From the NCBI GenBank assembly GCA_030576275.1, contig JALIBN010000028.1:68952-132951 (forward strand): a stretch of 64,000 bases of DNA, given 5' to 3'. Origin of the DNA: Pseudomonadota bacterium (GTDB lineage: Bacteria; Pseudomonadota; Gammaproteobacteria; Nitrosococcales; Methylophagaceae). The translations under genes and the position numbers were made by a program. The notes under the pieces were generated by a model. That model saw only the letters and a program-made list of their open reading frames with translations. It did not search any database and was not told the DNA's origin. Shown here in pieces: positions 1 through 64,000 of this stretch (position 1 is the first letter of the stretch; the number at the start of each line of letters is the position of its first letter).

Positions 1-222
1 TAATAATAATAAAGCCACTAAAAATAGAACCGCAAAGACGATGGATACCGATAACGTCCGTGATAATTTTTTAGCTTCCAACTTATCAACAATCGGATCT
101 GCCAAATAGGCGAGCAGTGCAGACAAGAAAAACGGCATCAATACGGGGCTAAGTTGATAAAATAACCAGCCAGCGACTACCGTAGAAATCATTAATAATA
201 ATTTATTACTGTCCGTCATCAT
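1..222 (-). CDS. AI-2E family transporter (PerM-like), N-terminal 74 codons only
   Basis: The window holds only the first 74 codons; the rest lies beyond base 1. The fragment begins MMTDSNKLLL and has two hydrophobic segments. Between them is a stretch with LAYLADPIVDKLE, which is typical of the first membrane hairpin of the AI-2E/PerM exporter family. These inner-membrane proteins have about 7-8 helices, and their substrates are mostly unproven. The ATG overlaps the TGA of the upstream phosphatidyltransferase (ATGA), so the two are probably translationally coupled. The order DUF2066, phosphatidyltransferase, AI-2E permease beside purM is common in Gammaproteobacteria. The family call is fairly secure and the substrate is unknown. 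Confidence 0.75.
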   Translation of the reverse strand, partial: MMTDSNKLLLMISTVVAGWLFYQLSPVLMPFFLSALLAYLADPIVDKLEAKKLSRTLSVSIVFAVLFLVALLLL

Positions 223-773
223 TGTTCCTTGCTTGTCTTCCATGCACGAAGTCCCCAAACAATCAGGTATTCGCCACCACTATTTATGATACTGCCCACA
301 ACTAGCCATGTCATTATTGTTATCCAATATTGAGCACCAAATAGAACTTGTTGATGAAACATAACGAGCAATACTAGGCTAATCTGCAAGGCTGTATTGA
401 TCTTGCTACTCCACAAGGGCAACAGTTCAAATTTCCCTACGATATAGTGATAAGCCAATGCACCGACTACGATTAATACATCGCGGCCTAACACCAGCCA
501 TAATAACCAATAAGGCAATAAATCTAACCATGTTAAGGCGGCAAAACTAGCCACTAGTAACAGTTTATCTGCCAAAGGATCCAGTATAGAACCTAGACGT
601 GATTCCCAATGATAATGTTTGGCGAGAAAACCATCTAATGCATCTGAAAATCCAGCCATAGCAAATAGCACTAACGCTGTAAAAAAATCAGCTGTCATCA
701 AAGCCCAAACAACGGGAATGACAAGAATAATTCTTAATAAAGATATCAGATTGGGGATATGGCTCCGATTCAA
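219..773 (-). CDS. CDP-alcohol phosphatidyltransferase family protein (PgsA-like)
   Basis: A 184-residue integral membrane enzyme that would move a phosphatidyl group from a CDP-linked lipid to an alcohol acceptor. The family signature is visible near residues 44-70: D-A-L-D-G, then G-S-I-L-D-P-L-A-D, matching the pattern DxxDG...GxxxDxxxD whose aspartates bind the metal and CDP. The canonical AR after DG is replaced by LAK. Several hydrophobic helices follow. Length and motif suit a phosphatidylglycerophosphate synthase-like enzyme, but this locus often carries a second paralogue in other gammaproteobacteria, so I do not assign pgsA itself. The start overlaps the stop of the DUF2066 gene by 4 bases. 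Confidence 0.8.
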   Translation of the reverse strand: MNRSHIPNLISLLRIILVIPVVWALMTADFFTALVLFAMAGFSDALDGFLAKHYHWESRLGSILDPLADKLLLVASFAALTWLDLLPYWLLWLVLGRDVLIVVGALAYHYIVGKFELLPLWSSKINTALQISLVLLVMFHQQVLFGAQYWITIMTWLVVGSIINSGGEYLIVWGLRAWKTSKEQ

Positions 774-1822
774 GGTAGTAACCGGTAACGCATTACATCT
801 GTAGTGCCGTCACCACCCTCTTCTTCTATGATATGTTCGATAGCTAATGTACGTGTAAAGACCGATTTATCACCCTTGATCTGCATGGTAACAATCAGCT
901 TATCATCTTCTAATGTGACCATTTTAAGCTCCGAAACATACTGCAAATTAGCTAAATAGGCCATGGTGCGTGAATAGTCAGCATAGTCTCTTACATTATT
1001 GATCTCTAAGGCTGATAACTCATGATTTTGACTAGTAACAACTTGGGTAAAATTTCTAGCCAACCTATCCGTAAATTCATCAATCCCTGCTTGTAGACTG
1101 GTTCTTATCTCGCCTTTTGATTGCCATTGTTCAGTGGCCCCATTAATTATCGACTCCCAACCGATTTGCACGACATCGTTAGTTAAAACAGTAACACGCG
1201 CCAATAAAATAATTTTAGCACCATAACGCTGTGAGGCTTGCACAATAGGACCGGTCAATCCAGACAAAAGATCATCAGCACTTATTTGGCTTTGATCTTG
1301 TAAATCCATTATCGGCAATAAAATTGGCAATCCACGTCGAGCAGCAGTTTTTTCTAATGTTTTGGTATAAATTGTATCTTCATCATCTGCGGCTACAATC
1401 CGACGAGTTTGTCCGTTGTCGATGGCCAACCAGACCATTACATCTGGTCGTGATTTAGACCAAATAGGTAAACCATTATTTGTCAGCGCTTGATTAACCC
1501 CCGACTCATTAAATGAGAGTAATAAAGCAAGCTTGTCGGACTGCGTTAAATCGTCATCCATTTCGGTCAAACGAAGATATTGAGTTTGCTGAATGAGTGC
1601 CCCTACTTCTGACAATATCTGCGTCAAATCAGCCGCATTTAAGACCGTGCGGTCGCCAACAACCTTAAGCAACACCTGACGTAATATGTCTGGAGAAACA
1701 CGCTCTCGCTCCTGCTCTTGTTGATTAGCAACGGCGAGCTGTGATTGATATATATCTGCAAGCTCAGTGGCAAAACTGCTAGTTGCAGACAATGATAGTA
1801 CAATTAAGATAATTTTATGCAT
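770..1822 (-). CDS. DUF2066 domain-containing exported protein
   Basis: A 350-residue protein with a cleavable-looking signal peptide (MHKIILIVLSLSATSSFA, cut near residue 18). The remainder matches the DUF2066 family by its N-terminal part, including a VSPDILRQVLLKVVGDRTVL stretch and a later RPDVMVWLAID segment. Members are probably periplasmic, and no biochemical role is established. It is transcribed divergently from purM across a gap of about 125 bases, an arrangement also seen in Pseudomonas. It overlaps the downstream phosphatidyltransferase gene, so the three minus-strand genes likely form one transcript. Confidence 0.75.
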   Translation of the reverse strand: MHKIILIVLSLSATSSFATELADIYQSQLAVANQQEQERERVSPDILRQVLLKVVGDRTVLNAADLTQILSEVGALIQQTQYLRLTEMDDDLTQSDKLALLLSFNESGVNQALTNNGLPIWSKSRPDVMVWLAIDNGQTRRIVAADDEDTIYTKTLEKTAARRGLPILLPIMDLQDQSQISADDLLSGLTGPIVQASQRYGAKIILLARVTVLTNDVVQIGWESIINGATEQWQSKGEIRTSLQAGIDEFTDRLARNFTQVVTSQNHELSALEINNVRDYADYSRTMAYLANLQYVSELKMVTLEDDKLIVTMQIKGDKSVFTRTLAIEHIIEEEGGDGTTDVMRYRLLP

Positions 1823-1946
1823 TGTGGTATTCTATCACGCTGTTTTTACTGGCGTGAATGCCGTTTTATTTATTTTAAAGCTTTGCTCGAAAGATCAGCG
1901 CAAGAAAATGCTTCGAGCAATGTGACCAATCCTCAGGAACTGACAT

Positions 1947-3014
1947 ATGACAAACTCGGCCGACACAAATACTTCAGCCACTACATCACTGAGCTATCGC
2001 GATGCAGGGGTAGATATCGAAGCCGGAAACGCTCTAGTTGATCGCATTAAACCCCATGCTGTCAGAACGCGTCGTCCTGGTGTAATGTCTGGCTTAGGTG
2101 GTTTTGGTAGCATGTTTGAATTACCACTTGATCGCTATAAAAAGCCCGTTTTGGTCTCCGGAACAGATGGTGTTGGCACTAAATTACGTCTTGCTATCGA
2201 ATCTGGTATTCACAACACTATTGGTATCGATCTTGTTGCCATGTGTGCCAATGACATTATTGTACTGGGTGCAGAACCGTTATTTTTTCTAGATTACTAT
2301 GCAACCAGCAAACTCGATATTGATGTTGCTGAATCAGTAGTCTCCGGCATTGCAGATGGTTGTATATTAGCGGGCGCGGCATTAGTAGGTGGCGAAACAG
2401 CCGAGATGCCAAGCATGTATGAAGATGGTGATTATGATCTTGCTGGCTTTTGTGTTGGTATCGTTGAAAAAGACAAAGCAATTGATGGTAGCCAAGTAGC
2501 TGCTGGTGATGCACTTATCGGTATCGCTTCTTCAGGCCCACATTCAAATGGCTATTCACTTATTCGTAAAATTCTTGAACGCAGTCAAGATGAATTATCA
2601 ACACCATTTGCTGGTAGTACTTTAGGTGAACATCTAATGGCTCCAACACGAATTTACGTTAAGCCTCTACTTCAACTTATTGATAATATTAATATTCATG
2701 CTTTATCTCACATCACTGGCGGTGGTTTATTAGAAAATATTCCACGGGTACTTCCAAATAATGTCTGCGCAGTAATTGATGCTAATAGCTGGCAGCGACC
2801 TGCTATTTTTGACTGGTTACAAGACCAAGGTAATGTTATCGACGAAGAAATGTATCGCACGTTTAACAACGGTATCGGCATGGTTATTTGTGTAGCGCAA
2901 GATGCCGTTGAACAAACGTTAGCACTGTTAGCAGAATACGGTGAATCAGCGTATCGAATTGGTCATATTGAAAAGTCTGACCGAACGGTTCCTCATGTCC
3001 TTATTAATAAATGA
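1947..3014 (+). CDS. purM: Phosphoribosylformylglycinamidine cyclo-ligase (AIR synthetase)
   Basis: A 355-residue cytosolic enzyme of purine synthesis that closes FGAM to aminoimidazole ribotide with ATP. It has the PurM hallmark [13 protein letters not shown] near residues 69-81, followed by [11 protein letters not shown] and the C-terminal [16 protein letters not shown]. Length is normal (about 345). The ATG is preceded by an AGGA ribosome site and a usual-length N-terminal tail. The stop codon overlaps the purN start (ATGA), so the two purine genes are coupled. I did not find a convincing PurR box in the 125-base divergent gap. Confidence 0.97.
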
Positions 3015-3616
3015 TAATGAATACAACCTCGACTATGACAGATAAAACACCTCGCGTTGTCATCCTGATTTCAGGGCGTGGCAGTAATATGATTTCGATC
3101 GTGAACGCGGTTAATAACGGCTCGTTGCCGATTAAAATAGCAGCGGTCATTAGCAATCGTCCCGATGTTGCGGGTATTGAGTTTGCTCAACAAGCGGGTA
3201 TTGATACGGCAATAATTGATCATAAAGCTTTTGCATCACGCGAAGAATTTGACCAAGAAATGGCGAGTAAAATTGATACCTACTCGCCGGACTTGGTCGT
3301 TCTAGCTGGCTTTATGCGAATTTTAACCACTGGATTTGTTGATCACTACGCTAATAAACTAATCAATATTCATCCTGCTTTATTGCCAAAATTTAAAGGC
3401 ATGGATACCCACCAACGTGCAATTTCTGCTGGCGAAACAGAGCATGGTGCTAGTGTTCATTTTGTTACTGCTGAACTGGATGCTGGCCCTGTAATTTTGC
3501 AAGCTAAGGTACCCATTTTAAGTACTGATACTGCAGAGACATTAGCAGCTAGAGTGCTCGAACAAGAGCACAAACTTTATCCTGAAGCGATCAATAAATT
3601 GGTGACTAAGTCGTAA
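3011..3616 (+). CDS. purN: Phosphoribosylglycinamide formyltransferase (GART, folate-dependent)
   Basis: A 201-residue enzyme that transfers a formyl group from 10-formyl-tetrahydrofolate to GAR in purine synthesis. The sequence shows the nucleotide-binding ISGRGSNM motif near residue 20, the catalytic N-I-H-P-A-L-L-P segment, and the family signature with GASVHFV and LDAGPVI. The family usually starts closer to the ISGRGSN motif, so one of the later ATG codons (3017 or 3044) could be the true start. The ATG at 3011 overlaps the purM stop and is kept for that reason. Confidence 0.96.
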
Positions 3617-3617
3617 T

Positions 3618-4379
3618 ATGTTACGAATAGTAATTACCTTTCTTCTTTTAATGCCGTTAACTATATCGGCACAAGAACTCCCTGACTTTTCAGCTAATTA
3701 CCAGGTAATGTTGAACGGCATACAAGCCGGTGATTTAAAACAGCGCTTATCAAGTAATAGTGATGGTTCACGTAAATTTACTTCGGCAACACAAGCACAG
3801 GGCCTATTCGCCTTTTTCAAACCCGATTTAGTTGAAGAAATAAGTACGTGGACATTGGTCGGTAACAGGATCCAACCGCGTCATTACCTCTATCAACGTA
3901 GTGGCGGTAAAAAAGATAAATATCTCAAGCTCGATTTCGACTGGCAATCACAACAACTTTCTATCGACGATAAAAATTATCCTTGGCAACTCGCTCTTGA
4001 GCCTCATACGTTAGATAAATTAGTGTATCAACTTGCCTTAATGATGGATATGGACAAGGGCATAAATCAATATAACTATCGCATTGCTGATGGTGGAAAA
4101 ATTAAAACCTACACTATTGATGTCATGAATGAAGAAATAGTGACTACGACACTAGGTAGAATAAAGACTATAAAACTCAAGCGGCTACGTGATGAAACGA
4201 GTAAACGCCAAACAGTATTATGGTGCGCCCCCGCCCTTAATTACTTACCCGTAAAATTAGAACATACTGAAAAAGATGGCACCGTTTTCACTGCTAACCT
4301 TCATCGATTAAAAGGCATTCCTACTGCCAATATCTTTAGCCCCGTTAGTGAAGTTAAATCTGGTTTTATACCCAAATAA
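3618..4379 (+). CDS. DUF3108 domain-containing exported protein
   Basis: A 253-residue protein with a signal peptide (MLRIVITFLLLMPLTISA). The mature part follows the DUF3108 pattern: an opening DFSANYQVMLNGIQAGDL strand pair, then repeated short beta segments consistent with a periplasmic or outer-membrane-facing beta-rich fold. The function is unknown in the family. It begins one base after the purN stop, and this purM-purN-DUF3108 order is conserved in many gammaproteobacteria, suggesting co-transcription rather than a purine role. A ribosome site is not obvious, consistent with coupling to purN. Confidence 0.75.
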   Translation: MLRIVITFLLLMPLTISAQELPDFSANYQVMLNGIQAGDLKQRLSSNSDGSRKFTSATQAQGLFAFFKPDLVEEISTWTLVGNRIQPRHYLYQRSGGKKDKYLKLDFDWQSQQLSIDDKNYPWQLALEPHTLDKLVYQLALMMDMDKGINQYNYRIADGGKIKTYTIDVMNEEIVTTTLGRIKTIKLKRLRDETSKRQTVLWCAPALNYLPVKLEHTEKDGTVFTANLHRLKGIPTANIFSPVSEVKSGFIPK

Positions 4380-4398
4380 CATTAGCTAAAGGTAAATC

Positions 4399-4995
4399 AT
4401 GACTGAAAAGCAATTCACCATTATTGAAGAAAAAACACAGTACCAAGGCTTTTTCAGTTTGAAAAGTTTCACACTGAAACATACTTTATACAAAGGGGGA
4501 TGGAGCCAACCCATTACTCGTGAGATATTTCAACGTGGTAATTGTGTAGCCGTTTTACTTTATGACCCAATACGCGATGAAGTGGTCATCATTGAACAAT
4601 TTCGTATTGGCGCGATGCAAATTCCCGAGCAAGCATGGTTATTAGAAATTGTAGCGGGTGCCATTGAGCCTGGCGAAACAGCCGAAGAAGTTGCCTATCG
4701 GGAATCAATCGAAGAAGCGGGCTGCGAAATTCAACAACTAATCAAAATAAATGACTTTTTTACTTCGCCAGGTGGCACGTCAGAATTGTTAAGCTTATTT
4801 TATGGCAGAGTTGATACAACCCATATCGGTGGTATTCATGGCTTAGATCATGAAGATGAAGATATCTTCGTCACTACCATGAAGTTTGATAAAGTCTATC
4901 AATTACTGCTTGACGGTAAAATACTGTCTGCCATTCCCATTATTGCCATTCAATGGTTATTTATTAACCGAAAAAACTTACGCCAAACTAACTGA
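4399..4995 (+). CDS. nudF: ADP-ribose diphosphatase, Nudix hydrolase
   Basis: A 198-residue Nudix hydrolase expected to cleave ADP-ribose to AMP and ribose-5-phosphate in the cytosol. The Nudix box is complete at residues 87-108 (G-x5-E-x7-R-E-x2-E-E-x-G; visible as GAIEPGE, then RESIEEAG). The flanking FFTSPGGTSELLSLFYGRV is the ADP-ribose pyrophosphatase extension and separates it from other Nudix groups. It sits 20 bases after the DUF3108 gene behind an AAAGG-type ribosome site. Its last 8 bases overlap the last bases of the convergent mutarotase gene. Confidence 0.9.
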   Translation: MTEKQFTIIEEKTQYQGFFSLKSFTLKHTLYKGGWSQPITREIFQRGNCVAVLLYDPIRDEVVIIEQFRIGAMQIPEQAWLLEIVAGAIEPGETAEEVAYRESIEEAGCEIQQLIKINDFFTSPGGTSELLSLFYGRVDTTHIGGIHGLDHEDEDIFVTTMKFDKVYQLLLDGKILSAIPIIAIQWLFINRKNLRQTN

Positions 4996-5893
4996 TACTA
5001 AATACCGTTGTAACGACATGTTCGCGACCTGGGGGTATGATGGTGAGACTATCTGTAAACACATTTGCTGTTTCAACACAGACAAAATTTCGATAACTTT
5101 CTAAATTCAAATCAGCAATTTTACTAACTGAGGTCGACCAAGGATTCCATACTATGGTTGTATCACTTCCGTAAGATGAAATCGTAATCGTGCGTTTAAA
5201 ACCACTATCCGTCAATGAGATTTGTTTGGGTGACTTCTGGTAAATTCTATCGATCTCTTGAGAAACGATAATATCGTCTGCTTGCTGCTTAACAGCAAAC
5301 GCATCTAGCTTATCTATGTACGGCTTACCATCAAGACCTTTGATTAACACATTACTCACATCACTCACCTTAAAATAAGTGTGTAAAGCTTGGGTTATCG
5401 TGAAGAATTGTTTACCGGTGTTTTTTGTTTTTAGCTTCATTTCAAGATTTAAACCGATAATTAATTGCAGCTCTAAATTAAATTCATAATGCCATAATTC
5501 CCGAGTCATATCGGTATCTGAAGTAGTTAAAATCACACTTGTTCTGCCATCTTCTAGCGTCTCAGTGGATAGTACATTCCATTGTTGATTGCGTACAAAA
5601 CCATGCGGCGGACGTTCAAAACCGGAAGTATCATCGCCAAACCATGGCCAGCAGATAGGTACACCACCTCTAATCGATTTACCTTCCTGATACAGCACCT
5701 TATCGCTTAGAAAAAATAAATCTTCTGTCGCGCTATTAGGTTGATATGAAATGATCTGGCCGGCATACGTAGAAATTGTAGCTTTGGCATACTGATTAGA
5801 AATGTCAATCATTATGAATCCATTATCAGCTAGGCTAAACTGGAGTTGATCCTTAATGCCAAACTGCTGGTTCAATTGAGTATGATTTTGCAT
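4988..5893 (-). CDS. D-hexose-6-phosphate mutarotase (YeaD-like aldose-1-epimerase family)
   Basis: A 301-residue galactose-mutarotase-fold protein of the glucose-6-phosphate 1-epimerase group, which interconverts anomers of hexose 6-phosphates. Recognisable segments are IRGGVPICWPWFGD near residues 74-87, the HGFVRNQQW histidine region, ALHTYFKVSD, and a C-terminal VWNPW. These match YeaD and its relatives. The gene ends tail to tail inside nudF. A terminator-like hairpin lies upstream at 5925-5957, so its promoter should lie in the roughly 35 bases between hairpin and ATG. Confidence 0.85.
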   Translation of the reverse strand: MQNHTQLNQQFGIKDQLQFSLADNGFIMIDISNQYAKATISTYAGQIISYQPNSATEDLFFLSDKVLYQEGKSIRGGVPICWPWFGDDTSGFERPPHGFVRNQQWNVLSTETLEDGRTSVILTTSDTDMTRELWHYEFNLELQLIIGLNLEMKLKTKNTGKQFFTITQALHTYFKVSDVSNVLIKGLDGKPYIDKLDAFAVKQQADDIIVSQEIDRIYQKSPKQISLTDSGFKRTITISSYGSDTTIVWNPWSTSVSKIADLNLESYRNFVCVETANVFTDSLTIIPPGREHVVTTVFSIS

Positions 5894-5924
5894 ATATTAT
5901 ATTTATTCTAGCTATGTTAAAAAT

Positions 5925-5957
5925 TAAAAAGACGGGCTATAAAAGCCCGCCTTTGTT
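5925..5957 (-). terminator. Rho-independent terminator downstream of the slyD-like gene
   Basis: A 6-bp stem (CGGGCT at 5933-5938 with AGCCCG at 5944-5949) encloses a 5-base loop, and a further G-C pair is possible outside it. On the minus strand the stem is followed by GTCTTTTTAA. It lies 86 bases past the slyD-like stop codon and just ahead of the mutarotase gene. The plus-strand side also has CTTTGTTTT, but no plus-strand gene needs it. Confidence 0.75.
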
Positions 5958-6042
5958 TTATTATTATACTTAAACAAAAGGTCTTTAATTCAACATCAGG
6001 ACAGACAACTTAACCATCTATCGAAATTAAAAAAACTATTGC

Positions 6043-6525
6043 TTAATGGTGATGACCGCCGTCACCATGTACATGGCCATGCTCCAATTCTTCTGCAGTC
6101 GCTTCACGAACTTCACGTATTGTTACGTCAAAGTTCAAGTGAACACCTGCTAATGGATGGTTACCATCAACAGTGACCATATCGTCAGTGATAGCAACAA
6201 CAGTAACCATTACAGGACCGTCATCAGTTTCAGATTCAAACTGCATACCGAGTTCGATATTTTCAACGCCGCCAAATAATTCTTTTGGCACTTCTTGTGC
6301 CATTTCATCATGACGTTCGCCATAAGCTTTTGCAGGTTCAATGCTCGCTTTAACTTTATCGCCCGCTTTTTTGCCTTCTAAGGCTTCTTCAAGACCATCA
6401 ATGATGTTACCAAAGCCTTGTAAATACGCTAATGGGCCTGCGCCATCAGAAGTATCGATAACTTCGCCTTCATTATTCGTCAAGGTGTAGTCGATGACTA
6501 CAACGGTATTTTCTGCTACTTTCAT
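6043..6525 (-). CDS. FKBP-type peptidyl-prolyl isomerase, SlyD-like, with His-rich tail
   Basis: A 160-residue cytosolic FKBP. It opens VVIDYTLTNNEGEVIDTSDGAGPLAYLQG with the FKBP strand and the IDG-type active-site segment (NIIDGLEEAL). The central insert-in-flap region, residues 68-120, is the SlyD chaperone domain. The tail ends HGHVHGDGGHHH, a metal-binding cluster much shorter than that of E. coli SlyD and without cysteines. Likely roles are prolyl isomerisation, chaperoning and nickel or zinc binding. It follows icd by 66 bases on the same strand. Confidence 0.88.
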   Translation of the reverse strand: MKVAENTVVVIDYTLTNNEGEVIDTSDGAGPLAYLQGFGNIIDGLEEALEGKKAGDKVKASIEPAKAYGERHDEMAQEVPKELFGGVENIELGMQFESETDDGPVMVTVVAITDDMVTVDGNHPLAGVHLNFDVTIREVREATAEELEHGHVHGDGGHHH

Positions 6526-6591
6526 TTTAATTTCCTTAAGGATTGAATTTATATTTGTTGAGTTCAGTTCACACTTTTCTCAACAGTGCGA

Positions 6592-7845
6592 TTACATATG
6601 GGTTATAACTGAGGCCGCGTAATCACTACTACTTAGGGCTTCTACACCAACCATCTCGGCCAAATCACACGTGACTTGAGAGTTCATAATTGCCCCTGCA
6701 ACACCCGCGACAACTAAATCTGCGGCTTCAAGCCAGCCAAGGTGGCGTAGTAACATTTCGGCTGACAAGATCAATGACGATGGGTTTGCCATGTTTTTAC
6801 CCGCTAAAGCAGGTGCTGTACCATGAGTTGCTTCAAAAATAGCGATTGAATCGGATAGATTTGCACCAGGTGCAATACCAATACCACCAACCTGAGCAGC
6901 TAAGGCATCCGATATATAATCACCATTTAGATTTAATGTCGCCACCACATCATAAGCAGATGGGTGTAACAAAATTTCCTGTAAAAAGGCATCGGCAATA
7001 CAATCTTTGATAACAATTTCTTTACCCGTATTTGGGTTTTTAAATGATTTCCATTCACCACCATTTAATGGCATTGCAGCAAACTCTTTTGCCGCAAGCT
7101 CATAACCCCAAAGTTTGAAGCCACCTTCTGTGAACTTCATGATATTACCTTTGTGTACTATGGTGACAGAATCACGGTTATTATCAACTGCATACTGAAT
7201 CGCTTTACGTACCAAGCGCTCTGTCCCTTGGCGTGAAACCGGTTTAATACCAATACCTGAGGTTTCAGGGAAACGGATTTTAGTAACGCCCATTTCTTCT
7301 TGTAAAAATTTGATAATTTTTTTAGCATCATCGCTTTCTGCGGCCCATTCTATACCGGCATAAATATCTTCTGAATTTTCACGGAAGATAACCATATCAA
7401 TTTTTTCAGGTGCTTTAACTGGGCTAGGTGTTCCCGGATAATAACGTACAGGTCGCTGGCAGAGGTATAGATCAAGTGTTTGACGCATAGTCACATTTAA
7501 TGAGCGCATACCGCCACCGACTGGCGTCATTAAGGGACCTTTTATAGAAACGGCATAATCCTTTAACGCCTGCATAGTCTCTTCAGGCAAATACTGATCG
7601 ACACCATAGACTTTGGTGGCTTTTTCACCGGCATAGACTTCCATCCATGCGATTTTACGTTCGCCAATGTAGGCTTTTTCAACAGCAGCATCAATAACTG
7701 AAATCATTGCTGGCGTTATATCAACACCAATGCCATCACCCTCTATAAATGGAATGATTGGTTGGTTTGGCACATTTAAAGAAAAATCTGCGTTAACACG
7801 AATAACATTGCCATTCTCAGGTAAGTTGATATGTTCGAAAGCCAT
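6592..7845 (-). CDS. icd: Isocitrate dehydrogenase, cofactor preference uncertain
   Basis: A 417-residue homodimeric-type isocitrate dehydrogenase converting isocitrate to 2-oxoglutarate in the TCA cycle. It aligns along its length with E. coli Icd ([16 protein letters not shown], then [17 protein letters not shown], then [14 protein letters not shown]). The phosphorylatable substrate serine context is replaced by [13 protein letters not shown]. The NADP-determining residues of E. coli Icd (Lys344, Tyr345, Val351, Tyr391, Arg395) read Ala, Leu, Ala, Cys and Glu here, so an NADP label is not safe and NAD use is likely. Start ATG follows AGGAGCC. Confidence 0.93.
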
Positions 7846-8001
7846 TCAAAAAGGCTCCTGATAATTAAAACGCTTATTTTAACACTAAGTACGTCTCCGA
7901 CCCAAAAAATGACGATTCAGTTAAAACCAAAATACACACCCAACTAAACTATCTAACCATGTAATAACACTTAAAACATAAATCATTATGTAACATTTCC
8001 C

Positions 8002-8019
8002 ATTATCATTAGTCATAAT
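8002..8019 (+). promoter_or_regulatory. Imperfect palindrome in the promoter region of the DUF692 gene
   Basis: ATTAT and ATAAT arms flank ATTAGT 28 bases before the DUF692 start codon. The 3' half also reads CATAAT, a plausible -10 box, with only a weak -35 candidate upstream. The symmetry is partial, resembling but not matching a Fur box. It could be an operator. The evidence is position and symmetry only. Confidence 0.25.
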
Positions 8020-8046
8020 GACAGAAAGCTAATTAGGAGATAATTA

Positions 8047-8895
8047 ATGTATACAGCCTCACGCCCAATATCTGGTGCAGGTTTAGGGCTCCGCAGAAGC
8101 TTTATGAACGAGCTAGACGCACTTGACCATAACCCTACTGACTTCCTTGAAGTTGCGCCTGAAAACTGGATGGAAATGGGCGGGATCTTAGGTAAAAAAT
8201 TTGCACATTTTGCCGAACGTTACCCTATGATCTGTCATGGCCTCTCACTATCAATAGGTAGCCCAGCGCCATTAGATGAAGACTTTTTAATACGCTTGAA
8301 AAGGTTCTTCGATAAACACAATATACGGTCTTATAGCGAACATTTAAGCTATTGTAGTGATGATGGTCATCTATATGATTTGATGCCAATTCCCTTCACA
8401 CAAGAAGCAGTTGATCATGTTGCCAATCGTATTCAACGAGTCCAAGAAATCTTGGAACGGCCCTTAATCATAGAGAATGTCTCATATTATGCAGCGCCAG
8501 GGCAGGAAATGTCTGAAATTGATTTTTTAAATGGCGTAATTGAACAGGCTAATTGTGACTTACTATTAGATGTTAATAATATTTACGTCAATAGTATTAA
8601 CCACGGTTATGATGCAGAAAATTATATTAAATCCATAGCGAGTAATCGTATTGCCTACCTACATATCGCAGGGCACTATGATGAAGCAGATGATCTAAAA
8701 GTAGATACTCACGGTGCTGATATCATCGATCCCGTCTGGGATTTATTAGAACTGACCTATCAACATCACGGTGTACTGCCAACACTGTTAGAGCGTGACT
8801 TTAACATTCCATCACTTGATACATTAATAACTGAAGTAGATAAAATTCGTCATTATCAGTCGATTCAGGAACGAGCCCATGTCGCAACAGCCTAA
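8047..8895 (+). CDS. DUF692 family multinuclear iron-dependent oxygenase (MbnB/TglH/BufB-like)
   Basis: A 282-residue TIM-barrel protein of the DUF692 (MNIO, UPF0276) family, whose studied members modify cysteine or other residues of small peptides (methanobactin MbnB, TglH, bufferin and HvfB enzymes). The metal-binding motifs all appear in order: GAGLGLR, FLEVAPENW, HGLSLSIGS, SEHLSY, ENVSYY, LLLDVNNIYVN, HIAGH, DTHGADIIDP and LLERD. Length is normal. A good AGGAG ribosome site precedes the ATG. It overlaps its DUF2063 partner by 17 bases, so the two are coupled. No precursor peptide gene is visible next to it, which leaves its substrate unknown. Confidence 0.88.
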   Translation: MYTASRPISGAGLGLRRSFMNELDALDHNPTDFLEVAPENWMEMGGILGKKFAHFAERYPMICHGLSLSIGSPAPLDEDFLIRLKRFFDKHNIRSYSEHLSYCSDDGHLYDLMPIPFTQEAVDHVANRIQRVQEILERPLIIENVSYYAAPGQEMSEIDFLNGVIEQANCDLLLDVNNIYVNSINHGYDAENYIKSIASNRIAYLHIAGHYDEADDLKVDTHGADIIDPVWDLLELTYQHHGVLPTLLERDFNIPSLDTLITEVDKIRHYQSIQERAHVATA

Positions 8896-9637
8896 AACGT
8901 CTAGTTTTATCGATACCCAATATAAGTTTGCAGCCTTCCTGCGTGATCCTGATAACCAACCAGTGCCTGACAACATAGAACCCAGGCGCATGGCTATTTA
9001 TCGTGAACTTTTTTACAACAATATTGAAGGCTTTATCGCCAATGGCTTTCCGGTATTAAGGCAAATCACCACAGATGACGCTTGGCACAGTATGATTCGT
9101 GATTTCATGATAAAACACCACTGTAAAACGCCCTTGTTTCATAAGATTGGCCGTGAATTTATGGCTTACCTTGAAAATGATCGTGACAATACCGATGATC
9201 CTATTTTCATTCAAGAGCTAGCACATTATGAATGGGTAGAATTAGCATTGAGTGTTTTAGATAATGAGGTAAAATACTCAAAGATCAATCCAAACCAAGA
9301 CATCTTAGACATTAGTTTTAAAACATCGCCACTCGCATGGCCTTTAGTTTACAACTATCCTGTTCATCAGATTGATTCCGACTTTCAGCCCAATGAAGCA
9401 AGCACCATCCCCGTTCACTTACTTGTCTATCGTAACAAAGAGGATAGCATCACATTTTTGGAATTAAACCCTGTAAGCGCACGCCTTATCAATTTACTTA
9501 ATGAAGGACTAACAGGCCAAATGGCAGCAGAAACAGTTGCTAGTGAATTACAACATCCTAACCCACAAGTTGTAATTGATGGTGCCCGTGCCTTGATTGA
9601 TGACTGGTTACAACGTGAAATATTAATTACAAACTAG
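8879..9637 (+). CDS. DUF2063 family partner of the DUF692 oxygenase (BufC/HvfC-like)
   Basis: A 252-residue protein whose N-terminal half is the DUF2063 domain (annotated elsewhere as putative DNA-binding). Segments such as RRMAIYRELFYNNIEGFIANGFPVL and ELAHYEWVELAL are characteristic. In MNIO systems the equivalent protein (MbnC, BufC, HvfC) is the partner that presents the precursor peptide to the oxygenase. The C-terminal half, roughly residues 150-245, has the winged-helix-like profile expected for leader binding. It overlaps the DUF692 gene by 17 bases. No terminator is obvious on its strand within the 115 bases before the eda stop. Confidence 0.8.
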   Translation: MSQQPKTSSFIDTQYKFAAFLRDPDNQPVPDNIEPRRMAIYRELFYNNIEGFIANGFPVLRQITTDDAWHSMIRDFMIKHHCKTPLFHKIGREFMAYLENDRDNTDDPIFIQELAHYEWVELALSVLDNEVKYSKINPNQDILDISFKTSPLAWPLVYNYPVHQIDSDFQPNEASTIPVHLLVYRNKEDSITFLELNPVSARLINLLNEGLTGQMAAETVASELQHPNPQVVIDGARALIDDWLQREILITN

Positions 9638-9682
9638 ACGTTTATATAACAAAGAAACATATTTAAAAATAAGCTCCGCAAC

Positions 9683-9731
9683 AAAAAAAGGGCAGAGAGC
9701 CCCCGAGATATTGACTCGATGCTCCCAGCCC
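9683..9731 (-). terminator. Rho-independent terminator of edd-eda
   Basis: Three stacked helices: GGGC (9690-9693) with GCCC (9728-9731), GAGC with GCTC, and CGAG with CTCG closing a 7-base loop. On the minus strand the structure is followed directly by seven T. It lies about 20 bases past the eda stop codon. The plus-strand DUF2063 gene has no comparable T run here. Confidence 0.85.
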
Positions 9732-9751
9732 CTCTTTGGCGAAGAGATGAA

Positions 9752-10384
9752 CTAGCTAGTTGCTAATTGAACCGCTTCAGCTGATAAACGGGTAATTTCA
9801 TCCCAGTTTTCATCATCTACTAAATTTGCCGCACACATCCAAGAACCACCTACACACGCCACATTTGGCAAGCTATAGTATTCTTTAACATTCTTTTGGC
9901 TTACGCCGCCAGTTGGGCAAAATGTAATTTGTGGAATCGGTGCGCCAATTGATTTTAGCATTGGCACGCCACCCGCTGCTTCTGCAGGGAAAAACTTCAT
10001 TGCAGTAATACCTTTTTCTAGCAAACGCATTGCATCACTAGGATTAGCAATACCTGGTAATAAAGGCACGCCAGTTGCTAGAGCGGCATCAATTAATTTA
10101 TCTGTTGTGCCTGGGCTCACAATAAATTGCGCGCCAGCTTCAATTGCGGCGTTCAATGTTTCGATATTAATGATAGTACCTGCGCCGACTATAGCATCTG
10201 GTACTTCTGCTTTAATACGTCTAATAGATTCAAGAGCTGCTGGCGTACGTAAGGTAATTTCTAATACTTTCAATCCACCTTTAACCAAAGCTTTGGCTAA
10301 TGGCACTGCATGTTCAACGTTATTAATAACCATCACCGGTACAATTGGTGAGATAGTCATAATTTCTTTAATGGTTAGGCTCAT
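9752..10384 (-). CDS. eda: 2-dehydro-3-deoxy-phosphogluconate (KDPG) aldolase
   Basis: A 210-residue class I aldolase that splits KDPG into pyruvate and glyceraldehyde 3-phosphate, the last step of the Entner-Doudoroff route. The Schiff-base lysine is K130 in MKFFPAEAAGG and the catalytic glutamate is E42 in LEITLRTPAAL. Length matches the family (about 213). It lies 30 bases after edd on the same strand and ends at a strong terminator, so edd-eda is a two-gene operon. In RuMP-cycle methylotrophs this pair provides cleavage of KDPG; whether that applies here is inference. Confidence 0.96.
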   Translation of the reverse strand: MSLTIKEIMTISPIVPVMVINNVEHAVPLAKALVKGGLKVLEITLRTPAALESIRRIKAEVPDAIVGAGTIINIETLNAAIEAGAQFIVSPGTTDKLIDAALATGVPLLPGIANPSDAMRLLEKGITAMKFFPAEAAGGVPMLKSIGAPIPQITFCPTGGVSQKNVKEYYSLPNVACVGGSWMCAANLVDDENWDEITRLSAEAVQLATS

Positions 10385-10414
10385 TGTGTTTTTTCCAAAA
10401 TTTTAAATAATTAT

Positions 10415-12238
10415 TTATTCAGCGTTAAACATGTTGATAGCACCAGTTTCAGCTGATGAAACACCACGACGGAAACTATCAAATAATTCTCGTCCCATAC
10501 CATAATGATGCTCGACGCTACCTTTAATGCATTGTGTGCGATTATTAAATACTTCGTCATCAATCAAGATATTTAAATCGCCCGTTTGTGTATTTAAATG
10601 CAACATATCACCGGTACGAACACGGGTTAATGGACCACCGATTTCACTTTCTGGACACATATGGATAGCTGAAGGTACTTTACCTGATGCACCAGACATA
10701 CGACCATCAGTCACAATCGCCACATGGAAACCTTTATCCTGTAACACTCCTAATAATGGCGTCAATTTGTGTAGTTCAGGCATACCGTTCGCTTTAGGAC
10801 CTTGGAAACGTAGCACTACAATAAGATCTTTGTCCATTTCACCACGTTTGAATGCTGCCACTACATCGTCTTGGTCATCAAACACCATCGCTGGTGCTTC
10901 TACAATTTGATGTTCTTCAGAAACTGCAGAAATCTTCGACATACCACGACCTAAATTACCGTGAATCAAATGCAAGCCACCCGTAGTTGAGAATGGCTCA
11001 TCAATCGTGCCGATAACGCTAAGATCTAAGGATTTACCCGGACCTTCTTCCCAGATCAATTTACCTTCAATTAGTTTTGGTTCTTGCGTATAGGTATTCA
11101 TGCCACGCTTTGATGCGACAGTCATAATATCTTCGTGCAGTAAGCCTTTTGATAACAATTCACCAATCAATACGCCCATACCACCTGCGGCTTGGAAATG
11201 ATTGATATCTGCATCACCATTAGGATAAATTCGCGTAAGTAATGGAATAATTCTAGTAATCTTGTCGAAATCATCCCAATTAATACTGATACCTGCGGCA
11301 CGGGCGATAGCCACTAAATGCATGGTATGGTTTGTTGAGCCACCTGTTGCCATCAAGCCTATCATGGCATTGACGATAGCTTTTTCATCAATCATATGGC
11401 CGATTGGGCGGAAATCATCGCCCATAGCGGTATATTGCAATACGTGTTCAGTAGCACTTGCCGTCAAGGCATCGCGTAATGGCGTGTTAGGGTTAACAAA
11501 TGAACTACCAGGTAAATGTAGCCCCATCATTTCAACCATCATTTGGTTGCTATTTGCCGTACCATAAAAAGTACATGTCCCAGCACTATGATAAGACTCG
11601 GATTCTGCTTTCAAAAGTTCATCACGGCCCACTTTTCCTTCGGCATAAAGCTGACGAATACGGACTTTTTCTTTGTTTGGCAGGCCACTTGGCATTGGGC
11701 CACCAGGTACGAAGATCGCAGGTAAGTGACCGAAGCTCAATGCTGAAATCAATAATCCCGGCACGATTTTGTCACAAATACCTAAAAACAAAGCCCCATC
11801 AAACATATTATGACTTAGGCCAATTGCTGATGCCATCGCAATAACATCGCGACTAAATAGCGATAGTTCCATGCCCGGCTGACCTTGTGTTACTCCATCA
11901 CACATAGCAGGTACACCACCAGCAAATTGTGCGACGCCGCCGGCTAAAAGTGCCGTTCTTTTGATTAAATCCGGGTAGTTTTTATAAGGCTGATGTGCTG
12001 ACAACATGTCATTATAGGCAGAGATGATGCCGATGTTAGCTTTAACATTGGCAGATAAATCCGCTTTTTCACCGACAGTGCTAGCAGCAAAACCATGAAC
12101 CAAATTGCCACATTCTAATTTAGCCCGATGAGGCCCAGTTTCAACTGCGGCATCAATTCTTGCTAAGTAGGACGCACGACCCACACGGCTTCGCTCAATT
12201 ATGTCGTTAGTAACTGCTTCTAATACTGGATGAACCAT
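10415..12238 (-). CDS. edd: Phosphogluconate dehydratase
   Basis: A 607-residue dehydratase of the IlvD/Edd family, converting 6-phosphogluconate to KDPG with an Fe-S cluster. The family motifs [33 protein letters not shown] and [16 protein letters not shown] are present, carrying the cluster cysteines. The C-terminal [17 protein letters not shown] is also typical. Length is as expected (about 603). The gene leads the edd-eda operon. A 9-bp inverted repeat lies 20-44 bases upstream of its ATG, a good place for a repressor. No zwf or pgl gene is nearby in this window. Confidence 0.97.
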
Positions 12239-12911
12239 AGGTATTTCTCTCTCTCTGTTTTGCTTGATTTAAACAAGCAAAATTCTCGTTATGTAAGGTT
12301 GAATAAAAGCTAAACCCGCTATAAATTTTAAAATTGATCTGACATTCTAACTCGAATGGGCTTTTTTCGCACGATTAGCCATTCAAAATTATCAGTTTTC
12401 TCTGTAGCAACATTCATCATTTATCATAATGAAGACAACTTGAGACACGATGACTATCAGCAGAAACAAGGCTATTCTTGATGATTATCTTGTTTCACAC
12501 AACGACATAATATCAGAATAATCTATTGCTATACCTAAGCTGATCAGGCTTGATATAATTGCATTACCTGCTAATACACCGAGCAAAATAATTCCGACTA
12601 CTAAGCCGTTTCACCTTTTCGTGATTAACTTGCGAATGGCAATATCAGTGTTCTGATAAAGACAGAAAAAAATATCCCAACTCAAACTAAAGCTAAAATA
12701 TGAGCGCCACTCACTAAAACTAAGATCAACCATTAATTATACGGTTATGATGATATTTTTGGGAGAATTCGTCATCACAACAACTTAGTCGTTCACTAAC
12801 TGTGAGCATACTATATGACACATAAATCCAAAAATTTAATGTATGATTGTAAGCGATATTTACATTAACAATAATATAGTTAAATCATACATTTTAGGTA
12901 GCAAAATTATA
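12239..12911. other. 673-base divergent intergenic region between edd and trmB
   Basis: No supported gene lies here. The edd-proximal end holds a perfect 9-bp inverted repeat (12258-12282). A second, looser inverted repeat, GAAACAAG at 12463-12470 and CTTGTTTC at 12489-12496, is separated by 18 bases. The rest is AT-rich with no open frame of convincing length or ribosome site. It must contain the promoters for both edd and trmB, but I could not place them with confidence. Confidence 0.5.
12258..12282. promoter_or_regulatory. Perfect inverted repeat upstream of edd, candidate operator
   Basis: TTTTGCTTG and CAAGCAAAA form 9-bp arms separated by seven bases (ATTTAAA). The element starts 20 bases before the edd ATG, just upstream of the GA-rich ribosome site. 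It does not match the HexR consensus that I know. It may be the site of a sugar-responsive repressor or a hairpin in the leader RNA. Confidence 0.45.
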
Positions 12912-13598
12912 ATGATTGAAGGGAAACCACTTCGTACCGTGCGTAGCTTTGTCCGCCGTGAAGGACGCTTAACGCAGGGACAACAGCGCGCTATCGATGA
13001 GCTTTGGCCGCAATTCGCCATTGATGAAGCTGACTCAATGATTGATCTCAATCAACTTTTTGGTCGTGATGCACCGAAAGTATTGGAAATAGGTTTTGGT
13101 AATGGCGCTACGCTTGCTCAAATGGCCGCTGAACAACCTGAACAGGACTTTTTAGGTGTTGAAGTACATAGGCCTGGTGTAGGCCAGTTGTTAAAGGCGA
13201 TTGATCAACAAGGTTTAACTAATTTACGTGTTGCCTGTACCGATGCTGTCGAATTACTTAATCACCGGATTGCTGATAATGCATTAGATCGTGTGCAGCT
13301 CTATTTCCCTGATCCATGGCACAAAAAACGTCACCATAAACGTCGTATTATTCAACCCAAGTTTGTCGATATTTTAGCCTCTAAAATAAAACCGGGTGGT
13401 CATTTGCATATGGCGACGGATTGGCAACATTATGCTGAACAGATGTTAGAAGATTTATCTAATAGTGATAAATTTATAAATTGCGCTGACAGCACAGGAT
13501 ATATCCCGCGCCCAGGTTATCGTCCACTCACCAAATTTGAGCAGCGAGGCCATAAATTAGGCCATGGCGTGTGGGATCTACTATTTAAACGCCGTTAA
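12912..13598 (+). CDS. trmB: tRNA (guanine-N7-)-methyltransferase
   Basis: A 228-residue SAM-dependent enzyme that makes m7G46 in tRNA. The SAM site EIGFGNGA, the following FLGVEVHRPGVG, and the catalytic LYFPDPWHKKRHHKRR segment are all clear. A longer frame opens at 12843, but its extra 23 residues (rich in I, N and K) are unlike the family, whereas the ATG at 12912 starts MIEGKPLRTVRSFVRREGR, the usual N-terminus, so I chose it. It stands alone, 81 bases ahead of the FadL-like gene. Confidence 0.93.
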   Translation: MIEGKPLRTVRSFVRREGRLTQGQQRAIDELWPQFAIDEADSMIDLNQLFGRDAPKVLEIGFGNGATLAQMAAEQPEQDFLGVEVHRPGVGQLLKAIDQQGLTNLRVACTDAVELLNHRIADNALDRVQLYFPDPWHKKRHHKRRIIQPKFVDILASKIKPGGHLHMATDWQHYAEQMLEDLSNSDKFINCADSTGYIPRPGYRPLTKFEQRGHKLGHGVWDLLFKRR

Positions 13599-13679
13599 GT
13601 AACGTAATTAAACTTGCAGCATCAGCATGCTTAAGCTAGTTTTCATTATATAACCATTCATTGAAGAGGAAAGCTGCGC

Positions 13680-15053
13680 ATGGCACAGCACTATAAATTA
13701 AAACTTGGCAGCTTTTTAATTGCCTCAACACTTAGCTCACTGAGCTATGCCTCTGGTTTTGCGATTATCGAACAAAGTATTACTGGTCTAGGCCGTGCTT
13801 TTGCAGGTAGTGCCGCAGTTGCTGATGATGCAAGCACCATATTTTTTAATCCGGCAGGCTTAACTTATTTATCGCACTCTGAATTTTCTACCGGTCTAAA
13901 TTTCATAAAGCCTGAAAGTGACTTTAACAATGAAGGTTCGACCCTGCCATCAACTCTTGGTGGCACAGCAATAACTGGCAATGGAGATAATGGCGGCAAA
14001 CTTGCTCTTGTCCCGAATCTCTATTATGCACACCGACTTAATGACCGCATGGTTGCTGGCATTGGTATTGTTGCACCTTTTGGCTTAGTAACTGATTATG
14101 ATGATAATTGGGTAGGCCGATATCATGCCGTTAAATCTGATTTGAAAACTGTTAATATCAATCCATCATTTGCATTTCAAACAACTGAAAAATTGTCATT
14201 AGGTTTTGGTATCAACCTACAATATGCTGATCTTGAGCTTACGCAAGCAGTTGATTTTGGTGCTGCCTGTGCTTCTACAGCAGTGAGTACAAATCCAGCA
14301 ATTACAACTCCTCTCAAAGAATTAGCACTAGAATGTGCGGATCCTCAGGCTCATGATGGTAAAGCAAAAATAACGGCTGATGATTGGAGCTGGGGCTATA
14401 ATCTTGGTTTAATATTTCAAGCAACCGATGCAACACGAATTGCCTTAGCATACCGCTCAAAGATCTCTCATCACCTACACGGAAAGGGAACCTTTGATAT
14501 ACCCGATAATGGCGCAGTTCAAACTGTGGCAAACATCGCTGGTTTTGCCAACGGTGATACAGATGGCAAAGTTACCTTACCAGAAACGGCCTCTTTTGCC
14601 GTTCACCACCAAATTAATAATAAATGGGCCATCATGGGTGATGCCAGTTGGACACGATGGAGTCGCTTCCAAGATTTAACAATTAACTCAACCGATTCTG
14701 TACGTCTCAATAGTAGCAAGGAAGAAAAATGGGACAATAATATGCGCTATGGTCTAGGCCTTACTTACATTCATAACGATACTTGGACATTCCGAGGCGG
14801 TATTGCTTATGATCAAACACCTGTTTCAGATCAATATCGAACACCACGCATTCCAGATGAAGATCGTAAATGGCTGGCAATAGGTGCTAGCTATAAATAT
14901 TCAGATAACATTACCCTCGATGCTGGCTATACCCATATCTTTGTCAGCGATCCGTCAGTTAATGACACAGATGATAATGGTTACACATTAAAAGGTAACT
15001 ACAATGCCAGTGTTGATATTCTAGGCATGCAAATGCGCTGGTTATTCTTGTAA
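13680..15053 (+). CDS. FadL/OmpP1/TodX-family outer-membrane transport protein
   Basis: A 457-residue outer-membrane beta-barrel of the family that takes up long-chain fatty acids and other hydrophobic compounds. It has a signal peptide ending near ASTLSSLSYA, and the mature N-terminus SGFAIIEQSITGLGRAFAG carries the family's hatch-forming motif, followed by DDASTIFFNPAGLTYL. The C-terminus ends in an aromatic/hydrophobic strand (MQMRWLFL), as barrel proteins do. An acyl-CoA ligase follows after four bases, suggesting uptake coupled to activation. The substrate cannot be read from sequence. Confidence 0.9.
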   Translation: MAQHYKLKLGSFLIASTLSSLSYASGFAIIEQSITGLGRAFAGSAAVADDASTIFFNPAGLTYLSHSEFSTGLNFIKPESDFNNEGSTLPSTLGGTAITGNGDNGGKLALVPNLYYAHRLNDRMVAGIGIVAPFGLVTDYDDNWVGRYHAVKSDLKTVNINPSFAFQTTEKLSLGFGINLQYADLELTQAVDFGAACASTAVSTNPAITTPLKELALECADPQAHDGKAKITADDWSWGYNLGLIFQATDATRIALAYRSKISHHLHGKGTFDIPDNGAVQTVANIAGFANGDTDGKVTLPETASFAVHHQINNKWAIMGDASWTRWSRFQDLTINSTDSVRLNSSKEEKWDNNMRYGLGLTYIHNDTWTFRGGIAYDQTPVSDQYRTPRIPDEDRKWLAIGASYKYSDNITLDAGYTHIFVSDPSVNDTDDNGYTLKGNYNASVDILGMQMRWLFL

Positions 15054-15057
15054 GGTC

Positions 15058-16917
15058 ATGGTTTATCCCATGACTGTCACAACGAAGACCGATTTCATAC
15101 CACCAGAAAACTCGGTAGTCATTTCGACGCATAATGATTCCATTCCACCAGAACAAGCTGGAACACTCTATGGTTTATTTCAAGAACGGCTAAAACGCAG
15201 TCCTCAACATATCGCCTACCGTAGCTATTCTAATTCACGAAAAGAATGGTATGACATTTCTTGGCAGGAAGTAGCAATACAGGTTGCACGCTGGCAAGAT
15301 GCCTTAGCCAAACAAAATTTAGCTGTTGGTGATCGCGTTGCAATTAACTTAAAAAACTGTAAAGAATGGGTGTTTTTTGATCAAGCAGCAATGGGATTAG
15401 GGCTGGTTGTCGTTCCTTTATATCCAGATGATCGACCGGACAGCGTTGCTTATATCTTGCAAGATGCCGATGTTAAGCTACTCTTTTTACAAAATTCAGC
15501 TCAGTGGAAACGGTTAGAACCATCTCTCACGGAAGCGCATCATCTTCAACGCGTCATTATTAATAACCTTAATGATGAGGTATTATCCGAACCTGCTATC
15601 TATGCGAAAGACTGGTTGCCAAGCAATAGTGGAGGCATACAGGTATGCAATGCAAAACCCGAACAATTAGCATCGATCATATACACTTCCGGTACAACTG
15701 GCCGTCCTAAAGGCGTTATGCTGAGTCACTACAACATGTTATCTGTGGCCGCTAGCTCATTACAATATATTGATGTATTACCTAGTGATATATTTTTATC
15801 TTTTTTACCGTTGTCTCATACTTTGGAGCGAACTGCAGGCTATTATTTACCGATGATGGCCGGTGCAACTGTTGCTTATGCTCGTGGTATTCCCCAGCTT
15901 GCAGATGATATGCAATATGTAAAACCAACCATCATGATTGCTGTACCGCGTATTTTTGAGCGAATTTATTGCCGATTAAAATCTCAATTATCAGCGAAGT
16001 CATTCATAGCAAAAGTTTTATTTCAAATTACGGTAACCACAGGCTGGTCGCGCTTTCAATATCAGCAAGGTCATTGCAGATGGCATCCTAGCTTTATGAT
16101 GTGGCCACTGCTTGAAAAGCTTGTAGCATCAAAAGTACAAGACCGGTTAGGCGGAAATATGCGCCTGATTGTTAGCGGTGGTGCAGCATTACCCCTGCCC
16201 GTCTCTAAATTATTCATTGGTCTTGGTTTTTGTTTATTACAAGGCTATGGTTTGACTGAAACCAGTCCCGTCATTAGTGTAAATAAGCCTGACAGTAATG
16301 ATCCAGCCAGTGTTGGAATACCTATTCCAGACGTTAGCGTTATGATCGGTGAAAATGATGAATTGTTGTCTCGTGGTCCAGGTAATATGCTAGGTTATTG
16401 GAATAATCACAAAGCCACTGCTCAAATCATTAATGCTGAAGGCTGGTTGCACACTGGCGATCAAGCACGTATCGGCAAAAATGGACATATCTACATAACT
16501 GGACGGATAAAAGATATTCTAATTTTAAGTAATGGTGAAAAGGTGCCGCCTAGCGATATTGAGGCAGCGATCTTGATGGACGATATCTTCGATCAAGCAT
16601 TGGTCGTAGGCGAAGGTCATTCGCATTTAGCAGCCCTGTTAGTACTTAATGCCGATCATTGGTTAAAGTTAGCCAAAGAGCATGGCTTAGATGCGTTTGA
16701 TCATAATAGCCTCGCTAATAAAGCTTTAAAGACTAACTTGACCCTACGTTTGAGAACTTTATTACATGACTTCCCTGCCTATGCAAAAATTCGTCGCGTC
16801 ACGCTAATGCTAGAACCTTGGACTATCGAAAATGATTTAATGACGCCAACTATGAAGATAAAACGAAGTAAAGTACTTAAGTTTCATCGAGCAGAAATAG
16901 AGAAAATGTATAGCTAA
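15058..16917 (+). CDS. AMP-dependent long-chain acyl-CoA synthetase
   Basis: A 619-residue adenylate-forming ligase. The P-loop motif YTSGTTGRPKGVMLSH (residues about 211-226), the QGYGLTETSPVIS motif, the GWLHTGDQA motif and the GRIKDILILSNGEKV hinge are all present. These place it with long-chain fatty acid-CoA ligases. It probably activates lipids brought in by the FadL-like porin four bases upstream. The start is uncertain: the ATG at 15058 is only two bases from the AAGG site, and the ATG at 15070 is rather far from it. FadD itself in E. coli is shorter and not co-located with fadL. Confidence 0.88.
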   Translation: MVYPMTVTTKTDFIPPENSVVISTHNDSIPPEQAGTLYGLFQERLKRSPQHIAYRSYSNSRKEWYDISWQEVAIQVARWQDALAKQNLAVGDRVAINLKNCKEWVFFDQAAMGLGLVVVPLYPDDRPDSVAYILQDADVKLLFLQNSAQWKRLEPSLTEAHHLQRVIINNLNDEVLSEPAIYAKDWLPSNSGGIQVCNAKPEQLASIIYTSGTTGRPKGVMLSHYNMLSVAASSLQYIDVLPSDIFLSFLPLSHTLERTAGYYLPMMAGATVAYARGIPQLADDMQYVKPTIMIAVPRIFERIYCRLKSQLSAKSFIAKVLFQITVTTGWSRFQYQQGHCRWHPSFMMWPLLEKLVASKVQDRLGGNMRLIVSGGAALPLPVSKLFIGLGFCLLQGYGLTETSPVISVNKPDSNDPASVGIPIPDVSVMIGENDELLSRGPGNMLGYWNNHKATAQIINAEGWLHTGDQARIGKNGHIYITGRIKDILILSNGEKVPPSDIEAAILMDDIFDQALVVGEGHSHLAALLVLNADHWLKLAKEHGLDAFDHNSLANKALKTNLTLRLRTLLHDFPAYAKIRRVTLMLEPWTIENDLMTPTMKIKRSKVLKFHRAEIEKMYS

Positions 16918-16964
16918 TTTAATAACAGCTTATAGTACAAATAATGTAATTCTATGCCGGTATT

Positions 16965-18230
16965 TTAAAGACGAGTTAACACTGCTTCAACGGTATGAAA
17001 CGATCCAAATACCAACACTCGGTCACCTTTCTTGGCATCGATCATTGCTTGGGCATAAGCCTCAATCACTGTTGAAAAAGGCCTGATTTTATCTTCATCT
17101 ATGATATTACTAAGCTGTGCTGCTAGTGTCTCACTCGTCATTCCCCTGCTTCCTTCAAGTCCAGCAACATACCAAACATCAATGACAGGTTTCAATATGG
17201 ATGCTACGGCGGCTACATCCTTGTCTTTCAACATTGATAGCACAGAAAATGTTTGTCCTTGGCAAGGTATTTCAACTAATAGTTTTGCTAAATTCTCTGC
17301 ACCTTGTTGATTATGCGTGACATCCAAAATGGTTGTAATCTCACCTTGAATTTGTTGGAATCGCCCTGCTAGCGTCACGGTTGTTAAACCTCTTGTGACG
17401 GCACTTTCAGAAATAACATAGCCTTGATGATTTAATAAACTAATAACCTGAAGTACAGCCGCAGCATTCTGAAGCTGATATTCTCCCATCAATGCTGGAA
17501 AAGGCAGGTTTTTCAATTGAGTATGGCTATTAGACCAATGCCATTGGTCTTTATTTACGACAATATTGAATTCACTACCCGCCAGATAAGTAGGTGATTG
17601 AAGTGAAGCCGAATAACTGATTAGACTCTGAGGCGGAATTTTTTCGGAGCAAACAACTGGTTTATCCCGCCGTATAACGCCCGCTTTTTCAAAACCAATA
17701 GCTTCGCGGTTAGTGCCTAACCAGGCAGTATGATCAAGGCTAATCGGCGTAATTAGAGCAATATCAGTATCAAAGATATTAACCGCGTCTAATCGACCAC
17801 CCATGCCGACTTCTAAAATGGCAATATCAATCTTGTTACGAATAAAAATATCGACAGCAGCTAAGGTTGCGAATTCAAAGTATGTCAGTGATATATCATC
17901 ACGCGCTTTATCTATACGATCAAAAGTTTCGCAGATCGTTTTATCATCACATGACTTGCCATCCATACAGATACGCTCGTTATACTGTAATAAATGCGGT
18001 GAAGTATAAGTACCAGTACGATAACCTGCTGCACGAAGAATCGAGTCCAGCATTGCCACCGAGGAACCCTTGCCATTCGTACCTGCAATTGTGAGCACAG
18101 TAAAAGGTAGCTTTGAAATACCGCCGAGCTGTTGCCATACCTGACCTACTCGCTCTAGGCCTGGATCAACTTCGGTAAAATGGAGTGACTCTTGCCACTT
18201 TAACCATTGTGGCAGAGTTTGAAAACGCAT
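16965..18230 (-). CDS. folC: Bifunctional dihydrofolate synthase / folylpolyglutamate synthase
   Basis: A 421-residue Mur-ligase-fold enzyme that adds glutamate to dihydropteroate and to folates. The ATP-binding VLTIAGTNGKGSSVAML is at residues 43-59, followed by TYTSPHLLQYNERI and LEVGMGGRLDAVNIFD. The C-terminal domain carries ILDVTHNQQGAENLA and ends in VFGSFHTVEAVL. It lies 14 bases after accD and is the last gene of the trp-accD-folC run. The accD-folC order is widely conserved. SPOR or cvpA genes that often follow in other species are absent here, since a convergent acyl-CoA ligase occupies the next interval. Confidence 0.96.
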   Translation of the reverse strand: MRFQTLPQWLKWQESLHFTEVDPGLERVGQVWQQLGGISKLPFTVLTIAGTNGKGSSVAMLDSILRAAGYRTGTYTSPHLLQYNERICMDGKSCDDKTICETFDRIDKARDDISLTYFEFATLAAVDIFIRNKIDIAILEVGMGGRLDAVNIFDTDIALITPISLDHTAWLGTNREAIGFEKAGVIRRDKPVVCSEKIPPQSLISYSASLQSPTYLAGSEFNIVVNKDQWHWSNSHTQLKNLPFPALMGEYQLQNAAAVLQVISLLNHQGYVISESAVTRGLTTVTLAGRFQQIQGEITTILDVTHNQQGAENLAKLLVEIPCQGQTFSVLSMLKDKDVAAVASILKPVIDVWYVAGLEGSRGMTSETLAAQLSNIIDEDKIRPFSTVIEAYAQAMIDAKKGDRVLVFGSFHTVEAVLTRL

Positions 18231-18244
18231 CGATTCAGACGGTC

Positions 18245-19102
18245 TTAAGCGGCTTGGTGCTTTTGTAACACCGACAAAATACTTGATAATCGATCGCGCA
18301 TATCGCGACGGTCAATAATCATATCTACAGCACCGTGTTCAACTAAAAACTCACTGCGTTGGAAGCCTTCTGGCAACGTTTCTCTTACCGTTTGTTCAAT
18401 AACTCGAGGGCCAGCAAAACCGATTAGTGCTTTAGGTTCTGCCACATTAAGATCTCCTAACATTGCCAAACTTGCTGAAACACCACCCATAGTAGGATCG
18501 GTTAATACTGAAATAAAGGGTATTCCAGCTTTGCTAAGTTGAGCCAAAATAGTGCTCGTTTTAGCCATTTGCATCAATGAAAATAGGCCTTCTTGCATAC
18601 GTGCACCACCGCTGGCAGAAAAACAAACCAATGGGATTTTCTTTTCTAGTGCTACTTGTGCTGCTCGAACAAATTTTTCTCCAACCACTGAGCCCATAGA
18701 GCCGCCCATGAAGGTAAAATCAAATGACACAGCAACAATAGGCAAGTTATTAATAGTGCCTTGCATCGCTAATAAGGCGTCATTTTCACCCGTTGTTTTT
18801 TGTGCTTGGTGGATACGATCTTTGTATTTTTTACTATCTCTAAATTTTAGCGTATCAACGGGTTTAACATCAGCGGCAATTTCTTTTCGTTCACCTTCAT
18901 CTAAGAAGCTAGCGAGTCGAGTACGGGCATTTATACGTTGATGATGAGCGCATTTAGGACAAACATGGAGATTTCGCTCAAGTTCAGCACGGTAAAGAAT
19001 GCTGTCACATTCAGGACATTTACACCAGACGCCTTCAGGTACAGAACGATTGCGGACTGTTGTGCGAATTTTCGAAGGAATTAACTTTTCAAACCAACTC
19101 AT
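18245..19102 (-). CDS. accD: Acetyl-CoA carboxylase carboxyltransferase beta subunit
   Basis: A 285-residue subunit that, with AccA, transfers CO2 from biotin to acetyl-CoA to make malonyl-CoA. The N-terminal four-cysteine zinc ribbon is visible (CPEC near residue 30 and CPKC near 52), then the carboxyltransferase core with [17 protein letters not shown] and [24 protein letters not shown] chose the ATG at 19102 because AGGTGA sits at proper distance; a GTG at 19111 lacks a ribosome site. It lies downstream of trpA in the same direction. Confidence 0.97.
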
Positions 19103-19134
19103 TGTTGTCACCTATTGTATTTATTTTCGACGAG

Positions 19135-19953
19135 TTATTTAGCCATATCACGCGAATTAATGGCATGGCGCATTTCAGCTAATACATTAGCAACGGCGGC
19201 GGGTAAATCCTCAGGTTTATCGGCATGATCTGCAATGCAATTTACTAGTGAACTTCCAACAACGACCGCATCTGCAACCTCAGATACTGCGGCTGCAGCG
19301 GCACCATTACGAATACCAAAACCAACGCCTAGCGGTAGATCCGTTAGCGATCGCAATATAGAAAGTTTTTCAGCCACCTCAGTTACATCAAGACTAGCCG
19401 TACCTGTAACACCTTTAATAGATACATAATAAATAAATCCTTTTGCATGCTTAGCAATTTTATCCATACGCTCAATAGATGTTGTTGGTGCTACCAAGAA
19501 AATAATGTCAATCTCATGCTTATCCATAATTGATAAGAACTCATCTGATTCTTCGGGCGGCATATCAACAGTCAAAATACCATCTACACCCACTTGTTGT
19601 GCTCTTTCAGCAAATGCTTGATAGCCCATTGCTTCCAATGGATTGGCGTAACCCATTAACACTATCGGCGTATGTTTATCTTTTTGTCTAAACTGGTTTA
19701 CCATATCCAATACATGGTGAAGTGAGACATCATTTTTTAAAGCACGCTCGCATGCTTTTTGAATAACGGGACCATCAGACATCGGATCAGAAAAAGGAAT
19801 ACCTAATTCTATGATGTCTGCACCAGCACTAACCAAAGCGTGCAAGATTGGTACGGTTACCCAAGGTTCAGGGTCTCCCGCAGTAATATAAGGGATAAGT
19901 GCAGTTTGACCATCAGCCTTTAACTTATCAAAACATTGTTTAATACGACTCAT
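19135..19953 (-). CDS. trpA: Tryptophan synthase alpha chain
   Basis: A 272-residue TIM-barrel subunit that cleaves indole-3-glycerol phosphate to indole. The signature ELGIPFSDPMSDGPVIQ carries the catalytic glutamate, and the second catalytic aspartate lies in GVDGILTVDMPPEE. The phosphate-binding GVGFGIRN is also present. It follows trpB by 10 bases, and together they form the alpha2beta2 enzyme with an indole tunnel. Length is normal. Confidence 0.98.
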   Translation of the reverse strand: MSRIKQCFDKLKADGQTALIPYITAGDPEPWVTVPILHALVSAGADIIELGIPFSDPMSDGPVIQKACERALKNDVSLHHVLDMVNQFRQKDKHTPIVLMGYANPLEAMGYQAFAERAQQVGVDGILTVDMPPEESDEFLSIMDKHEIDIIFLVAPTTSIERMDKIAKHAKGFIYYVSIKGVTGTASLDVTEVAEKLSILRSLTDLPLGVGFGIRNGAAAAAVSEVADAVVVGSSLVNCIADHADKPEDLPAAVANVLAEMRHAINSRDMAK

Positions 19954-19963
19954 CTGTTTTCCC

Positions 19964-21184
19964 TCAGAAACCTAAACCAGCCATTGCGGCTACTGTATGC
20001 ATATCTTTATCACCTCGACCAGAGAGATTGATCAACAAAATTTGATCGGGTGACATAGTTGGCGCTAATTTAGTCGCATAAGCTAGAGCATGACTCGATT
20101 CCAGTGCAGGAATGATACCTTCCGTACGCGTTAATTCATGAAATGCTTGTAATGCTTCATCATCAGTTATTGAAACATACTGAGCACGACCGATATCTTT
20201 TAACCAAGCGTGTTCAGGACCAACGCCCGGATAATCTAAACCAGCAGAAATAGAATGGGTTTCAATAATTTGACCATTCTTATCTTGCATTAAATAGGTA
20301 CGGTTACCATGTAATACGCCGGGGGTACCACCAGAAAGTGGAGCTGAATGTTTACCTGTTTCTATACCGTAGCCAGCGCCTTCAACGCCATACATCGCCA
20401 CTTCTGTATCGGCGATAAAGGGATGGAATAAACCTATGGCATTAGACCCCCCACCGATACATGCAATCAATGCATCTGGTAAACGACCCGTGACTTTTAG
20501 GATCTGATTTCGAGCTTCACGACCAATTATGGCTTGAAAATCACGTACCATCTTAGGATAAGGATGTGGCCCTGCAACCGTGCCGATGATATAAAAGGTT
20601 TCATCGACGTTAGCTACCCAGTCACGTAAAGCTTCGTTCAGTGCATCTTTCAGGGTACGTGAACCAGATTCGACAGGTACTACTGTCGTGCCCAATAATT
20701 TCATCCGATAGACATTTTGTGCTTGACGTTGAATATCTTCAGCGCCCATGTAAACAATGCATTCCATCCCTAAGCGAGCGGCAACCGTAGCCGTAGCCAC
20801 ACCGTGTTGGCCGGCACCAGTTTCAGCAATAATTCTTTTTTTACCCATACGTTTAGCTAACAAGGCTTGACCAAGCGCATTATTTATCTTGTGAGCACCC
20901 GTGTGATTTAAATCTTCACGCTTTAGGAAAATTCGTGCTCCACCTAATTTTCTGGTCCAATTTTCTGCTAGATAGATAGGTGATGGACGACCAACAAAAT
21001 CAGCTAGATCTTTATCCATTTCAGCTTGGAATTCAGGATCGTTTTTATAGTGATTATAAGCCTCTTCAAGTGCATATAATGCTTCCATCAAGGTCTCACC
21101 TACAAAACGTCCACCATAAGGTCCAAAGTGACCTTTATCATCAGGGTATGTGTCGTAATAATCTTTATCCAATTGTTCAGCCAT
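19964..21184 (-). CDS. trpB: Tryptophan synthase beta chain
   Basis: A 406-residue PLP enzyme joining indole and serine to make tryptophan. The PLP lysine is in [13 protein letters not shown] (about residues 93-105), and the glycine-rich phosphate site is [10 protein letters not shown]. The N-terminal [16 protein letters not shown] is typical of TrpB1. Its start overlaps the end of trpF by 8 bases, so trpF-trpB-trpA are coupled. No trp leader peptide is apparent because trpF is itself internal to a longer array. The remaining trp genes (E, G, D, C) are not in this window. Confidence 0.98.
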
Positions 21185-21791
21185 TTGCTACCTCTTGCAT
21201 AAAAGCAGTTATTTTTTGTTTATCTTTTATCCCTTTAGCTTGCTCAACGCCACCACTGACATCAACCGCATAAGGTTGCACTTGTTCTATCGCTCTCGCC
21301 ACATTATCCACATTTAACCCACCGGCAAGAATTAAAGGTTTATTAATTGACTTGATTAATGACCAATCAAACACCTGTCCAGTTCCCCCTGGTACGCCAG
21401 GTTGGTAACTATCTAGCAATATTGCAGAGGCAGAATCGTATTCATTAGCTATATGCACAAAATCTGTATCAACTTGCACCCTAATCGCTTTTAAATATGG
21501 TCTACCAAATTGTTCACAATATTCGGCCGATTCGTCACCATGGAATTGCAACATCACCATTGGTAGGTCTTTTATACATGCATAGACCTCATCACAAGTA
21601 GCATCAACAAATAATGCAACGATGCTGACAAATGGCGGTAAGCCGCTAACAATCTCTTTTGCTTGCGCAATAGAAATAGCTCTCGGACTAGGCGCATAAA
21701 ATACCAGCCCCAATGCATCAGCGCCCATTTCAACTGCAAATTCAGCATCTTGGCGACGAGTAATGCCACAAATTTTTACACGTGTTCGCAT
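21177..21791 (-). CDS. trpF: Phosphoribosylanthranilate isomerase
   Basis: A 204-residue TIM-barrel isomerase of tryptophan synthesis, converting phosphoribosylanthranilate to CdRP. It begins [30 protein letters not shown], where KICGIT holds the catalytic cysteine. The other catalytic residue is the aspartate in VALFVDAT, and the phosphate-binding AGGLNVDNV and VDVSGGVE close the barrel. It sits 35 bases after truA. A truA-trpF link is common in Gammaproteobacteria. Confidence 0.97.
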
Positions 21792-21826
21792 GAAATCGCT
21801 TTTCAGGAAAAATCTAACTTGATACT

Positions 21827-22606
21827 TTACCAGACCACGGGAAAAGCTGACACTGTTGGTAACTTATATTGCTCTGGGTATTCGACTTTTATGAAATATA
21901 AACCATCTGGTGGCGAGGTTATACCGCCATGACAGCGAACTCGTCCTTCTAGAACTTCCTTAGCCCACTCAACTGGTTTTCTACCTTCACCAATTGGCAC
22001 TAAGACACCCACTAAGTTTCTGACCATATGATGCAAGAAAGATTGCGCTTTCACATCAATAGCAATGCAATCTCCCTGACGGGTAACCTTAATTTTTTCG
22101 ACGGTTTTAAAGGGACTATGCGCTTGACACTCTTTTGCTCTAAATGCGGAAAAATCATGATGCCCGACTAATAGATCAGCGGCAGCTTGCATCAGTTTTA
22201 CATCTAAGGGGCTGAAGATCCACCACATTTTGTGAGCCTGAAGAGCTGAACGACTGACACGATTCATAATAACGTAACGATAACTGCGATTTAGGGCAGA
22301 AAATCGCGCACTAAAATCATCATCAACCGGTCTAGCCCAGGTGACATTTATATCGGACGGTAGATTAGTATTTAGTCCTAGAATCCAGTTTCGCTCACCA
22401 CGATGCACTGTTGTTTCAAAATGTGCCACTTGTTGCAGGGCATGAACCCCGGAATCAGTACGACCCGCAGCAACTGTTTTTACCGGGTGATTAGCAACAA
22501 GACTTAATGCTCGCTCCAGACAGCCTTGAACCGTCATTTGCGATGGTTGTACCTGCCATCCTGAAAATCGAGTTCCATCATATTCAACGCCTAAGGCTAC
22601 TTTCAC
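21827..22606 (-). CDS. truA: tRNA pseudouridine(38-40) synthase
   Basis: A 259-residue enzyme that makes pseudouridine at positions 38-40 of tRNA anticodon arms. The catalytic aspartate lies in [18 protein letters not shown] (about residues 46-63), and the N-terminal [14 protein letters not shown] and C-terminal [15 protein letters not shown] are standard. The start is a GTG preceded by GGTGA; no better in-frame ATG lies nearby. It follows fimV by 12 bases, as in Pseudomonas. Confidence 0.96.
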
Positions 22607-22618
22607 CTAATCACCACG

Positions 22619-25069
22619 TTATGACAAGTCCTTTAATAATGCTTGCGCTTTAGACTTTTGCTCATCATTACCTTCTTTAAGCACTTCTTCTAAAATATTT
22701 CTCGCACCGTCAGGATCTCCCATATCAGTATAGGCAGCAGCTAGATCTAACTTAGTTTCAGCTTCATCAATTTCATCATAACCACTAATGTCAAATTCAA
22801 AGTCATTGTTTTCAGTATCTATATCTTGACGATTATCTTCCGTCGACAATAGTTCAGTTTGGTATGTTTCATCTGTCAAATCTAACGATATCGGTTCATC
22901 ATTCAAAGACAATACCTCTTCATCTTTATCCGAGTCATCTTCAAAGTTTTGCGGCGCATCAAAAGCTGGCCTTTTCTCTTCACCATCTAGAGGGAATGAA
23001 GTATCAAAGGTCAGAGATTCGTCATTATCATTTATTTCAGCAATTGATGCGATTGAACTATCAGCATTACTAACAACGTCATCTGAGCCATAATCATCAA
23101 GATTGAATTCGATGGTGTTTGATTCATTTTCTGCTATATCATCGACTTCTTGAACTACAATAGGCTCCGCTAATAACTCATCTTCTTTAACATCGCTAAA
23201 AGAGTCGAGAGTCAAGGGGCTAGCGAGGTCATTATTATCAGGGGTAAGTTGAAATAATGTATTTAATGGCGCAAGTTCTCTGCCCCATTCTGCGATTTCC
23301 AACCATTCAGGCGACGTTTTATCAATATTGAGGCTTCTAGCTAACGTAACAAAGCCCTCTTTTTCCTGTTGTTTGAACAACACGTGCAGCAACTTACTTA
23401 ATACTAATTGATTTGCAGGTTCTTGTTGTTTTGCCTCTTCAAGTAATTCCGTCGCTTTTTCATAATCAGTATATGCAACTAACATATCGGCTTGTTCAAT
23501 AAGTTCAGCTACTGTTTTCTTATCAATTACTGCCCTCTCAACTGTGTGTTGAACGTCAGCTAAATTAGACTGCTGAACAGCGACTAAATCATCATCGTTG
23601 TTATTTACTAGATTTTGAGTCTCGTCCCATTCATCTGCCTCGTCAGACTCCTTACGGCGTTTGACTATTAAGAGCACAACTATTAGTAATAATAGACCTC
23701 CTGAAGCTATCGCCATTTCAAGTTTATTGTTAGTCACAATTTTTTGTGCCGCAACAAACATCGATTTTAATTCATCTTCTATCGCGATGATTTCACTGGT
23801 TGAGTCTAAAGGCTCATTTTTTGTATCTGCTTCAGCATTGTCAACAACTGTAGCATCTTCAGGAAGCGTATTTTCATCAGGCTGTTGATCATTTTCCAAC
23901 ATGCTTTGTAATCGGGCTAGATCTGCATCTTTCAGTGAGATCAAGCGACGCATCGTCTCCATTTGCACTTCTAACGCATCCATACGAGCTTTGAAATCGA
24001 TATTCTCTTGTGTTTGTCCTTCAATCGTTTCTTGAGCTAAGGTCAATTGCTCACTGAGTACTTTAATTTTTTCTGCACCCAATGGAGATAAAGCTTCATT
24101 GTTTAACGATGGTTCATCATTGGGGACTACTAATTTCAACCGAGCCGTATCATCAACTTCGGTGGAAGGGGCGATTGTTTCTGTAGCCACAGTTTTACCA
24201 ATAGCAGGAGCAGGAGCAGGAGCAGGAGCATTTTCAGCTATTGGTGCAATAGTTTTATCAGCGGTATTGGCTTCAATTGTCGGAATTGCTGAACGTTTGT
24301 TTCGATTCTTCCATAAAGAATTTTGCTCTGTAAAGGCATTAATCGCTTGTTGTCTAGTTAGCTTATAAATATCACTTTTACTAGGAATCGATAATGTATA
24401 ACCCGCTTTTAATCCATTCACATTGTCATGTTGAAATGCCCCTGGATTTGCCTTTAGCAAGGCCATCATCATTTGATGAACGGTAATATTACTTTCTGGC
24501 CTAGTTTTTAACGCTACATCCCAGAGGGTATCAGTACGGATTACTGGGCCATAACTATCACCGTCAAATGATGCTGACTTATAATTACTGGTTGTTACGT
24601 TAGTGGAAGCAACCGAGGCTTTCGCTGGGCTTTGCACCAGTGGCGTACCAGGTTTGTTGAATATACTTTTCGGCGGATCGAGTAATACTGTATATTCACG
24701 AATTAGACGACCTGAACCGCTTGTTGTGGCAGTCAATAAGAAATCTATAAATGGCTCTCGAATTGGCTGTTGCGAGCTAATAACAATTTTTATATTACCA
24801 GACTTTTCAACCACATCGAACTTGAGCTGTGTCAGTAAAAAGTTTCGTTCAATTCCGGCTTGTTCAAATTCCTTACTTGATGCCAAACGCACTTGTAAAT
24901 TATCAGCATCATCGCCCTTCAAAGCGGTTATAGCTATTTCCGCCTTGAAGGGCTCATTGAGAGCTGATGACAGCTCAAGTTTACCCAAACCAAAAGCACT
25001 AACCTGCATCGGAGCTAAAAGCCCCAACGCAGCCATTACCGCAACACTGGCAAATGTTCGTGTCATCAT
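22619..25069 (-). CDS. fimV: FimV/HubP-family polar inner-membrane protein
   Basis: An 816-residue protein. After a signal peptide (to about residue 25) comes the FimV N-terminal domain starting FGLGKLELSSALNEPFKAEI. A LysM-like peptidoglycan-binding segment (about residues 172-222) follows, then a Pro/Ala linker near residue 280 encoded by a GGAGCA hexamer repeat. A coiled coil runs over about 335-395, and a single membrane helix over about 452-468 (ASGGLLLLIVVLLIV). The cytoplasmic part is very acidic, with a TPR-like region and a C-terminal FimV domain ending in a LDLAAAYTDMGD helix pair. It likely organises the cell pole, type IV pili or flagellum placement. Confidence 0.93.
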   Translation of the reverse strand: MMTRTFASVAVMAALGLLAPMQVSAFGLGKLELSSALNEPFKAEIAITALKGDDADNLQVRLASSKEFEQAGIERNFLLTQLKFDVVEKSGNIKIVISSQQPIREPFIDFLLTATTSGSGRLIREYTVLLDPPKSIFNKPGTPLVQSPAKASVASTNVTTSNYKSASFDGDSYGPVIRTDTLWDVALKTRPESNITVHQMMMALLKANPGAFQHDNVNGLKAGYTLSIPSKSDIYKLTRQQAINAFTEQNSLWKNRNKRSAIPTIEANTADKTIAPIAENAPAPAPAPAIGKTVATETIAPSTEVDDTARLKLVVPNDEPSLNNEALSPLGAEKIKVLSEQLTLAQETIEGQTQENIDFKARMDALEVQMETMRRLISLKDADLARLQSMLENDQQPDENTLPEDATVVDNAEADTKNEPLDSTSEIIAIEDELKSMFVAAQKIVTNNKLEMAIASGGLLLLIVVLLIVKRRKESDEADEWDETQNLVNNNDDDLVAVQQSNLADVQHTVERAVIDKKTVAELIEQADMLVAYTDYEKATELLEEAKQQEPANQLVLSKLLHVLFKQQEKEGFVTLARSLNIDKTSPEWLEIAEWGRELAPLNTLFQLTPDNNDLASPLTLDSFSDVKEDELLAEPIVVQEVDDIAENESNTIEFNLDDYGSDDVVSNADSSIASIAEINDNDESLTFDTSFPLDGEEKRPAFDAPQNFEDDSDKDEEVLSLNDEPISLDLTDETYQTELLSTEDNRQDIDTENNDFEFDISGYDEIDEAETKLDLAAAYTDMGDPDGARNILEEVLKEGNDEQKSKAQALLKDLS
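24204..24230. repeat. Short tandem repeat, GCAGGA hexamer x 4.5, inside fimV
   Basis: Four and a half perfect copies of a six-base unit encode an alternating Ala-Pro run in the periplasmic linker of FimV. Because the unit is a multiple of three, gain or loss of copies would change linker length without shifting frame. Confidence 0.9.
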
Positions 25070-25114
25070 CTCAAACCCCTTTTTTTAATGCTCATGTCCA
25101 TAAAGGTCTATCAT

Positions 25115-26137
25115 TTACAGATATTTTTCAACTAAAACTTCTGCAATTTGAATACTATTTAATGCGGCACCTTTACGTACGTTATCCGCTACTACCCATA
25201 TGTTCAAACCTGTTGGATGTGAAATATCTTCACGAATACGACCTACATAAACTGGATCAGTACCAGAAGCTTCTGATACTGCAGTAGGATAACCACCATC
25301 AATATGTTCATCTATGACTACAATACCATCAGTTTCCGACAGTAATTTTTTTGCTTGTTCTGCTGTAATCTTATCGCGAGTTTCGATATGAATTGCTTCA
25401 GAATGCCCATAAAAAACAGGGACTCGAACAGCCGTAGGATTAACTTGAATAGATTCGTCACCCATAATCTTTTTAGTTTCCCACACCATTTTCATTTCTT
25501 CTTTGGTGTAGCCATTCTCTTCAAACACATCAATTTGAGGGATCACATTAAATGCAATCTGTTTTGGATAAACGCTAGCTTCAACTGGACGTCCGTTTAA
25601 TAAAGCAGCGGTTTGTTTAGCCAATTCATCCATAGCAGGCTTACCTGTTCCAGATACCGCCTGATAGGTGCAAACATTAATACGGGTTATTCCTACTGCA
25701 TCATAAATAGGTTTTAATGCCACCATCATTTGAATGGTTGAACAATTCGGATTAGCGATAATGCCATGCGTTTTATAATTAGCAATCGCTTCAGGGTTTA
25801 CTTCTGGTACGACCAATGGAATATCGTCTACATAGCGAAATTCAGACGTATTATCTATAACTACGCAACCTGCTGCCGCTGCAATAGGTGCATATATTTT
25901 TGAAATACTAGCACCAGGTGAAAACAAGCCAATTTGCACTTTAGAAAAGTCAAATGTCGCTAAATCTTCAACAATCAATGTCTTGTTACCAAAACTAACC
26001 GTACTACCAGCCGAACGTTCACTTGCTAAAGCGTAGACCTTGCCCACCGGAAATTTCCGTTTATGCAAAATATCTAACATTGTTTCACCTACCGCACCGG
26101 TAGCACCTACTACTGCAACATCTACTTTCTTATTCAC
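25115..26137 (-). CDS. asd: Aspartate-semialdehyde dehydrogenase
   Basis: A 340-residue enzyme reducing aspartyl phosphate to aspartate semialdehyde for lysine, methionine, threonine and cell-wall diaminopimelate. It shows the NADP-binding VGATGAVGETMLDIL, the active-site cysteine in NPNCSTIQMM, and the catalytic histidine region VPVFYGHSEAIHIE. Length and motifs fit the shorter ASADH class seen in Gram-positives and as Asd2 in Vibrio. The start codon is GTG. It follows leuB by 36 bases, part of the conserved leu-asd-fimV order. Confidence 0.96.
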   Translation of the reverse strand: MNKKVDVAVVGATGAVGETMLDILHKRKFPVGKVYALASERSAGSTVSFGNKTLIVEDLATFDFSKVQIGLFSPGASISKIYAPIAAAAGCVVIDNTSEFRYVDDIPLVVPEVNPEAIANYKTHGIIANPNCSTIQMMVALKPIYDAVGITRINVCTYQAVSGTGKPAMDELAKQTAALLNGRPVEASVYPKQIAFNVIPQIDVFEENGYTKEEMKMVWETKKIMGDESIQVNPTAVRVPVFYGHSEAIHIETRDKITAEQAKKLLSETDGIVVIDEHIDGGYPTAVSEASGTDPVYVGRIREDISHPTGLNIWVVADNVRKGAALNSIQIAEVLVEKYL

Positions 26138-26173
26138 AAGGAATCCAATCTATAAAATTTATATTAATGTTTC

Positions 26174-27244
26174 TCAAAGAGCTGCGACTACCGCATCGCC
26201 CATTTCCGAGGTACCTATTTTAGTCATACCATCAGAATAAATATCTGCAGTACGGAGCCCTTTATCCAGTACCTTACCCACTGCAAGCTCTATTCGGTCA
26301 GCCATTTTAGCTTCATTTAATGTGTAACGTAACATCATCGCTACAGATAGAATAGTAGCTAAAGGATTAGCAATATTCTTTCCGGCGATATCTGGAGCTG
26401 AACCATGAATCGGTTCATACATGCCTTTACCACTTTCATCTAACGATGCTGATGGTAGCATGCCAATAGATCCCGTTAACATTGAAGCACAATCTGACAA
26501 AATATCACCAAACATATTTGTGGTGACCATAACATCGAATTGTTTTGGCGCACGTACTAGTTGCATGGCCGCATTATCAACATACATATGGCTCAATTCA
26601 ACATCACCGTAGTCTTTAGCGAGCTCAATCATTGTTTCACGCCACAACTCAGTACTTTCTAATACATTCGCTTTATCTACTGAACACAAGCGACCTTGTC
26701 TTTTTTGAGCAATGTCAAAAGCCACTTTACCAATCCGTTGCACTTCACTTTCACGATAAACAAGAGTATTAAAACCTTCTTTCTCACCATTTTCGAGTGT
26801 GCGAATACCGCGAGGTTGGCCAAAATATATACCCCCCGTTAATTCACGAACAATCATCAAATCTAAACCAGCAACAACCTCAGGTTTCAAAGTCGAAGCA
26901 TCCGCCAATTGCGGATATAAGATCGCCGGACGCAAATTGGCGAATAAATTTAACGCACTACGGATAGCTAACAAGCCTTTTTCTGGTCGCACGCTGATAT
27001 CCAGTGACTCCCATTTATAACCACCAACCGCACCTAATAAAATAGCATCTGCCGATTTTGATAAAGCTAATGTTTCATCAGGAAATGGTGTTCCTGTTTC
27101 ATCATAGGCCGCTCCACCAATCAAACCATATTCAAAATCGATATCTAAGCCATCTTTTTTAAGTACATTTAAGACTTTTATCGCTTCAGCAACGATTTCT
27201 GGACCGATACCATCACCGGGTAATACTGCAATTTTTTTTGTCAT
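26174..27244 (-). CDS. leuB: 3-isopropylmalate dehydrogenase
   Basis: A 356-residue NAD-dependent enzyme of leucine synthesis, oxidising and decarboxylating 3-isopropylmalate. The family motifs [13 protein letters not shown], the catalytic [10 protein letters not shown] and [24 protein letters not shown] are intact. The adenine-ribose site [13 protein letters not shown] has the Asp-Ile pair that selects NAD. It lies 51 bases after leuD. Sequence and length are ordinary. Confidence 0.98.
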
Positions 27245-27295
27245 TATTTATTTCACTAAACTAAAATTTAAAATTAATGTGTGCCAAGAATTGAC

Positions 27296-27934
27296 TTACG
27301 AAAACAACCATGGCGATTGTTTCTGCCTATTTTGTTCGTAGTTCTGTATTTCATCGGTATGTTGCAAGGTAAGGCCTATATCGTCTAAACCGTTAAGTAA
27401 GCAATGTTTTTTAAATGGATCAATATCAAATGCGATAGTCTCGCCATTTGGCATACTTATTAGCTCCGCCTCTAAGTCGACAGTTAACTGATATCCAGGT
27501 TGGGCTTCAACCTCAGTAAACATGCTTTCTACAATATGTTCATCAAGCTTAATTGCTAAAATACCATTTTTGCTTGTGTTATTAAAAAATATATCAGCAA
27601 AACTCGGCGCAATAATAACTCGGATCCCAAAATCATCTAAGGCCCAAACGGCATGCTCACGACTAGAGCCGCAACCAAAATTTTCTCGCGCCAATAATAT
27701 CGTCCCACCTTGATAGCGGGGTTGATTTAACTCAAACTTTTCATTTAGCGGTCGATGCGAACAATCCTGACCTGGCTCACCGAGGTCCAAATAACGCCAT
27801 TCATCAAATAGATTGGGGCCAAATCCACTGCGTTGAATGGACTTTAAAAACTGTTTAGGAATAATGGCATCAGTATCTACATTAGGTCTATCTAATGGGA
27901 TTACGATACCTTTTTCTACTGAAAATACTTGCAT
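27296..27934 (-). CDS. leuD: 3-isopropylmalate dehydratase small subunit
   Basis: A 212-residue subunit that pairs with LeuC to isomerise 2- and 3-isopropylmalate. Motifs [13 protein letters not shown] and [15 protein letters not shown] are clear, and length is normal. What is odd is the neighbour: leuC, normally directly upstream, is absent, and a yceI-family gene ends 26 bases before leuD instead. The large subunit must be encoded elsewhere on the chromosome. Confidence 0.97.
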
Positions 27935-27960
27935 TGCTTATTTCTTCACTTTGACTGAGT

Positions 27961-28557
27961 TTATTTTAGTTTTAATGTTAAATAAAAGCTGACTGGCACA
28001 GCCTGACTAATGCTTGGGAGTGAAGCTAATTCCATCAACTTGTTAATACCAGATGCTAATTCAAAATCATCGGCATTAATAATGACCGGTTGTACGCTAA
28101 CCACTGATAATTTAGCACCAACCAAACGTGTCACTATAATATCTAGTTTAAGGGGTTTGATTACACCATGTAAATCTAGGTTAGCATCTACAATAAAACG
28201 TTGACTTGCACCTTCGGCAATTGCATCAACGAGATCAGTATTGATTGTTGCGGTGATTTTTGCTGTTGAAAACTTACTGACGTCAAAGAAGTAGTTCTTC
28301 ATTCGATCGTCGCGAACAGGATTCTGTGTATCAACACTGACCAAATCTATATCTAATATAAATTGACCTTGAGAATCATAACTACCTTGTAGCTTTTTAA
28401 ACTCATGAACTTCAGCAATATTAGTTTTTTTGATTGAAATAAAATTCAACTGAGAATCATTACCATCGATAACCCAGTCGACAGCATGAGCAGAGATAAA
28501 ACTTATAGATAAACCAAGTCCTAGCACTACCCTTTTTGTTAATTTTGATATGTTCAT
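27961..28557 (-). CDS. YceI-family periplasmic protein
   Basis: A 198-residue protein with a signal peptide (to about residue 25, ...FISAHA) and a lipocalin-like YceI domain. The usual opening WVIDGNDSQLNFISIKKT and the FFDVSKFSTAKITATI segment are present, as is the DLHGVIKPLKLDI strand. Related proteins bind isoprenoid lipids in a beta-barrel; the ligand here is unknown. It lies 15 bases after pomB and 26 before leuD, so it may be in the same transcript as either. Confidence 0.88.
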   Translation of the reverse strand: MNISKLTKRVVLGLGLSISFISAHAVDWVIDGNDSQLNFISIKKTNIAEVHEFKKLQGSYDSQGQFILDIDLVSVDTQNPVRDDRMKNYFFDVSKFSTAKITATINTDLVDAIAEGASQRFIVDANLDLHGVIKPLKLDIIVTRLVGAKLSVVSVQPVIINADDFELASGINKLMELASLPSISQAVPVSFYLTLKLK

Positions 28558-28572
28558 TCGAATTTCCTTTAT

Positions 28573-29487
28573 TTATTCGGCAGTAGTGACTTCACCATCA
28601 ACCGATTCATAGTCTCTATTAAGGCGTTCAATGGAATCTGTTACATCTTGCTGAGATGTAGATTTAAGCACGATAATTTCAACACGTCTATTCCTCGCCC
28701 TATTCTCAGATGTGTCATTGGTCATGAGTGGTTGTGTTTCAGCGTGTCCTTCAAGAACAAATCGTTCCGGTGGCATTGCACCATCAGCCAATAATTGATG
28801 CACCACAGATGTTGCCCGTGAAGTTGAGAGTTCCCAATTGGAGCGATAACGAGGCGTATTTATGGGTATGTTATCAGTATGGCCAGCGACGACTATCATC
28901 CCATCAGTTTTACTTAATACGAATCGTATTTTATCAAGAATTGGTAAAAATTCTCTGTTTAAGTTCGCATCCCCAGATTGGAAGGACCCTTTTTCCCTTA
29001 TTCTAATTACAATTCTATCGAACTGCGTTTCAACATCAATTAGGCCCTCTTTAATCTCCGATTTTAAGGCTTTTTGAAACCTCAATGATTCTTCCGTAAT
29101 TTGCTCTTTCTGTTTTTTTTCTGCCACCTCAATTCTAGCATCCACATCCATTTTTACTTCTAAAGCCTCTCTAGTCTCATCGTTAGTATCTTGCCTTACT
29201 TCTTTTAATGGTGTTGGCCGTGGTTCACCGGGGCTAAACTCTTGGGCAATTATACTCGTGCCTTTAGGAATGTCATTGGCTAATACTTCACGTTGCACGC
29301 CAAATGCATCATCTAAGGATTTCACCACCATTTTGTATTTTAACGCATCCATTTCAGCAAAAGAGAGTAGCAAAACAAAAAAACACATTAATAATGCCAT
29401 TAAATCTGCAAAAGTCCCCATGTAGGCGGGTAAGCCGACAGGAGGACAGTCTTGTTCAACAGAATCATCTTCGAACTCTTCACTCAT
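28573..29487 (-). CDS. pomB: Flagellar motor stator protein PomB (sodium-type MotB)
   Basis: A 304-residue stator subunit. One membrane helix (about residues 23-45) carries the ion-binding aspartate D28 in MGTFADLMALLMCFFVLLLS, and the next segment FAEMDALKYK matches Vibrio PomB closely, as does DIPKGTSIIAQEF. A Lys/Glu-rich coiled stretch (about 100-135) leads to an OmpA-like peptidoglycan-binding domain with VVAGHTDNIPIN and NRARNRRVEI. It should couple sodium flow to flagellar rotation with PomA, whose gene ends 25 bases upstream. Sodium use is inferred from resemblance to Vibrio PomB. Confidence 0.9.
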   Translation of the reverse strand: MSEEFEDDSVEQDCPPVGLPAYMGTFADLMALLMCFFVLLLSFAEMDALKYKMVVKSLDDAFGVQREVLANDIPKGTSIIAQEFSPGEPRPTPLKEVRQDTNDETREALEVKMDVDARIEVAEKKQKEQITEESLRFQKALKSEIKEGLIDVETQFDRIVIRIREKGSFQSGDANLNREFLPILDKIRFVLSKTDGMIVVAGHTDNIPINTPRYRSNWELSTSRATSVVHQLLADGAMPPERFVLEGHAETQPLMTNDTSENRARNRRVEIIVLKSTSQQDVTDSIERLNRDYESVDGEVTTAE

Positions 29488-29512
29488 TTGAATTGATTCC
29501 TTCCATGGCTAA

Positions 29513-30277
29513 TTATTTAGCGGCTTCAACATTTTCACGTTTAGATGGAGGTAAGAAGTTTTTCAATAACTCATCTAATATTTTCGGATTTTGACCTTCT
29601 TGAATAGCCAGAACACTTTGAATAATGATGTTTTTATTCAGCTGTTCTTCAGCGCTACGTAATGCCAATTTATCAGATATAGGTAATGCAAACATATTGG
29701 CTATCATTGCTCCGTAAAGTGTTGTCAATAACGCGATAGCCATTGCAGGACCAATTGATTTAGGATCAGACATATTGGACAGCATTTGTACCAAGCCGAC
29801 GAGCGTACCGATCATTCCCATAGCGGGACCTGCATCACCGATTTGTTTAAAAATATCTTGTCCCATTTTATGACGCGCGACCATTTCATTCATTTCTGTC
29901 GAAAGTGCCTTTTTTACTACAGAAGCTTCATGACCATCAACCAGCATAGTAATGCCCTTCGATAATACTGGATTACTGATTTCCTGCCCTTCCAATGCTA
30001 AAAGACCTTCTTTTCGTGCAATACCCGCCAATTCAACAACGCTAGCAATTAAGACTTCAGCGCTTTCAGCTTTATATAAAAACGCTTTCAATGCTGTTTT
30101 CATTGAGCCAATAAGCTGCCCAAAGGTGAATCGCATTAAAACAACGCCTATAATACCGCCTACTACTATCACGAATGACGGAGCATTGATAAAGACCAAT
30201 GCTCCCGATCCTAGGGCGATGGTCGCAAGAATAAGCAGCCAGGCAAATAAAAGTCCTATTAGTGTAGCTAAATCCAC
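29513..30277 (-). CDS. pomA: Flagellar motor stator protein PomA (sodium-type MotA)
   Basis: A 254-residue inner-membrane protein with four helices in the MotA/PomA pattern: two near the N-terminus (about 5-50) and two near 150-200. The third and fourth helices show DAGPAMGMIGTLVGLVQML and GPAMAIALLTTLYGAMIANM, the ion-channel signature. The large loop between helices 2 and 3 holds the conserved charged residues that contact the rotor. The start codon is GTG, preceded by AAGGGG eight bases upstream. No other flagellar genes are in the window, which is usual for PomAB loci. Confidence 0.92.
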   Translation of the reverse strand: MDLATLIGLLFAWLLILATIALGSGALVFINAPSFVIVVGGIIGVVLMRFTFGQLIGSMKTALKAFLYKAESAEVLIASVVELAGIARKEGLLALEGQEISNPVLSKGITMLVDGHEASVVKKALSTEMNEMVARHKMGQDIFKQIGDAGPAMGMIGTLVGLVQMLSNMSDPKSIGPAMAIALLTTLYGAMIANMFALPISDKLALRSAEEQLNKNIIIQSVLAIQEGQNPKILDELLKNFLPPSKRENVEAAK

Positions 30278-30426
30278 AAATCAATCCCCTTAGATGAGTG
30301 CCGTGTAATTGAAATATATAGTTCAACAACAGGATATAAAAGTAGAAAAGCTTTCATGTGACTATACCCTGATCCTTTAATTTTAAAGGGTTATTCTACT
30401 TAATACCGACCAAAAAATCTTTTCTA

Positions 30427-32574
30427 TTAATTTAATAGTATTTTTTTCTTTAATTTTTGACGATATAGTAACCATGCAGGCATTAAGACAAAAATACATA
30501 AGACGACTAAAGCGAACAAAGGCCATAAAATAGGCTTGTTCCACTCATTTTGTAGGCTTAGCCGTTGCTCAGCATCTACTCGTCGATATTTGATAGTGTT
30601 ATTTGCCATTAAATTCGGTTTAACGTTTTTATTCCACGAATGATACAAAGAAAATTGTTTCGAATGAAAACCCCATATCCATGGCGAGTCGTCAGTGAGT
30701 ATATTTAACATTTTTTTGATTATGACTTGTCTGTCCTTGTTATCCGGCATCACTCGCATCTGCTCGAATAAGTGATCAAACTTGTCATTTTGATAGTTAG
30801 CGGCGTTTTCACCACCGCTAACTGCCTTACTATTGGGGCCATACAGTAGAAATAAGAAATTCTCAGGATCAGGATAATCAGCATTCCAGCCCCATTGGAA
30901 AAGCTGGGCTTGGCCAGTACGCATTTTATCCTGAAAACGATTATAGTCAGTACTGCGAATAACGAGTTGTAGCCCTAATTTAGTGAACTGTTTCCGTAAC
31001 CAATCAAACTGTGCCTTGGCATCGGGCCCACTTGCAGGCACGTCATAATACAAAGTCAACGGCTCACCAGTTTCTTGAGATCTACCTGCTGGATAACCCG
31101 CTTCACCTAATAATTCACGAGCTTTATCTAAAGATTTACGCTTAGCAACATCTTGCTCCCAATCATACACATTATGATTAAGACCCGATTCCCCATCAAT
31201 ATAACCAAAGATACCAGGAGGAATAGGTCCTTGAGCAGGAATACCGCGCCCATTTAGAAATATTGAAATATATTCCTCGTAATCAACCGCAATTGAAATT
31301 GCCTGCCTTAGTTTTTTTGAAGCATCACTATATCCACCTATGATGGGATCTTGCATATTGAATCCGATATAGGAAGTTGAAGCCGCGATTGCGGTTCTAA
31401 GTGCTATCCCCTTTTCTTTCATAGCATCACTCAACGAAAATTGCCCCTGAGATGCAACTTGAATTGCTTGATCGAAACTGTCCGAACTAATCCCACTAAT
31501 ATCATAATAACCTTGGAGAAATTTGTTCCAATATGAAGTATTTTCTTTTTCTAATGTAAAAATAACTTTATCTATGAAAGGTAGTTTTTTACCTTTATCA
31601 GCTAATAGTCCTAATGCTGAATCTGTTGGCTCCCCTTCCTCAGGATAATATTCAGGATGATAATTTGAGTTTTTTTCAAGCACCATTCGACTATTTGGAT
31701 CGTTCTCAGTTAATTGATAAGGACCTGTTCCAACTGGATACCAGTCCAGCGTAATATTCTTTTTAATTAATCCAGCCTGGTCATAAAATGAATCTGCTTC
31801 CCATGGAACTGGGGCAAAAAAGGGCATGGCTAACCAATAACGTAACTGAGGATATTTTCCGATGACCTTAATTTCATAAGTATATCGATCGATTACCGAT
31901 ACACCTGAAATATCTGAGGTTAGCAAATCTATTGCTTGTCCTGATTGACTGTCATCTCGTAATAGGTCCGCATATTCGGCTAAGCCCGCTATGTATTCAC
32001 TCATCACACCCAATATCGGAGAATGTATATCTGGGTGGGCTAGCCGTTTAATTTGATATACATAATCTTCAGCAATTAATTCCCTACTATCTTGTTGTTC
32101 AAAGTCAGAAAGCTTATTAATGTTATCTAGTTCATCGTCCGTCAGTTGATGGTATAAAAACATCCCTTTATTATTTTTTGCAAAGGCAGGATGTGGTTGA
32201 TAAAGAATATTCGGTTTAATCGTTATTTGATAAACACTATAGGCCACGTCGCTAGTAATATCCTCCTCGCTGACTTCCATGCTTTGTTCATTAAAATAAC
32301 GTACTGAGGGCAAACTAGTGGCTGTCAGAGGCACTAATGTATATGGTCGTTTTAGATAGTGATACTGGAATGGTGGCTCATAAATCTGCCCTGTAAAACT
32401 CGCTTCGTTAGAACTATATGATTTAGCGGGATCTAAATGTTTTGGTCGTAGCGAAAATGAAGTGTACAAAATCACATCATCATCAGCTTGTTGTGAATAC
32501 GGAGAGTTAACGGCAGGTAAGTCACAGCCAACCAAAAAAAATAAAACAATACTAAAATACGGAAAAAATCGCAT
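30427..32574 (-). CDS. Peptide/oligopeptide-binding lipoprotein (SBP_bac_5), with C-terminal membrane helix
   Basis: A 715-residue extracellular solute-binding protein. The start at 32574 gives MRFFPYFSIVLFFLVGC, a lipoprotein signal with lipobox LVGC (lipid cysteine at 17). The body has the family 5 pattern (LRPKHLDPAKSYSSNEAS, later DWYPVGTGPYQL and LRQAISIAVDYEEY). A hydrophobic helix near residues 680-700 (PLFALVVLCIFVLMPAWLLY) and a basic tail end the protein, an unusual second anchor. Typical DppA/OppA proteins are about 540 residues. No permease or ATPase genes adjoin it. An alternative TTG start at 32589 lacks support. Confidence 0.82.
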   Translation of the reverse strand: MRFFPYFSIVLFFLVGCDLPAVNSPYSQQADDDVILYTSFSLRPKHLDPAKSYSSNEASFTGQIYEPPFQYHYLKRPYTLVPLTATSLPSVRYFNEQSMEVSEEDITSDVAYSVYQITIKPNILYQPHPAFAKNNKGMFLYHQLTDDELDNINKLSDFEQQDSRELIAEDYVYQIKRLAHPDIHSPILGVMSEYIAGLAEYADLLRDDSQSGQAIDLLTSDISGVSVIDRYTYEIKVIGKYPQLRYWLAMPFFAPVPWEADSFYDQAGLIKKNITLDWYPVGTGPYQLTENDPNSRMVLEKNSNYHPEYYPEEGEPTDSALGLLADKGKKLPFIDKVIFTLEKENTSYWNKFLQGYYDISGISSDSFDQAIQVASQGQFSLSDAMKEKGIALRTAIAASTSYIGFNMQDPIIGGYSDASKKLRQAISIAVDYEEYISIFLNGRGIPAQGPIPPGIFGYIDGESGLNHNVYDWEQDVAKRKSLDKARELLGEAGYPAGRSQETGEPLTLYYDVPASGPDAKAQFDWLRKQFTKLGLQLVIRSTDYNRFQDKMRTGQAQLFQWGWNADYPDPENFLFLLYGPNSKAVSGGENAANYQNDKFDHLFEQMRVMPDNKDRQVIIKKMLNILTDDSPWIWGFHSKQFSLYHSWNKNVKPNLMANNTIKYRRVDAEQRLSLQNEWNKPILWPLFALVVLCIFVLMPAWLLYRQKLKKKILLN

Positions 32575-32646
32575 GGAATAACCCGCCAATTTACAAATGT
32601 ACTTTATTATATCTAGTTATATGTGATGTTGCCTCTTTCAGAAATA

Positions 32647-32662
32647 AGTAATTTACGTTACT
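32647..32662. promoter_or_regulatory. Imperfect inverted repeat upstream of fabI
   Basis: AGTAA and TTACT arms flank TTTACG about 40 bases before the fabI ATG. It is a possible site for a fatty-acid-responsive regulator, judged on position and symmetry only. Confidence 0.25.
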
Positions 32663-32700
32663 TTATTACGTTTTCGAACATAACAAACTAAGGATTAACT

Positions 32701-33486
32701 ATGGGATTTTTACAAGGCAAACGTGTATTAATTGTCGGGGTTGCTAGTGCACGGTCAATTGCATCAGGTATTGCCCTCGCAATGGCACGTGAAGGTGCCG
32801 AACTGGCATTTACTTATCAAAACGATAAATTAAAATCTCGTGTCGAAAAAATTGCTGCAGAATGTGGTTCTGATCCCGCGCTATTGTTTCCATGCGATGT
32901 TGCTAGTGATACAGAAATTGCAACCGTGTTTGAACAATTAGGTCAACATTGGGATGGCTTGGATACCATCGTTCACTCTGTCGCGTTTGCTCCCCGTGAT
33001 CAATTACAAGGTAGCTATGTTGACAGTGTAACCCGTGAAGGCTTTGCGACTGCACATGACATCAGTTCTTACAGCTTTGTTGCTTTAGCTAAAGCAGGAA
33101 AAGACATGATGGCTGGACGAAAAGGTTCATTATTAACCTTGAGCTACTTGGGCGCAGAACGAGCCATTGATAACTACAATGTTATGGGTGTGGCTAAGGC
33201 GAGTTTAGAAGCTAACGTTCGCTATATGGCCTATTCATTGGGCCCTGATGGCACACGCGTTAATGCCGTCTCGGCTGGACCAATTAAAACGCTCGCTTCT
33301 GCCGGTATTGCAGACTTTAGTAAAAAAATGGCCATGGGTGAGCAAGTGTCACCACTCCGCCGTAACGTTACTATAGAAGAAGTAGGTAATGTTGCAGCAT
33401 TTATGTGTTCAGATTTAGCCTCAGGTATTACTGGTGAAATTACCTATGTTGACAGTGGCTACAACATTGTGGGTATTTCAGGTTAA
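32701..33486 (+). CDS. fabI: Enoyl-[acyl-carrier-protein] reductase (NADH)
   Basis: A 261-residue short-chain-dehydrogenase-like enzyme that makes the last reduction in each cycle of fatty acid elongation. It shows the cofactor site [22 protein letters not shown], the catalytic pair in [19 protein letters not shown] (Tyr-x6-Lys), and the substrate-loop [13 protein letters not shown]. Length matches E. coli FabI (262). A good AAGGA ribosome site precedes the ATG. It is monocistronic, ending at a strong hairpin terminator shared with ppiD. Confidence 0.97.
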
Positions 33487-33540
33487 ATTACAGTAGGGAT
33501 CTTCATACTGACTAGTCTCTAATTTACTGCTCAGTATGAA

Positions 33541-33571
33541 CAAAAAAAGGCGCTATAAGCGCCTTTTTTTT
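33541..33571. terminator. Bidirectional terminator between fabI and ppiD
   Basis: GGCGCT and AGCGCC form a 6-bp stem with a 3-base loop, flanked by seven A on one side and eight T on the other, so it can terminate fabI rightward and ppiD leftward. Confidence 0.92.
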
Positions 33572-33590
33572 GAACAAATTAAACGCGTCG

Positions 33591-35477
33591 TTATAGATTT
33601 TCTTTAAACAATTCAATATCTGCTTGTTCTTTTAAGCTATCAATCAATGCTTGTAACTCACTGGTTCCATAAGTCCGAACTAAATGAGACTTTAAGCCAT
33701 CACGTTCTTCTTGTGGCGCATCAGTAGCAACACCATCTTTAGCAGAGATGATATTAGCCACAATATAATTGGCATTAGTTGCTGTGAACCCGATAAATGA
33801 CGTTTCTGAACGAGGTCTCGCTACAGCGAAAGCACGCTCTAATATTTGCGAGCTGAGTTCTTTACTCGTACGTGTATATGATTGCTCTGTATGCCACTGA
33901 TTGTCAGCGAATAATCCTTCAGGTGGCGTACCTGCTTTTAGTTTAGCTAAGATCGCCTCGCCAATTTCGCGAGCTTTGTCTCTAGCACCTGCATAACGTA
34001 GTTGTTCAGTTATCGCCGGTGCAACAGACTCGTATGGCAGTTGGCTTGCAGTGATATGTTTGTTTTTATGTAGTACCATAAAATCAGATTTACTTAGTTC
34101 AATCACAGCACTATTTAGATTATTTACTAATACATCTTCACTAAAGGCCACACTCGCAACTTTTTTATTCGTTGCAATGCCAGTGGTGTTGCCATCACGC
34201 ATAAATGCTTGGCTAGTTTTTACTTTTAAGGATAACTCTTCAGCGACAACGTCTAGGTTGTCGGGATTTTCATAACTTAAATTGGCAAATTTTTCTGCTT
34301 GTTCAAAAAATAAATCTTCTGCTTTTTGACGACGATAAAGCGCTTCAATCTGATCACGGGCATCCATAAAAGACTTACCTTCAGATGTTTGAATCGCGGT
34401 CAATTTGATTAGGTGATAGCCGAATTCTGTTTTAACAGGTTCACTCACTTCACCGATCTTTGCCATCGAAAATACGGCTTCTTCAAATATAGGGTCCATT
34501 ACACCCCGCTGAAACAAACCTAAGTCACCGCCTTCTGTAGCAGAACCAGTATCTTGTGAAAACTCAGTAGCTAGTGCGGCAAAATCTTCGCCTTGTTCAA
34601 GCCGTTTTGTTATCGATTCTAGCGTTACCTTTGCTTCAGGCTCATCACCTTCAATTAAAATATGGCTGGCTTGGCGTTGCTCTGGACCAACAAACTGGTC
34701 TTTATTTTTTTCATAAAAAGCTTTGAGTGATTCGTCATCAACTGTAATATTTTTAGTTAACTCATCAACTGATAATTCAACATAGTCGACCACCATCTGT
34801 TCTGGTGCCATATAGTTAATTAAATGCTCATCATAATAACTACGAACGGCCTCATCAGTTACTACAACTTGGTCTAATTGGTCTTGGGCAGCCACAACAC
34901 CATAAGCAATCTCACGTGTTTGATTTTCTAATCGCAAAATTGTATTTAAATTATAATCAGTAACAATTACCGAACGCTGTGCATTTTCAGCTAATTCTTG
35001 TGTTAATACATCTACCCGTAATTGTGATTCGTATTGAGCCGGATTCAAACCAACACGGGCAAGTGTCATTGAATAAACGTCGTTATCAAATTGACCATTC
35101 TTTTGAAATGCAGCCGTTGATTTAATAATCTCAAATAATGCCTTATCAGTGACTTTCTGTCCTAAGTCATGTCCAGCCAAAATGAGCAGTTTTTGTTCTA
35201 TAAGTCCGTCAAGGACGTTCTGCTTTACAGCAATACCGTCAAACATCGCCGGGTCAAAATTTTCTCCCATCATATTTCTCATGCGATCACGATATTGCTG
35301 TAACGCTTTTTGATACTCAACTTGCTGGATTGGTTGGCCATTAACTTCGGCCACAATGACATCAGATGGACCAGTCATGTAGGAGTTAACGCCCCATAAA
35401 GCAAATGGAATACTAATTAAGCCTACAATTAACCATGCAACCCAACCTTGGGCTCGTTCACGAATAAAATGCAACAT
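33591..35477 (-). CDS. ppiD: Periplasmic folding chaperone / peptidyl-prolyl isomerase
   Basis: A 628-residue inner-membrane-anchored protein with a large periplasmic part. One N-terminal helix ([19 protein letters not shown], residues 12-30) is followed by a SurA-N-like chaperone domain and a single parvulin domain, about residues 265-365 ([14 protein letters not shown], then [21 protein letters not shown] and EFGYHLIKL). It helps secreted proteins leave the Sec translocon. It lies downstream of hupB and two tRNA genes, the standard gammaproteobacterial order. The tRNA terminator precedes it, so it needs its own promoter in the 50-base gap. Confidence 0.93.
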
Positions 35478-35530
35478 AGGATAGGACCTTCAGTAAAATA
35501 GTGTTGTAAATTTACACCCAAAAAAGATGC

Positions 35531-35560
35531 AAAAAAAAAGGCGCATAAAATGCGCCTTTT
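35531..35560 (-). terminator. Terminator after tRNA-Val/tRNA-Asp
   Basis: On the minus strand a 6-bp stem (GGCGCA with TGCGCC, 5-base loop) is followed by nine T. It sits 8-12 bases past the 3' end of tRNA-Asp and before ppiD. Confidence 0.9.
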
Positions 35561-35567
35561 CGATGTA

Positions 35568-35644
35568 TGGCGGAGCGGACGGGACTCGAACCCGCGACCT
35601 CCGGCGTGACAGGCCAGCATTCTAACCAGCTGAACTACCGCTCC
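35568..35644 (-). tRNA. tRNA-Asp (anticodon GTC)
   Basis: A 77-base gene including encoded CCA. The acceptor stem GGAGCGG pairs with CCGCTCC, the anticodon loop reads CTGTCAC, giving GTC, and the T arm GCGGGTTCGAGTCCCGT is intact. It closely resembles E. coli tRNA-Asp and is transcribed after tRNA-Val. Confidence 0.97.
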
Positions 35645-35652
35645 ATTTTTCT

Positions 35653-35728
35653 TGGTGGGTGCTGAGGGGTTCGAACCCCCGACCCTCGCCTTGTAAGGGC
35701 GATGCTCTCCCAGCTGAGCTAAGCACCC
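35653..35728 (-). tRNA. tRNA-Val (anticodon TAC)
   Basis: A 76-base gene with encoded CCA. Acceptor GGGTGCT pairs with AGCACCC, the anticodon loop contains TAC, and the T arm has GGTTCGAACC. It begins only 12 bases after the hupB stop codon, so it is probably cut out of a hupB-tRNA transcript. Confidence 0.97.
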
Positions 35729-35740
35729 CAAGAAAAAAAA

Positions 35741-36013
35741 CTAGTTTACAGCATCCTTTAACGCTTTGCCAGCTTTAAATGCTGGTATTTTTGCGGCTGC
35801 AATTTGAATCTCTTCACCCGTACGTGGGTTACGACCAGTGCGTGCAGCACGGTCGCGTACAGAGAATGTTCCAAAGCCAACCAATGTTACTTGATCACCC
35901 GAGCTAAGTGCTTTTGTTACCGCACCAGTCATACCATCTACAGCTAGAGCCGCTTTCGCTTTTGAAATATCAGCAGCAGTTGCAATAGCATCAATCAATT
36001 CAGATTTATTCAA
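35741..36013 (-). CDS. hupB: DNA-binding protein HU (beta-type)
   Basis: A 90-residue histone-like protein that bends and compacts DNA as a dimer. It begins [21 protein letters not shown] and has the arm signature [25 protein letters not shown], with a conserved proline at the arm tip. Length is exactly that of the family. In E. coli the neighbours are lon and ppiD; here ppiD is retained, but two tRNA genes intervene and rsmA lies upstream in place of lon. Confidence 0.97.
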
Positions 36014-36203
36014 AATTCAATTCCTCATCTCGTTTATACTTAATTATAATATTGTCTCGACCCAAGCCGAATGGCCTAATAGGGAATGGCTATCTAACTA
36101 CAGCAAAATCAGAGTGTCAAGTCTTTGCTCATATTACTTACAGTCTTAGATAAACTCCCTTTATGTATGGGGAGGTTCTGTCCGCGGTATTATCGCCAAA
36201 TAC

Positions 36204-37007
36204 TTAATCTTTTGTTGATTCCAGCCATGTACGGGTTATTTCCACATACTGAACAACCGTTATGGTTTCTGGTCGCTGTTCTAGATCGATTCCTGATGCT
36301 AGCAAAATATCGAGTCCGACTAGGTTTTTCAGGGTGTTAGCAATGGTTTTACGTCTCTGAGAAAATGCCTGTGTGACTACTTGACCTAATGCTTGTATAT
36401 CGACATTTCCACCAATACGTTCAGCTAAGGGATGTAGGTAAATTATCGCCGATTCAACTTTAGGAATAGGGTCAAAAGCTTCTGGTGGAACTATAAATAA
36501 TAATTCTGCCTGACACCGATATTGCACCATAATACTCAAACGGCCATATCGCTTAGTACCTGGTTGCGCACAGATACGCTCTACAACTTCACGTTGAAGC
36601 ATGAAGAACATATCTTCAATACAATCAGATTGGTCGAGTAAATGAAACAATAACGGTGTAGTAATGTTATAGGGTAAGTTGCCAATGATCCGCAATTTTT
36701 CCTGCTGATTTTGTAAGCTTCGGAAATTAAACGTCAATGCATCCGCTTGATGAATGGTTAAATGAGGGTAAATTGCTAAGCGGGCTTCTAATAACGGTAC
36801 TAGATCCCGATCCAATTCGACAACATCTAACTGGTCACCTTGTTGTAATAACGGAATGGTCAATGCAGCTCGTCCAGGGCCAATTTCAATTAAGTGCTGG
36901 CCAGGCTGTGGATCAAATGCGGCGACAATATCATCAATGACACTTTGGTCTTGTAAAAAATTCTGACCAAATCGTTTTCGTGCTTTCGGATAGCGTTTAT
37001 CGCTCAT
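36204..37007 (-). CDS. rsmA: 16S rRNA (adenine1518-N6/adenine1519-N6)-dimethyltransferase
   Basis: A 267-residue SAM-dependent enzyme (KsgA) that dimethylates two adenines near the 3' end of 16S rRNA. The N-terminal RKRFGQNFLQDQSVID, the SAM motif IEIGPGRAALTIPLL and the catalytic NLPYNITTPLLFHLL are clear. Loss of this gene in other bacteria gives kasugamycin resistance. It begins two bases after the pdxA stop, forming the end of lptD-surA-pdxA-rsmA. The apaG-apaH pair that follows in E. coli is absent here. Confidence 0.97.
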   Translation of the reverse strand: MSDKRYPKARKRFGQNFLQDQSVIDDIVAAFDPQPGQHLIEIGPGRAALTIPLLQQGDQLDVVELDRDLVPLLEARLAIYPHLTIHQADALTFNFRSLQNQQEKLRIIGNLPYNITTPLLFHLLDQSDCIEDMFFMLQREVVERICAQPGTKRYGRLSIMVQYRCQAELLFIVPPEAFDPIPKVESAIIYLHPLAERIGGNVDIQALGQVVTQAFSQRRKTIANTLKNLVGLDILLASGIDLEQRPETITVVQYVEITRTWLESTKD

Positions 37008-37009
37008 TA

Positions 37010-37981
37010 TTATTGTTTACTCTTTATCATTGTATTAGCCATATCAATCGCGGCCTGTAAGCTACTTATTGTTGCCTTACCTGTTCCAGCGATATCTAGC
37101 GCCGTACCATGGTCCACTGATGTTCGAATGAAGGGTAAGCCTAGTGTGACATTCACTGCACGTCCAAAGCCTTGATGCTTAAGTACAGGTAATCCTTGAT
37201 CGTGATACATCGCTAGCACTACATCAAAATCTTGTAATTTTTCCTCCACGAATATCGTATCTGCTGGCCATGGGCCAGATAAATTGATGCCCCGTTTAGT
37301 TAACCGTTGTATGACAGGTGAAATAACGTCTATTTCTTCCGTGCCTAGGTGCCCGCCTTCTCCAGCATGCGGATTTAAGCCACAAACGGCAATCCGTGGT
37401 GAAGAAAGTCCGTGATGAATAATTTCTATAACCCGAGTTAATGAGGCTTGGGTAATTGCTTCGCTCACCATTTTTAACGGTAAATGTGTTGTTGCTAATG
37501 CTACCCGTAATGTAGGTGTCGCCAGCATCATTACTACTTGTTCAACACCTGCGCCATCAGCAAAAAATTCTGTATGACCACTAAACGTAAATCCAGCATC
37601 ATTAATAATACCTTTATGGACGGGTGCTGTTACGACGGCGTCAAAGGCTCCTTTCAGACAACCATTCAAAGCTAGCTGTAGACTATCTAAAACATAGGTC
37701 GAATTGAGGCTATTTAATACGCCCGCCGTCACTGGTTCAGCTAACGCTACAGGCAGATAGCGTAATGTACCTTTTGCTGGCGCCTGTGACGGTTTAGAAA
37801 GGTCGGTTAACTCTAGCTTAATAGGCAATCCTAATTGTTGAGCACGTTGCTCTAACAATTGAGGGTCGGCGATAACTACTAATTCACACGTTTGCTGTTG
37901 CTGTGCTAGCTCTACGCAGAGATCAGGGCCAATTCCTGCCGGCTCACCGGCAGTGAGAGCTATTCGGTAGCATGTATTCAA
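37010..37981 (-). CDS. pdxA: 4-hydroxythreonine-4-phosphate dehydrogenase
   Basis: A 323-residue NAD-dependent, metal-requiring enzyme of vitamin B6 synthesis. The motifs [35 protein letters not shown] and [16 protein letters not shown] (with the metal histidine) are all present. Its ATG overlaps the surA stop (ATGA), so it is translationally coupled to surA. Length is close to E. coli PdxA (329). Confidence 0.97.
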
Positions 37982-39243
37982 AAGTCACGATACTCTACAT
38001 AGGACTCATCACGAAGTTCACGCAACCAACTTTCAAGATCTTCTTCAATTTTACGTTGATGAATTTCGGCTCTTGCCTTGTTACGTTTAAATTCTTCAGC
38101 CATATTTTGCTCACGACGGTCATCGATCTTAATTAAATGCCAACCAAAACGACTTTTGAAAACATCACTAACACCACCAATCGGTAATTCATTCATTTTT
38201 TCTTCAAATTCAGGCACCATTGCGCCAGGACTACTCCAGCCTAAACTACCGCCTGCAATAGCAGAACCAGTATCATCAGAATGAGCACGAGCTAATTCTG
38301 AAAAATCATCACCATTTAAAATTCGTTCATGCAACTGTTTTAAACGTTTTTCTGCATCAATGTCTGTCGTTAATTCATTCGTCTTTATCAAGATATGGCT
38401 AGCTAAGGTCTGCTTAACCAAATGAGTTTCTTCACTTTTTTTATCTTTCACCATTACTAGATGATAACCACTGCCGCTACGCAAAGGCTTACTTACTTCC
38501 CCGACCTCTAAGCTAGGTACAACATCAGAAAATAATGAAGGTAACTCACCCTTTTTACGCCAGCCTAAATCGCCGCCTTCCAATGCATTTTGACCATCAG
38601 AATAACCTGAAGCCACCTCTGAAAAATCGCCACCAGCATTCAGTAATCCTAGAATATTGTCGAGTTTAGCTTGGGCAATTTGTAACTGCTCTGGAGAAGC
38701 TGCTTCTGGTACATTAATTAACATATGCAGTAAGTGATAACTGGTTTCACTGCCGCCTTGGACTGCTTGAGTTGTCAAATAAGTATCAATTTCTCTATCC
38801 GATACTACTACGCGGTCTTCTACCTGACTCTTACGCAATCGACTGATAATCATTTCTTCGCGAATTGAGTCACGAAAATCAGCAAAATCATAACCATCTT
38901 TTGCTAACACATCACGAAATTCACGTAAGGTGATTTTGTTGTTTTCTGCAATCTGCTTTAATGCTGCGTTCAAAGCATCATCACCAACACGTATACCAGT
39001 ACTGTCTGCTTTTTGTAATTGCACTCGTTGCAATATCAGTCTTTCCATAACTTGTTTACGAAGCACATCTGATGGCGGCATAGTAGCATTACGCTGACGT
39101 AATTGTTGGCGAACAGTTTGTTCCATATCCACTAATTCACTTTCAAGTAGCACCTCATTGTTAACCACCGCAACAATTCGATCCATAGGTTCAGCCCATG
39201 CGGCATTAACCATTAAAAAGGTAAGCAGTAAAATTTTAATCAT
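37978..39243 (-). CDS. surA: Periplasmic chaperone and peptidyl-prolyl isomerase SurA
   Basis: A 421-residue periplasmic protein with a signal peptide (to about residue 17, ...VNAAWA). The N-terminal chaperone domain ([17 protein letters not shown]) is followed by two parvulin domains, about residues 165-265 and 280-380, each with the pattern [13 protein letters not shown] or [18 protein letters not shown] and a histidine strand YHLVMV or WHLIKI. It escorts outer-membrane proteins, including LptD encoded just upstream, to the Bam machine. The gap of about 148 bases from lptD may hold a separate promoter. Confidence 0.97.
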
Positions 39244-39391
39244 GAAAATCCCAACAAAAAACGAATGACTGTATCTATTATATAAACAACAGAAGCCATA
39301 AACATGGCTTGATAGTAATTATTTAATCACTGTGGATAAAAATCACACTATATCCAGAGACAATAAACAACACGAATGGTTCAATTATGGT

Positions 39392-41620
39392 TTACGAGCC
39401 AAAACCCAAAACACTTTCTTCTAATAACGAATCTGAATTTTGACCGAAATTACCTAGTCCCTTCAGCTCTATTTGGAAGAATATTGCTAAATTCCGGTCC
39501 AGATCCGTGGCACTATTGACATAATCTCTCAGCACCAATCGAGTGGCCCAGCAACAACTACCATACTCAATACCGGCTAATCCTTCTAGTGTACGATTAT
39601 CTTGTAATGAGTGATACCAGCGACCAACCATGCTCCATTGCTGATTAAAAGGAATACGCGCAGATATATCCAACTGTTCTAAACCATCTGAAGTATTGAC
39701 GGCATCACGACGATAGCGATGAGATACATTAAGCAATTGACCGTTATCACCGCGGTATCTCAAGCTTAATGCTGACATATTATTCGTACTGCCATTAGGG
39801 TTCCATTGAATCTCACCACGAGCAGTCCACTCTTTTGCAATCGATGCCACTATCTCAGCAACCATATCTGAATCCGATCGCGTTGCGACTGAATTATTGG
39901 CAATGGATACCTTACGATCTTGAAAGTAATGGATCTGACCAAGGCTAACTCGTAATAGCTCACGTCCCGATTGTTGTTCAATAATGCGTGAAGTTAATCC
40001 AGTGGTGACTTGGTTAGCATCACCCACTCTATCAGCACCTGTAAAACGGTCATAAGCAAACATTTGCCCCATATTGAATGTGCGTAATCCACTATCAAAA
40101 ACAGGGATTTCGGCCTGATCGCGCTCAGGGATATACAAATAAAATACCCGAGGCTCTAATGTATGAGTGTAGCTACTTCCTGCAAAGGTCATCTCTCGGT
40201 CAAAAAATAAGCCGCTATCTAAGCTCGCAACAGGCAATGTCCGACTAGGTGTTTTATTGGCCACGGTAGTTCCGTTCTCAGTCAGATTGTATTGCGTATG
40301 TCGTAATGCTAGGCGTGGCGTAATAAATCCCGCCGCATTTCGCCACGGTAAACTGACGGAAGGTTCAATATCGAAACGCTGCCCCGCAGTCTTCTCATCA
40401 TGATCAAAGTCAACATATTCAGCAGTCATACCATAACTTAAGCCCATCGCATGATCGGGCAATAAGCCGTTAAATCGTAATTGTGGCAGTTGTTTATATG
40501 GCGTCACATCGTCGGTTAGAGTTTGGTAGCCTTTCAACCGGCCTGTGAAATTCCAGTTATCAGCATTATATCGGACATTTAATTCACGATTTAAGTGGGT
40601 TGTACTCGCTAAACTTAGGCTGGTGCCAAAGTCTTCAAGATACGAAGAATCTGACACATAGTTGTAATCTAGCGTTGAATTCCAGCGTGAAGATAGTTGG
40701 CTAGCATTCTGCCATGAGAAATGCTTACGAACTTCTTGGTAATTTGGATTAACCTTCGCTCCATCATTCTCCAAATCATCACTGGAAAGAAATCCAGCAT
40801 CAATCACACCCTGTCCAAGCTCATCCAAATAGCGAAACTCCCCCATTAACATTAGCCCCCGATCTGCCATATATCGTGGCGTCACGGTCGCATCAGTATT
40901 GGGTGAAATATTCCAGTAATAAGGTGTACTTACATCAAACCCTGTTTTATCACTAGTGCCGAGTGACGGTATTAAAAACCCAGATTTACGCTCATCATTT
41001 AACGGGAAACTTAAATATGGCGTATAAAAAACAGGAATTCCGCCTAAACGAATAACTACATTACGCGCCGAACCTACGGCTTCTTCATGATCTAAGTTTA
41101 CTTTTGAAGCTTGTAATAACCATGCATCATCACCTGGCGCACACGTTGTATAGGTGGCACCTGTTAACTCCGTTTCAACTTTTCCTTGACGATATACATG
41201 ACTGGCTTCGCCTCGAGCATGCATCTCGCGAATACGATACTGGGCATTATCTAGAGTACCTTCATCTTTAGACGTCGACCATTCGGCTTGTTGTGACTTT
41301 ACAATCATTTCACTATCACGCAAATTAACATCACCCTGCGCTGTGACGTCACCAGTATTCTGATCATAGGTTGCACGACTTGCTGTTAATTCTTGTCCAG
41401 CTCGATTTACAATTACATTACCGGTAAAGACAGAGACACCGCCTTCTGTTAAACGCGCATCATCAGCCTTAACATCTACTGCCGTTTCTTCAGAGCCTTC
41501 AAAATAAGGTAGAAAATCAGCATCGTTGCTTATGTCACATAGCGGCCAACTAACCTCAGAAAGAACCAAGGAACTAAAACATGTCAATGTGACAGTGGAC
41601 AATATAATCAGTTTGCGCAT
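39392..41620 (-). CDS. lptD: LPS-assembly protein LptD
   Basis: A 742-residue outer-membrane protein that inserts lipopolysaccharide into the outer leaflet with LptE. After a signal peptide comes the OstA jellyroll (about residues 45-160, repeated DARLTEGGVSVFTGN-type strands), then a large beta-barrel. The cysteines that form the rearranging disulfides are present: C28, one in TYTTCAPG, and the adjacent pair in EYGSCCWATR near the C-terminus. I chose ATG 41620 because GAGGA lies five bases before it; the frame extends to a TTG at 41632 without a ribosome site. Confidence 0.96.
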   Translation of the reverse strand: MRKLIILSTVTLTCFSSLVLSEVSWPLCDISNDADFLPYFEGSEETAVDVKADDARLTEGGVSVFTGNVIVNRAGQELTASRATYDQNTGDVTAQGDVNLRDSEMIVKSQQAEWSTSKDEGTLDNAQYRIREMHARGEASHVYRQGKVETELTGATYTTCAPGDDAWLLQASKVNLDHEEAVGSARNVVIRLGGIPVFYTPYLSFPLNDERKSGFLIPSLGTSDKTGFDVSTPYYWNISPNTDATVTPRYMADRGLMLMGEFRYLDELGQGVIDAGFLSSDDLENDGAKVNPNYQEVRKHFSWQNASQLSSRWNSTLDYNYVSDSSYLEDFGTSLSLASTTHLNRELNVRYNADNWNFTGRLKGYQTLTDDVTPYKQLPQLRFNGLLPDHAMGLSYGMTAEYVDFDHDEKTAGQRFDIEPSVSLPWRNAAGFITPRLALRHTQYNLTENGTTVANKTPSRTLPVASLDSGLFFDREMTFAGSSYTHTLEPRVFYLYIPERDQAEIPVFDSGLRTFNMGQMFAYDRFTGADRVGDANQVTTGLTSRIIEQQSGRELLRVSLGQIHYFQDRKVSIANNSVATRSDSDMVAEIVASIAKEWTARGEIQWNPNGSTNNMSALSLRYRGDNGQLLNVSHRYRRDAVNTSDGLEQLDISARIPFNQQWSMVGRWYHSLQDNRTLEGLAGIEYGSCCWATRLVLRDYVNSATDLDRNLAIFFQIELKGLGNFGQNSDSLLEESVLGFGS

Positions 41621-41833
41621 GACTATCCTCAAGGTGCCGCCGAAGTCAGAAAATAAATTCGGTTATGCATTAAATATGCGCTAATTTATCGCATAGAAAG
41701 CACATTTCATCAAATAGTATGCCTAATTAATGACGTTTATCGTTCCTAGAGCAAGTAACATCAATAAGTTAGCGGCAACATTGTAATATCGAAATTACAC
41801 GATACAAAGACAAATCCCGTCGAGGTGCACAAT

Positions 41834-41864
41834 TCAACTAACTTTATTTTTGAAAGTTAGTTGA
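41834..41864. promoter_or_regulatory. 12-bp inverted repeat overlapping the -35 box of the tRNA-Ala promoter
   Basis: Arms TCAACTAACTTT and AAAGTTAGTTGA flank a 7-base loop. The right arm covers the first four bases of the TTGACA box. No upstream plus-strand gene needs a terminator here, so a control role is possible. Confidence 0.5.
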
Positions 41865-41889
41865 CACTTAAAGCTCAAGTCCCTATAGT
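41861..41889 (+). promoter_or_regulatory. Sigma-70 promoter of the tRNA-Ala/tRNA-Glu cluster
   Basis: A consensus -35 (TTGACA, 41861-41866) and a near-consensus -10 (TATAGT, 41884-41889) are separated by exactly 17 bases. The region just after is GC-rich (TGCGC), as in growth-rate-controlled stable RNA promoters. tRNA-Ala begins 15 bases downstream. Confidence 0.88.
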
Positions 41890-41904
41890 ATGCGCTTCCT
41901 TTCG

Positions 41905-41980
41905 GGGGCTATAGCTCAGCTGGGAGAGCGCTTCGCTGGCAGTGAAGAGGTCGACGGTTCGATCCCGTCTAGCTCCACCA
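41905..41980 (+). tRNA. tRNA-Ala (anticodon GGC)
   Basis: A 76-base gene with encoded CCA. Acceptor GGGGCTA pairs with TAGCTCC and the anticodon loop CTGGCAG gives GGC. The body is close to E. coli tRNA-Ala(GGC). It is first in a three-tRNA cluster. Confidence 0.97.
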
Positions 41981-42005
41981 GTTAACCGAAAGAAAACAGT
42001 TTTAG

Positions 42006-42081
42006 GTCCCCATCGTCTAGAGGCCTAGGACACTGCCCTTTCACGGCGGTAACAGGGGTTCGAACCCCCTTGGGGACGCCA
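42006..42081 (+). tRNA. tRNA-Glu (anticodon TTC), copy 1
   Basis: A 76-base gene with encoded CCA-type end (GCCA). Acceptor GTCCCC pairs with GGGGAC, and the anticodon loop CTTTCAC gives TTC. It is identical to copy 2, 149 bases downstream, and is followed by its own terminator. Confidence 0.97.
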
Positions 42082-42086
42082 TATAT

Positions 42087-42120
42087 AAAGGCTTAGAAGT
42101 AAGTTCTAAGCCTTTTTATT
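42087..42120 (+). terminator. Terminator after tRNA-Glu copy 1
   Basis: AAAGGCTTAGAA and TTCTAAGCCTTT form a 12-bp stem with a 5-base loop, ending in a T-rich run. It separates two tRNA genes that would otherwise share one transcript. Confidence 0.85.
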
Positions 42121-42154
42121 TTAGTTCGACAATGTAGCAAAAAAACAGTTTTAG

Positions 42155-42230
42155 GTCCCCATCGTCTAGAGGCCTAGGACACTGCCCTTTCACGGCGGTA
42201 ACAGGGGTTCGAACCCCCTTGGGGACGCCA
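42155..42230 (+). tRNA. tRNA-Glu (anticodon TTC), copy 2
   Basis: Identical across its 76 bases to the first tRNA-Glu, including the flanking ACAGTTTTAG and ATATATAAA, which shows a tandem duplication with a unit of 149 bases. Only 34 bases separate it from the first terminator, with no recognisable promoter there. Confidence 0.97.
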
Positions 42231-42235
42231 TATAT

Positions 42236-42268
42236 AAAAGGCTTAGGTATTTTACCTAAGCCTTTTTT
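42236..42268 (+). terminator. Terminator after tRNA-Glu copy 2
   Basis: A 14-bp perfect stem (AAAAGGCTTAGGTA with TACCTAAGCCTTTT) around a 3-base loop, then further T. It ends the tRNA cluster before the convergent lptG gene. Confidence 0.92.
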
Positions 42269-42328
42269 ATTGCCTAAAATTCAGAGAAAATCCTCAAATA
42301 TTGACACAAATACAGCAACCAGCCTATA

Positions 42329-43396
42329 TCAATGAATGCGCCGCATTAAAAATACGCCCAATATCGCAAAGACCAGAGTGGGCAAGGCTGCCGTAAGCCA
42401 AGGTAATATGCCAAATACTATCCCCAGATGTTGAAAACTCTGGTTAAACAGATGAAATCCTATCCCAACTAACGAACCTACTAAGATACGGCCTCCAATA
42501 GGTGTAGAGCGCAGGGAACCAAAAACAAAGGGCACGGCTAGAAAAACCATCACAGCGGAGCTAATAGGCATCATAACTTTCATCCAAAAAGCGATTTCAT
42601 ACTGTGCGGCAGCTTGATGATTGTCTTTCAAATAGTTTATATAATCTAAAAGACTCCAAATTGGTAAAAATTCAGGTGGTACCAATACAATGTTGACCAT
42701 CCCAGGGTTAAGTTGCGATCGCCAAATGGCATGAGCAATAGATCGCACCTCTACACCTTTCTCATCAATCGTACTTTGTACTACATCGGATAGTGCCCAA
42801 GTCGCGCCTTCGTAATAGGCTTCTTGTGCTTTTGTCACCACTCGTAAACGATGCTGTTTGTCAAACTCATAAATCGAAATATCTGCAAAACGGCCATCAG
42901 GCAAAATAGAGCGAATATGATTAAAATGCAGGCCATCTCGAGTCCAAAAACCATGTTCTGTACGAGAGCCCACCGTTCCTGTCTGGGCTGTAGATTGGAT
43001 TTCACGTGCATGCTGTTCTAATGGTGGTCGTAATATCTCACCTACAAATACAGCCACAACCATTAAACAGAGAGCCACAATCATTACCGCTTTATTAATC
43101 TGCTGTACTGATACTCCCGCGGCTCGCATTGCGACCAGTTCACTTTGACTTGCGAGATTACCCAAACCTAAAACACTACCCAACAGTGCGGCTACTGGTA
43201 ACAGTTCGTAAATTCTCCCAGGCATCGACAATAAAATATAACTAGCCACTTCTTGTAGGTGATATTCACCTTTGCCTAAATCTCCAAGCTCAGCTACAAA
43301 ATCCATAAAAGTATATAAACCCAACAATATCAACAAAACTAATAAGGTGCTGGTTAATATCGTTTTTGCAATATAGCGCTGTAGAAGGCCCATCAT
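42329..43396 (-). CDS. lptG: LPS export ABC transporter permease LptG
   Basis: A 355-residue inner-membrane permease with six predicted helices (three at each end) and a large periplasmic jellyroll between (about residues 130-265). With LptF and the LptB ATPase it lifts LPS from the inner membrane into the periplasmic bridge. The opening LLQRYIAKTILTSTLLVLLILL and MSMPGRIYELLPVAALLGS-type segment match LptG. The ATG overlaps the lptF stop (ATGA); a second ATG three bases on is an equal candidate. Confidence 0.95.
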   Translation of the reverse strand: MMGLLQRYIAKTILTSTLLVLLILLGLYTFMDFVAELGDLGKGEYHLQEVASYILLSMPGRIYELLPVAALLGSVLGLGNLASQSELVAMRAAGVSVQQINKAVMIVALCLMVVAVFVGEILRPPLEQHAREIQSTAQTGTVGSRTEHGFWTRDGLHFNHIRSILPDGRFADISIYEFDKQHRLRVVTKAQEAYYEGATWALSDVVQSTIDEKGVEVRSIAHAIWRSQLNPGMVNIVLVPPEFLPIWSLLDYINYLKDNHQAAAQYEIAFWMKVMMPISSAVMVFLAVPFVFGSLRSTPIGGRILVGSLVGIGFHLFNQSFQHLGIVFGILPWLTAALPTLVFAILGVFLMRRIH

Positions 43397-44526
43397 ACAG
43401 CTCCTCGATTACGTCTCAGTTGTAGCCAATAAAAATGAATCTTCTGTCGATTTAACATTACTATTAGCAATAAAATCATCACCAGATGTACCCAGACAAG
43501 ACCGAACCATGGCGCCATTGCACCTTTTGTCACCCAAGCACGTGTTACACCTAGTAAATTACTATAAATAATGTAGATTAGTATCGCAGGCAGGAATCCT
43601 GCGAAGCGTCCGGTTCGAGGTCCGTTATTCGCAAAGGTTAAGGCCATCACACATAAAATCAACGTCATTACTGCCGCTGAAATTCGCCATTGTAATTCGG
43701 CTAAATCTCGCGCAGTCCCACGTTGCCATAACAGACTTGAAGGCAGTGATTTAAGATACTCAGCAAGCTGCTTTTTTTCTCCCGTTTCAACTAAAATACT
43801 GTGTGTTTCGTATTGAGTAATCGTATAATCTTGCTGCCCAGCTTTACCCTCATATCGATAACCATCTTCTAACACCAAATATTTATTGTTAGTCTCAGCA
43901 TCAATTTCAAATCGCCCCCGACTTGACCGAAAAACTAAGGGTTTAGTCTCACGATGAATTTCAATAAAGACCTCGACCATGTTGAGGTTATCCTCACTTA
44001 GCCCTTCTGAATAAAACGTCCAGCTACCATCACGGCTTTCCTTAAAGCTACCGGCAATCAAACCAGCGGTATCTGCGGATAATTTAGATTTTTGCTCGAG
44101 CGTATTACGATTGGACAGCACATCTGGCACTATAAAAAGCGACAATGTAGCAATAATTAATGACACGGTACCTGCAAACAAAAGCACATTTCGGATAACA
44201 CGACGGCTAGAAATGCCACATGCCGAGATTACCATAAGTTCATTATCGGAACTCATACGACTTAGAGCCAACATAACACCCAAAAAGGCACTCATGGGCA
44301 ATAACACTGGTAGCGCGCCTAGTGAGCTGTAACCCAGTAATGTGAAGATAACATCGCTAGGTAAATTACCAACGGCTGCTTGCGCAAGATAGCGTGAAAA
44401 GCGCGTTGCAACAAAAATAAGCCATAACACCGCTGTGACCGCTAATAAGTTAAGCGTGAACTCACGCATAAAATAACGGTCAATGATGGTTAGATAAGAA
44501 TGAAAAAATTGTCGAATGACGGGCAT
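43393..44526 (-). CDS. lptF: LPS export ABC transporter permease LptF
   Basis: A 377-residue partner of LptG with the same plan of three helices, a periplasmic jellyroll (about residues 130-265), and three helices. Characteristic parts are YFMREFTLNLLAVTAVLWLI, LPVLLPMSAFLGVMLALSRM and SDNELMVISACGIS, the cytoplasmic coupling helix that contacts LptB. It lies head to head with pepA across about 100 bases, as in E. coli and Pseudomonas. Confidence 0.95.
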   Translation of the reverse strand: MPVIRQFFHSYLTIIDRYFMREFTLNLLAVTAVLWLIFVATRFSRYLAQAAVGNLPSDVIFTLLGYSSLGALPVLLPMSAFLGVMLALSRMSSDNELMVISACGISSRRVIRNVLLFAGTVSLIIATLSLFIVPDVLSNRNTLEQKSKLSADTAGLIAGSFKESRDGSWTFYSEGLSEDNLNMVEVFIEIHRETKPLVFRSSRGRFEIDAETNNKYLVLEDGYRYEGKAGQQDYTITQYETHSILVETGEKKQLAEYLKSLPSSLLWQRGTARDLAELQWRISAAVMTLILCVMALTFANNGPRTGRFAGFLPAILIYIIYSNLLGVTRAWVTKGAMAPWFGLVWVHLVMILLLIVMLNRQKIHFYWLQLRRNRGAV

Positions 44527-44627
44527 TATTTAATGGTCTTAAGTTAGAATGGTTAATTTATTGATGCGATTTACATTGCAGTCTAAATCATCTAGTGCAA
44601 ACAGGCACTATTTCACAGGGGAAATCC

Positions 44628-46118
44628 ATGCAGTATTTTGTCACAACTGAAGCACTGGCAACACAGAAATCTGATTGTATCGCCGTTGCTGTTTTTGAGC
44701 AGGGACAACTGAGTCCTAGTGCTAAAACACTTAATAAACTTAGCAATAATGCCATTAGCCGGATCATTGAACGTGGTGACATATCTGGTAAAGCGGGACA
44801 AACTGTATTCTTACATGAGCTTGCGGGTATTAATTCAACACGCGTTTTACTTGTTGGTTGCGGTAAACAAGAAAATACAACTGAGAATGAGTTTAATACT
44901 GCCATTACAGCTATGGCCAAAGTACTTAACGAATCGGGTGCCATTAGTGCAACAAGCTGTTTAGCAGAAGTCACTATCAACACTCGTACAACTGAGTGGA
45001 AAGTACGTCAAACAATGATCACTGCAGGATCTGCACTATATAAATACACTCAGACAAAAAGTAATGTTAAACCACAAGAATTACCTTTGGAAAAAATAGG
45101 ATTCTTGGCTCAAGACAATACTCAAGATATCGAAAAAGCGGCGCAAGCGGGTTTAGCCATTGCTAAAGGCATGGATTTAGCTCGCGAGCTCGGAAATTTA
45201 CCAGGCAATATCTGTACGCCTCGTTATTTAGCAAATCAGGCCATCGAAATTGGTCAAAAATTTGATTCTGTTACCACGACTATTCTTGATGAAACGGAAA
45301 TGGAAGCACTTGGGATGGGCTCTTTATTATCGGTTTCACGTGGTAGTCGTGAACCTGCAAGACTAATTACGATGAGTTACCAAGGTGCTGGTGATGCACG
45401 ACCTGTCGTCTTAGTAGGTAAGGGTTTAACATTTGATGCCGGTGGTATTTCTCTAAAGCCTTCACAAGGCATGGATGAAATGAAATATGACATGTGTGGT
45501 TCAGCTAGCGTATTTGGCACAATCTCGGCCATTGCCGAACTAAACTTACCTATCAATGTTATTGGCGTTGTACCCAGCTCAGAAAACATGCCGGATGGTG
45601 ATGCCAATAAACCAGGTGATATAGTCACTAGCATGGCAGGTAAAACTATTGAGATCCTTAATACTGATGCTGAGGGCCGTTTAATTTTATGTGATGCCCT
45701 AACCTATAGTGAACGTTTTAATCCTGAAATCGTTATTGATATTGCCACCTTAACAGGCGCCGTTATTGTAGCATTAGGACGCCAAGCAACCGGCATGATG
45801 GCTAACAACCAAGCATTAGCAGATGACTTATTAAAAGCAGGAAATGATAGCTTTGATCGGACATGGCAACTACCATTGTGGGATGACTACCAACAGCAAT
45901 TAGACAGCAATTTTGCTGACATTGCTAATGTCGGTGGCAAGGAAGCAGGAAGCGTAACTGCGGCTTGTTTCTTAGCGCGCTTTACTGAGAAATTCACTTG
46001 GGCTCATTTGGATATCGCTGGTACAGCATGGAACAGTGGCAAGGATAAAGGCGCAACAGGTCGTCCTGTTCCTCTTTTAGTTCAATATTTATTGAACAGA
46101 ATCGCAAATAAAAGCTAA
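44628..46118 (+). CDS. pepA: Leucyl aminopeptidase (cytosol aminopeptidase)
   Basis: A 496-residue M17 metallopeptidase that removes N-terminal residues and, in E. coli, also acts as a DNA-binding accessory in plasmid resolution and carAB control. Motifs GKGLTFDAGGISLKPS, MKYDMCGSA and the family signature NTDAEGRLIL carry the two-metal site residues. The frame opens upstream at 44595, but the ATG at 44628 follows AGGGGAAATCC and gives the usual MQYFVTTEA start. It leads pepA-holC-valS. Confidence 0.96.
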   Translation: MQYFVTTEALATQKSDCIAVAVFEQGQLSPSAKTLNKLSNNAISRIIERGDISGKAGQTVFLHELAGINSTRVLLVGCGKQENTTENEFNTAITAMAKVLNESGAISATSCLAEVTINTRTTEWKVRQTMITAGSALYKYTQTKSNVKPQELPLEKIGFLAQDNTQDIEKAAQAGLAIAKGMDLARELGNLPGNICTPRYLANQAIEIGQKFDSVTTTILDETEMEALGMGSLLSVSRGSREPARLITMSYQGAGDARPVVLVGKGLTFDAGGISLKPSQGMDEMKYDMCGSASVFGTISAIAELNLPINVIGVVPSSENMPDGDANKPGDIVTSMAGKTIEILNTDAEGRLILCDALTYSERFNPEIVIDIATLTGAVIVALGRQATGMMANNQALADDLLKAGNDSFDRTWQLPLWDDYQQQLDSNFADIANVGGKEAGSVTAACFLARFTEKFTWAHLDIAGTAWNSGKDKGATGRPVPLLVQYLLNRIANKS

Positions 46119-46129
46119 CTTTAGCCACT

Positions 46130-46555
46130 ATGACACGTATTAGTTTTTACCTTTTAAAAGGCTCTGTAGAGCATGATCGGCAGGTATTTGCCTGCCGATT
46201 AATTGAAAAGGCCTATAAGCAAGGCCATCATATATATATTCACACAGATAATGCTGAAAAAGCCGAGCTAGTTAATCAAATCTTGTGGTCATTTCGTGAC
46301 GATAGTTTTGTTCCCCATCAATTAATTGGTACACCTAATACTGATAATTGTCCCGTATTAATCGGTCACAACACTAAACCACCTCGTTTGATGGATTTAC
46401 TAATCAATCTAGGTTCTGAACAACCTGTTTTTTTCAGCCAATTTGAACGTGTTGCAGAATTTGTAAATGATGACAAGCAACTTAAAATTATGGGGCGAGA
46501 ACGTTATCGATTCTATCAGCAACGTGGTTACGAGCTTTCTACTCATAAAATCTGA
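46130..46555 (+). CDS. holC: DNA polymerase III chi subunit
   Basis: A 141-residue clamp-loader accessory that links the polymerase III holoenzyme to single-strand-binding protein. The sequence opens TRISFYLLKGSVEHDRQVFACRLIEKAYKQGHHIYIHTDN in its typical shape, with FVPHQLIG and PVLIGHNTKPP following. Length and the position between pepA and valS are standard. It begins 11 bases after the pepA stop. Confidence 0.93.
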   Translation: MTRISFYLLKGSVEHDRQVFACRLIEKAYKQGHHIYIHTDNAEKAELVNQILWSFRDDSFVPHQLIGTPNTDNCPVLIGHNTKPPRLMDLLINLGSEQPVFFSQFERVAEFVNDDKQLKIMGRERYRFYQQRGYELSTHKI

Positions 46556-47064
46556 ATTTAGACTTCTAACATTAAACGACCTCTAAATAGAGTTTAGTAA
46601 CTAAAAAAGTACTAATGATAATTACTGGTGTCGAATAAAGTAGCCAGTGCTATCTTTATCCTAGACTACAAATTTCTCGATGCTTGACTCATCGACAGGT
46701 CGACTCTAAAAATAAACCGTTTTCTCGCGACCATTAAAATATTGCTTACGATTAGGCAAAGCGCCATATTCAGCTTGAAGATGTTTATGAGCAAATAAAT
46801 AATCAGTCGCAACGAACTGATTCAATTGATTAGTTAAAGTCGTGATAAAGCGCTTAAATTTAGCTTGGAAAACTGTAAAAAAGCGCACCATAGCCAATGA
46901 TTTTCTGTCTTTGTGTTGTTAGTTTTTCTAATTCAGTTCGAAGCAAGCCGCGTTTAACATTCTGCTAATAAAGCCACAGTGATTGAAGTGTAACTAATAT
47001 GAGGCTAACGAACACTCTCAAACCCATCTTCCATAATATATTCAACTAGATCCTCATAATCTTT

Positions 47065-47089
47065 ATATTAGCCTGTCACAGGCTAATAT
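47065..47089. promoter_or_regulatory. Perfect inverted repeat upstream of the valS promoter
   Basis: ATATTAGCCTG and CAGGCTAATAT flank a 3-base loop, about 30 bases upstream of the -10 box. No T run follows on either strand, so it is unlikely to be a terminator. An operator role is possible. Confidence 0.45.
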
Positions 47090-47118
47090 CCATAACCATC
47101 TTTCACTAGCATCTACGG

Positions 47119-47124
47119 TATAAT
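47119..47124 (+). promoter_or_regulatory. Probable -10 box of valS
   Basis: A perfect TATAAT lies 40 bases upstream of the valS ATG. I could not identify a good -35 partner at the expected spacing, so activation or an extended element may be needed. Confidence 0.5.
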
Positions 47125-47163
47125 ACTCTCCCTTATTTTATTAATACAGCCTTGAAAAAAATC

Positions 47164-49917
47164 ATGGAAAAAACCTACACACCTGACGAAATCGAGCAAC
47201 GCTGGTACCAAACTTGGGAGCAAAATGGCGAATTCAAGCCATCTGGTCAAGGCACGCCTTATGCCATTATGTTACCACCTCCTAATGTCACTGGCCGTTT
47301 ACACATGGGACACGCGTTTCAAGATACGATAATGGATACATTAATCCGTTATCACCGCATGAAGGGTGACAATACCTTATGGCAAGCAGGAACGGATCAT
47401 GCTGGTATTGCCACCCAAATGGTCGTTGAACGTCAACTCAATGCTGATGGTAAAACTCGCCATGATCTAGGACGCGAAGCATTTCTAGATAAAGTCTGGG
47501 ATTGGAAACAAGAGTCGGGTGGTGAAATTACTCAACAACTGCGTCGTCTCGGTACATCTATGGATTGGGAACGTGAACGTTTCACCATGGATGATGGTTT
47601 ATCTGAAGCCGTTAAAAATGTCTTTGTTCAGTTACATGAAGAAGGTTTAATTTATCGCGGTAAACGTCTCGTTAACTGGGATCCTGTTCTTCACACTGCA
47701 TTATCAGATCTTGAAGTCTTATCTGAAGAAGAATCCGGTCACATGTGGTATTTTCGTTACCCATTAACAGATGGTTCTGGCTACTTAGTTGTGGCGACAA
47801 CTCGCCCTGAAACCATGCTAGGTGATAGCGCGGTCGCTGTGCATCCTGAAGATGAACGCTATCAACATCTGATTGGCAAAACGATTACCTTGCCATTAGT
47901 AGATCGTAAAATTCCAATCATTGCTGACGATTATGTTGATCCTGAATTTGGTACGGGTTGTGTCAAAATCACCCCTGCCCATGATTTTAATGATGCCGAA
48001 GTAGGTCAACGTCACAATCTTCCTAAATATAATATTCTTACCATTAATGCCGCCATTAATGACGAAGCTCCTCTTAAATATCGTGGTCTGGATCGTTATG
48101 AAGCCCGTGATGTCATTGTTCATGATTTTAAAGAACTTGGTTTATTAGAAGGCATCAAAGATCACCTGTTAATGGTGCCACGTGGTGACCGCTCTGGTGC
48201 CGTTATTGAACCTTTACTAACCGACCAATGGTATGTAAAAGCTGATGTATTAGCTGAACCTGCCGTTCAAGCAGTCAAAGAAGGCAAAATAAAATTTGTC
48301 CCTGCTAACTGGGATAAAACCTTTTACAACTGGATGGATGGCATTCAAGATTGGTGTATCTCTCGTCAAATATGGTGGGGCCACCGAATCCCAGCTTGGT
48401 ACGATGATGCAGGTAATGTCTATGTAGGTCATGATGAAGCTGCCGTTCGAGCAAAACACAACATAGCCGCTGAGATACACTTAGCTCAGGATGAGGACGT
48501 ACTGGATACCTGGTTCTCGTCTGCCCTTTGGCCTTTCTCAACATTAGGATGGCCTGAAAATACAGATGCGTTAAAAACATGGTATCCGACCAGCGTACTG
48601 GTTACCGGTTTTGACATCATCTTCTTCTGGGTTGCTCGGATGATGATGATGGGCATAAAGTTCATGGACGATGTGCCGTTTAAAGAAGTCTACATCCATG
48701 GTTTAGTGCGTGATTCTCACGGCCATAAGATGTCGAAATCAAAAGGTAATGTACTTGACCCTATTGATATTATCGATGGTATTGATCTCGAATCGTTAGT
48801 GGCTAAGCGTACATCTGGCATGATGCAGCCACAGCTTGCAGCTAAGATTGAAAAAGCCACACGTAAAGAGTTCCCAGAGGGTATCGAAGCTCACGGTACT
48901 GATGCAATGCGTTTCACTTTTGCATCACTGGCATCAACGGGTCGTGACATCAATTTTGATATGAACCGTATTGGCGGTTACCGTAACTTCTGTAACAAAT
49001 TATGGAATGCGGCGCGTTATGTTTTGATGAATACCGAAGATCAAGATACGGGTATTGATAATAGTGACCTTGAACTAAGCCTAGCAGATAGATGGATTAT
49101 TTCACAACTGCAAACAACGGTACAAGCCGTAACTGTAGCTATCGAAGCATATCGTTTTGATCATGCCGCCCAGGAAATCTACGAGTTTATCTGGAACAAC
49201 TACTGTGACTGGTATTTAGAACTGTCTAAACCCGTGCTAAATAACGACAATGCATCAGATGCAGCTAAACGTGGCACACGTCATACTTTAGTCAGTGTAC
49301 TAGAATCTGTATTGCGTCTATCTCATCCGTTTATGCCCTTTATCACCGAAGAAATTTGGCAAACCGTATCCCCATTGGCAGGAATTACGGGCAATAGTAT
49401 TATGAGCCAACCCTACCCTACTTCTAATTTAGACCAAGTAGATAGTAGCTCTGTAGCGGACATGGAGTGGATGATGGAATTTATTACAGGCATTCGTTCA
49501 ATTCGTTCACAAATGAATATTCCACCGAAAAAACAGTTACCTGTATTGCTCAAAGACAGCACTGATATTGATCAGCAACGATTAAAGGCAAATCGCGACT
49601 TCTTAAGCCGTCTTGCCAATCTTGAAAGTATTGCTCTATTAGAAAGCGATGCCCCCGCTTCTGCCACCGCATTAGTAGGCAAGATGGAGATATTAATTCC
49701 ATTAGAGGGTTTGATTGATAAACAAGCAGAACTTGCTCGTCTTGATAAAGAAATCATCAAGTTAGATAAGATCATTAAGCAATCCTCAGGTAAATTAAGT
49801 AATGAAAACTACGTTGCCAAAGCGCCCGCTGATGTCGTACAAAAAGAACGTGAAAAACTAGGTGAGATGGAACAAGCATTATCACAGCTAAAACAACAAC
49901 GTGATTCTTTAGCTTAA
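47164..49917 (+). CDS. valS: Valine-tRNA ligase
   Basis: A 917-residue class I synthetase. The HIGH motif appears as [13 protein letters not shown] near residue 40, and KMSKSKGN lies near residue 525. Between them is the CP1 editing domain ([19 protein letters not shown]; then TPAHDFND) that hydrolyses Thr-tRNA. The anticodon domain is followed by a C-terminal coiled coil (about 855-917, rich in K, E, L and Q). I chose ATG 47164 because the upstream start at 47152 would be a TTG without benefit. It ends at a very strong hairpin. Confidence 0.97.
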
Positions 49918-49939
49918 GTTTGAATCGAAGGTTTTGTCC

Positions 49940-49979
49940 AAAAGGGGCAGATTTATTTAAAAATAAATCTGCCCCTTTT
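49940..49979. terminator. Perfect 19-bp hairpin terminator after valS
   Basis: Arms of 19 bases (AAAAGGGGCAGATTTATTT at 49940-49958 and its exact complement at 49961-49979) leave a 2-base centre. The last four bases on each strand are T, so the element could work both ways, although only valS clearly reads into it. Confidence 0.8.
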
Positions 49980-50024
49980 CATTTACATTTAGACTTGCTT
50001 TAGTCTTCTATGGAAAGAATGAAT

Positions 50025-50597
50025 ATGCAATATGGAACTATATCTAACTGGAATGAAGATAAAGGTTTCGGGTTCATTGTTTCAACATCAGGTGGCAAAG
50101 CAATATTCACTCATATAAGTGACTACAGTAAAAGTCATCGCAAACCTTCCAAAGGACTGCAAGTTCAATATATTCTTGCCAACGATGCTAAAGGCCGAAT
50201 ATGTGCAGTAAAAGTAGTCCCGCTAAACGGTCATAAGAAAAGGAGCACGCCAATAAGACAGACGTATTCCTCGATGCTATTATTGCTTAGCTTTACAAGT
50301 ATTACTATTTTCTTTTTTAATAACAATTTAATGCCGATTACACTAATAGCCCTCTATACCGCCATGAGCATCATAACCTTTATCATTTATGCCAACGATA
50401 AAAGCGCCGCACGAACTGATGCCTGGCGAACTCCAGAAAGAACCTTACATACATTGTCTTTATTTGGTGGTTGGCCAGGAGCGACTCTTGCACAAAGTTT
50501 TTTAAGCCATAAGTCCAAGAAGCCTTCCTTTAAAGTCACCCACTGGGTAACTATAGTCGCTAACTGCGGTGTTGTGTATTGGCTAATAACCCCGTAA
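50025..50597 (+). CDS. Cold-shock domain plus DUF1294 membrane protein
   Basis: A 190-residue two-part protein. Residues about 1-65 form a cold-shock-like OB fold (MQYGTISNWNEDKGFGFIV, with the GFGFI RNP1-type strand, then FTHISDY). Residues about 85-190 form DUF1294, with three hydrophobic helices and the signature YANDKSAARTDAWRTPERTLHTLSLFGGWPGA. The cold-shock part could bind nucleic acid at the membrane; the function is unproven. Of three nearby ATGs I prefer 50025, because GGAAAG lies at suitable distance; 50010 and 50019 are possible. Confidence 0.85.
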   Translation: MQYGTISNWNEDKGFGFIVSTSGGKAIFTHISDYSKSHRKPSKGLQVQYILANDAKGRICAVKVVPLNGHKKRSTPIRQTYSSMLLLLSFTSITIFFFNNNLMPITLIALYTAMSIITFIIYANDKSAARTDAWRTPERTLHTLSLFGGWPGATLAQSFLSHKSKKPSFKVTHWVTIVANCGVVYWLITP

Positions 50598-50658
50598 AGA
50601 AATTTATGGTTAATAAGATAAAGATATAGCTCTAAAAACCTTGGTCAAATCAAAACAA

Positions 50659-52350
50659 CTAAGCAACCCGTGTATATTTTCGATAGTCAGGTAGCCAAAA
50701 TTGCTTTTCAATAGCAGCGATTAAGTCATCATCTGTCATCTTTGGTGCAACACCTTGTTGTTGTCCAATCTTACTGATGGCAAAAGCCATTTTTTTACTC
50801 AAATTGGCAATTTCAGTTAATGGTGGCAGTAACGCCCCTTGACCAGTCCTTAATATCGGTGAAGCTTGAGCCAATTGTTCACTGGCAATAACAAGCATGT
50901 CATCGGTTACTCGCGTGATGCCGCCAGCAACCACTGCCAAACCAAACCCTGGGAAGATGTAGCTATTATTACATTGTGGAATTATATAGTGCTGACCTTG
51001 ATATTCAACAGGTTTGAATGGGCTCCCCGTCGCAATAATAGCTAGACCATTGGTCCAGTTTAACAATTGTTCAGGTGTGGCTTCAATTTGGCGTGAAGGA
51101 TTACTTAAAGGTAAGATTATAGGGCGTTCACAATTTGAAGACATGGTTTCAATCATGTTTTGAGTAAACAAGCCCGCTTGGCCTGACACGCCAACTAATA
51201 CCGTAGGTCGAGCATATTGAACCACTTCCGCTAAAGAAGCATAATCAGCACTAAGTTGCCAATCGGCGACTACTGATTCAGTTTGAATTAGTGCCTGTTG
51301 AAAATTAGGCAAACCAATCATGCCTTCAGTCAATAAGCCATGACGATCAACCATATAGATTTGGCTACGTGCTTGCTGTTCTGATAATCCTTCCGAGCAC
51401 ATTTGTACAATGATTTGTTCAGCAATGCCACAACCCGCTGAACCTGCTCCAGCAAATAATACTCGTTGCTGACTTAATCGTTCATTTTTAGCATAACTGG
51501 CAGCTAACAACGTGCCGACAGTGACCGCGGCAGTGCCCTGAATATCATCATTAAAACAGCAGATCTCATCACGGTAGCGAGTGAGTAATGGCAAGGCATT
51601 ATTTTGATTAAAATCTTCAAACTGTAACAATACATCAGGCCAGCGTTTTTTAACCGCTTTGATAAATAAGTCCAAAAACTCATCGTAATCAGCTTGTTCA
51701 ATACGTTGATGATGCCAGCCGATATAATAAGGATCATCCAATAACTGTTGATTATTTGTGCCAACATCCAGCATTATCGGTAAAGTGTAAGCAGGGCTGA
51801 TACCGCCACAAGCCGTATATAAAGATAATTTACCGATGGGTATGCCCATACCACCGACACCTTGATCACCAAGGCCTAAAATACGACTACCATCTGTTAC
51901 TACAATAACTTTTACATTGCTCTTAGTAACGTTGGCTAACATTTCATCAATATTCTCACGATCAGGGTAAGCAATAAATAAGCCCCGTGCTCGTCGGTAT
52001 ATTTCAGAAAAATGCTCACAGGCATCACCCACTGTTGGCGTATAAATGATTGGCATCATCTCTTCGAGATGATCTTGTATCAAGCGATAATATAAAGTTT
52101 CATTACTATCTTCTGTTGCACGAAGAAAAATATGCTTATTGATGGGCTCGTCAAAACTCGAATATTGTTGGTAGGCACGCGCAACTTGTTGCTCAATTGT
52201 TTCAAATCGCCGTGGCAACAAACCGACTAAATTAAAATCTTTACGTTCTTGCTCATCAAAAGCACAGCCTTTATTAAGCAATGACATATTTAATAGCGTC
52301 GGTCCCGAAAAAGAAACACTTATGGAACTTAAAGGCTTATTGGTACTCAT
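50659..52350 (-). CDS. maeA: NAD-dependent malic enzyme
   Basis: A 563-residue enzyme that oxidatively decarboxylates malate to pyruvate. It has the malic signature [18 protein letters not shown] around residue 270, the Rossmann motif [14 protein letters not shown], and the N-terminal [23 protein letters not shown]. The large-subunit length matches E. coli MaeA (565), which prefers NAD. It is monocistronic on the minus strand. In an organism with edd-eda it could help balance pyruvate and C4 acids. Confidence 0.93.
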
Positions 52351-52994
52351 CGAAACTCAACTTTTAGAATAATTGCTAGATTTTATTAAATCATGTCTCA
52401 ACCAGTTATAGTTCAGATAAACGTTCTGTGCAAACTTAATTATTGAGCTGATTATTAATCCATTACATAAATTTTAGCTATGGCATTGAAATTATTGAAA
52501 ACTTTTTATTAAGAAGAACGAAAAATAAATATGAAATTTGAAATAATGTGATTATAGAGCCCGTGTATGACTGGTCTATTTATGGTGTTTATTTCTATTA
52601 ATCTTTCTACTCATTGAAGATTATCAAGTATAGAAGTTAAACATTACTATCCACATAAAATACAAAATGCTGGTGTCAAAATCATCTAATGGCTCGGCAT
52701 AAACGCTATTTCTAAATTGTTACTGCGTAGTAAATGATGATTTGAATTACGAGGTGTCAGCATCAATTATGATATAGACGGCAATCTGATTACGTTCATT
52801 CAGGTAAGTCCTGAACAATTAAATCTATTGTTTATTATTATTGCACTAGGGAAGTCTATAAATTTTTAGCAAGCTGGTAAGCGTCTTTGTTTATTGGCAT
52901 GGAAGGGTAGGTTCGCCTATTAATATGAACCTACCTAGCCAAAACTAATTGCTTGTTGTGAGGGTGGCGTTTTTAACTAAATGATCAAAACCTT
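52351..52994. other. 644-base intergenic region between sufT and maeA
   Basis: No gene is supported. The maeA-proximal half is very AT-rich and must hold its promoter. Near 52906-52935 a perfect 9-bp inverted repeat (GGTAGGTTC and GAACCTACC, 12-base loop) lies 60-89 bases past the sufT stop, without a T run. A short stretch around 52745-52868 encodes about 42 codons (GVSINYDIDGNLITF...) with no start codon; it may be a gene remnant. Confidence 0.45.
52906..52935. repeat. Inverted repeat downstream of the suf operon
   Basis: GGTAGGTTC at 52906-52914 pairs exactly with GAACCTACC at 52927-52935. Without a poly-T tail it is not a standard intrinsic terminator, but it could stabilise the 3' end of the suf transcript. 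Confidence 0.5.
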
Positions 52995-53330
52995 TTAAAA
53001 CATGCCCAATTGTAATTGGGCGGCTTCGTTCATCATGTCTTTTGTCCAAGGTGGATCCCAAACTAGTTCAACGTGAACTTCATTAACATTGGCTACCGTA
53101 GCAACTTTAGCTTCTATCTCACCCGGAAATGACTGTGCCACGGGACAACCTGGTGCCGTTAAGGTCATGTTTATTGCTACGTTATAGTCTTCACTCACAA
53201 TGATGTCGTAAATCAGCCCCAATTCGTAGATATTGATCGGTATTTCAGGATCATAGATGGTTTGTAACATCTCGATCACATCTTCTTTAACTTCTTCTGG
53301 GCTCATTTCAAAATCCTCTTTAGTCATCAT
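52995..53330 (-). CDS. sufT: SUF-associated MIP18/DUF59 protein (SufT-like)
   Basis: A 111-residue small protein of the MIP18/PaaD-like family. It shows VIEMLQTIYDPEIPINIYELGLIYDI, then MTLTAPGCPVAQSFPGEIEAKV with the conserved cysteine, and a WDPPWTKDMMNEAAQLQLG end. Relatives help mature Fe-S proteins when cluster demand is high. It is the last gene of the suf operon, 14 bases after the SufU-like gene. The symbol follows common usage and its exact role is not proven. Confidence 0.88.
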   Translation of the reverse strand: MMTKEDFEMSPEEVKEDVIEMLQTIYDPEIPINIYELGLIYDIIVSEDYNVAINMTLTAPGCPVAQSFPGEIEAKVATVANVNEVHVELVWDPPWTKDMMNEAAQLQLGMF

Positions 53331-53344
53331 CTTTTTTATCCGCC

Positions 53345-53797
53345 TTATTCAGTTGACACTGATATATCATGATCGCTATCCATTGCTGCATGTAGAGTGT
53401 GCCATGACAAAGTGGCACATTTTACTCGAGCAGGAAATTCTTTGACACCACTCAGCACAGCTAATTTTCCTAAAGATGATGAATCAATCTTTTCACCCGT
53501 CATTTGCTTATGTACCAACTCATAAAGAGTTTCGGCTTCAGCCAAGGTTTTGCCCTTAAGCGCTTCGGTCATCAAGGATGCTGAAGCCACAGAAATTGCG
53601 CAACCACTGCCTTGAAAGCTCACATCTTCAATGACATCGCCATTTAGTTTCAAGAACACAACTAAAGTATCACCACATAGTGGATTATTGCCATGAGCCA
53701 GATGATTCGCATCGGTCATGTCACGAAAGTTTCGTGGCTTTTTATTGTGATCCATGATCACTTCTTGGTATAAATCTCGTAAATCTGAATTACTCAT
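53345..53797 (-). CDS. sufU: SufU/NifU-like Fe-S assembly protein
   Basis: A 150-residue IscU-fold protein. The conserved cysteines lie in NPLCGDTLVVF, FQGSGCAISVASASLM and RVKCATLSWHTLHAAMD, and the about 20-residue insertion before the last cysteine separates SufU from IscU. In Bacillus, SufU accepts persulfide from SufS through zinc; the same partnership is likely here, because sufS is directly upstream (one-base overlap) and no sufE gene is present. The C-terminus DHDISVSTE extends slightly past the family core. Confidence 0.92.
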   Translation of the reverse strand: MSNSDLRDLYQEVIMDHNKKPRNFRDMTDANHLAHGNNPLCGDTLVVFLKLNGDVIEDVSFQGSGCAISVASASLMTEALKGKTLAEAETLYELVHKQMTGEKIDSSSLGKLAVLSGVKEFPARVKCATLSWHTLHAAMDSDHDISVSTE

Positions 53798-55020
53798 TAA
53801 GCAAATAGCTCCTGTACTTTCTTAATTCCGCCAACAAGGGCATCTATTTCGTCAAAGGTATTATAAAAAGCAAACGATGCTCGTGCTGTCGCTGGGATAC
53901 CAAAAAATTGCATGACTGGCTGGGCACAATGATGTCCGGTCCGTATTGCCAAACCTTGTTGATCAAAAATTGTACCTACATCATGCGGATGAACACCCTC
54001 AATCATAAAAGACAATACACTGGCCTTTTGCGCTGCAGTACCAATAATTCTAACACCAGGTAACGCAGTCACTTTTTCGGTAGCGGCAATTAATAAGGCA
54101 TGTTCATGAGCAGCCAAGTTAGCGATACCAAGATTATTCATATAATCAATGGCGGCACCTAAGCCGATGGCACCCGAAATATTTGGCGTACCAGCTTCGA
54201 ATTTATACGGCAACTCATTGTATTCAGTGTGAGCAAAACTAACCGATAAGATCATATCGCCACCACCCTGCCAAGGTGACATCGCTTCTAATAACGTTTG
54301 TTTACCATAAAGCGCACCTATGCCTGTTGGCGCAAACATTTTATGCCCTGAAAACACATAAAAATCACAATCTAAATCTTGTACATCAACAATCATATGT
54401 GGCACTGCTTGAGCGCCATCTACTAAGACCGGTATATTTTTAGCATGGGCTCGGGCAATCATGTCTTTAATAGGATTAATCGTACCCAAAGCATTCGATA
54501 CATGGCCTATCGCCATTATTTTAGTTTTACTGGTCAGTAATTCATCAAGTGTTGATAGGTCAAGTTCACCAACTTTTGTCATCGGAATAACGTTCAGTTT
54601 CGCACCGGTTTGTTCACACAACATTTGCCAAGGCACTATATTCGCGTGGTGTTCCATGTGACTTATTAGTATCTCATCACCAGCTTGTAATTGTGGCCGG
54701 ACAAAACTTTGTGCCACTAAATTAACTGCTTCAGTTGCACCTCGTACAAAGATAATTTCTTTATCCGACTGTGCATTAACAAAATCACGTATCTTATCGC
54801 GCGCACCTTCATAAGCATCGGTAGCTCGCTGACTTAATCGATGCACACCACGATGAACATTAGCATTATCTTGTCGATAATAATTAGCAACAGCATCAAT
54901 TACTTGATTCGGCTTCTGACTAGTGGCCGCATTATCTAAATACACCAAGGGATGGCCATTTATTTGCTGATGCAATATTGGGAAGTCTTGTCTAATAGCA
55001 GCAAGATCTAACACACTCAT
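53797..55020 (-). CDS. sufS: Cysteine desulfurase SufS
   Basis: A 407-residue PLP enzyme (class II) that takes sulfur from cysteine. The PLP lysine is in FVFSGHKMFAPTGIGALYG-type context (near residue 225), and the catalytic persulfide cysteine is in RTGHHCAQPVM (near residue 360). LDNAATSQKPNQVIDAV at the N-terminus is typical. It overlaps sufD by 4 bases and sufU by one, so translation is coupled through this part of the operon. Confidence 0.96.
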   Translation of the reverse strand: MSVLDLAAIRQDFPILHQQINGHPLVYLDNAATSQKPNQVIDAVANYYRQDNANVHRGVHRLSQRATDAYEGARDKIRDFVNAQSDKEIIFVRGATEAVNLVAQSFVRPQLQAGDEILISHMEHHANIVPWQMLCEQTGAKLNVIPMTKVGELDLSTLDELLTSKTKIMAIGHVSNALGTINPIKDMIARAHAKNIPVLVDGAQAVPHMIVDVQDLDCDFYVFSGHKMFAPTGIGALYGKQTLLEAMSPWQGGGDMILSVSFAHTEYNELPYKFEAGTPNISGAIGLGAAIDYMNNLGIANLAAHEHALLIAATEKVTALPGVRIIGTAAQKASVLSFMIEGVHPHDVGTIFDQQGLAIRTGHHCAQPVMQFFGIPATARASFAFYNTFDEIDALVGGIKKVQELFA

Positions 55021-56342
55021 GCTATTACTCCCACTCTTCCACCAGCAGCACGAGGTAAATGATGCTCAACCAATGCCGATAAGGCGTTCCTAATATCTTC
55101 TGCAGGAATACGTTCTAAGACTTCCACCGCAAATGCATGGGTTAACAAGCTACGCGCACTCACTTCATCTAAACCACGGGCACGTAGAAAGAACAAATGA
55201 TCATCATTCAATTGACCAACGGTGCTACCATGACCACATTTAACATCATCAGCATAAATTTCCATCTCAGGCTTGGTATCAATCTCACAACCACGTGATA
55301 GCAACATATTGCGGTTACTTTGATTCGAGTCTGTTTTCTGAGCATCTTTATGCACAATCACTTTGCCATTGAATACCGCATGGCTATTGCCATCTAATAC
55401 GCCTTTGTACAATTCATCACTAGTGGTATTTGGCACGAAATGATCAATACGCGTGTGATTATCAACGTGTTGTTCGCCCGTCACTAGATACAATCCATCC
55501 ATGGTGACATGTGACTGCTCACCTAATAATTGACTATGCACATCATTACGCGCGAGTTTACCACCCAAAGAAATATTATTAGTATTCCAATGACTGCTTG
55601 CCGCTTGTTTGGCCGATAAAGTAGCGATGTGGAAGGCATTTTTAGATTCTTGCTGTAATTTATAGTGATTTAAAGTCGCTTTATACCCTAACACTACTTC
55701 AGTCACGACATTGGTCAACGAAACCGATTCATTTAAACCTACATAATGTTCAACCACTGTCGCTTGGCTCGATTCGCCAAGCACGATTACATTACGTAAA
55801 TGACTGGCCAATGCCTCTGTTGTTCCGGTATTAATAACTAATAACTCAATCGACTTAGCAATTTGAGTGTCACTATCCACACTAATAACAGCTCCCTCTT
55901 GCATCAAAAAGGTATTCAGTGCATTAAAACCCGCTTTTTCAGGATTAATCTGATTTCCAAGATGAGGTTGGGCTAGCTCTAATCCAGCTGATAATGGACG
56001 AATGACTAAACCTGCTGGTAGATCATCAAGCTGAGACAGCTCAGTGGAGAATACGCCATCAATAATAACAACACGGTAAGCGTCTTTTAATAAAGCCAGC
56101 TTTTCACACTGTTCAGAAGTAATAGAGCTTGCCTCAGCTTGATGTGTGAATGCTTGTTGACTCAATTCCCACAAACTGGTGTATTTCCAATCTTCTTCTT
56201 TTTTTACTGGCAAGCCGTTGTGATTAAATTGCGTTAAGGCTTTTAATCGCATACTGTTTAACCAAGCGAGCTCTTGCCCTGGCAACATTTTTTCTTTAGC
56301 AACACTAGAAAAAGGTGTCACCAAATCGGTGAGCTTTTTCAT
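55017..56342 (-). CDS. sufD: Fe-S cluster assembly protein SufD
   Basis: A 441-residue scaffold subunit related to SufB. The C-terminal beta-helix contains [49 protein letters not shown] and [29 protein letters not shown], with the conserved cysteine and histidine. The N-terminal helical part begins around [11 protein letters not shown], a family hallmark. It works with SufB and SufC in the BC2D scaffold. The start overlaps the sufC stop (ATGA). Confidence 0.95.
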
Positions 56343-57100
56343 ACTTGCTGGCCCTCCGCATCTTCATTGATCCAGGTATAACCTGTTTTTTCAAGTTCTT
56401 TCGCTAACTCTTTATCGCCAGATTTGACAATACGTCCTTCAGAAAGTACGTGAACAAAATCAGGCACTATATAATCAAGTAAACGTTGATAATGCGTGAT
56501 CATAATAATAGAACGTTCTTGTGAACGTAGAGCATTTACGCCATCAGAGACAGTTTTTAAAGCATCAATATCTAAGCCAGAATCTGTTTCATCAAGAATC
56601 GCTAATGATGGTTCTAACAATGCCATTTGCAAGATTTCATTCCGTTTTTTCTCACCGCCAGAAAAACCTTCATTTACACTACGGTGTAAAAACTGTTCGT
56701 CCATTTTAACTAGCTGCATTTTGCTACGGACCAGCGATAAAAAATCGATAGCGTCTAGATCATCTAAACCCTGATATTTACGTACCGCATTTAATGCAGC
56801 TTTTAACAAGTAAATATTGCTGACACCAGGAATTTCAACGGGATATTGGAAAGCCAGAAATATACCTCGTTGTGCCCGTTCTTCTGGCGCCAACGACAGT
56901 AGGTTTTCTTCTTTATAAATCACTTCACCTTGTGTGATTTCGTAGCCATCACGGCCAGCAAGGACGTTCGATAAGGTACTTTTTCCCGCACCATTGGGCC
57001 CCATGATGGCATGTACTTCACCAGCATTCACAGTCAAATTGATACCGCGAAGAATTTCTTTGCCATCAATGCTGGCGTGGAGGTTTTTAATTTCTAACAT
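56339..57100 (-). CDS. sufC: Fe-S cluster assembly ATPase SufC
   Basis: A 253-residue soluble ABC ATPase. Walker A is [14 protein letters not shown] (about residues 34-47), the signature motif is [11 protein letters not shown], and the Walker B segment [17 protein letters not shown] is characteristic of SufC. It drives conformational change in SufB-SufD. The gap of about 70 bases from sufB is the widest inside the operon, and no terminator is visible there. Confidence 0.96.
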
Positions 57101-57169
57101 GTATTTATTTCTCTCTAACTATCTTTATGAATTGGGTAGGAACGTGCTTATATGTAAAAAACACTAAAC

Positions 57170-58618
57170 TTAGCCTACAGATCCTTCCAGTGATAAACCC
57201 AGTAGATTTTGTGCTTCAACAGCAAATTCCATCGGTAACTCACGAATAACTTGCTTACAAAAACCATTAACTATCATGGATACCGCATCTTCCAAATCTA
57301 AACCACGTTGTTTACAGTAAAACAACTGGTCTTCGCTTATTTTTGAGGTTGATGCTTCATGTTCCACTTGTGCTGTTGGATTTTTGACCTCTATATACGG
57401 GAAAGTATGTGCCGCCGATAAGTCGCCTATTAATAGAGAATCACATTCGGTATAGTTACGAGAATTCTCAGCATTTGGACCCATACGCACTAATCCACGA
57501 TAGGCATTTTGAGAGCGACCGGCTGAAATACCCTTTGAAATAACCGTTGAACTGGTATTTTTACCCAAATGAACCATTTTCGTTCCGGTATCCGCTTGCT
57601 GCATATTGTTGGTCACAGCAACAGAATAAAACTCACCGACTGAGTTATCACCTTGTAATATCACGCTAGGATATTTCCAAGTAATCGCTGAACCCGTTTC
57701 AACTTGTGTCCATGAGACTTTAGAGCTTTCACCTCGACATGCAGCACGCTTGGTTACAAAGTTGAAAATCCCGCCGCGACCATTTTCATCGCCTGGGTAC
57801 CAGTTTTGAACCGTTGAGTATTTAATTTGAGCACGATCATGTGCAACCAATTCAACAACTGCGGCATGCAACTGATTTTCATCCCGCATTGGTGCGGTAC
57901 ATCCTTCCAAATAACTGACATATGAATCATCATCAGCAATTATTAGGGTACGTTCAAATTGCCCAGTGTTAGCTGCATTGATACGGAAATACGTTGATAA
58001 CTCCATCGGACAGCGAGTGCCTTTAGGAATATAAACAAAAGAGCCATCACTAAACACTGCCGAGTTTAACGCCGCATAGAAATTATCTTTGTAGGGAACC
58101 ACACTACCCAGATATTTTTTTATCAATTCAGGATGTGCATGCACCGCTTTCGAAAATGGCATAAAGATAATGCCTTCTTCCGCTAATTTATCCTGAAAAG
58201 TATTTGCAACAGAGACACTGTCAAATACAGCATCGACTGCTACACCAGCTAAACGAGCACGCTCATCTAGAGGCACACCGAGTTTTTCGTAGGTGCGTAA
58301 TAATTCTGGATCGACCTCATCTAAGCTTTTTGGTCCATCGGTTTTTTTCTTTGGTGCCGAATAGTAACTAATTGCTTGATAATCAATCTCAGGATAATGA
58401 ACGTGTGCCCATTTAGGCGTTTCTAGGGTAAGCCAGTGATAATAAGCTTTTAGTCGCCACTCCAATAAGAATTCAGGCTCACCTTTAATACGTGAAATTT
58501 CACGCACAGTTTCTTCGCTCAATCCTGGTGGCAAACTATCCGACTCAATGTCAGAGATAAATCCTGCAGAATATTCTTTAGGAACGAAATCTTCTATTTG
58601 CTGTTTTTGTTCAGCCAT
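57170..58618 (-). CDS. sufB: Fe-S cluster assembly protein SufB
   Basis: A 482-residue scaffold on which the nascent cluster is built. Motifs include [38 protein letters not shown], and the C-terminal ARGESS-type region [10 protein letters not shown] with [21 protein letters not shown], which carries the sulfur-receiving cysteines. I chose ATG 58618 ([10 protein letters not shown]): GGTGAG lies in front of it. The reading frame extends to 58630, but that would lack a site. It overlaps the repressor stop by 8 bases. Confidence 0.95.
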
Positions 58619-59105
58619 TAATCTCACCATCCTTCGTTTTAACTAAAGCCATCGCATTTGTCGATGGATAAAAATGTATTGGGCTCACGCTTTCTGAAGC
58701 GACCTGCGGCACTAACATGTCAGATAATTTAACTTCATCCAAGGCATGAAATACCGCATTATTAATTCGCGTCCAGTTAGTCTGAATAGAGCAATGATTT
58801 TCTTGTTCACAATGACTTTCAGTGCCTACGCATTCGGTTAAGGCTATTGGGCCTTCAATTGCGGTAATAATTTCAGCAACCGATATTTTTTTCGGACTAC
58901 TATTTAAACTATATCCACCGTGTGCACCGCGTTCTGAGGTCAACAAATTCGCCTGTGATAATGCTTTTAATACTTTTTTCACGGTTGGCAATGGTACCTG
59001 TACCGCGTCAGCAAGAGCATGGGCGCTGTGTTGCATCTCTGTTCTTTGAGCCAAATAGCTCATCAAAACAATACCGTAATCTGTTAATTTTCCCATTCGC
59101 AACAT
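58611..59105 (-). CDS. Rrf2-family SUF operon regulator with Fe-S cysteines
   Basis: A 164-residue winged-helix regulator. The N-terminal helix-turn-helix spans about residues 1-60 ([20 protein letters not shown], then [31 protein letters not shown]). Three cysteines in [15 protein letters not shown] (about residues 91-105) match the [2Fe-2S] ligands of IscR-like proteins. As the first gene of the suf operon it should repress it when clusters are plentiful. A palindrome covers its -10 box, supporting autoregulation. It is often named SufR in annotation, but it is IscR-like rather than cyanobacterial SufR. Confidence 0.92.
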
Positions 59106-59122
59106 ATGGCGTCCTCTTAATA

Positions 59123-59158
59123 TGGGACTATTATAGTACCATTTAAAATAATAACCAA
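59123..59158 (-). promoter_or_regulatory. suf operon promoter with overlapping operator palindrome
   Basis: On the minus strand TTGGTT (-35, at 59153-59158) and a perfect TATAAT (-10, at 59130-59135) are separated by 17 bases. The 19-base palindrome at 59123-59141, with arms TGG-ACTAT and ATAGT-CCA and a single mismatch, covers the -10 box. Its position, 18 bases from the regulator's ATG, is ideal for repression by the Rrf2 protein it precedes. Confidence 0.78.
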
Positions 59159-59319
59159 GTAACGCGCTCAGTTATTTCAATTAATAATCCTTATAAAAAT
59201 GTGAGAGAATGAACAACGGTGAACTTTATCTGCTTAGTTGCTTACTAAAGAGAATCATCAGTTAGCTGATGAACACTTACATTTACGTAAAATAACCTTT
59301 TAATTCGAGAATCATTTAA

Positions 59320-60006
59320 ATGAAATTAAAATCACTCGCAATTCTTCCTTTCTTATTTGGAGCCCCAGTAATGGCTGATACGAATGCCGCAAAACTAGAT
59401 ACTGAACAACAACAATTGAGCTATATTTTCGGCATTCAAGTCGGACAAAATATGATGTCTGAAGGTGTTGATTTAGAAATGGATGCATTTACTGCAGGTG
59501 TCGCAGATATGTTTGCCGGTAAACAACCACAATTAGATCAAGCAATAGCTGAAAAAGTAATTGGTACATTTCAACAGAAAAAAGCTAAAGAACTGGCTGA
59601 TGTCATGAATGCCAAACAAAAAGTCGCTCAAACTTACCTCGATGATAATGCCAAAAAAGATGGTGTAGTCACTACTGCTAGCGGTTTACAATACACCATC
59701 ATCAAAGAAGGCGATGGTGCAACACCGACTGAAACTGATAAAGTTATTGCTCACTATAAAGGGACATTGTTAGACGGTACTGTATTTGATAGTTCATATG
59801 AGCGCGGTGAACCAGCGACATTCCCAGTTAACGGTGTGATCCAAGGCTGGCAAGAAACGTTACAATTGATGAAAGAAGGCGCTAAATGGCAAATTGTTGT
59901 ACCTGCTAATTTAGCTTATGGTCCTCGTGGTGCAGGTCAAGGCTCACCGATTGGTCCTAACGAAACATTGATTTTTGATATTGAATTGATTGCAATTACC
60001 AAATAA
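59320..60006 (+). CDS. Periplasmic FKBP-type peptidyl-prolyl isomerase (FkpA/Mip-like)
   Basis: A 228-residue protein with a signal peptide (cut near residue 19, ...FGAPVMA), a helical dimerisation domain with LDTEQQQLSYIFGIQVGQNMM (about residues 26-110), and a C-terminal FKBP domain (about 120-226) with YKGTLLDGTVFDSSYERG, VIQGWQETLQLMKEG and PANLAYGPRG. This is the FkpA, Mip and FklB plan. It should fold envelope proteins. It is monocistronic, diverging from the suf operon and ending at a shared hairpin. Confidence 0.93.
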   Translation: MKLKSLAILPFLFGAPVMADTNAAKLDTEQQQLSYIFGIQVGQNMMSEGVDLEMDAFTAGVADMFAGKQPQLDQAIAEKVIGTFQQKKAKELADVMNAKQKVAQTYLDDNAKKDGVVTTASGLQYTIIKEGDGATPTETDKVIAHYKGTLLDGTVFDSSYERGEPATFPVNGVIQGWQETLQLMKEGAKWQIVVPANLAYGPRGAGQGSPIGPNETLIFDIELIAITK

Positions 60007-60023
60007 TTTCAAACCATTCAAAT

Positions 60024-60061
60024 AAAAAGGCCATGTCATTAAGTTGATATGGCTTTTTTTA
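60024..60061. terminator. Bidirectional terminator between fkpA-like and olsF-like genes
   Basis: A stem of GCCAT with ATGGC, continued inward by TCA with TGA after one mismatched pair, is bordered by A-rich sequence on the left and T7 on the right. It can stop both converging genes. Confidence 0.8.
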
Positions 60062-60085
60062 TGGTTTCTACTAGTATGTGTCGAA

Positions 60086-61801
60086 TTAATCAGCCAAGTA
60101 ACGTTTGTATTTTGCAAGTTTAAGCGCATGTAGGTCAACTAGAACTAAACCGTCAATACAGTTGCCAAAAGCAGCGTCAAGACTAAAGTCTATAAATCGC
60201 ACTCCCCCAGTCTCACACAAGTCAGCATATTGTTTATACAGCGTTGGAATACTGACGTTCATATGCGCTAATTGAACCCGCATGGCTTTAAAATCAGCAT
60301 CATAATCGAGTCCAGTGATAACATTACTAACCCTTTGTTGCATATTAGAATCTAATCGATACGGTACTCGTGCGATCGCAAGTTGATCTATATCCTTAAA
60401 ATAATTCTGATAAAAAAATATAATGAGTGCCTTAGCAAATTCTGGATAACTATCACTTAAACTGACCGGGCCGAACAAGTAATGTATTTCAGGGTAACGT
60501 TTTAAATAGGCGCCAATTCCGTACCAAAGATAATCAAGACTTCTCTTACCCCAATATTTTGGGCTAACAAAACTGCGGCCTAGTTCGATTCCTTGCTCAA
60601 AAAATCCTGCCATCTGTTGCTGATTATAATCAAATAATTCCTGACTATAAATACCTCGGCTATCTGATTTTAAAAACACATTTTTAACTTCAGCTAAGCG
60701 GTATGCGCCGGCAATTTCAAGATCCTGTTCATCCCATAAAATCAAATGGCGATAATCACGATCATAACGATCTAGGTCACTTTTTTTGCCGGTGCCTTCA
60801 CCGACCTGGCGAAACGTGATTTCACGTAGTCGACCAATTTCATGCATCACTGCTGAATCAGATTGATAATCAAACAAATATATTTTTTTACCGTCTGTTG
60901 TCTCACCTAGCAACTCTGCTTGTTGTAATTCTTTTTTAATTGCTCGTCGATCCAGAGGATGAACAATTGTTTGCTCTGTTTCGAATAACGGTGATTTACC
61001 TTTACCTACGCGATACAAATGATGTCGAATGAGTTTCGCCATTTGTTTTTTTGCTAAAGGAAGTAATCTGATCTGGTTAAAGGGGATTGACTGCCCGACT
61101 CGCAGGGTAATTGTTTGCGAGTTTTTATTAAAGATCTCATGCGCCAATAACATAGCAGCTAAGGGCTTATACAGCATTGAACTGCTATAAAATAACGATG
61201 AATTTCGTGCGTCGACATAAATTGGTAATATCGGTGAATTGGTCTTTTTTGAAAAATGTAGAAAGCCACTAGTCCATTTACCATCTCGTACACCATTGGG
61301 CCTGATGCGTGAGACTTCACCTGCGGGGAATACAATTACAGCCTGATCATTGTTCAAACAATTAATAATATCGGCAATACTACTTTTCTGAGTTGCTTTA
61401 TTTAAATTATCGACTGGAAGCAATAAGTCTTTGACAGCTTGAAAGTTCATCAATATATCGTTGACTACAATTTTCACATCTCGCCTAACCTCCCCCACTA
61501 ACTTTAACAGAGATAAGCCGTCTAGAGCTCCTAAAGGATGGTTGGCAACGATTACAACCCGTCCTGAAGCCGGAATATTGCTACGATCACGGTGCGAAAT
61601 CGCATAACTAAATTTGAGGTGGTCTAATACCTGATCGATAAAATCGAAACCTTTCAAATCCTGATGGGCATCTAAAAACTGATTAACCTGATGTTCGTAT
61701 GATAATTTACGCAGTAAACCAAGAGTTGGCTTTTTTATCCAAGGACTTTTGTGTTCAAAGTCAGGGAGTTTTTGTTGGATAGCACTTTCAATATTAAGCA
61801 T
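60086..61801 (-). CDS. Bifunctional acyltransferase, PlsC-like plus OlsB/GNAT-like (OlsF-type)
   Basis: A 571-residue two-domain protein. The N-terminal half (about residues 70-270) is a lysophospholipid acyltransferase domain: VVIVANHPLGALDGLSLLK holds the catalytic histidine-aspartate with five residues between, and FPAGEVSRIRP is the substrate motif. The C-terminal half (about 325-500) resembles OlsB-type N-acyltransferases (LREITFRQVGEGTGKKSDLD, then ELGRSFVSPKYWGKRSLDYLW). Joined in this order, they match OlsF, which makes ornithine lipids alone. A simpler annotation is putative hemolysin. Activity is inferred. Confidence 0.78.
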   Translation of the reverse strand: MLNIESAIQQKLPDFEHKSPWIKKPTLGLLRKLSYEHQVNQFLDAHQDLKGFDFIDQVLDHLKFSYAISHRDRSNIPASGRVVIVANHPLGALDGLSLLKLVGEVRRDVKIVVNDILMNFQAVKDLLLPVDNLNKATQKSSIADIINCLNNDQAVIVFPAGEVSRIRPNGVRDGKWTSGFLHFSKKTNSPILPIYVDARNSSLFYSSSMLYKPLAAMLLAHEIFNKNSQTITLRVGQSIPFNQIRLLPLAKKQMAKLIRHHLYRVGKGKSPLFETEQTIVHPLDRRAIKKELQQAELLGETTDGKKIYLFDYQSDSAVMHEIGRLREITFRQVGEGTGKKSDLDRYDRDYRHLILWDEQDLEIAGAYRLAEVKNVFLKSDSRGIYSQELFDYNQQQMAGFFEQGIELGRSFVSPKYWGKRSLDYLWYGIGAYLKRYPEIHYLFGPVSLSDSYPEFAKALIIFFYQNYFKDIDQLAIARVPYRLDSNMQQRVSNVITGLDYDADFKAMRVQLAHMNVSIPTLYKQYADLCETGGVRFIDFSLDAAFGNCIDGLVLVDLHALKLAKYKRYLAD

Positions 61802-61897
61802 TTCTCACCTCTCATTTGCCTTATTTCTAAAGCATAAAGGAGGTGTGTTACAACTTGATAATGATTACGTTACCATTTCATGACAGGATAGTAGAAT

Positions 61898-62419
61898 CTA
61901 TTTATGTTCTTCAGCGTGGGTTAAATAAAGCGTAACCCCAATAAGGGCAATACCACCAGAAAGCGCTAGTAATTCTATAGCCCCGTGAAAATCCATGCTG
62001 ATTGCATGTTCAAAAAAGTTCACTATCAAAATCATGATAATAACCCGTCCAAGGCGAGTTTTAAGATCATCAAGACTATGAATTGCTAAAACAGATGATG
62101 AGGTTTCTGATTCTTCGGCTTGTTCGATTTTGCTGATAAATAGCTCATACAAACCTAAAGAAAAGATTAATAAGACGGTTGCCAACAAATAACCATCAAT
62201 CACTTCGACGACATGCGTTACGGCTTCGGCACGAAAATCTTTACGTGCTTCACCAATCAAATCAGGTGAAAGATAATCACCTAAATGGATAACCAAATAA
62301 AAAGCATCGACTGAAGCCATATAAAACATAGCAAAGGCCGTGATCAAACTTACTACAACAGCAATAATAACTACAAAACGGCTATTCCAAAGTAGCGTTT
62401 CAAACACTTTCTCGATCAT
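61898..62419 (-). CDS. YqhA/UPF0114 family membrane protein
   Basis: A 173-residue inner-membrane protein with about four helices (residues 13-35, 70-95, 130-150 and 150-168). The opening LLWNSRFVVIIAVVVSLITAF and the ATVLLIFSLGLYELFISKI stretch are hallmarks of the UPF0114 group. The function is unknown. It starts 19 bases after panD on the same strand, so it may be expressed with the pantothenate genes without belonging to the pathway. Confidence 0.85.
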   Translation of the reverse strand: MIEKVFETLLWNSRFVVIIAVVVSLITAFAMFYMASVDAFYLVIHLGDYLSPDLIGEARKDFRAEAVTHVVEVIDGYLLATVLLIFSLGLYELFISKIEQAEESETSSSVLAIHSLDDLKTRLGRVIIMILIVNFFEHAISMDFHGAIELLALSGGIALIGVTLYLTHAEEHK

Positions 62420-62438
62420 GATTCATACCAATTTAGGA

Positions 62439-62819
62439 TTATACGGTTTGTACTGGAATGGCATGACGCGTGTTGATAATGTCATTTTTCTCATTCAGAT
62501 AGACAAGCGTAGGTTTAAATTTGGCCACTTCTTTTTGGTCCAGTAGGGTATAAGCACAAATGATAATACGATCGCCAGGCGATGCTTTATGAGCCGCCGC
62601 ACCATTCACCGAAATTATTTGTGAGCCAGCTTCAGCACGAATAGCATAAGTAATAAAACGGTTACCATTGGCGACATTGTATATATGGATCTGTTCGTAT
62701 TCATGAATACCGGCAGCTTCCAAGAAGTTACTGTCAATCGCACACGAGCCTTCGTACTCTAATTCTGAGTGCGTTACACAGGCACGATGTAGTTTTGCTT
62801 TTAATAGAGTCAGTTGCAT
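62439..62819 (-). CDS. panD: Aspartate 1-decarboxylase (proenzyme)
   Basis: A 126-residue pyruvoyl enzyme producing beta-alanine for pantothenate. The self-cleavage site is Gly24-Ser25 in [10 protein letters not shown]; Ser25 becomes the pyruvoyl group. Lys9, Tyr58-region and GDRIIICAY are conserved. Length is normal. It lies about 50 bases after panC, completing panB-panC-panD on the minus strand. Confidence 0.96.
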
Positions 62820-62870
62820 ATCCGACCATCTGTAGTTAATTAGCTGGACATTATCGCTTTTTCAACAAAA

Positions 62871-63722
62871 TCAGGCAAGATTACAAGCGATATTGTCGAT
62901 TAGACGGGCCTTACCTAATCGCGCTGCGGCAAGAATCCTTAAGTTCTTATCGCCCGATATTGCCTGCGCCAGGTCATCTGCACGTCGAATATCTACATAT
63001 TCGGCTTCAAAGCCAAGTCCTTCCAGTTTAGTGATGGCTTCTAGCTGTAGAGCGGGAAAATCTTGCTCCCCCATGACAATTCGTTGTTTAAAACTTAGCA
63101 AAGTTTGATATAAACCTGATGCTTGTTCTCGTTGCTGCTCAGTTAGATACTGATTTCGTGAACTCATTGCTAAGCCGCTTTCTTCACGAAAAGTCGGTGA
63201 ACCAAGAATATCAACGGGTAAATTAAGATCGCGTATTAAGCGTTTGATTAATAATAGTTGTTGGTAATCTTTTTCACCAAACAGCGCAATGTCAGCTTGG
63301 ACTATATTGAGTAACTTAGTAACAACGGTTGCCACTCCATCAAAGTGTCCTGGGCGCTTAAGTCCGCAGAGTTTATCATTCATATTAGGCACGATAATGT
63401 TCGTATGCGGGGCCATACCCTTCGGGTACATTACGTCTATTGTAGGAGTAAATATAACATCGCAATCCACTGTACTTAGCATATGGATATCAGCCATAAC
63501 CGTACGTGGATAAGCGAATAAATCTGCTTTGTCATCAAACTGCAATGGGTTAACAAAAATACTGACCACAACTCTATCGGCCAACTCACTCGCTTTCCTC
63601 ACTAGAGAAAGATGCCCATGATGTAAATTACCCATCGTTGGTACAAATGCAATTGTTTGTTTGAGATCTCGCCAGGCTTTAATTTGCGCTCGTAAGGCAC
63701 TAATTGTTTCAACACTTTGCAT
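62871..63722 (-). CDS. panC: Pantothenate synthetase
   Basis: A 283-residue enzyme that joins pantoate and beta-alanine with ATP. The HIGH-type site is PTMGNLHHGHLSLV (about residues 28-41), then FVNPLQF, LFGEKDYQQLLLIKRL and the KMSKS-like EESGLAMSSRNQYL segment. Its ATG sits on the last base of the panB stop region (one-base overlap), so panB and panC are coupled. Confidence 0.97.
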   Translation of the reverse strand: MQSVETISALRAQIKAWRDLKQTIAFVPTMGNLHHGHLSLVRKASELADRVVVSIFVNPLQFDDKADLFAYPRTVMADIHMLSTVDCDVIFTPTIDVMYPKGMAPHTNIIVPNMNDKLCGLKRPGHFDGVATVVTKLLNIVQADIALFGEKDYQQLLLIKRLIRDLNLPVDILGSPTFREESGLAMSSRNQYLTEQQREQASGLYQTLLSFKQRIVMGEQDFPALQLEAITKLEGLGFEAEYVDIRRADDLAQAISGDKNLRILAAARLGKARLIDNIACNLA

Positions 63723-64000
63723 TAAAATTGTTGTTCTAAAGTAGGGAACTCACCAGATTTTACATCCGTTACATATTTGGCAATCGCTGATTGAATAGTG
63801 CCGGTATCAGCCAGAAAATCATAGCTAAACCGAGGGCGTTTACCGAGCGTTAACCCCAACATATCATACAAAACAAGAACCTGACCATCACAGATACTTC
63901 CGGCACCAATACCAATTACGGGAATGGTCAATGTCTTGGTGACTTTTGCAGTTAATACGGCAGGCACACATTCTAATACCAACATATCGGCCCCCGCATC
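63722..64000 (-). CDS. panB: 3-methyl-2-oxobutanoate hydroxymethyltransferase, C-terminal part
   Basis: Only the last 92 codons are inside the window; the gene continues past base 64000. The visible part reads [13 protein letters not shown], then [26 protein letters not shown] and a [10 protein letters not shown] segment, matching the C-terminal third of PanB. The enzyme adds a hydroxymethyl group from methylene-tetrahydrofolate to ketoisovalerate, the first pantothenate step. It is followed directly by panC. Confidence 0.95.

Follow-up and report, generated by a model that had tools for sequence, protein, structure and literature searches.

An hvfB-hvfC pair in a Methylophagaceae genome as the probable maturation half of a split HvfA-type pathway

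Pathways that pair an MNIO (DUF692) iron enzyme with a DUF2063 partner, a small precursor, and a DoxX-type membrane protein have been described under the control of ECF sigma factors in several bacteria. The descriptions cited throughout this article are taken from parts of the respective papers. In Haemophilus influenzae, the ECF sigma factor RpoE2 controls a DoxX/COG3220/DUF2063 cluster together with msrAB (PMC7907618). In Caulobacter, sigma F acts through the promoter GTAACC-N16-CGAA and drives genes for an MNIO, a DUF2063 protein, a precursor, and DoxX as well as the unlinked gene for YedY, an MsrP-type protein (PMC3511200). The Neisseria sigma E operon, NMB2140-2145, includes MsrA/B, and its promoter reads GTMAGBWTT ... 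CGTCTAAH (PMC2893595). The products of the Fontimonas, Haemophilus, and Neisseria systems are reported to contain 5-thiooxazoles (PMC13097082), and the product chromophore absorbs near 302-305 nm (PMC13419390, PMC13097082). Among EGKCG clusters, a few carry PF00174 and ferric-reductase genes, and precursors encoded away from MNIO genes have been reported (PMC12452194).

Here, we describe an hvfB-hvfC pair in the window, the whole stretch of 64,000 nucleotides that was analysed from a genome of the Methylophagaceae. We think it very probable that this pair forms the maturation half of a split pathway of the HvfA type (oxazolin/captophorin), in which both halves belong to one sigma regulon and an HvfA precursor encoded on another contig, C18, is matured in trans.

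The hvfB-hvfC pair and its flanks

The pair and the likely ribosome-binding site of its first gene lie as follows:

8047..8895, + strand: hvfB, MNIO (DUF692) iron enzyme of 282 aa; an open full-length frame assigned by NF003818, PF05114, PDB 3bww, and motifs
8879..9637, + strand: hvfC, MNIO partner of 252 aa with a DUF2063 domain and an NGO1945-type C-terminal domain; assigned by NF050145, PF09836, PF22106, and PDB 3dee
8035..8039, + strand: AGGAG, likely ribosome-binding site of hvfB, read from the sequence

Both frames are intact and have 17 bases in common (8879-8895), as a previous sequence-only reading of this DNA had stated. The hvfB product scores 440.6 bits against the NCBIfam model NF003818, "HvfB family" (cut-off 360), and the hvfC product 302.6 bits against NF050145, "HvfC family" (cut-off 142); the BufB model gives 276 bits on HvfB, under its cut-off of 310. 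Pfam PF05114 matches HvfB with 352.4 bits, and PF05114, PF09836, and PF22106 are all above their cut-offs for the pair. Relatives in the PDB are 3bww for HvfB (E 1.2e-75) and 3dee for HvfC (E 6.2e-9), both of which are described as parts of genuine peptide-maturation loci (PMC13097082, section 7). A search of the whole genome returned a single PF05114 match and a single PF09836 match, namely hvfB and hvfC. The genome thus holds no second DUF692 copy with a precursor beside it, an arrangement that the reading had set against its own view.

No precursor gene adjoins the pair, which bears out a further statement of that reading. On the + strand, the sole frame of at least 8 codons in the upstream flank (7846-8046) has 12 codons, and the downstream flank (9638-9751) contains no frame of at least 8 codons wholly inside it. 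A hidden small precursor ORF next to the pair is ruled out by these + strand flank frames of at most 12 codons, and as to the reading's other counter-case, conserved small ORFs right beside the pair in relatives, the flanks in the window hold no ORF of note. In the wider stretch 9600-9800, the + strand frames are 8 to 15 codons long, and the - strand of the stretch upstream of hvfB holds frames of 8 to 31 codons. In relatives, the flanks around the pair were compared for frames of at least 70 aa. The neighbours of the pair in the window are both on the - strand: 6592-7845, which by resemblance we take to be an isocitrate dehydrogenase gene, and 9752-10384, presumably a KDPG aldolase gene. An aldolase-like gene lies 3' of hvfC in relatives too; the upstream neighbour differs there.

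HvfB contains the motifs RR (16-17), DVNN (175-178), VDTH (219-222), and ERDF (249-252). In FonB, R15, R16, and F250 are contacts conserved in the logo of Lys-Cys enzymes, and D249 is the catalytic base (PMC13097082, section 14). Assigned by position and motif, FonB R15, R16, F250, and D249 correspond to HvfB R16, R17, F252, and D251. For conservation, we examined 31 hvfB loci, namely the window's own and 30 drawn from the 50 matching genomes besides it, together with 30 hvfX loci drawn from the 48 genomes over the cut-off. RR, ERDF, and DTHG are present in all 31 hvfB loci and DVNN in 29 of them. The site-3 residues of MNIOs are given as N, D, and H (PMC13419390), which would fall in the DVNN and DTH of HvfB. 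As judged from these motifs, HvfB has the residues reported for MNIOs that act on Lys-Cys (EGKCG) precursors.

A precursor locus on another contig

The sequence-only reading had allowed that the substrate may be encoded elsewhere and had proposed a genome-wide check for Cys proteins of the HvfA or DUF2282 type. Our search for substrates in the window's own genome covered named families and one pattern, E-G-K-C-G. The codon pattern for E-G-K-C-G gave one match in the whole genome, on contig C18, and the reversed control pattern gave none. A DUF2282-type precursor is ruled out, the genome having no DUF2282 match at E <= 1. The match on C18 (G000 denotes the window's genome) belongs to a gene with a membrane-protein gene close by:

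G000:C18:5826-6185: hvfA, HvfA-type precursor of 119 aa, found by pattern search and NF050137
G000:C18:5172-5753: hvfX, DoxX-type membrane partner (NF050144, 215.5 bits, cut-off 80)

The proposed check thus decided the matter for a known kind of pathway, with an HvfA-type precursor encoded beside HvfX. The protein has a signal-like start, as judged by eye, and 6/6 of its cysteines lie within E-[GA]-[KT]-C-G. It scores 31.0 bits against the HvfA-family domain model NF050137 (cut-off 19.5) and 24.5 bits against the NCBI equivalog model NF050188, below the cut-off of 95; we therefore file it as a member of the HvfA family and not as an HvfA equivalog. hvfX starts 72 bases after hvfA and is followed by a gene for MsrP (302 bits, cut-off 207), after which comes a membrane protein gene that we take to encode MsrQ. 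Genes for an ECF sigma factor and an anti-sigma factor are divergent from hvfA. The anti-sigma factor has a C-X25-H-X3-C-X2-C motif, and anti-sigma factors of this type correspond to the ZAS form cited in PMC7907618. Across 30 other hvfX loci, some of them on pieces that end at contig ends, MsrP is present in 30, HvfA in 29, the sigma factor in 29, an MsrQ-like protein in 28, and the anti-sigma factor in 25.

The genome also contains an apparently decayed second hvfA-like copy at L123:1414-1677 (G000:C1, about 56.9-57.2 kb). This copy has the same signal region and a start without ATG, one repeat Cys is replaced by Arg, and the frame is lost after one KCG repeat; it reaches 12-13 bits (cut-off 19.5). 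A near match to the promoter-like motif described below stands before it by eye, with no exact match. Elsewhere, G008:C2:103105-103671 and G016:C56:17449-18489 each match the HvfA-family model in two different frames, which suggests tandem precursor genes at both places.

The precursor and the enzyme are encoded far apart. On its 157.5-kb contig, hvfB has some 77 kb or more of sequence on each side, and on the 23.3-kb contig C18 hvfA is separated from the contig end by nearly 6 kb, which puts more than 80 kb between the two genes. We compared this layout in 57 genomes of Methylophaga and relatives (the family sample, with one best place taken per genome) and in 229 genomes sampled from the class (the class sample). 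Within the family, HvfB exceeds its model cut-off in 51 genomes, HvfA in 48, and HvfX in 48. Of the 47 genomes with hvfA and hvfX, 46 have the two at most 2 kb apart. For hvfA and hvfB, 38 of 46 genomes show a placement on different contigs, which gives no distance between them, and the other 8 have them on the same contig at least 48.9 kb apart. The HvfB cut-off is exceeded in 73 genomes outside the family; 61 of these also have HvfA, and 12 have no HvfA at E <= 0.001. For four of the 61, no position of HvfA was listed, and the distance count covers the other 57: hvfA and hvfB are within 5 kb of each other in 47, 8.1 and 8.4 kb apart in two, and on other contigs in eight. Since the two genes are apart in 46 of 46 family genomes and within 5 kb in 47 of 57 genomes outside, the split is a trait of the Methylophaga lineage.

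Despite this separation, the two halves occur together. In the class sample, HvfB is over cut-off in 76 genomes, HvfA in 67, and both in 64 (Fisher p 2.4e-40, kinship ignored); in three of the 67 with HvfA, no HvfB reaches its cut-off. When the family sample is restricted to genomes with a completeness of at least 90% and a contamination of at most 5%, HvfB and HvfA are both present in 35 of 36; the remaining one, G003, has neither. HvfB is found without HvfA in 5 of 51 family genomes, all 69-86% complete, and HvfA without HvfB in 2 of 48 (55 and 85% complete). A second MNIO of another type is present in 18 of the 57 family genomes (181-277 bits, below the HvfB cut-off) and absent from the window's genome.

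A promoter-like motif at both loci

The upstream region of hvfB contains one further feature:

7989..8014, + strand: promoter-like motif TGTAAC-N17-GTC, ending 32 bases before the hvfB ATG; the sole exact N17 match in the window on both strands

This motif was first seen at hvfA and then sought at hvfB. The stretch separating hvfA from the sigma gene contains TGTAAC-N17-GTC in all 30 loci examined, and 30 of 31 hvfB loci, the window's own included, have it at most 150 bases before the start; in the exception, L026, ATC replaces GTC. Because the loci are related, the 30 motif-bearing loci are not independent of one another. Upstream of hvfB, most spacer bases vary and the motif elements are constant. 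N17 was the sole spacer to match at hvfB promoters among N10 to N24, and the other strand never matched. At hvfA, other spacers also match among the 30 loci (N13 in 7, N14 in 2, N23 in 3). The -10 side reads GTCaTAa at hvfB promoters as against GTCTATG at hvfA. With spacers of 16 to 18, the window contains one further match, at 2821 on the - strand (N16). The motif matched 16 times in 32 other sequence pieces that we examined, with 15 of the matches falling in pieces from the Methylophaga family. On C18, the ECF sigma gene itself contains a second TGTAAC-N17-GTC (L076:6805, + strand), which precedes the anti-sigma gene.

The sigma factor encoded on C18 probably recognises this motif at the hvfB and hvfA promoters. 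If so, the same sigma and promoter type at both loci would allow the two halves to be made together despite the distance. We infer a sequence of events in which oxidative or metal stress would lead the ECF sigma factor to turn on the two loci by way of their common promoter type, with the C18 locus supplying HvfA and its membrane partner HvfX. HvfC would present the HvfA precursor to the iron enzyme HvfB, which may oxidise the Cys of the E-[GA]-[KT]-C-G repeats; 5-thiooxazoles are the most likely product. The modified HvfA would then be exported and bind copper in the periplasm. MsrP, whose gene follows hvfX, would repair oxidised methionine. With its most likely precursor on C18 and the same stress-type promoter at both sites, the system looks like a known kind of copper-binding peptide pathway with its genes split in two, and it predicts a copper/oxidant-stress regulon in methylotrophs of the Methylophaga type.

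Other substrates and comparison with known systems

The reading of the pair as an orphan is ruled out by the C18 precursor. The suggestion that such a pair may point to a new modification target found no support; the precursor is of the standard EGKCG kind, HvfB has the Lys-Cys residues, and the two loci have a promoter-like motif in common. A false lead, that of an orphan maturase with a new target, is thereby removed, and the case illustrates the origin of such leads: precursors encoded elsewhere in the genome escape a reading of the flanks.

HvfB and HvfC could still act on another substrate, the C18 HvfA being unmodified or redundant, an outcome that we regard as quite improbable. The hvfA and hvfB loci are separate in every one of the 46 family genomes with both, the own-genome search took in named families and one pattern rather than every small Cys protein, and PMC12452194, in the part cited, leaves it possible that unlinked precursors stay unmodified; however, the co-occurrence of HvfB and HvfA in the family and class samples, the motif common to their promoters, the Lys-Cys residues of HvfB, and the two families being neighbours in 47 of 57 outside genomes all speak for HvfA as the substrate.

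A second candidate substrate is encoded upstream of hvfB in most relatives. In the window's genome, the corresponding gene lies on the same contig:

G000:C28:28029-28775 (L075:6030-6782), outside the window and 49 kb from hvfB: gene for a secreted protein of about 250 aa with an invariant [LM]CGC, here called the CGC protein

The possibility that the pair modifies this protein, either in place of HvfA or as well, draws on its position, since the CGC gene sits where a precursor usually sits. Of 43 family genomes that have the two genes, 39 have them at most 2 kb apart, and in most relatives the CGC gene is directly upstream of hvfB. Twelve named records have the gene by hvfB (Methylophaga 8, Gammaproteobacteria 3, Proteobacteria 1), and in 12 of 12 aligned named loci the protein has a signal-like, secreted-type start and an invariant L-C-G-C. 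Cys followed by Gly is the dyad preferred by FonB, which once modified an NVCGG variant (PMC13097082, section 13), and signal-peptide Cys proteins encoded just before MNIO genes are counted as likely precursors (PMC12452194, section 15). However, the promoter-like motif of hvfB itself stands between the CGC gene and hvfB, and no TGTAAC-N17-GTC occurs in the 14 kb that surround the CGC gene in the window's genome. In G000, G016, and G010, where the CGC gene is apart from hvfB, a rhodanese gene remains its neighbour; in the window's genome the CGC gene comes after a rhodanese-like gene and, by sequence, a TauE/SafE exporter candidate. HvfA, HvfX, and HvfB are kept without the CGC gene in G015, G027, and G028 (94-99% complete), and G022 (99% complete), which also lacks it, keeps HvfA and HvfB, with HvfX in fragments.

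Homologues of the CGC protein occur outside the family in 9 genomes among 369 searched and on six sphingomonad plasmids, and the CGC motif was seen in the 7 loci where that frame was read (13 loci in all). None of 13 outside-family pieces (7-13 kb, some reaching contig ends) has HvfB or HvfC by the CGC gene. An MNIO is encoded elsewhere in 7 of the 9 genomes and in none of the other 2, as against 143 of 229 genomes in the class (by a related model), so there is no clear link between the CGC protein and MNIOs. The neighbours on the plasmids include genes for a rhodanese, an ArsR-type regulator, and a sulfite exporter (four of the six plasmid regions examined), which points the CGC protein to reactive sulfur. 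Its AlphaFold model is of middling quality, with a mean pLDDT of 70.8 and a pTM of 0.49. Foldseek gave no convincing fold (among the 50 matches listed, TM-scores of at most 0.41 and rmsd of at least 12.5); nothing exceeded a cut-off in Pfam (one member searched) or NCBIfam, and PDB sequences gave one match, at E 0.85. Modification of the CGC protein by the pair therefore seems to us a slim prospect, and we judge the protein to be a neighbour rather than a substrate of HvfB. It is tempting to speculate, against long odds, that the pair modifies, besides HvfA, the folded CGC protein at Cys-Gly-Cys, one maturase thereby serving repeat-peptide and folded-protein substrates; if true, this would tie copper-peptide chemistry to reactive-sulfur metabolism.

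Maturation of the C18 HvfA in trans, the reading that we prefer, can be set beside the known systems. The oxazolin system of H. influenzae, HvfA-HvfB-HvfC-DoxX, consists of the same MNIO, partner, precursor, and DoxX families (PMC13419390, PMC13097082, PMC7907618); there, the four genes form one cluster with MsrAB in the regulon, whereas here the precursor and DoxX genes are on another contig, beside MsrP. The Caulobacter sigma F regulon resembles the present one in its ECF sigma factor and in its set of MNIO, DUF2063, DoxX, and MsrP-type genes, but its precursors are of the DUF2282 type and lie inside the MNIO operons, and the -10 side of its promoter is CGAA in place of GTC (PMC3511200). The Neisseria sigma E system has, as here, an ECF sigma factor, a zinc-type anti-sigma factor, and a DoxX protein with its neighbours, and its promoter is close to the present motif in both elements and in spacing; the Neisseria genes, however, form one unsplit operon that includes the sigma gene (PMC2893595).

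We found no literature naming Methylophaga that deals with this HvfA/HvfB system, most subscription journals lying outside the scope of the search, and a text search of PMC12452194 for "methylophaga" returned nothing. The Buf_EGKCG/oxazolin clusters of that paper combine, as here, EGKCG precursors with MNIO, DUF2063, and DoxX proteins. The part of it cited here describes neither a family-wide split nor a shared promoter joining the halves. A sigma-type promoter motif common to both loci can rejoin the halves of a split peptide pathway from sequence alone, and the unlinked precursors and maturases known from surveys could be matched to each other in this way. The kind of pathway and the existence of unlinked precursors are already known; what is unusual here is the layout.
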